Below, piece after piece: positions 1-21,005 of a stretch of 21,005 nucleotides of DNA; positions within the stretch are counted from its first letter, which is position 1; each line of letters starts with the position of its first letter. The stretch lies in IMG/VR virus record IMGVR_UViG_3300035698_017579, positions 1-21,005 of that record; one strand, written 5' to 3'. The position numbers were made by a program, and so were the translations under genes. Under the pieces are notes generated by a model. The model was not told the DNA's origin. It was given only the letters and a program-made list of their open reading frames with translations, and did not search any database. Origin of the DNA: a virus.

Positions 1-292
1 TGTCAGAATCCATGTAGAGAATATCCTGACAGCAACCGTAGTGGTCTTTAATAGCTCTCAATGCTACGTTCCTACCTCCGGCTATGCCTTTATTTTCCGG
101 AAGAGGAATGATGACATCCTTCATATCAGCATATTTTCCCAACTCTTCTAATGTCCCATCCGTTGACCCATTATCCACGGCCCATACTTTCAAAGGAATA
201 TCCGTTGACTTTCTCAGGAAGAAAAAGAACGGAGCAACGAACTCCACATTATTTCTGAACAGCACTTGGACATCTAATCTTTCTTTACCCAT
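1..292 (-). CDS. GT2 family glycosyltransferase, 3' part cut by window edge
   Basis: The first 97 codons of a minus-strand gene are present; its 3' end lies beyond base 1. GT2 transferases move a sugar from a nucleotide-sugar donor to an acceptor. The hallmarks visible are VDNGSTDGT (about residues 39-47, nucleotide-binding loop), NKGIAGGRN (about 66-74) and LYMDSD at the break, which fits the metal-binding DXD region. The ATG start at 292 overlaps the stop of the upstream transferase gene by 8 bases, so the two are translationally linked. The acceptor cannot be read from the sequence. The position downstream of the capsid gene suggests virion or host-surface glycosylation, which is inference. 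The family call is secure; the specificity is not. Confidence 0.85.
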   Translation of the reverse strand, partial: MGKERLDVQVLFRNNVEFVAPFFFFLRKSTDIPLKVWAVDNGSTDGTLEELGKYADMKDVIIPLPENKGIAGGRNVALRAIKDHYGCCQDILYMDSD

Positions 293-1115
293 AAATATTC
301 TTAACTCCTGCAGTTATCATCGTTTCGATTTCTGCTTGTATCCGTTTCGGGGTATATTTGAAAATATCCCAAAACCTTTTGTTAAAATACTGGCTTATTT
401 CTGTAAAATGTTCTCTATGCTCTTGGTCAGTTGAAAACAATAAATCCCATCGTCCCTTACATCTTGAATGGCCCAGATGAATGCCATGGTACCGGAAGAA
501 GGCATGTTTCGGCATCAACAGACCAGATTCATTTATCAGAGCCCAGAGGGCGTGCTGGTTATCTATCTTCCTAAAATGCTCGTTATAAAATTCCGATATG
601 TACACCTTTTTTCTCAGCATTTCCTTGAATTTAATCATAATGGGTGCCATGACACTCAGATATTCCTTCCTTTTGAAGAAATGCAGTCCGGTCATCCGGT
701 GTCCTCGCGTCTCTGGAGGGTCTATCTTATCCGTATTGGAATAATAGGTATCATTCTTAATCAAGACAGCTAAATGCTGGTCAAGAAGGCTCACAGGCTC
801 TTTGCCGAGCCATATATCGATGTCGCCAACGTAAATATAATCAAAAAGATTAAACTCTTCCGGATAATTAAGCCAACGAAGGCATTTCAGGGTGTCTGGA
901 TGGTCTGGGAATTCCGGAAAGCTATCTTCGACCACATGATAGTCACCGTCAAAATGTCTAAGAAGATATTTCACATCGGACGAGAGCTTGCCCTTATGTG
1001 ACACCAGACAGCTGTATTGGGGATATGCGTGAGAAAGAAAGTGAAAGAAATAGGGAATATAAGACTCATACGCTTCGTTCGTTACCATGTAAATACAGAA
1101 GAATTTACTTTTCAT
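285..1115 (-). CDS. Putative GT-A-fold glycosyltransferase
   Basis: A 276-residue protein. It opens with a beta strand (KFFCIYMVTNEAY) and carries YIYVGDIDIWLG at about residues 93-104, a DXD-type motif (D98, D100) typical of metal-dependent GT-A transferases that bind a nucleotide sugar. Further on are MTGLHFFKRKEYL (about 142-154) and an HALWALINESG segment (about 188-198), the usual layout of the acceptor half. The charged, aromatic C-terminal tail is unassigned. The ATG at 1115 has an AAAGG site about 9 bases upstream, and the stop overlaps the start of the next transferase. I do not recognise the exact family; donor and acceptor are unknown. The gene could modify phage particles or host surface glycans. 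Confidence 0.65.
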   Translation of the reverse strand: MKSKFFCIYMVTNEAYESYIPYFFHFLSHAYPQYSCLVSHKGKLSSDVKYLLRHFDGDYHVVEDSFPEFPDHPDTLKCLRWLNYPEEFNLFDYIYVGDIDIWLGKEPVSLLDQHLAVLIKNDTYYSNTDKIDPPETRGHRMTGLHFFKRKEYLSVMAPIMIKFKEMLRKKVYISEFYNEHFRKIDNQHALWALINESGLLMPKHAFFRYHGIHLGHSRCKGRWDLLFSTDQEHREHFTEISQYFNKRFWDIFKYTPKRIQAEIETMITAGVKNIYG

Positions 1116-1168
1116 AGTCCGTAACCTTTTCTTTCAAGCAATGTGCATGGCGAGAAAAATCTCCTACT

Positions 1169-1378
1169 TTAAAACCTATCCTTTTGATTTCCGCATTTTG
1201 GAAAAAAACTCATACCACACGTACAGAAAATAGTTTTTACCACAGTAAAATTTTTCTCTGTCCAGACAGCGATAAAATGGGTTGGATTTAATTCAAGGTG
1301 AGCAGAAACTTTATCTGAAGCTTGTATTTCAGAAACTTTCTTGCCTACATCATTGTAAATATTAATGATTTTTTTCAT
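1169..1378 (-). CDS. Hypothetical small protein with Cys-rich C-terminus
   Basis: A 69-residue protein of unknown function. Its C-terminus has a CTCG motif and a further PKCG, so three cysteines that could bind a metal, though no full four-ligand finger is visible. The first 45 residues look like alternating beta strands (NIYNDVGKKVSEI and HFIAVWTEKNFTVVKTIF). The start lies 2 bases after the stop of the upstream gene, with only a weak GGGG ribosome site, so it probably relies on coupling. It belongs to the same run as the glycosyltransferases. The gene is likely real from spacing and strand; no function is proposed. Confidence 0.55.
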   Translation of the reverse strand: MKKIINIYNDVGKKVSEIQASDKVSAHLELNPTHFIAVWTEKNFTVVKTIFCTCGMSFFPKCGNQKDRF

Positions 1379-1380
1379 AA

Positions 1381-1851
1381 TTAAAGCCCCGGCACTTCGT
1401 TGATTGCTTCTGGATTTGGTTTAGCAACTCTTTCTTTACAATAATTACAGACGGTATGATGGTCACCATCTTCCATGAATATAAGAACAGCTTGCTGTTG
1501 ACAGGTATGGCATAAACAAATAGCAACTGACTCAATATTCTCTAAAATTATAGCTGATTTTCCGTTTACCATTATATTACTGATGTTTTGAACTCCTCCT
1601 TCAACCGCCCAATTCACTTTTGGAGATTCATTAACACTCAACATATCTTTCCACCAGACCGTTCCTAATCTTATGTCATCTGTGGGAATAAAGGATTTGA
1701 AGATAATGCCTTTTCCGTCGTGATGACGGATTTCTACGACATAAGGAAGGTGATAAATTCTAGCCCATTCGATGGCTAATTCTATCTGTTTTTCTTGGCT
1801 AAAATGTACCAATAGACTTTTAAAAAATCTTCTAAGTTTTTTCATTTCCAT
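1381..1851 (-). CDS. Hypothetical protein with C-terminal zinc-ribbon-like cysteines
   Basis: A 156-residue protein. The N-terminus is basic and helical (MKKLRRFFKSLLVHF). The middle looks beta-rich (YVVEIRHHDGKGIIFKSF, SAIILENIESVAICLC). The C-terminal third carries CLCHTC (about residues 113-118) and CNYC (about 135-138), two CXXC-type pairs that could form a zinc ribbon. It overlaps the end of the GT9-methyltransferase gene by 20 bases. Two ATGs (1851 and 1845) share an AGGA site; I chose the first, and the second is equally possible. Not recognised as a named family. It may be an accessory factor of the sugar-transfer cluster, but only position suggests this. Confidence 0.65.
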   Translation of the reverse strand: MEMKKLRRFFKSLLVHFSQEKQIELAIEWARIYHLPYVVEIRHHDGKGIIFKSFIPTDDIRLGTVWWKDMLSVNESPKVNWAVEGGVQNISNIMVNGKSAIILENIESVAICLCHTCQQQAVLIFMEDGDHHTVCNYCKERVAKPNPEAINEVPGL

Positions 1852-3595
1852 TTATCCTATCAAAAGCAAGTACAATCATGTCATCTTTGCCGTCTCGCTG
1901 AACCATGTTGTGGTCTATTCCCCAGAGATGCATCTTAATATCCCTGAAAGGTTGTGCGATTGGCATTGATATGATTATTTTTCCATCCGGCTTACATACT
2001 CTTTCAAGTTCTGCCAGACCACTTGCCATTGAAGGAATATGCTCTAAAACTTCTCCGCACATTACCGTGTCGAAAGAATTGTCTGGAAAAGGCAGTTTGT
2101 TTACGTCGCCATAAACGGCATTCAACCCTTTCTTCAACATCCTATTTAAGCGAATCTTTGATATCTCTACTCCTGTTACTTCGTAGCCTCTTTTAAGAAG
2201 GACCTCAATACAGTACCCGTCACCGGCACCAACCTCCAAAACCGACTTTCCCTTGACCGCCTGCATCATAGTGTGCACTCTGTCCCATTGGCACTGTTCC
2301 GACTGGTAATGGGCTTCGTCAAGATAAAGTTCTGTCGCAAATTTCTCGTTGACATCTTGGGGGTCTATGACCTCTTTTTTTGTAGTAATGGGTCCCAGTT
2401 TCCTAAGTTCGACTACGGCCTTCAGTACCATTTCCGGAGTAATTGCGTTCATGCACTTAATAGGATATCCGAATTTCTGCGGACACTCTCTCCACCATGT
2501 ACCTTCTGACCACCACTTGCCTTTGCATTTAAAGGGTGTTTCTATATTAATATTTTCTTTGTATCCAAAATAATGAATCGGAGTAGGCCCGAACATCACA
2601 ATGCTTCTCGTTCCAACAGCTCTTGCCATGTGAACAAGCCCACCTTCGGTATCGATATGGAATTCGGCTTTTGATAATATAGCCGCGGATTGTTTCATCG
2701 TGCATCTGCCCGTAAGGTCAACCACTCCTTCGATAACAGACTCACATTTTGCTCCGACCTGAACAACTTTGTAGTCCATCTCTTTCAGGGCTTTTACTAC
2801 CTCTACCCACTTCTCGTCTATCCAGCACTTTGTCTGTCGTCCCGCATCTGAACCATTGTGTATAGTAACAAATCCGGAGCCTTCAAGAAGTGTTGCCAGA
2901 GTAAAATCATCCAGCGTGAGAGCCATCATCAGGTCATCATCAGAACCCTGAAGGTCAGCTGTCAACCGGCCTAAATCTCTTTCGTTGAAATTAATTGACT
3001 TACTCAATGCATAATTCTTATCTGGGAACTCGTGATAATAATCATGGTAGGGTGCATAAAGAATATCTGTTATGGCTTTTTCTCTTGCAAATCTTTTCTC
3101 ATCTTTATAAAAAACTTTCGTCACATACCGGTTGTCGTAGACAATATCATATCCAGCATCTACCACTTTCGGAGTAAGATTTTCCCAGCATGCATTCTTT
3201 GCCTGAACAATCCTGTCGACAGAAGGATTGCCAATCACCGCATCATATCCGGCTTTATCTCTTAAATAAATTGTGACTTCTGATTTGGGATATTTACGTT
3301 TAACCGCGGTCGCCAACATAGCAAGAATAATAGAATCCCCGACACCACCTATTCGGATTATTGCTATGCGGAGTTGGTCTGGATTTGTTTTGACGGCAAG
3401 TTTAAATGTTTCGGGTGTTTCAGTTTTTCTTGGAGGAAGAGCAAGCCCTTTGTCATCAAGCAGGTCGGCTTCTCCTGTTACTGTGACAAGGCGATGAGCT
3501 ACGGCCGCGGTAACATCATAAATAATATTGGCTTCATAGGTTTGGTCGTTATAAGAATGCTCACCGTGTTTTCTTTTTAAGCGAATGCGAGGCAT
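1832..3595 (-). CDS. GT9-like glycosyltransferase fused to class I SAM methyltransferase
   Basis: A 587-residue three-part protein. Residues 1-50 resemble the short proteins often encoded just after phage capsid genes (DUF7210-like, from memory). Residues about 76-400 look like a GT9 transferase (ADP-heptose:LPS heptosyltransferase family): IAIIRIGGVGDSI (77-89), a second Rossmann half with FVTIHNGSDAGRQTKCW, and DTEGGLVHMARAVG plus MFGPTP at the donor site. Residues about 449-587 are a class I methyltransferase with SAM motif I VLEVGAGDG (452-460), an acidic end of strand 2 (GVEIS), and CGEVLEHIPS (513-522). It is the first gene after the capsid gene, with a GAAGGA ribosome site. It stops with TAG. 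Sugar donor, acceptor and methylated group are unknown. Whether the two activities act on one glycan is inference. Confidence 0.8.
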   Translation of the reverse strand: MPRIRLKRKHGEHSYNDQTYEANIIYDVTAAVAHRLVTVTGEADLLDDKGLALPPRKTETPETFKLAVKTNPDQLRIAIIRIGGVGDSIILAMLATAVKRKYPKSEVTIYLRDKAGYDAVIGNPSVDRIVQAKNACWENLTPKVVDAGYDIVYDNRYVTKVFYKDEKRFAREKAITDILYAPYHDYYHEFPDKNYALSKSINFNERDLGRLTADLQGSDDDLMMALTLDDFTLATLLEGSGFVTIHNGSDAGRQTKCWIDEKWVEVVKALKEMDYKVVQVGAKCESVIEGVVDLTGRCTMKQSAAILSKAEFHIDTEGGLVHMARAVGTRSIVMFGPTPIHYFGYKENINIETPFKCKGKWWSEGTWWRECPQKFGYPIKCMNAITPEMVLKAVVELRKLGPITTKKEVIDPQDVNEKFATELYLDEAHYQSEQCQWDRVHTMMQAVKGKSVLEVGAGDGYCIEVLLKRGYEVTGVEISKIRLNRMLKKGLNAVYGDVNKLPFPDNSFDTVMCGEVLEHIPSMASGLAELERVCKPDGKIIISMPIAQPFRDIKMHLWGIDHNMVQRDGKDDMIVLAFDRINGNEKT

Positions 3596-3616
3596 TTCGT
3601 TCCTTCGGTTTCAAAT

Positions 3617-3673
3617 GTGGGCAGGGCCGGAGCCCCACCCATATTTATATTATCCACACTCTTATGCAGAGTG
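3617..3673 (-). terminator. Two hairpins after the capsid gene, possible attenuator or mRNA stabiliser
   Basis: Directly at the capsid stop codon is a perfect 6-bp hairpin (CACTCT/AGAGTG, 3657-3673), followed after an A/T-rich spacer by a GC-rich hairpin closed by GTGGG/CCCAC (3617-3638). Neither is followed by a run of U on the minus strand, so this is not a classical intrinsic terminator. It may protect the 3' end of the capsid message or reduce read-through into the glycosyltransferase genes. Confidence 0.3.
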
Positions 3674-4615
3674 CTTAATTGCATAACCTTCGACTGCGGC
3701 TGTTTCTTCTTCCAGCTTGAAGTCGGTTCTCAGAGTCATCGTAACTTCGATGATTCTCTTCCGCGGAACTCTCTCGAATTCATAAGTGATATCTCTGTGA
3801 ATACCCCAAACGATGTTTGAAGGCTTTATCAGGATAGCATATGAACCGTTAGATGCCGGAGAAGCATCACCGATGTTATAAGTCGTCATCGCAGGAACTC
3901 TACGTACAGGAATACCATTGTACATAGGCTCTACGTTTTCCACAAGATAGCGAGTGAAAGCAGAATCAACGTTCTTGTCAGCAAGAGCCTTGACATAATC
4001 AAGCTTTGCTTTATGAGAAACGTAGAATCTCCACTGAGCCTCGTTCTTGAGGAATTTACCCGGAAGGACTTTGAGAATCTTGTTCAGAATAGTATCTGAA
4101 AGAGTACCGCTCGCACCGTCAACCGTGTAAGTCGTAATCTGTTTCAGAAGACCATCAAGAATATCAAGATAACTCGATGTTGCTCCGGTTGTGCTACCGT
4201 GAATCAGAAGTTTCTCCAATTCAAAGGCAACCTCTTCAGTCGTCATTGAGAGAATCGTATCGAAAAGATTTGAACCTTCGATAGAATCTTCGAGGGCATC
4301 ATAACCGATATCAATAGCCACAATGATTTCCTGTGCATCAAGAGTAACTTTCGATGCAGTAGGCTTACTCGTTGTTGACGGTACTGTACCGACGGCATTA
4401 GGGACCTGAAGAATATCAGAACCCCAAGCAAGTTTGTCAATCTGACGTTTGTTCGCCTTCATAGGAACTTTGCGTACTTCGGGCAGGATGATTGATTCAT
4501 CAATCACGGCCTGCACAAACTTAGCAGCTTGGTCCGGAGAAAGCAATCCACCAGACGCAAGGTCTGACGTAGTAAACGCTTTCTCAAGAATTTCATCTAT
4601 GGTAAGTTTACCCAT
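3662..4615 (-). CDS. Major capsid protein, HK97-type fold
   Basis: A 317-residue protein with the look of an HK97-fold major capsid protein. It has a helical N-terminal arm (TIDEILEKAFTTSDLASGG), a spine-helix region ending near LPEVRKVPMKANKRQIDKL, and the typical middle with a long acidic helix (IGYDALEDSIEG, then TEEVAFELEKLLIHG). The C-terminal half reads like the A domain, with IPVRRVPAM, YAILIKPSNIVWGIHRDI and the closing strand VTMTLRTDFKLEEE. It assembles the icosahedral head around the scaffold. The ribosome site AGGAGG is the strongest in the head module, as expected for an abundant structural protein. Upstream are scaffold and protease, which supports the call. The N-terminal arm is short, so there is probably no long cleaved delta domain. 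Confidence 0.85.
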   Translation of the reverse strand: MGKLTIDEILEKAFTTSDLASGGLLSPDQAAKFVQAVIDESIILPEVRKVPMKANKRQIDKLAWGSDILQVPNAVGTVPSTTSKPTASKVTLDAQEIIVAIDIGYDALEDSIEGSNLFDTILSMTTEEVAFELEKLLIHGSTTGATSSYLDILDGLLKQITTYTVDGASGTLSDTILNKILKVLPGKFLKNEAQWRFYVSHKAKLDYVKALADKNVDSAFTRYLVENVEPMYNGIPVRRVPAMTTYNIGDASPASNGSYAILIKPSNIVWGIHRDITYEFERVPRKRIIEVTMTLRTDFKLEEETAAVEGYAIKHSA

Positions 4616-4630
4616 TCTAATTACCTCCTG

Positions 4631-4671
4631 TTCTTCTGTAAAAATTCAGTTACTTTTTGCTACCAGAAGAA
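4631..4671 (-). promoter_or_regulatory. Imperfect hairpin just upstream of the capsid ribosome site
   Basis: In the 77-base gap before the capsid gene, TTCTTCTG (4631-4638) is perfectly complementary to CAGAAGAA (4664-4671). The interior can extend the stem with an A-run facing a T-run. On the RNA this hairpin ends 4 bases before the AGGAGG site, leaving the site open. Hairpins in this position can act as 5' stabilisers or mark processing sites. No promoter is visible in the gap. Confidence 0.35.
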
Positions 4672-4692
4672 AGGCAGTGTTACCCGCTTCTC

Positions 4693-5127
4693 TTATTTCT
4701 TTTCTCTTTTGGAATTGTCTTTCAACATTTTTCCAAATACATCTTCAGTCGAAACATTCCCGGCACCATCGTCAGTCTTTGACTTCTTGAGGCCGAACTT
4801 TTCGGCAATCTTGCCAACAGTCTCAGTCTGAGTTGCTACTGCTTCTTCAAGTGATTTCAGGCGAGTTTCTTCAGCGTCTTTAGCCGTTTTTTTCACAGCT
4901 TCTGCTTCCTCAGTCTCTTTCTTTGCTTTTTCAGCTTCGACTGCGGCTGCTTCGTCTTTGGCTTTCTGGGCTACGACAGCCTCATCTTTCGCTTTTGCGA
5001 TTTCTTCATCCGTCTGAACGAGGCCCTTATCATGCAGAACTCCTTCGGTAACGTCCTGTCTTTTGACGAGGGCGTCGATAGAATCAGAAATAGTAGTGAG
5101 TTTTTCCATAACTTCTTTAAGTTCCAT
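4693..5127 (-). CDS. Possible nested scaffold product from an internal start
   Basis: Inside the 496-residue gene, in the same frame, an ATG at 5127 (MELKEVMEKL) is preceded by GGAGG at 5136-5140 with an 8-base spacer, an almost ideal ribosome site. It would make a 144-residue protein that is nearly all coiled coil plus the Lys-rich tail, the expected shape of a phage scaffold. This mirrors lambda, where scaffold Nu3 is made from an internal start in gene C. What is seen is the ribosome site and the domain boundary; that the start is used is inference. Confidence 0.45.
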   Translation of the reverse strand: MELKEVMEKLTTISDSIDALVKRQDVTEGVLHDKGLVQTDEEIAKAKDEAVVAQKAKDEAAAVEAEKAKKETEEAEAVKKTAKDAEETRLKSLEEAVATQTETVGKIAEKFGLKKSKTDDGAGNVSTEDVFGKMLKDNSKREKK

Positions 5128-6183
5128 TAACTCATCCTCCTTTTTGAGTTTTTCTGAAAAACTGTCTTCTGCTTCCAATATAATATCCGAAAGCAGTGTA
5201 ACAACGTCCTTCAGCTTATTCAATCTTCGACCAGAGATAATCCGGCCTACCTTTTCAAAACCTTTCTCGATTTTGTTTGTTTCCATTATCTTCGGATAAT
5301 TTTCAATGATAAATCCCTGAAATACCGAGATAATTTTCTTCAATGTTCCTTTTCTGTCTGCAAGCCCTTCGTATCCCGCGACGAGATAAAAAAGGTTACT
5401 CTTCAGATAGTTAAAAGCTTCCGACGTAACGCTATAATACAAGCCTTGCCTGAATGATGTCGCAACGTCTTCGGTGGTGAGACCGTCTGCTTTTTCGTCT
5501 GTGTTTCTTTTTTCAATATTATACAACTTAATAAGAACATCGTTTACGATAGAATAAAAGTCTTTAAAAATTCCTTTAAGGGTCTTTTCGAGATTTCCTT
5601 CTTCCGTAATTACTGCATCCAGAAGAGTATATTGCAGAACATCTACTGCTGTATCCACACTGCGTAAAGCAAAACTACGAGCAAAATCTGATTTCTCAAT
5701 CAGAAGACTCTTTGCCATTATTTCAGGGAAAATCATATCCATCTTTTCGTAATACTTTCTGCAGTCGGATATAATCTTTTCCTTTTGTTCTTCGGTCTCA
5801 GAATCATCTCTTCCTACACCGAATACTTCCTGAACAATTGAGAAAATAGCTTTCGGAACAGCCACGAGCTCACCGTCTATTACGTCGGCAAACAAATACT
5901 TGAACGTAGTTCTTTTTTCTTCTTCGTTTACATCTGTTACCATGTAAGCTTGTCCATATTTTTCCATATCACCGTCAGCCCATTTACAGACTCTTTCTTC
6001 GGCTTCTGAAATTATAAACCCTCTTTCCTTCTCTGTTAAGGGAAGGAGTGTATCATTTTTCTCTTCATGCTGGTTAAAGCGTTTGAAGAGCAATATCTCC
6101 GCTTCAGGTACAGCAGGTCTGTCAACGATTGCTATTCGGTCAACTCTGTCAGCATGTAGGCGAAATTTAGCTGTTGGGCTCAA
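4693..6183 (-). CDS. Capsid assembly/scaffold-type protein with XkdF-like N-terminus
   Basis: A 496-residue protein. Residues 1-35 carry RVDRIAIVDRPAVPEAEIL, a segment typical of XkdF-type protease-scaffold proteins. Residues about 65-150 contain KWADGDMEKYGQAYMV, FADVIDGELVAVPKAI and a CRKYYEKM end, a block seen in phage proteins linked to head proteases. The middle (about 150-340) is helical and unassigned. Residues about 350-470 are a Lys/Glu/Ala-rich coiled coil, as in scaffolds, ending in a Lys-rich tail. The start is TTG at 6183, inside the upstream protease gene's final TTGA, with GGAGG 6 bases away. The location between protease and capsid genes supports an internal scaffold role. A nested start inside the gene is listed separately. 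Confidence 0.75.
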   Translation of the reverse strand: MSPTAKFRLHADRVDRIAIVDRPAVPEAEILLFKRFNQHEEKNDTLLPLTEKERGFIISEAEERVCKWADGDMEKYGQAYMVTDVNEEEKRTTFKYLFADVIDGELVAVPKAIFSIVQEVFGVGRDDSETEEQKEKIISDCRKYYEKMDMIFPEIMAKSLLIEKSDFARSFALRSVDTAVDVLQYTLLDAVITEEGNLEKTLKGIFKDFYSIVNDVLIKLYNIEKRNTDEKADGLTTEDVATSFRQGLYYSVTSEAFNYLKSNLFYLVAGYEGLADRKGTLKKIISVFQGFIIENYPKIMETNKIEKGFEKVGRIISGRRLNKLKDVVTLLSDIILEAEDSFSEKLKKEDELMELKEVMEKLTTISDSIDALVKRQDVTEGVLHDKGLVQTDEEIAKAKDEAVVAQKAKDEAAAVEAEKAKKETEEAEAVKKTAKDAEETRLKSLEEAVATQTETVGKIAEKFGLKKSKTDDGAGNVSTEDVFGKMLKDNSKREKK

Positions 6184-7094
6184 TTGGCACCTCCAATTTT
6201 CTCACGTTTACCTGCTATCCTTACGGAAAAAGCTTTATATTTTCCCGATAGAACTTTATTCCAGACTTCGTCGTCATTAATATGAATGGCTCCGAACCAA
6301 GTCCCTTTAGTCAGCTTCTTGCCTTGATATTCCAAATCATCTACCCAAGCAATGCTGGATTCCACGATATCTGCATCCATTGTTGTTTTGGCATGCATCT
6401 CGTCTATGTCGCGGTAGTCCTTGATAAAGCCGTGAGCTACCTTTTCAATATCTTCTGCTGATATAACATCTCCATCATGGTCCGGTGTCTCAGGTACGAG
6501 AAATACTCCGTAAACAAGATGTTTCTGCTTATCAACCTTTATTATTTTCTCATCAGCGTCATCTTTCTTTGCTGTCAGCTTGCTGTCGCATTTCGGACAA
6601 TCCTCAGTACTACAGGCCTGACCCTCGGTCTTCTTCTGCTCGGCTCCGCAGTCGGGACAGATACACATGGCATCATTCGTATCATCGCCCTCAGCCTTAA
6701 TCGTATAATTCCATCCGGTCGTTGCTTCGTAGATATCTTCTTCAAGAATAAATGAATCAGATTTTGGATAATAAGTCTCCATAGGCATAGCCATGAACTC
6801 ATCCAAAGATGAACGAGCAATTACTTTAAGGAAATCGACTTCTTGGTCTACATACTGCGGAGTAAAAGAATCATATTTCTGAGAAAAATCCTTTGTTTGG
6901 ATGACTGCCTTCTCCAAAGTCCAGTTTTTGTTCTTAGCATAGAAATACGAGATAATGGAATCATCATCTTTACAGAAAAGAGCTTTTATACCCTTATCTT
7001 TATCAATCGTAAGCACTCTCACATTATGGTTTAAGTGCTTTCCTTCGTGTCCTTTTACGGTCACTCTGATGTTTTTGTCTTTTTCTTCGAGCAT
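6180..7094 (-). CDS. XkdF-type prohead protease with zinc-ribbon insert
   Basis: A 304-residue protein. The C-terminal part (about 188-300) matches the XkdF/S78-like serine protease layout: LVYGVFLVPETPDHDGDVIS, then AEDIEKVAHGFIKDY, a candidate catalytic His in DEMHAKT, VESSIAWVDD, KGTWFGAIHI, and a candidate catalytic Ser in YKAFSVRI. These enzymes cleave scaffold and capsid during head maturation. Residues about 143-172 hold a four-Cys zinc ribbon (CICPDCG, then CSTEDCPKC) ahead of the protease. Residues 1-120 are unassigned. A promoter with an extended -10 lies directly upstream, and the next gene starts inside this stop. The catalytic assignments come from motif position only. Confidence 0.75.
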   Translation of the reverse strand: MLEEKDKNIRVTVKGHEGKHLNHNVRVLTIDKDKGIKALFCKDDDSIISYFYAKNKNWTLEKAVIQTKDFSQKYDSFTPQYVDQEVDFLKVIARSSLDEFMAMPMETYYPKSDSFILEEDIYEATTGWNYTIKAEGDDTNDAMCICPDCGAEQKKTEGQACSTEDCPKCDSKLTAKKDDADEKIIKVDKQKHLVYGVFLVPETPDHDGDVISAEDIEKVAHGFIKDYRDIDEMHAKTTMDADIVESSIAWVDDLEYQGKKLTKGTWFGAIHINDDEVWNKVLSGKYKAFSVRIAGKREKIGGAN

Positions 7095-7113
7095 TCTCTA
7101 CCTCTCTTTTTCT

Positions 7114-7141
7114 ATTATACCATAGTATATTATGATTTCAA
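7114..7141 (-). promoter_or_regulatory. Sigma70-type promoter with extended -10 upstream of the protease gene
   Basis: On the minus strand TTGAAA (7136-7141) is followed by a 16-base spacer and TATAAT (7114-7119), preceded by TGG, giving an extended -10 (TGNTATAAT). The predicted start near 7107 leaves a leader of only about 13 bases that begins at the GAGAGG ribosome site. This would let the protease, scaffold and capsid genes be expressed more strongly than packaging genes upstream. Confidence 0.65.
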
Positions 7142-7144
7142 CAT

Positions 7145-7303
7145 CTAATAATTCGTGTCGTCAAACCGTCTCCCAATGGCTCTCCTACAATTTACCGACC
7201 CACACTTGGGGCATTTTACTATCTCAAGCTCCTCGTAGAGCATAAACCGCGTACCATCAATCATGCAGATATATAAAAACCTTCCTTGGCTTCTCTCATT
7301 CAA
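7145..7303 (-). CDS. Small zinc-ribbon protein, TTG start
   Basis: A 52-residue reading frame overlapping the end of the minor head gene by 8 bases. It ends with EIVKCPKCGSVNCRRA, a Cys-rich ribbon motif with three cysteines visible (CXXC plus one), like the small Com-type zinc fingers found in phage head and tail operons. The start TTG at 7303 has an AGGTGAGG site just upstream; an in-frame ATG at 7264 has no site. The frame is open across its whole length and ends just before the protease promoter. It may bind RNA or DNA, but that is by analogy only. Confidence 0.55.
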   Translation of the reverse strand: MNERSQGRFLYICMIDGTRFMLYEELEIVKCPKCGSVNCRRAIGRRFDDTNY

Positions 7304-8279
7304 TTGCCTCACCTTTCCACGGGTCTTCCGGAACTGACCAGCCTTCGATGATTGCTTCTTCGTCGCATCTACAATTAACTATTTCCTGACTCGGTGCTGA
7401 ACCATCGAATGGATGTTGCATCGATACACCATCAACATCAAACGGCTCATCTATCTTAACCACCTGACCATTTACATATTCATGACTCGCTCTGGTCCTC
7501 TGGTCTATAAGAGCCAGCCACATCTTAAACTTGATGCCGTTATTCTTATAGGTGGCGTGTTGGGTATAAACCTGTGCTGTTCCGGTTTCAGTACGGGCTA
7601 TGGTCATTGCTCGATTTTTATAGGTCTTTGTAAACAATCCTTTAATTCTTCTCTTGACTTCATACGGAGATATACCTTCCTCCATGTATGAATTTACCAA
7701 GATGTTCCTGAAGTCATTCAGGGTTTTCTCGTTAATCAATCCTGTTATTTTTACTCCTCTTTCAGCAAGAGCTTCGAGCATTGCGGGGTCTTTAAGATGA
7801 AAGGCCAGAGATATTCCCAAATCATTGAGAGCCTGCTGACCACCCATATCTGCGGCAACTAGATGCCATTTCGCAAAAACCTTCTCCATATTCTCAGGCT
7901 TAACGGATTTGTCCCAGCCTTTGATGTATTTGTCCACAATTGCTCTCTGAGCGTCTGTTATGGCTTTCGTGACCTCTACTATGGATGCAGTATAGTTCTT
8001 GTCGTACAGGTCAGGGTAGTGCCTGCGTGAGTATGCCTCAAGTCGATTGAGAACACCTTTCCTATTGAGCCATTGAATCAGGGATTTCCCCTGTCGTTTG
8101 AACTCTTTGTAAACATCCTTCGAGAATCCTTTGATAACCTTTTTCTTGGCTACCGTTTCCCGTTTAGGAAGCGTTACGTTACTTAGAGCCTTCTTCCGCG
8201 CCCTGCTTGCCAGCCTCATCCCCTTCTTTCTCATCTGGTTTGCCCGGCTTTTTGCCTTCGTTATCATCAACTGCTTCAT
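7296..8279 (-). CDS. Minor head protein, SPP1 gp7 / Mu F family
   Basis: A 327-residue protein. The C-terminal domain (about 215-315) has the family signature: IARTETGTAQVY, MWLALIDQRTRASHEYVNGQ, then a Gly-Pro-like FDGSAPSQ stretch and the closing NCRC motif. In SPP1, gp7 binds the portal and affects DNA ejection; the portal gene is directly upstream here. The N-terminus is very basic (many K and R in residues 1-60). The start at 8279 has GGAG 9 bases upstream but overlaps the portal gene by 101 bases. An ATG at 8219 would shorten the overlap, with a poorly spaced site. The family call is secure; the start is not. Confidence 0.85.
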   Translation of the reverse strand: MKQLMITKAKSRANQMRKKGMRLASRARKKALSNVTLPKRETVAKKKVIKGFSKDVYKEFKRQGKSLIQWLNRKGVLNRLEAYSRRHYPDLYDKNYTASIVEVTKAITDAQRAIVDKYIKGWDKSVKPENMEKVFAKWHLVAADMGGQQALNDLGISLAFHLKDPAMLEALAERGVKITGLINEKTLNDFRNILVNSYMEEGISPYEVKRRIKGLFTKTYKNRAMTIARTETGTAQVYTQHATYKNNGIKFKMWLALIDQRTRASHEYVNGQVVKIDEPFDVDGVSMQHPFDGSAPSQEIVNCRCDEEAIIEGWSVPEDPWKGEAIE

Positions 8280-9678
8280 CTGCTGTTTCTCCGGCTTCTT
8301 CTTCGTGGTCGTCTTCTTCGGATGATGTGCCTACTGCAACCATATTACCGGCTACATAATAAACATCTCCACCCAAATAAGGGTCAAGCTTGAGATATTT
8401 CTGCCTTATCTCGTTAGAATTCAAAGCACCCATCTTGAAGTATCTATCCGCTATCTCGCTGTTCTTCTTGGAATCTTCGATGTCAATGTCCTTGAAGACA
8501 AACTTCCAGCCCTCTATCTCAAGGCCTCTGCGGATTAATATCTCGTTGATAGTCCAAGCTATTTCTTCCTGTTTGGGATTGATAACAGAATCGAGATATA
8601 TCCGGTCTGTCTCTTCAGCGACATTTCCTCCCAACGCTCCCTGCTCAACAATGGCAACCCGATATGGCGGTACCTTGTGAGCAGTCAGAACATCGTCCCT
8701 GTTATCTTTCCGGTACATCCTGAAGCTTGACTCCTTGGAATCCACATTCAGCTTCTGGAACTTAATCTCTGCTCCCTTTGGAGTCGAAAGAGTAAGGGTC
8801 TTATGATTGCTTCCCTTCAGCTCTGTCTCAAAGAATTTCGTTATTTCTTCGTTGACCGCGGGAGTAAGAAGGGCTCCCTGCACCAGAATAGCGTAGGCCG
8901 GCACACCGAAGTTCACAAAGAAATCAATATTATATTCGACTTCTTTCATATTCCCGAACATTGCATAAAGAGCAGGTAACCATTCCGGAACGCCATAAAG
9001 ACTCGACAGCCAAGAGTACTGAGTAAAATTAATAATCTCAGAGCCTATCTCTTCAGGGTCTTTCACTTCTTTGACAAAATTCCCTGTCCTGTTATTCAGT
9101 ATTCGTTCATCGCCAAACTGCTTAAAATAAACGTACTGCCCGGCTACCTGTTGAACAAATCGTTCCTTGTCCTTCATATGCCGTACGGTCAGAGCGTTGA
9201 TATGATAGAGGCCATTAATCTTATCCTCTACATCTCTGGTCACTTCAATGTAACCATTTCCGCAACCCTCGTAATCCACAAATACTTTTTTCAGGACCTT
9301 GACGATATCTTCGCTCTCGTTGACCATTCCAAAGAACCCAACCAATCTTTTATAATTGACATCTCGTTCTCTTTCCTGCATGACCAACTCGTCATCGTGG
9401 ATAAAATCATATCCAATACCCACAGTATCCTGCTTCTTTGTGTGAATACATGATGAATGAACAACGTTTACCGACATCCAGTTCATCAGCTTTGCTAGAT
9501 TATACGGAGGCTCTATGATATTCGGTTTCCATTTCACCGTACCGTCAATCTGTTTTGAAGTAGGTTTTCCCACCTCATACTCTTTCATAACCTGTTGCGT
9601 AACAATCCGGCCCGTATCTGTAATCAAACACTCAACGGTCTGTTTGTTACCCGTCCTGACTTCTGTTCGCTTTGCCAT
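8179..9678 (-). CDS. Portal protein, PBSX-type
   Basis: A 499-residue protein of typical portal length. It forms the dodecameric ring at the head vertex through which DNA is packaged. PBSX-like features are VNVVHSSCIHTKKQDTVGIGY (about 70-90, shown here as a region), GNGYIEVTRD, an INALTVRHMK strand, the ring-helix zone FFVNFGVPAYAILVQG, and KVPPYRVAIVEQGALGGN (about 335-352). The C-terminal 45 residues are extremely acidic (runs of E and D) and overlap the next gene, which could reflect either a real tail or constraint from the overlap. A strong GAGGTGA ribosome site precedes the ATG at 9678, just after the terminase stop. Confidence 0.88.
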   Translation of the reverse strand: MAKRTEVRTGNKQTVECLITDTGRIVTQQVMKEYEVGKPTSKQIDGTVKWKPNIIEPPYNLAKLMNWMSVNVVHSSCIHTKKQDTVGIGYDFIHDDELVMQERERDVNYKRLVGFFGMVNESEDIVKVLKKVFVDYEGCGNGYIEVTRDVEDKINGLYHINALTVRHMKDKERFVQQVAGQYVYFKQFGDERILNNRTGNFVKEVKDPEEIGSEIINFTQYSWLSSLYGVPEWLPALYAMFGNMKEVEYNIDFFVNFGVPAYAILVQGALLTPAVNEEITKFFETELKGSNHKTLTLSTPKGAEIKFQKLNVDSKESSFRMYRKDNRDDVLTAHKVPPYRVAIVEQGALGGNVAEETDRIYLDSVINPKQEEIAWTINEILIRRGLEIEGWKFVFKDIDIEDSKKNSEIADRYFKMGALNSNEIRQKYLKLDPYLGGDVYYVAGNMVAVGTSSEEDDHEEEAGETADEAVDDNEGKKPGKPDEKEGDEAGKQGAEEGSK

Positions 9679-9691
9679 ATTTTCACCTCGC

Positions 9692-11473
9692 TTAATGGAT
9701 GCCTACTTGTAATACTCCGAAATAATCACTATTTGTTACTATATCATGAACCACTCCACAGACGGCATCTGCAACGTCTTTCGACCCTTTAGGTGGATGG
9801 TCAATCTTTTTCCCCTGTATATCTTCCAAGCGCATGCACTCTTTGATAAACACTTCTGATGCCGAGAGCTCAGAGTTTAACTCCTTCACCCTCATTTCTA
9901 AATTTGTACCCACAGGTGAGACACAATAATAATCGAGCCTCTTTTCATTTATAGCTTCTTTTAGATTCCAGTAAGGCAGTACGGTCCGGTCGACTGAAAG
10001 CAGTTCAGCCCGATAGCCTTTTTTCTCCAAAATCTGAATAGCATCTGAACTCTGGAATCCATCAAACGTAACCAGCTGGATGTTGAATCCCAGCCTCGAA
10101 AGAATGTAAATATATTCCCTTACCCCTGCTATCTGGATAGGTGAATCTTTAGAGCCTACTATCCTCATCATCAAATCCATATCTATTTTGATACCACCCT
10201 CTGCGTTGAGGCCGGAAAAATGCCCCATCGCAAATCCACAAGCATCTCCAGTAAGAGCAAGGTCGACGTGAACAGCATGAAAAGCATATTCGTCTTTAGG
10301 TTTGAACCATTCAGCAAAAGTACCGTTTGCGTTTATCGGGTCTTCCGTTCTTTCCGGATTAACAGCATCAATCAGGATACGCGGATATTCAAAGAACGCA
10401 TTAATCGTCTCGCTCGGTCTTGCTCCAAAATCTCGATAAGCCTTGCTGACGTTTGCCCGGAAAGCTTTGAACAAGAACGGTACTGCAGGTATCGCATCAA
10501 TCTCTTTCATGTTCTCCGGCTTGCTATCCAAAAGCACTCTATTTGTCCGGTCAACGTAAAATCTGTCACCAGTCCAATCATGATACATCGAATCCCACAG
10601 GTTACGTCTTCTCGCTAATATATTTGAAGCGCCCAGCTCACCTTCGATGACTTTCTTTTCCAGAAAATCAGACTCATACATCGGACTGCCGGCCATAACC
10701 AACGCGCCTTTGCTTCCGAATCGCGAGCCGATACGTCTGGATAATGCGTGATAGATTTCTTCGGCTTGGTCTGAATTATCTGTTGACCGATAGCCTCCGG
10801 CCTCATCCATTATGCCAACAAAAATGCTATATCCGACAGCTGTACGCCAACTGGAAGAACCGGGCATGATGAAAGTATTATTTTTAAACCTGAGCTCACT
10901 TCTGCAGATTGGGTCAGGGCAACGCGCATCATCTCTTACCCACGGTCTTTCCTGAAACCACTTGCATTCGGCTATCTTAGCTGATATTTCTGAGAAAATA
11001 ACTTTCCTCGCATTCTTTTCTGAAATACTCATGTTCATGATAGCTATTTTGGAAGACCTATCGAGGCCAAAATATAATTGAGGCTCGCGCATACAAAGCA
11101 AAAGATGCTCAAAGTATGTTGCTATGATACTTGTTTTAAACGACTTACCTGAACCGATGCCTTCACAGAAAACAGCCTCATCGTACTTCCTGTCCCACGG
11201 TGAGCCATCGGTATGAAAAAAGTCTCGGATATCTTCATAGACAACCGGACGGATGGTACCTTTGAGATTGAGATACCTTTCGCCCATCATCCATTCTTCA
11301 ATCGTGGCTGGCTTCCATCTCCATTCGTCTTGTTTAAGTCCTTTACTCAAAAGGATATACAGATTACGTTCTTCATCGAGCAGATTGTCATCGCAGACAA
11401 TCTCTTCCGGCAAGATAATCAGTTCCGGTTCAAAGACCGGCTGTATTAACGATGTCGCTTCGAGTAAATCCAT
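9692..11473 (-). CDS. Terminase large subunit
   Basis: A 593-residue packaging motor with nuclease. The ATPase domain has Walker A EGIGSGKS (residues 104-111), slightly unlike the textbook GxxGxGKS order, and Walker B IFVGIMDEA (217-225) with the catalytic pair D223-E224. A coupling motif candidate is MAGSPMY (about 260-266). The RNase H-like nuclease domain has candidate metal ligands D404 (VHVDLALTGD), D471 (VTFDGFQSSD) and D566/D569 (KDVADAV). It translocates DNA into the prohead and cuts concatemers. The ATG at 11473 has GGAG and AGGTAG upstream and overlaps the small subunit gene by 44 bases. The portal follows directly. Confidence 0.93.
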   Translation of the reverse strand: MDLLEATSLIQPVFEPELIILPEEIVCDDNLLDEERNLYILLSKGLKQDEWRWKPATIEEWMMGERYLNLKGTIRPVVYEDIRDFFHTDGSPWDRKYDEAVFCEGIGSGKSFKTSIIATYFEHLLLCMREPQLYFGLDRSSKIAIMNMSISEKNARKVIFSEISAKIAECKWFQERPWVRDDARCPDPICRSELRFKNNTFIMPGSSSWRTAVGYSIFVGIMDEAGGYRSTDNSDQAEEIYHALSRRIGSRFGSKGALVMAGSPMYESDFLEKKVIEGELGASNILARRRNLWDSMYHDWTGDRFYVDRTNRVLLDSKPENMKEIDAIPAVPFLFKAFRANVSKAYRDFGARPSETINAFFEYPRILIDAVNPERTEDPINANGTFAEWFKPKDEYAFHAVHVDLALTGDACGFAMGHFSGLNAEGGIKIDMDLMMRIVGSKDSPIQIAGVREYIYILSRLGFNIQLVTFDGFQSSDAIQILEKKGYRAELLSVDRTVLPYWNLKEAINEKRLDYYCVSPVGTNLEMRVKELNSELSASEVFIKECMRLEDIQGKKIDHPPKGSKDVADAVCGVVHDIVTNSDYFGVLQVGIH

Positions 11474-12278
11474 CTACCTTAATCTCCTTTGCCATTCTTC
11501 CAAATATTCGTTGCGTGGTATTCTGGTCAGTAACCTCTGCCTTTACGATTGATACGAGTTTTACAATAGTCGTTCTGACTTCCGTAACCTTTGCCTCGAT
11601 GTCAATCCCTCCGGACATTATCAGGTTAATGGCCTCTTCGCCACATAATCCAAATTTATCCCAAATCTCTAACATTCTCTTTGTATTATTGCTCAACAAA
11701 GTTAAGTAACCCTGCTGTCTGTCGTGGATTGCCAAAACCGCACGACTTGCTGAAGCAAGGGTATCGATATTTGTGATTGGGGCTGACGGGTCTCTCCGTC
11801 TCATATCGTAAGCATCTCGTAGACTTGCCCGAAGTACCGTGGCATCAGCCTCTAACTGAGAATACTTGTCCCATATCACATTTATCTGGTGGTTGACCTG
11901 ATAGATTAAATCTATCATATGACCAAGCACCTTCTTGTTGGCCCGCAAATCCTTCTTGATTACCTTCAGCATATCAAACCGCACATGGTCAATATCCCGA
12001 CCAACCTGCGAATTAGAAATACCCAAAGTTTTTGCGATATCCCTTGTCGTGTACTGCATTGCGAAAAAGAATTTGGCTACGGTCTGCCGTCTTTGTGCTA
12101 TCTTGTCAACGGTCAGGCCTTCCATGAACATCAATTCTCGCTCAGTCAGGTCAAATTCGACGTCGATGAATATCTCTGGCTTCATCGGAACATCAAACAC
12201 AACCTCCCAAACTATTTTCACAACTTCTTTAATGCCAACGTTTTCAAAGAGCTCTACATCATGCCATGAGTTTGTCAT
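11430..12278 (-). CDS. Probable terminase small subunit
   Basis: A 282-residue protein immediately upstream of the large subunit. Residues about 60-100 form a helix-turn-helix (QTVAKFFFAMQYTTRDIAKT then LGISNSQVGRDIDHVRFDM), as expected for DNA-recognising small terminases. The following 130 residues are helical and could oligomerise, and the C-terminal part (KVTEVRTTIVKLVSIVKAEV) may contact the large subunit. It is longer than many small subunits (commonly 100-200 residues). The call rests on the HTH and gene order; a different DNA-binding regulator remains possible. The start overlaps the upstream gene by 20 bases, with a weak GGGA site. Confidence 0.7.
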   Translation of the reverse strand: MTNSWHDVELFENVGIKEVVKIVWEVVFDVPMKPEIFIDVEFDLTERELMFMEGLTVDKIAQRRQTVAKFFFAMQYTTRDIAKTLGISNSQVGRDIDHVRFDMLKVIKKDLRANKKVLGHMIDLIYQVNHQINVIWDKYSQLEADATVLRASLRDAYDMRRRDPSAPITNIDTLASASRAVLAIHDRQQGYLTLLSNNTKRMLEIWDKFGLCGEEAINLIMSGGIDIEAKVTEVRTTIVKLVSIVKAEVTDQNTTQRIFGRMAKEIKVDGFTRSDIVNTAGL

Positions 12279-12564
12279 ATTTGGTCTTCGTCCCTTTTAT
12301 TCCTTTGATACTTTTGGTCGATAGAGCAATCAACCTTTCTTGGTTCAGAATCAAGTCATCAAAGAGTACATTTCTCAGCTTGAATCGCTGTATTAGTTTC
12401 TCATTCAAGAGTTTGGTACTCCTGAATGCATTAAGTTCCTTGAGATATGCTTCTTTTCCCCTCTCAGCTATTATAAGCAACTGCTCAATATTTTCCTTCT
12501 GTGTCCTTTTTACGGGCTTTTCCGGCTTTTTAGGCCCACATTTACACCTCGGCTTTTTCTTCAT
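12259..12564 (-). CDS. Hypothetical basic helical protein
   Basis: A 101-residue, Lys-rich protein. The N-terminus has CKCGPKKPEKPVKRT, with a CXC pair and a basic tail that could touch nucleic acid. The rest is a helical, leucine-rich stretch (NIEQLLIIAERGKEAYLKEL, then KLLNEKLIQRFKLRNVLFDD) that may form a coiled coil. It lies just before the terminase small subunit, overlapping both neighbours by about 20 bases, with GAGGGA upstream of its ATG. I do not recognise the family. An accessory packaging role is suggested by position only. Confidence 0.65.
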   Translation of the reverse strand: MKKKPRCKCGPKKPEKPVKRTQKENIEQLLIIAERGKEAYLKELNAFRSTKLLNEKLIQRFKLRNVLFDDLILNQERLIALSTKSIKGIKGTKTKYDKLMA

Positions 12565-12742
12565 TCTCTTGTCCCTCTGTAACCTGTTCCGGTGCAGGAG
12601 GTTCTATGGGCAGTATTTTACCGCATGTATTACAGTTGCCTTCGTGCTCGATATCCGATATAGGCTCTTCACATTCACAGTAGAGGGATGGTGCCGGAGC
12701 TTCTTCTATCTCTTCTCCCATTGCTTTCTTTGCCATGAACAT
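12542..12742 (-). CDS. Small acidic protein with zinc-finger-like cysteines
   Basis: A 66-residue acidic protein. It contains YCECEEP (about 21-27) and CNTCGKILP (about 37-45), which together give two Cys pairs consistent with a small zinc ribbon between acidic, proline-containing tails. The ATG at 12742 has AGAGG about 10 bases upstream, and it begins 4 bases after the preceding gene ends; MAKKAM two codons later is an alternative start. Function unknown. It sits in the tight run between the ParB-like gene and the terminase. Confidence 0.6.
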   Translation of the reverse strand: MFMAKKAMGEEIEEAPAPSLYCECEEPISDIEHEGNCNTCGKILPIEPPAPEQVTEGQENEEKAEV

Positions 12743-12745
12743 CAG

Positions 12746-13033
12746 CTATTTGCCTCTTTCTTCTTCCATGTCGATATCTGTGGTGAGGTACTGTTTCATC
12801 TTGGTCAGGCCTTTCTCTATTATATCCCTGTCCTCTGGATATATGCTGAAGGCCATTATTATCGGGTCTTTCTTTTCTATGGCGCCGAGCCCTGAATCTG
12901 GTAAGTTGAAATTATCTGTATCGAGTCCGGTGTTTGGCATCTCGTCATAGCTGATGAATGATTCTATTCTATGCCTTTTCATTCCGGTAAGGTCCTCGAT
13001 GTCTTCCATCATCATTCCTGATTCCATAGCCAT
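12746..13033 (-). CDS. Likely C-terminal HTH part of the ParB-like protein, in a shifted frame
   Basis: A 95-codon frame that begins inside the ParB-like gene. Its first residues (MAMESGMMMEDIEDLTG then MKRHRIESFI) read like the helix-turn-helix that normally follows a ParB nuclease-like domain. The rest is acidic and polar, with PIIMAFSIYPEDRDIIEKG. No ribosome site precedes the ATG at 13033, and the frame joins the end of the ParB domain smoothly if one A is removed from the A5 run at 13033-13037. I therefore read it as the second half of one gene rather than a separate gene. It could still be translated alone by coupling. Confidence 0.6.
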   Translation of the reverse strand: MAMESGMMMEDIEDLTGMKRHRIESFISYDEMPNTGLDTDNFNLPDSGLGAIEKKDPIIMAFSIYPEDRDIIEKGLTKMKQYLTTDIDMEEERGK

Positions 13034-13421
13034 TTTTCAGCGCGGTTGCCATTTTGATTGGGTTTTCCTCGCCATGCTGGAAGTTATAAGCAATGGTTGA
13101 TATAATAGCTTCCTGCCTTGTCAGCGGTGTTCCGTCAATATGCTCCATAACCGCACAGAGGATTTCTGTTTCTTCCGGATAGACTTCGAGGAAGGCCCTG
13201 AGTCTATGCTCACCGTCCACAAGAATATACTTTGTCTGTCCGTCTTTTGGGTCTCCGGCCTCTTTGTTTTCCAACCTGATTTTTAACGGGTCAGTGAAAC
13301 CTACTGCCCTCATGTGGTTTACAAGTCCGCGGTATTTGTCTTTCTGCATTTCCTGAGGGTTGTAATTGTTTGGTGTCAATTCCCCAATAGGTACCTTCTC
13401 AATTTTAGTCTGTACTGACAT
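12969..13421 (-). CDS. ParB/Srx-fold protein, N-terminal domain (probable frameshift)
   Basis: A 150-codon frame. Residues about 8-110 are a ParB/sulfiredoxin-like domain: VPIGELTPNNYNPQEM at the start, and the phosphate-binding-type YILVDGEHRLRAFL (about 66-79), then EAIISTIAYNFQHGEENPI. Such domains occur in partition proteins and in many phage proteins near terminases. After about residue 127 the frame gives an unlikely tail (NGYGIRNDDGRHRGPYRNEK), while the overlapping frame continues with the expected HTH. Reading through with a single shift gives one protein of 224 residues spanning 13421 to 12746. The start overlaps the radical SAM gene by 17 bases and has a GGAGG-like site. Confidence 0.75.
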   Translation of the reverse strand: MSVQTKIEKVPIGELTPNNYNPQEMQKDKYRGLVNHMRAVGFTDPLKIRLENKEAGDPKDGQTKYILVDGEHRLRAFLEVYPEETEILCAVMEHIDGTPLTRQEAIISTIAYNFQHGEENPIKMATALKNGYGIRNDDGRHRGPYRNEKA

Positions 13422-15420
13422 TCATTTCCTCCTTCATTTCCTCGACTCTTGCGTCGAGTGTGTGCGTATCATCCTTTTCTGTTTGGATGAGACCTGTTTG
13501 ATTGTCTTTTCCGAACCATTCTTTTCTCTTATGGCAAACGGCGTTTTTTGATTCTTTCGGCATATCTTTCATAATTCCACATCCCGAACATGAAGTTGAG
13601 CATCCGGGTGTTTCCTCGGCCTTGCTCGCCTTCTGCCATTCTTCCCACAGATATTCCTTCGTCGTGCCTACGTCAATATGGTCTGCGACAAGCGGTGTAT
13701 CAAAATCTTTCGCTCTGAAGCAATCCCAGATATCGTAGCCGTCCTTTGCCAATACATAACTGCGAATCCCTATCCACATCTTTGCGTTTGATTCTCCCCA
13801 ATCCTGTTCAGAGAATACGTTAAATTTTATGTCCGTTTTGATTAGAGGAACGCAGAACCGTCTATCAGCATTATCAAACATTGCTTCGATTCTCCGACCG
13901 ATAGGTGAGCCTTTCACGTTTCTCCATCCACGGACCACATCTTTCTGAGCTTTCTCATCCCATTGTACATATGAGCCATCGTTAAACTTATCATTATACA
14001 GCCTGACGAAATCAGCCATGTACGGTGATTCGCCATATCCACACCACTGAAACGGCGTGTGGGGCTTTGGAATAAAAGGGTTAACGGATAATTCGATACT
14101 TGAATTTTTCCTTATTTTTCGTGACCTATCCCACATCTCATCCATCAAAGCATGAAGACCGATAACATCTTCGCGCGTCTCAAAAGGCAAGCCGCACATC
14201 GTCATAACCTTCGTCTTCGATATTCCTTCTCCAATGGCCTTTTCAAAGGCTTCCCAGAAGGTGGCATCTCCCAAATGTTTATTTACGACCCGTCTCATCC
14301 GGCCTGTTGCTGATTCCAGAGCAAAGCAAACAGACTTTTTCTTCCGGTGGTCATCCCAAGTCCGGACAAACTGGTCAATGCGCTCAGAATATCCGTCATA
14401 CTTAATCCCCAAACCTATTGCGTAATCCCTTGCCTCGTTGTATCTTGAGTAATCGGTCGGAGTCAAGCCCATCATGCGGACGGTACCCATATCTTTTCTG
14501 GCATAAATGGCATCCAGCACACCCTGAAAGTTCCGTTCCCGATATGGCTTATACCAAGAGAACGGCGAGCAGAACCGGCAACCATGTACGCAACCTCTCG
14601 TCACTTCAACGTCTTTGGTCAGATATAATCTGTCTCTGGCCACATTTTTGTTGAAGTCAACAACCGTATAATTATATTTTGCATCCGCTATATCAACTTT
14701 CTGCCATTGGATTTTATCCGGGGCTTCATCCCAGAGCTTTCTCATGCCGGCAAAGCGCTTTGTCTTCGGGTCGAAGATGTTTTCATAGAACCGCGGGACA
14801 TAACATCCCGGGATTTTGGCTACTGCTTTCAGGATTTCTACCTTTGGTTTACCGGCCTTCTTCATTTTCTTGATGGTACTCACCACGATTGGAGTCTGTT
14901 CTTCACCTTCTCCGATGAACATAATATCGAAAATCGGTGCAAGTATCTCAGGTGCAGTATTTAAAACACCGCCAGACATGATTATGGGCCATCTTTCGTC
15001 TCGGTCTTTTTCAAGAAAAGGGATTCCAGCGTAATAAAGCATATGAATGAGATTGAAAGCATTGGGTGTGAAGAAATACGAAAAGCCGATAACGTCAAAT
15101 TCCCGTAGCGGTATCTTTGTTCCGTATCCAAAAAGAGGAAGTTTGTTTGTCCGAAGGGCTCGCCTGATTGATGATGGAGGAAGATAAGAATAATCTACAC
15201 AAACACCGTTCAGGTTCTTTAGGACATTATAAATGATATGCACTCCCATCATTCCGGCTCCGGTAAAATACGGAACGCAATGAGCGAGGCAATATTTGAA
15301 AGCGGATGGTTCGCAGGGAATGTCTACATCAAACATTCCTTTGATTCCATCATCGAGTCGGTCACCTTGCATCTTGTGACCTTTAATTACGGCTTTAAAA
15401 GCCTTTGCATCTATTTTCAC
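13405..15420 (-). CDS. Cobalamin-binding-type radical SAM protein (TIGR03960-like)
   Basis: A 671-residue protein. The first third (about 55-175) looks like a B12-binding Rossmann fold (MGVHIIYNVLKNLNGVCVDY, VIGFSYFF, PIIMSGGVLNTAPEIL, IMFIGEGEE) but lacks the DXHXXG cobalamin-ligand motif. The radical SAM core follows, with the 4Fe-4S ligands in RGCVHGCRFC (C277, C281, C284) and later NPFIPKPHTPFQW, a hallmark of the TIGR03960-like group. Near the C-terminus TKEYLWEEWQKA and a second Cys cluster (C607, C611, C614) also match that group. SAM-dependent radical chemistry is expected; the substrate is unknown even for bacterial homologues. The GTG start at 15420 has GGAG 6 bases upstream, and a strong promoter lies above it. 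The gene is unusual in a phage. Confidence 0.8.
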   Translation of the reverse strand: MKIDAKAFKAVIKGHKMQGDRLDDGIKGMFDVDIPCEPSAFKYCLAHCVPYFTGAGMMGVHIIYNVLKNLNGVCVDYSYLPPSSIRRALRTNKLPLFGYGTKIPLREFDVIGFSYFFTPNAFNLIHMLYYAGIPFLEKDRDERWPIIMSGGVLNTAPEILAPIFDIMFIGEGEEQTPIVVSTIKKMKKAGKPKVEILKAVAKIPGCYVPRFYENIFDPKTKRFAGMRKLWDEAPDKIQWQKVDIADAKYNYTVVDFNKNVARDRLYLTKDVEVTRGCVHGCRFCSPFSWYKPYRERNFQGVLDAIYARKDMGTVRMMGLTPTDYSRYNEARDYAIGLGIKYDGYSERIDQFVRTWDDHRKKKSVCFALESATGRMRRVVNKHLGDATFWEAFEKAIGEGISKTKVMTMCGLPFETREDVIGLHALMDEMWDRSRKIRKNSSIELSVNPFIPKPHTPFQWCGYGESPYMADFVRLYNDKFNDGSYVQWDEKAQKDVVRGWRNVKGSPIGRRIEAMFDNADRRFCVPLIKTDIKFNVFSEQDWGESNAKMWIGIRSYVLAKDGYDIWDCFRAKDFDTPLVADHIDVGTTKEYLWEEWQKASKAEETPGCSTSCSGCGIMKDMPKESKNAVCHKRKEWFGKDNQTGLIQTEKDDTHTLDARVEEMKEEMNVSTD

Positions 15421-15471
15421 TCTTCACTCCTTCAATTACGAAGAAGGAAGGCAGACATCCCAACTGAATCA

Positions 15472-15501
15472 ATTATATTATATTACATTATAAACTGTCA
15501 A
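15472..15501 (-). promoter_or_regulatory. Consensus sigma70 promoter upstream of the radical SAM gene
   Basis: The minus strand reads TTGACA (15496-15501), an 18-base A/T-rich spacer, then TATAAT (15472-15477); both hexamers are consensus. Transcription should start near 15465, giving a leader of about 45 bases. In that leader CCTTC repeats can pair with GAAGG of the ribosome site (15427-15433), a possible translational brake. The promoter would drive the radical SAM gene and on into the ParB and packaging genes. Confidence 0.8.
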
Positions 15502-15519
15502 GGTTCTGATTTTTTTTTC

Positions 15520-15778
15520 AACTGAGGGAGGGCTTTACAAATTAGCCTTTTAGCTATCTCCAATTTGTTTCAAAGCCCTCGTTGGCTATTATTATCGGAC
15601 CCTTCTGCAGTGGTTTCCGCCTCAGTTATTTTTAAACTATCTCTGAGATGAAATTGGTAATACATCAATCAATCATGTTTGATTCAGACGCAGGTCTTTA
15701 GCGTATTATAGAGTATTCCCTGATAAATAATCTTAAAGCCTGCTAATTTTTAAAAGAGCACATACCTCAGAGATAGTT
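15520..15778 (-). ncRNA. Candidate structured non-coding RNA, family not recognised
   Basis: About 260 bases without a convincing gene but with several long helices. P1: a perfect 13-bp pair, 15635-15647 with 15766-15778. P2 inside it: 15690-15700 with 15734-15743, 10 bp with one bulged base. A small hairpin (AATCA/TGATT) follows. A second domain has P4 (15520-15527 with 15620-15627, perfect 8 bp), stacked without a gap on P5 (15528-15536 with 15572-15580, perfect 9 bp) and a further 7-bp helix (15537-15543 with 15562-15568). Minus-strand orientation is chosen because the adjacent tRNA-like element and all genes are on that strand; the Watson-Crick pairs alone do not fix the strand. No U-run ends it on that strand. 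Large phage RNAs such as GOLLD and ROOL often neighbour tRNAs, but I cannot match this to either. Confidence 0.55.
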
Positions 15779-15785
15779 CATTATT

Positions 15786-15870
15786 TTGGATGGGAAGGAA
15801 TTGAACCTCCGTTGGGATTTTTTCCGAGTTTATAGCCAGCATCCCTGCTCTACCATTGAACTACCATCCA
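15786..15870 (-). tRNA. tRNA-like element with abnormal anticodon arm (possible pseudo-tRNA)
   Basis: The minus strand gives a 7-bp acceptor stem (TGGATGG with CCATCCA), TA at positions 8-9, a D arm with the GG-containing loop (GTTC/GAGC, one G-T pair), and a T arm GGAGG/CCTTC with a perfect TTCAATT loop. The middle is wrong for a tRNA: GGGAT pairs with ATCCC as the anticodon stem, but the loop has 22 bases instead of 7 and the variable loop only 3. No anticodon can be assigned, and CCA is not encoded. It may be a decayed tRNA, an unusual tRNA needing processing, or a tRNA-like domain of the neighbouring RNA. Confidence 0.5.
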
Positions 15871-16011
15871 AATTTTTGACTCTCCGGCAGGCCTCGAACA
15901 CTGCAATACCGACATCCTCTCGCTCAGCCAGTCAGATATCATAATTCCGGCTTCATCGCTATGTCGTTTGCCATTCGGCTTTATTCCGATATGACTTTCA
16001 GACTTTGCCAT
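15850..16011 (-). CDS. Possible small protein, 53 residues
   Basis: An open frame from ATG at 16011 to TAG at 15850. It begins MAKSESHIGIKPNGKRHSDE and continues as a mixed, soluble-looking sequence with one Cys. The only ribosome-site candidate is a weak GTGGA 4 bases before the ATG. Its stop codon lies inside the D loop of the tRNA-like element, so both cannot be independent unless they overlap by 21 bases. It fills an otherwise empty gap after the 83-residue gene. The composition is plausible for a protein, but I see no motif. Confidence 0.35.
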   Translation of the reverse strand: MAKSESHIGIKPNGKRHSDEAGIMISDWLSERMSVLQCSRPAGESKIWMVVQW

Positions 16012-16042
16012 TTCGTCCACAGAGAGCCATTAAATTTTCTAT

Positions 16043-16294
16043 TTATTTTATCGGTGCCTCATCTCCAAAACCGTCTGGTTTTGAAGGAAGCTTCAGCTTG
16101 CTTTTTCCCTTCACCTTTAACCGGTCAGCATCAATCCAATTTCCAGTAGGATATTTTTCTGTGTCCTTTTTCTTGCATTTTGGTGTTATAAGATACTGTG
16201 TGCAACCGGTTATGTATTCACATTTACCAGTCACCGTTCCGGTAAATCCAGTTACGATATCAAATGCTTGTCTTCCTAGTTCAATTGAATTCAT
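16043..16294 (-). CDS. Small conserved phage protein of unknown function
   Basis: An 83-residue protein. Its body (IVTGFTGTVTGKCEYITGC, then TQYLITPKC, then YPTGNWIDADRLKV) resembles a small family found across phages in which a beta-rich core contains a 'TGK/RxEYxTGCxQYL' pattern; this is from memory and has no assigned function. The C-terminal tail is basic and polar. The ATG at 16294 has AAGGAG 6 bases upstream. That site sits in one arm of a 7-bp inverted repeat (16304-16310 with 16377-16383) whose other arm lies in the preceding gene. It is probably a small cytoplasmic or structural accessory protein; the exact role cannot be read. Confidence 0.7.
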   Translation of the reverse strand: MNSIELGRQAFDIVTGFTGTVTGKCEYITGCTQYLITPKCKKKDTEKYPTGNWIDADRLKVKGKSKLKLPSKPDGFGDEAPIK

Positions 16295-16311
16295 TTCTGC
16301 TCCTTAAGTGT

Positions 16312-16593
16312 TTAAAGCAGGCAGGCCGCACGGACAACAGCCCACCTACTTCGGGAAAGGTGAACCTTTGCAGGCTCACTTAACGGCTTTGGTAAAAGGC
16401 TTTTATCGAGCCTTTCGTTCTTTTCTACATCATCATTCTGAAAATATAACAAGCGAAAGAATACCATCTGCCCACAATTTAAACACTTACAAATATCAGT
16501 ATAGCATCTATCTCGATATGTGAAATCTATAAGTTCTAAACTCCGTGATTGGCATTGCGTACATTCCTTCTCCGCTCTGTTGTTTACATCCAC
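16312..16593 (-). CDS. Zinc-ribbon miniprotein
   Basis: A 93-residue protein with two CXXC-type pairs, CTQC (about 11-14) and CLNCGQMVFF (about 37-46), forming a probable zinc ribbon. The C-terminal third (LPKPLSEPAKVHL and RWAVVRAACLL) has no recognisable features and overlaps a region with potential RNA stems before the next gene, so it may be dictated by non-coding constraint. The start is GTG at 16593, with AGGA upstream, 2 bases after the previous stop. Likely a nucleic-acid or protein adaptor by analogy with other zinc ribbons; unconfirmed. Confidence 0.6.
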   Translation of the reverse strand: MDVNNRAEKECTQCQSRSLELIDFTYRDRCYTDICKCLNCGQMVFFRLLYFQNDDVEKNERLDKSLLPKPLSEPAKVHLSRSRWAVVRAACLL

Positions 16594-16595
16594 TT

Positions 16596-16961
16596 TTATT
16601 CCTGATTATTCTGGTCCATTGCTTCTTTGAGATTATCATGGCACATGATGAAGAGCTCGTTTATCTCAAACTTCGTCCGGCCTTCATTCCAGCATTTATA
16701 CAAGAACCTGAAATGGTCGTGTTCCAGTTCCACATTCGGCTCTTTGGTCGCCTGAGCTTCCGTATATGCTTTCCGGATAAAGAACAATTTCTTCTGCTCA
16801 TCAACCGACAATCCTTTGTGAATATCAGAATATGATTTGATTGCGGCAAGGGTGATAGATTCAAAAATCTGTTCCGACGATGCACCTTCGGGTAATTTTT
16901 CAAGTTTCGATATGTCGATTGACATATTGAGTACAAACGGCTTCTTCTCTTTTTTCGCCAT
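16596..16961 (-). CDS. Hypothetical helical protein
   Basis: A 121-residue soluble protein, mostly predicted helical from its composition. It starts with a basic stretch (MAKKEKKPFVLNMSIDISKL) and continues with SEQIFESITLAAIKSYSDI, FFIRKAYTEAQATKEP and a C-terminal EINELFIMCHDNLKEAMDQ. An excellent GGAGG site lies 7 bases before the ATG at 16961, suggesting high translation. I do not recognise a family and see no catalytic motif. Neighbours are the zinc-ribbon miniprotein downstream and an unknown gene upstream. Confidence 0.7.
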   Translation of the reverse strand: MAKKEKKPFVLNMSIDISKLEKLPEGASSEQIFESITLAAIKSYSDIHKGLSVDEQKKLFFIRKAYTEAQATKEPNVELEHDHFRFLYKCWNEGRTKFEINELFIMCHDNLKEAMDQNNQE

Positions 16962-16973
16962 CTCTGGCCTCCT

Positions 16974-17258
16974 TTATGGTTGGTATTCTTCTGCGTTACA
17001 AGACAAATTTCCAAACTCGTGAAGCTTTGTCATGGTCCATGAAGCAAAAATATCTTTCAAGCCTCTATGCCGGGCAATATACAGCTTTCCTCCGAGCTTT
17101 ATATCATCTCTGTGAAGATTGCGGATAATCTGAACTATCCTGATGCTGAAGCGATACAAGTTCTCGTCGTGCTTCACCTCAACAACCTTGACTTTGCAGA
17201 CCAAATCATCTTCTTGAAATAACGCCTTGTCGCCTCGAATTAATCTGTGAGTATCCAT
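16974..17258 (-). CDS. Hypothetical protein with a beta-rich middle
   Basis: A 94-residue protein. The pattern GDKALFQEDDLVCKVKVVEV then YRFSIRIVQIIRN looks like a small beta barrel, and KLGGKLYIARHRGLKDI continues it. This suggests a compact nucleic-acid or protein-binding domain, but no named family is recognised. The ATG at 17258 shares one base with the preceding stop and has an AGAGGA site. Coupled expression with the Cys-rich protein upstream is likely. Confidence 0.6.
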   Translation of the reverse strand: MDTHRLIRGDKALFQEDDLVCKVKVVEVKHDENLYRFSIRIVQIIRNLHRDDIKLGGKLYIARHRGLKDIFASWTMTKLHEFGNLSCNAEEYQP

Positions 17259-17470
17259 TATAAATCCTCTACCTTTATCCCAGCCACTTTACAATTATGG
17301 CAAAGATGATACCAAAAGCCGTCATGCAGTTTTATTAAATATCCGAGCTCTTTTAATTGGTCTATGCCGGCCTGAAAATCCTCGCAATCTAATTCTTCCT
17401 CATTATTGCAGTCGGGTCCGTCACATTCTACTGACATAAGCTCAAATTCATTATTATATTCTACGCTCAT
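17258..17470 (-). CDS. Small zinc-finger-like acidic protein
   Basis: A 70-residue acidic protein with CDGPDC (about 15-20), a single Cys at about 29, and CHNC at about 57-60. The CX4C and CXXC pairs bracket a helix (DFQAGIDQLKELGYLIKLHD) and could bind one zinc, as in small phage adaptor proteins. The start lies 1 base after the RusA stop, with an AAGG site 10 bases upstream. No specific function is recognised. Confidence 0.6.
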   Translation of the reverse strand: MSVEYNNEFELMSVECDGPDCNNEEELDCEDFQAGIDQLKELGYLIKLHDGFWYHLCHNCKVAGIKVEDL

Positions 17471-17471
17471 A

Positions 17472-17942
17472 TTAAGCCGGCCTTATTGAGATTTGAGCAC
17501 TTTCCTGATTGCCCTTCTCCGTAAATTTTACAATCGCATAATCATATCCGCGTACATACTTCACACAATCATCAGGCCACGCAACACCGTTTAAAGCGTC
17601 GTTGACCCCTTTTATTATGTTGTCTATATCAATGACCCTGTGGTTCGATAAAGTGAACAGGTACCCTATTATGACGGGTTGAACGTAGAATTTACCCCTC
17701 CTCTCTTCATAAGCCCACCTGACAGTATCCTTCCATGCCAGCCACCGTTTGACTATATCCCGTTTCTTCCATTTATCACTCTTTGTCATCCTCGGCTTTG
17801 TCGTAATCTTATTTGTGATGACGGTTACTGTGATACTTTCTTTGAAAGCAGTCTTTTCTGGTTCTGGATATATTTTACGATTTGTTTTTCGTTTGAGGTT
17901 AAGTCTTCTAAATTCAGCCGTTGACATCTTAATTTCTGCCAT
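17472..17942 (-). CDS. RusA-like Holliday junction resolvase
   Basis: A 156-residue protein. The RusA signature is clear: HRVIDIDNIIKGVNDALNG (about 101-119) followed by VAWPDDCVKYVRGYDYAIV. D105, D107 and D115 are the candidate metal-binding acidic residues. RusA dimers cut four-way junctions; in phages they resolve recombination intermediates or branched DNA before packaging. The N-terminal 35 residues (MSTAEFRRLNLKRKTNRK) resemble the leader of phage RusA proteins. The start is ATG 17942 with a GGAAGGTGG site, and an earlier GTG at 17966 is less likely. It overlaps the HNH gene by 118 bases, longer than usual; the RusA frame is the better supported of the two in that stretch. Confidence 0.85.
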   Translation of the reverse strand: MAEIKMSTAEFRRLNLKRKTNRKIYPEPEKTAFKESITVTVITNKITTKPRMTKSDKWKKRDIVKRWLAWKDTVRWAYEERRGKFYVQPVIIGYLFTLSNHRVIDIDNIIKGVNDALNGVAWPDDCVKYVRGYDYAIVKFTEKGNQESAQISIRPA

Positions 17943-18160
17943 ACTGTTTCCACCTTCCTCGACCACTCTACATACGGTTTAATTTCTGGATGCTTCCTGA
18001 TAAATGATGGTGTTCCGATTCCTTCTATCTCGCAATGATGTATTCTGCATAATCCTATCCGATTCCACGGTCCGTCGCTTCCTCCGCTTCCTCTGCTCCG
18101 TAGATGGTGACCCTGATAGTCTCTTGGTTTGTAACACCCTTTAATCAGGCACGTCATCAT
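17825..18160 (-). CDS. HNH endonuclease
   Basis: A 111-residue protein with an HNH core in residues about 4-46: CLIKGC, QGHHLRSRGSGGSDGPWN, then LCRIHHCEIEG. H18/H19, N33 and H42 are the likely catalytic set, and the Cys/His pairs (C4, C9, C38, H41) the likely zinc site. HNH enzymes nick or cut DNA; in phages they serve packaging, recombination or homing. The start is uncertain: tandem ATGs at 18160/18157 precede the domain closely, while a GTG at 18196 would add 12 basic residues; neither has a good ribosome site. The C-terminal 40 residues overlap the RusA start and may be a tail of little function. Confidence 0.8.
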   Translation of the reverse strand: MMTCLIKGCYKPRDYQGHHLRSRGSGGSDGPWNRIGLCRIHHCEIEGIGTPSFIRKHPEIKPYVEWSRKVETVWQKLRCQRLNLEDLTSNEKQIVKYIQNQKRLLSKKVSQ

Positions 18161-18539
18161 TGTTTGCCATATCGACTTTCTTTTCAAGCTTCTCACCCCA
18201 GATTAATTCGTAAAATTCCAGCATCCTTGGGTCTTCCGGATAACATCTCAGCCCATCCAAATCTGTTGAATAGATAGAGCCGATACATCTATCTTTTGTA
18301 TGCCTATGAATCCATCTTCCGTCTATCTTCTCAGGCTCATCTCCGGCATACCAGTAAGGCCCTCTATCATCTCTCCCTACAAAAATATATTTCCAGAAGC
18401 CCCATGTAGGTTTCTTTTCAGTCGCCTCGGCCTCACCCGTCGTATCATCAATAAAAAAATATTTAGTATCCACTTCCGTACCTGAATAATGAACACAGAG
18501 CAGAATAATTAAAAATGCAAATAATCCTAGAACTATCAT
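18141..18539 (-). CDS. Small membrane-anchored protein
   Basis: A 132-residue protein. Residues 2-17 (IVLGLFAFLIILLCVH) form one hydrophobic membrane segment or uncleaved signal anchor. The rest is soluble, acidic and Trp/Tyr-rich (PTWGFWKYIFVGRDDRGPYW, then GRWIHRHTKDRCIG), so it would face one side of the inner membrane. AGAGG lies 5 bases before the ATG at 18539. Its 3' end overlaps the HNH gene. Unknown phage membrane proteins of this form may take part in superinfection exclusion or lysis, but nothing here decides that. Confidence 0.65.
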   Translation of the reverse strand: MIVLGLFAFLIILLCVHYSGTEVDTKYFFIDDTTGEAEATEKKPTWGFWKYIFVGRDDRGPYWYAGDEPEKIDGRWIHRHTKDRCIGSIYSTDLDGLRCYPEDPRMLEFYELIWGEKLEKKVDMANNDDVPD

Positions 18540-18620
18540 TTCAGCCTCTTATGATGGTGTTGTTATTATCATTGACCTAATCTTCTGTGACTCTAAAAAT
18601 TGTTGCATCTGTTCCACTTG

Positions 18621-18767
18621 TTAAGGCGGTAGTGGATGGGGCGATTTAAAATTAATTAAATACAGAGGTCCTTCTTTCAACTCAAAGACTTGAGCATTAT
18701 GGCCATCCAATTTAATTTTCCGGATAAATGCTTTATACTTCAAAAAAGCCTTAAATTTTTTCCACAT
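18621..18767 (-). CDS. Small basic protein
   Basis: A 48-residue protein starting MWKKFKAFLKYKAFIRKIKL, strongly basic and aromatic, followed by a short beta-like stretch (AQVFELKEGPLYLINFK) and a Pro-rich end. The start at 18767 is chosen because AAGGTGA lies 6 bases upstream, inside the stop of the preceding gene; a longer frame from 18803 would add 12 residues without a good site. No family is recognised. Confidence 0.5.
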   Translation of the reverse strand: MWKKFKAFLKYKAFIRKIKLDGHNAQVFELKEGPLYLINFKSPHPLPP

Positions 18768-18772
18768 AATTT

Positions 18773-18991
18773 TCACCTTATCACCTGAAATCCGTTGTCC
18801 CAATCGGGTTCTTTTATCTCTGATTTCTGTATCTTGCTTTCATACTTAAACTGATTGATGCTCGGTTCAATTTGTCTTATATTACCGTAAACATCTTCCA
18901 CATAAATACAAGAGGGATAATCATCCCCAAGCAAAGGACGGCCTTGAAAACAATCTCGCATTATAGGAAGTTCTGGGATAAGCATTCCCAT
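18773..18991 (-). CDS. Hypothetical small protein
   Basis: A 72-residue acidic protein with no recognised motif. It includes MRDCFQGRPLLGDDYPSCIY and VEDVYGNIRQIEPSINQF. Two cysteines are too far from other ligands to suggest a finger. GGAG lies 9 bases before the ATG at 18991, and the gene begins directly after the preceding stop. Strand, spacing and ribosome site support a real gene; no function can be inferred. Confidence 0.55.
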   Translation of the reverse strand: MGMLIPELPIMRDCFQGRPLLGDDYPSCIYVEDVYGNIRQIEPSINQFKYESKIQKSEIKEPDWDNGFQVIR

Positions 18992-19225
18992 TTATGGCTT
19001 CTCCATAAAATTAAGCCTTGCTCTCATATCTTTCTGGGCTTCCTTAACCGCTTTCTTAAAAACCTCATGCTCAATTTCTTCTACAAACTCCACTGACATC
19101 TCCTTCGTCACTTCACAAGTGCCATGCTTGATATATCCCGTCATGGTCCTTCTCCACTTATGATATCCGTATCTTTTTCCCCAGCTATTCTCTTTTAAAT
19201 AAGCCTCATTCTTTTTTTCGGTCAC
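18992..19225 (-). CDS. Hypothetical charged protein
   Basis: A 77-residue, charged, mostly helical protein (RYGYHKWRRTMTGYIKHGTC, then a Glu/Lys-rich helix VEFVEEIEHEVFKKAVKEAQ). The start is GTG at 19225, the base right after the previous stop, with GAGG 9 bases upstream. No family recognised. It may be one of the small early-type phage proteins. Confidence 0.55.
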   Translation of the reverse strand: MTEKKNEAYLKENSWGKRYGYHKWRRTMTGYIKHGTCEVTKEMSVEFVEEIEHEVFKKAVKEAQKDMRARLNFMEKP

Positions 19226-19480
19226 TCATGATTTCCTCGGATATGATTCAAATAAAAAGGAAACATCTTTAACAGAAGAAGGTAAAGTTGCTCCGGAGGA
19301 TATGACTTTATACCTCAGAGCCTCTAAGATATCACTATCTGATAATGCCGAAAACTCTTCTCTTAACGTATCTGCTATCCATTTATTCGCACAACTTTTA
19401 GATACCCAAAATGCAGATTTATCGAAAAGTTCTACTACCGTATTTAATATTTCAGAGGCTCGTTCTTCGGTTGCTTTCAT
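19226..19480 (-). CDS. Hypothetical helical protein
   Basis: An 84-residue protein, mainly helical (ASEILNTVVELFDKSAFW, NKWIADTLREEFSALSDSDI). The ATG overlaps the ATPase stop in an AATGA arrangement, and the AAGGAG ribosome site lies within the end of that gene, so the two are translationally coupled. It has no recognised motif. Coupling to the SbcC-like gene might mean a partner in the same complex, which is inference. Confidence 0.55.
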   Translation of the reverse strand: MKATEERASEILNTVVELFDKSAFWVSKSCANKWIADTLREEFSALSDSDILEALRYKVISSGATLPSSVKDVSFLFESYPRKS

Positions 19481-20103
19481 TTTACTTCAATCTCCTTGTC
19501 TGCTTGTTTTACAAATTCATCCTTATGTGAAACCAGAATGATTTGCCGTCCGATTCGTTCATTCAAAGCATTAAGAAACTCTCCGGCTGTCAAAAGGTGC
19601 GCCCTGCTCAGATGTTTAAATGATTCATCCAGTATAATAGGGCCGGAAATTTTCGGTTTATGAAGTTCAAGCACCGATACCCTCAGCACCAACGCTATAA
19701 TGTCTAAAACTCCACCGCCTGAAGTATCCAGCGGGTCATATCCTTTACCCATGCTTTTGCTCAAGACGTTCAGCTTTACCTCGGAATAATTCCCTCGCCT
19801 ACCAAACTCCAACTCAAAGGAATAATCATTACCAAGAATGTACTGCAGGGCATACGTCACGATGCTTTCAAATCCTTCTTTAATCTGTACTTGCATCTGG
19901 GTCTGTACCAAATCCAATACCTCAACGGCCTTAACGTATATTTCCCGTTTTCTATCAAGCTCCGCGACCTTTCCCGTATCCTTCTTTATCTGGTCTTCGA
20001 GCATTTGTTTCTGTCCCAATAACTGACCCATCCGGAAATGTTTCTTGGATAACATCTCTTTCAGGTCTGCGTATTCCGTTTTTATTGAATCATTAACCTG
20101 CAT
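19477..20103 (-). CDS. SbcC/Rad50-like ATPase, C-terminal half only
   Basis: A 208-residue protein corresponding to the C-terminal lobe of a Rad50/SbcC ATPase. Residues 5-75 are coiled coil. Then come the ABC signature-like DTSGGG (126-131), Walker B ISGPIILDES (152-161) with acidic D159/E160, and the His-loop ILVSHKDEF (189-197). The Walker A half that normally sits at the N-terminus is absent from this gene and from its two upstream neighbours within the window. Rad50/SbcC works with the SbcD/Mre11 nuclease on DNA ends; an SbcD-like gene lies just upstream. The ATG at 20103 is preferred, with AAGGA upstream, over a start at 20148. The partner half may lie beyond 21005. Confidence 0.8.
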   Translation of the reverse strand: MQVNDSIKTEYADLKEMLSKKHFRMGQLLGQKQMLEDQIKKDTGKVAELDRKREIYVKAVEVLDLVQTQMQVQIKEGFESIVTYALQYILGNDYSFELEFGRRGNYSEVKLNVLSKSMGKGYDPLDTSGGGVLDIIALVLRVSVLELHKPKISGPIILDESFKHLSRAHLLTAGEFLNALNERIGRQIILVSHKDEFVKQADKEIEVK

Positions 20104-20312
20104 TTGGATATTTCCTTTTCTATCTCTACCTGTTCTTTCTTCAACCATCCTTCCAAATCCTCTTCTCTTATATCCAGCGTCTTCAACTCAGCCAGATTCT
20201 TGTTAAGGTCTTTTTGAAGGGATGACTGCCGTTCTTCCAGCTTGGCCTTCTCCAATTTTTTGTTCTGGATATCTTTCTCAAGCTTATCCAGAGTTTCTTT
20301 GAAGTCTTGCAT
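20082..20312 (-). CDS. Small coiled-coil protein between SbcD- and SbcC-like genes
   Basis: A 76-residue protein, almost wholly heptad-like and charged (LDKLEKDIQNKKLEKAKLEE, then LQKDLNKNLAELKTLDI), that is, a short coiled coil with no hook cysteines. It starts at 20312 with a strong GGAGG site, overlaps the SbcD-like gene by 29 bases and the ATPase gene by 22. Position and form suggest it replaces part of the SbcC coil, perhaps bridging nuclease and ATPase, but this is inferred only from context. Confidence 0.65.
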   Translation of the reverse strand: MQDFKETLDKLEKDIQNKKLEKAKLEERQSSLQKDLNKNLAELKTLDIREEDLEGWLKKEQVEIEKEISKCRLMIQ

Positions 20313-21005
20313 TTTCTACCTCCCCTATTCTGTCCATGATTTCTGCTACTACGTCTTTATCTGCTTTCAACTTATCCGCCACTTCCTGAATCATACCTGC
20401 CAGATTCAGGCTTTGGAATTTTGTTCCTTCCAGAGAATTTATAAAATCATCTATCCTCTTCTCAAAAGTCTTTCCGGCTTCTATTGCATCAAGGTTAAAA
20501 CATTCTTCTGCCGGTCTTACATTTAAAGGAATCACCTGTGCTGTTTCCCTATCAGAATCCAGAAGTAATATCTTTGGATGCCTCTCAACGTCAGCTTTCG
20601 CAACCGTCAACCTTGTCATAGCACCAATGCTTACCCATGTTGTTTTCCCGACTTTCTTGATTCCCCATTCTCCGTGGTAATGCCCCACCAGCACCATATC
20701 AAAGTCTGTCTTTATTTTATCAATCGTCGTGTGCTGTACTTCAGGGTGAAAGGGCTTTTCCATTATAAAGGCGTGAACAACCGCTACTTTCTTCTGCTCA
20801 TCGTGAAGTAGGTCAGTAAATAGTCCGTTTTTCTCAAGGTCTGATTCTATGCCGTGGTAATAGTCAAATCCCTGAATAAACATCGTGCTATCTTCTATCC
20901 TGTCAAGGTGGTTAACAAGTTTTGACCTTTTAAATATATGGTCAAGAATTGTCTCACCGGATAAATTCGGATTATGGCCTATCTCGTCGTGATTTCCGCG
21001 AACAA
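20284..21005 (-). CDS. SbcD/Mre11-like nuclease subunit, 5' part beyond window
   Basis: About 240 codons of the C-terminal part are present; the start lies beyond base 21005. The calcineurin-like phosphoesterase motifs visible are RGNHDE at the very edge (metal-binding Asn-His, motif III), AFIMEKPF before a His-containing region, and VLVGHYHGEWG (motif V, GHXH). This fits the SbcD/Mre11 family (also T4 gp47) that trims DNA ends with SbcC. The C-terminal 60 residues (LDAIEAGKTFEKRIDDFINS, then a helical segment) match a capping and partner-binding region in position. The next genes, a coiled coil and an SbcC half, support the pairing. It is not a complete gene here. Confidence 0.85.
   Translation of the reverse strand, partial: VRGNHDEIGHNPNLSGETILDHIFKRSKLVNHLDRIEDSTMFIQGFDYYHGIESDLEKNGLFTDLLHDEQKKVAVVHAFIMEKPFHPEVQHTTIDKIKTDFDMVLVGHYHGEWGIKKVGKTTWVSIGAMTRLTVAKADVERHPKILLLDSDRETAQVIPLNVRPAEECFNLDAIEAGKTFEKRIDDFINSLEGTKFQSLNLAGMIQEVADKLKADKDVVAEIMDRIGEVENARLQRNSG

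Follow-up and report, generated by a model that had tools for sequence, protein, structure and literature searches.

The locus raises the question of whether the gene-free bases between a tRNA-like element and a strong promoter in this phage contain one new structured RNA of about 260 nt, as the initial annotation had proposed, and, if not, what they contain. The window analyzed here is the whole virus record of 21,005 bases, in which every assignable gene lies on the minus strand, including the portal, major capsid and terminase genes. A search with TerL as a single sequence returned nothing useful. The stretch in question (15520-15778) belongs to a gene-free region bounded by a small gene and a radical-SAM protein gene, and consists of two elements, E4 and E3 (Table 1). 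Read along the minus strand, the order is E2, E1, E4, E3, promoter and radical-SAM gene, so that the tRNA-like neighbor and the strong promoter are both present. The longest open frame across the stretch does not exceed 41 codons, in agreement with the earlier view that it holds no convincing gene.

Table 1. Positions of features in the window and of their counterparts in the related phage contig L003.
Feature	Position	Strand	Description
Small gene	16043-16294		Flanks gene-free stretch
E2 tRNA-like RNA	15880-16026	-	Anticodon arm replaced by conserved two-hairpin domain
E1 tRNA-like gene	15785-15871	-	ARAGORN: tRNA-Ala GGC; 22-nt anticodon loop with GCTATAAACTCGGAA
E4 element	15635-15778	.	About 140 nt; closed by 13-bp inverted repeat, 10-bp bulged helix inside
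13-bp helix	15635-15647/15766-15778		Closes E4
10-bp helix, one bulge	15690-15700/15734-15743		GCAGG(T)CTTTA with TAAAGCCTGC; inside E4
E3 candidate structured noncoding RNA	15520-15627	-	Three-way junction, about 108 nt
E3 closing helix	15520-15527/15620-15627	-	8 bp; two double changes in L003
E3 arm A	15593-15619	-	Short CGG/CCG stem around CTGCAGAAnnGTCCGA
E3 arm B	15528-15580	-	9-bp proximal and 7-bp distal helix, 18-nt loop
9-bp helix	15528-15536/15572-15580		Proximal arm B of E3
7-bp helix	15537-15543/15562-15568		Distal arm B of E3
Promoter	15472-15501	-	Sigma-70-type consensus TTGACA-18-TATAAT, 12/12 match; for radical-SAM gene
Radical-SAM protein gene	13405-15420	-	Radical_SAM_N2 and Radical_SAM domains; downstream of RNA cluster
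L003 E1	about 7119-7207
L003 E3	about 7215 to 7375		Covariance-model match 7239-7363
L003 E2	7552-7696

All five helices of the initial annotation were located in the sequence, and they exceed chance. Folded separately and compared to dinucleotide shuffles, E3 gave z = -4.9 on the minus and -4.3 on the plus strand, and E4 gave z = -4.2 and -4.4, respectively; none of 161 tiled background windows from the same strand of the record was as low as E3 or E4. For the whole stretch, z was -5.1 on the minus strand compared to -2.9 on the plus strand, and the minus strand, which carries the genes and the tRNA, is the better strand for a structured RNA. Apart from the repeat that forms the 13-bp helix, the 21-kb record has no perfect inverted repeat of 13 bp or longer within 160 bp. 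This helix had been taken as the closing helix of the entire structure. Instead, it closes only the ≈140-nt E4, and the domain labeled "P4/P5" in that proposal, which corresponds to E3, lies outside it.

The division into two elements is also apparent in one of two related phage contigs, L003 and L002, that were reached via the radical-SAM protein. L003, which has 86% identity in its best segment, contains E1, E3, a short ORF, E2, a second short ORF, the promoter and the radical-SAM gene, in that order; E3 is located directly behind the tRNA-like E1 with a gap of ≈10 nt, and E4 is missing. The RNA cluster is absent from L002. Because L003 carries E3 without E4, the 13-bp helix belongs to a separate element, which leaves E3 as the RNA of interest. 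A single RNA of roughly 260 nt closed by this helix would account for the stable folding of both halves of the stretch, and the two halves might interact, because a 13-nt near-repeat is common to the end of E4 and the loop of E3. However, E3 is not enclosed by the 13-bp helix, and in L003 it stands next to E1 without E4. We therefore rejected the single closed RNA, which we consider improbable. In L003 the radical-SAM gene itself is split into three tblastn pieces at about 9136-9400 and its first frame contains a stop, as a result of either real frameshifts or assembly errors.

Comparison of the two known E3 sequences, both from uncultivated phage contigs, supports the three-way junction. The outer TGAGGCG...CCCTCCCTCA is common to both copies, CTGCAGAAnnGTCCGA in arm A is the most conserved sequence, and 12 of the 18 bases in the arm-B loop are equal. 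Arm A of L003 is longer by one extra helix, which was trimmed before alignment and model building. In the two-sequence alignment, 88.9% of cells are paired on the named structure, compared to at most 57% in slid-partner controls. Six pairs are changed on both sides, a number reached in 9 of 500 shuffles, although this control leans toward the E3 structure because the structure was partly derived from the same two sequences. Four of the double changes fall in the distal arm-B helix. By contrast, three of the nine proximal arm-B pairs are lost in L003. Compensatory changes, which the initial annotation had named as support, are therefore seen between the two copies in the closing helix and in distal arm B. 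When L003 E3 was folded alone, the closing helix formed with p = 0.99, arm A with p = 1.00 and arm B with p of about 0.5; the forced arm-B form was only 0.3 kcal/mol above the best fold, and the overall fold energy was ordinary (z = -0.6). A covariance model built from both copies scored L003 at 71 bits; neither the fetched relatives nor 19 other whole phage records gave a convincing match, and the highest further score, 18.7 bits in G007, is probably due to chance. Sequence searches of phage records with the 700-base region or with E3 alone likewise gave nothing useful. We conclude that the E3 structure is beyond chance and that, in one relative, it is conserved with compensatory changes.

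E4 can be read without reference to E3. It is flanked on either side by AAAATAA, and an inserted element is its simplest reading; an extra RNA domain is also possible. A MITE-like mobile element of about 140 bp, with the 13-bp arms as terminal inverted repeats, would be consistent with the perfection of these repeats, the empty site in L003 and the presence of AAAATAA on both flanks, but a repeat this AT-rich could flank the element by chance. Moreover, no second copy of E4 was found in the window, fetched loci, phage records or plasmids, and the search of phages and plasmids produced a single 27-nt match at chance level. The MITE-like origin is therefore a tentative suggestion, somewhat on the doubtful side; it covers E4 alone and is no rival to our reading of E3.

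We compared the region with known RNA families. At curated Rfam thresholds only tRNA passes in the window, with no GOLLD, ROOL or other family, and a permissive scan of 15400-16050 gave nothing credible over E3 or E4; the same was true of L003. The earlier statement that GOLLD and ROOL motifs are not recognizable here agrees with these scans. GOLLD and ROOL are structured phage RNAs reported near tRNAs, and they are several hundred nt long. Like them, E3 is a structured phage RNA close to a tRNA-like gene, but it has only about 108 nt and is matched by none of their Rfam models. The manA RNA (RF01745), of phage and marine occurrence, gave no match to E3 either, and its only link to the locus is one 19-nt string near E2 that is shared with L034 and L035. 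Sub-threshold manA matches of 38-42 bits occur in L034 (101-281) and L035 (3743-3923, minus), downstream of sequence with this string, AGCGAGAGGATGTCGGTAT.

A self-cleaving ribozyme would provide E3 with a task in trimming the 3' end of the adjacent tRNA-like RNA. The cleavage site of the HDV-like theta ribozymes of gut phages adjoins phage tRNA 3' ends (PMC10879173), and E3 in L003 is likewise short, structured and placed directly behind a phage tRNA-like gene, beginning ≈10 nt past its end. However, no HDV-type or other ribozyme family matched at E values up to 10 in the window or up to 5 in L003, and in the window E4 sits between E3 and the tRNA-like end. In the HDV fold, the first and last strands do not pair with each other as they do in E3, so that the strand order of E3 does not fit the nested double pseudoknot of this type. 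On account of the missing family match and the wrong strand order, an HDV-like ribozyme was rejected for E3, and theta-like trimming of the tRNA-like 3' end appears very unlikely.

The position of E3 directly upstream of the radical-SAM gene on the same strand would fit a cis-acting, riboswitch-like leader of that gene. Yet the full consensus promoter lies between them, and L003 and L002 both have a promoter of the same type in the corresponding place. Because this conserved promoter separates E3 from the gene, E3 lies outside the radical-SAM mRNA and thus outside the leader of the transcript that starts there. In L003, moreover, E2 and two ORFs, one on either side of it, separate E3 from the radical-SAM gene. 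No riboswitch family in Rfam matched E3, and no terminator-like site was found between E3 and the gene. The radical-SAM riboswitch was rejected because of the intervening promoter, and we regard a leader function as very unlikely.

Taken together, the two sequences make E3 a good candidate for a new phage noncoding RNA. The earlier proposal of a new structured RNA was therefore right insofar as E3 is unlisted in Rfam and has a homologue with compensatory changes, and wrong in its extent and architecture. The reading that we favor, at roughly even chances, is that this phage lineage encodes E3 as a small structured noncoding RNA, which is processed from a tRNA-like transcript and acts in trans. 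Its transcription, processing and trans action, as well as any partner, we infer as follows. E3 would be the last segment of a transcript carrying the two tRNA-like RNAs E2 and E1. Because E3 in L003 starts ≈10 nt past the tRNA-like 3' end, tRNA end-processing would free the 5' end of E3, which could then act in trans as a free small RNA. Its most likely contact would be a host or phage protein or RNA, reached through the conserved arm-A sequence and the arm-B loop. E4, which separates E1 from E3, would have been inserted later or would add a hairpin domain of its own, outside E3.

The two tRNA-like RNAs preceding E3 are themselves unusual. E1 has an Rfam tRNA score of 43.1 bits, and its L003 copy scores 47.5 bits. 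E1 has the acceptor, D and T arms of a canonical tRNA but not the 7-nt anticodon loop; the 22-nt loop is present in both phages, with GCTATAAACTCGGAA identical. The acceptor stem is changed on both sides in L003 and is still paired. E1 probably does not serve as a decoding tRNA. Its loop string had 27 matches in viral contigs, and only that of L003 was in a tRNA context. An archaeal-type tRNA intron in E1 was rejected, as no bulge-helix-bulge pairing was seen by eye and the promoter is of bacterial type.

E2 belongs to a family that is better supported than E3 and may be the more interesting part of the locus. Relatives were reached by a core string and then by a gapped pattern, and the members are those of the window, L003, L036, L093, L113, L114 (with near-identical contigs), L123/L124 and L130. 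They have in common the acceptor, D and T arms and a conserved domain, CTGAAAGTC..GGCAAACGACAT..GAGAGGATGTCGGTAT, that replaces the anticodon arm. In a model for which the D-loop inserts of L036 and L113 were trimmed, 96.5% of cells are paired across six members and all seven acceptor pairs covary; this model recovers the L003 copy, which was not used in building it. E2 resembles tRNA-Leu in its 7-bp acceptor stem, its T arm and, in several members, a Leu-type D arm, and L123 terminates in CCA. Unlike tRNA-Leu, E2 has its anticodon arm replaced and is not called by ARAGORN, which passed over E2-type RNAs wherever they were tested; no Rfam match to E2 was obtained in the window, L003 or L036. 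Ordinary tRNA-Leu is scored weakly by the E2 model. Most of the weak genome matches (31-41 bits) are ≈82-85 nt, the size of ordinary tRNA-Leu, and the one that was checked, L155, is a tRNA-Leu. Among 49 matches of the E2 string in bacterial genomes, one (L093) was true. E2 was also tested as a tmRNA, and ARAGORN called none and Rfam gave no tmRNA match. A group I intron, suggested by a P7-like CGACAT/ATGTCG seen by eye, was rejected because E2 is too small and has no Rfam match.

Known phage RNAs include tRNAs and a small number of large structured RNAs. Synthetase recognition of tRNA-Leu does not need the anticodon. It is conceivable, although unlikely, that E1, E2 and E3 belong to a single phage RNA system, in which tRNA-like RNAs unable to decode, with E2 of Leu type, act as decoys or carry amino acids, and E3 would be their partner RNA. 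This lineage of phages would have the parts of the system in varied order, and E2-type RNAs would occur in other phages as well, including a clostridial prophage-like locus. In our literature search on tRNA-like RNAs and decoys of phages, such RNAs were not described, and neither Rfam nor the papers searched gave a non-decoding tRNA-like RNA with a conserved domain in place of the anticodon arm beside a further structured RNA. If real, these RNAs would be testable candidates for RNA decoys or other anti-host phage RNAs, and the window and L003 are a natural pair for comparison.

Several further tRNA-like structures were observed. By eye, the E2-type RNA appears nested in a larger tRNA-like structure in L036 (about 640-930), L113 (about 1240-1570) and L093 (270-560), with an outer acceptor of ATGTGG/CCACAT in L036 and ATGTAG/CTACAT in L093. 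In L114 (minus, 7165-7340), a tRNA-Tyr-like gene and a tRNA-like gene, the latter with a loop CAAACAG without U33, lie just before the E2-type RNA, again as judged by eye. Finally, L154 (1501-1617) and L140 (1501-1620, minus) each contain a tRNA-Leu-like gene, 117-120 nt long, that lacks a normal anticodon arm and is not called by ARAGORN; both are bacterial genomes, L154 from the phylum and L140 from the genus of the clostridial L093 genome.
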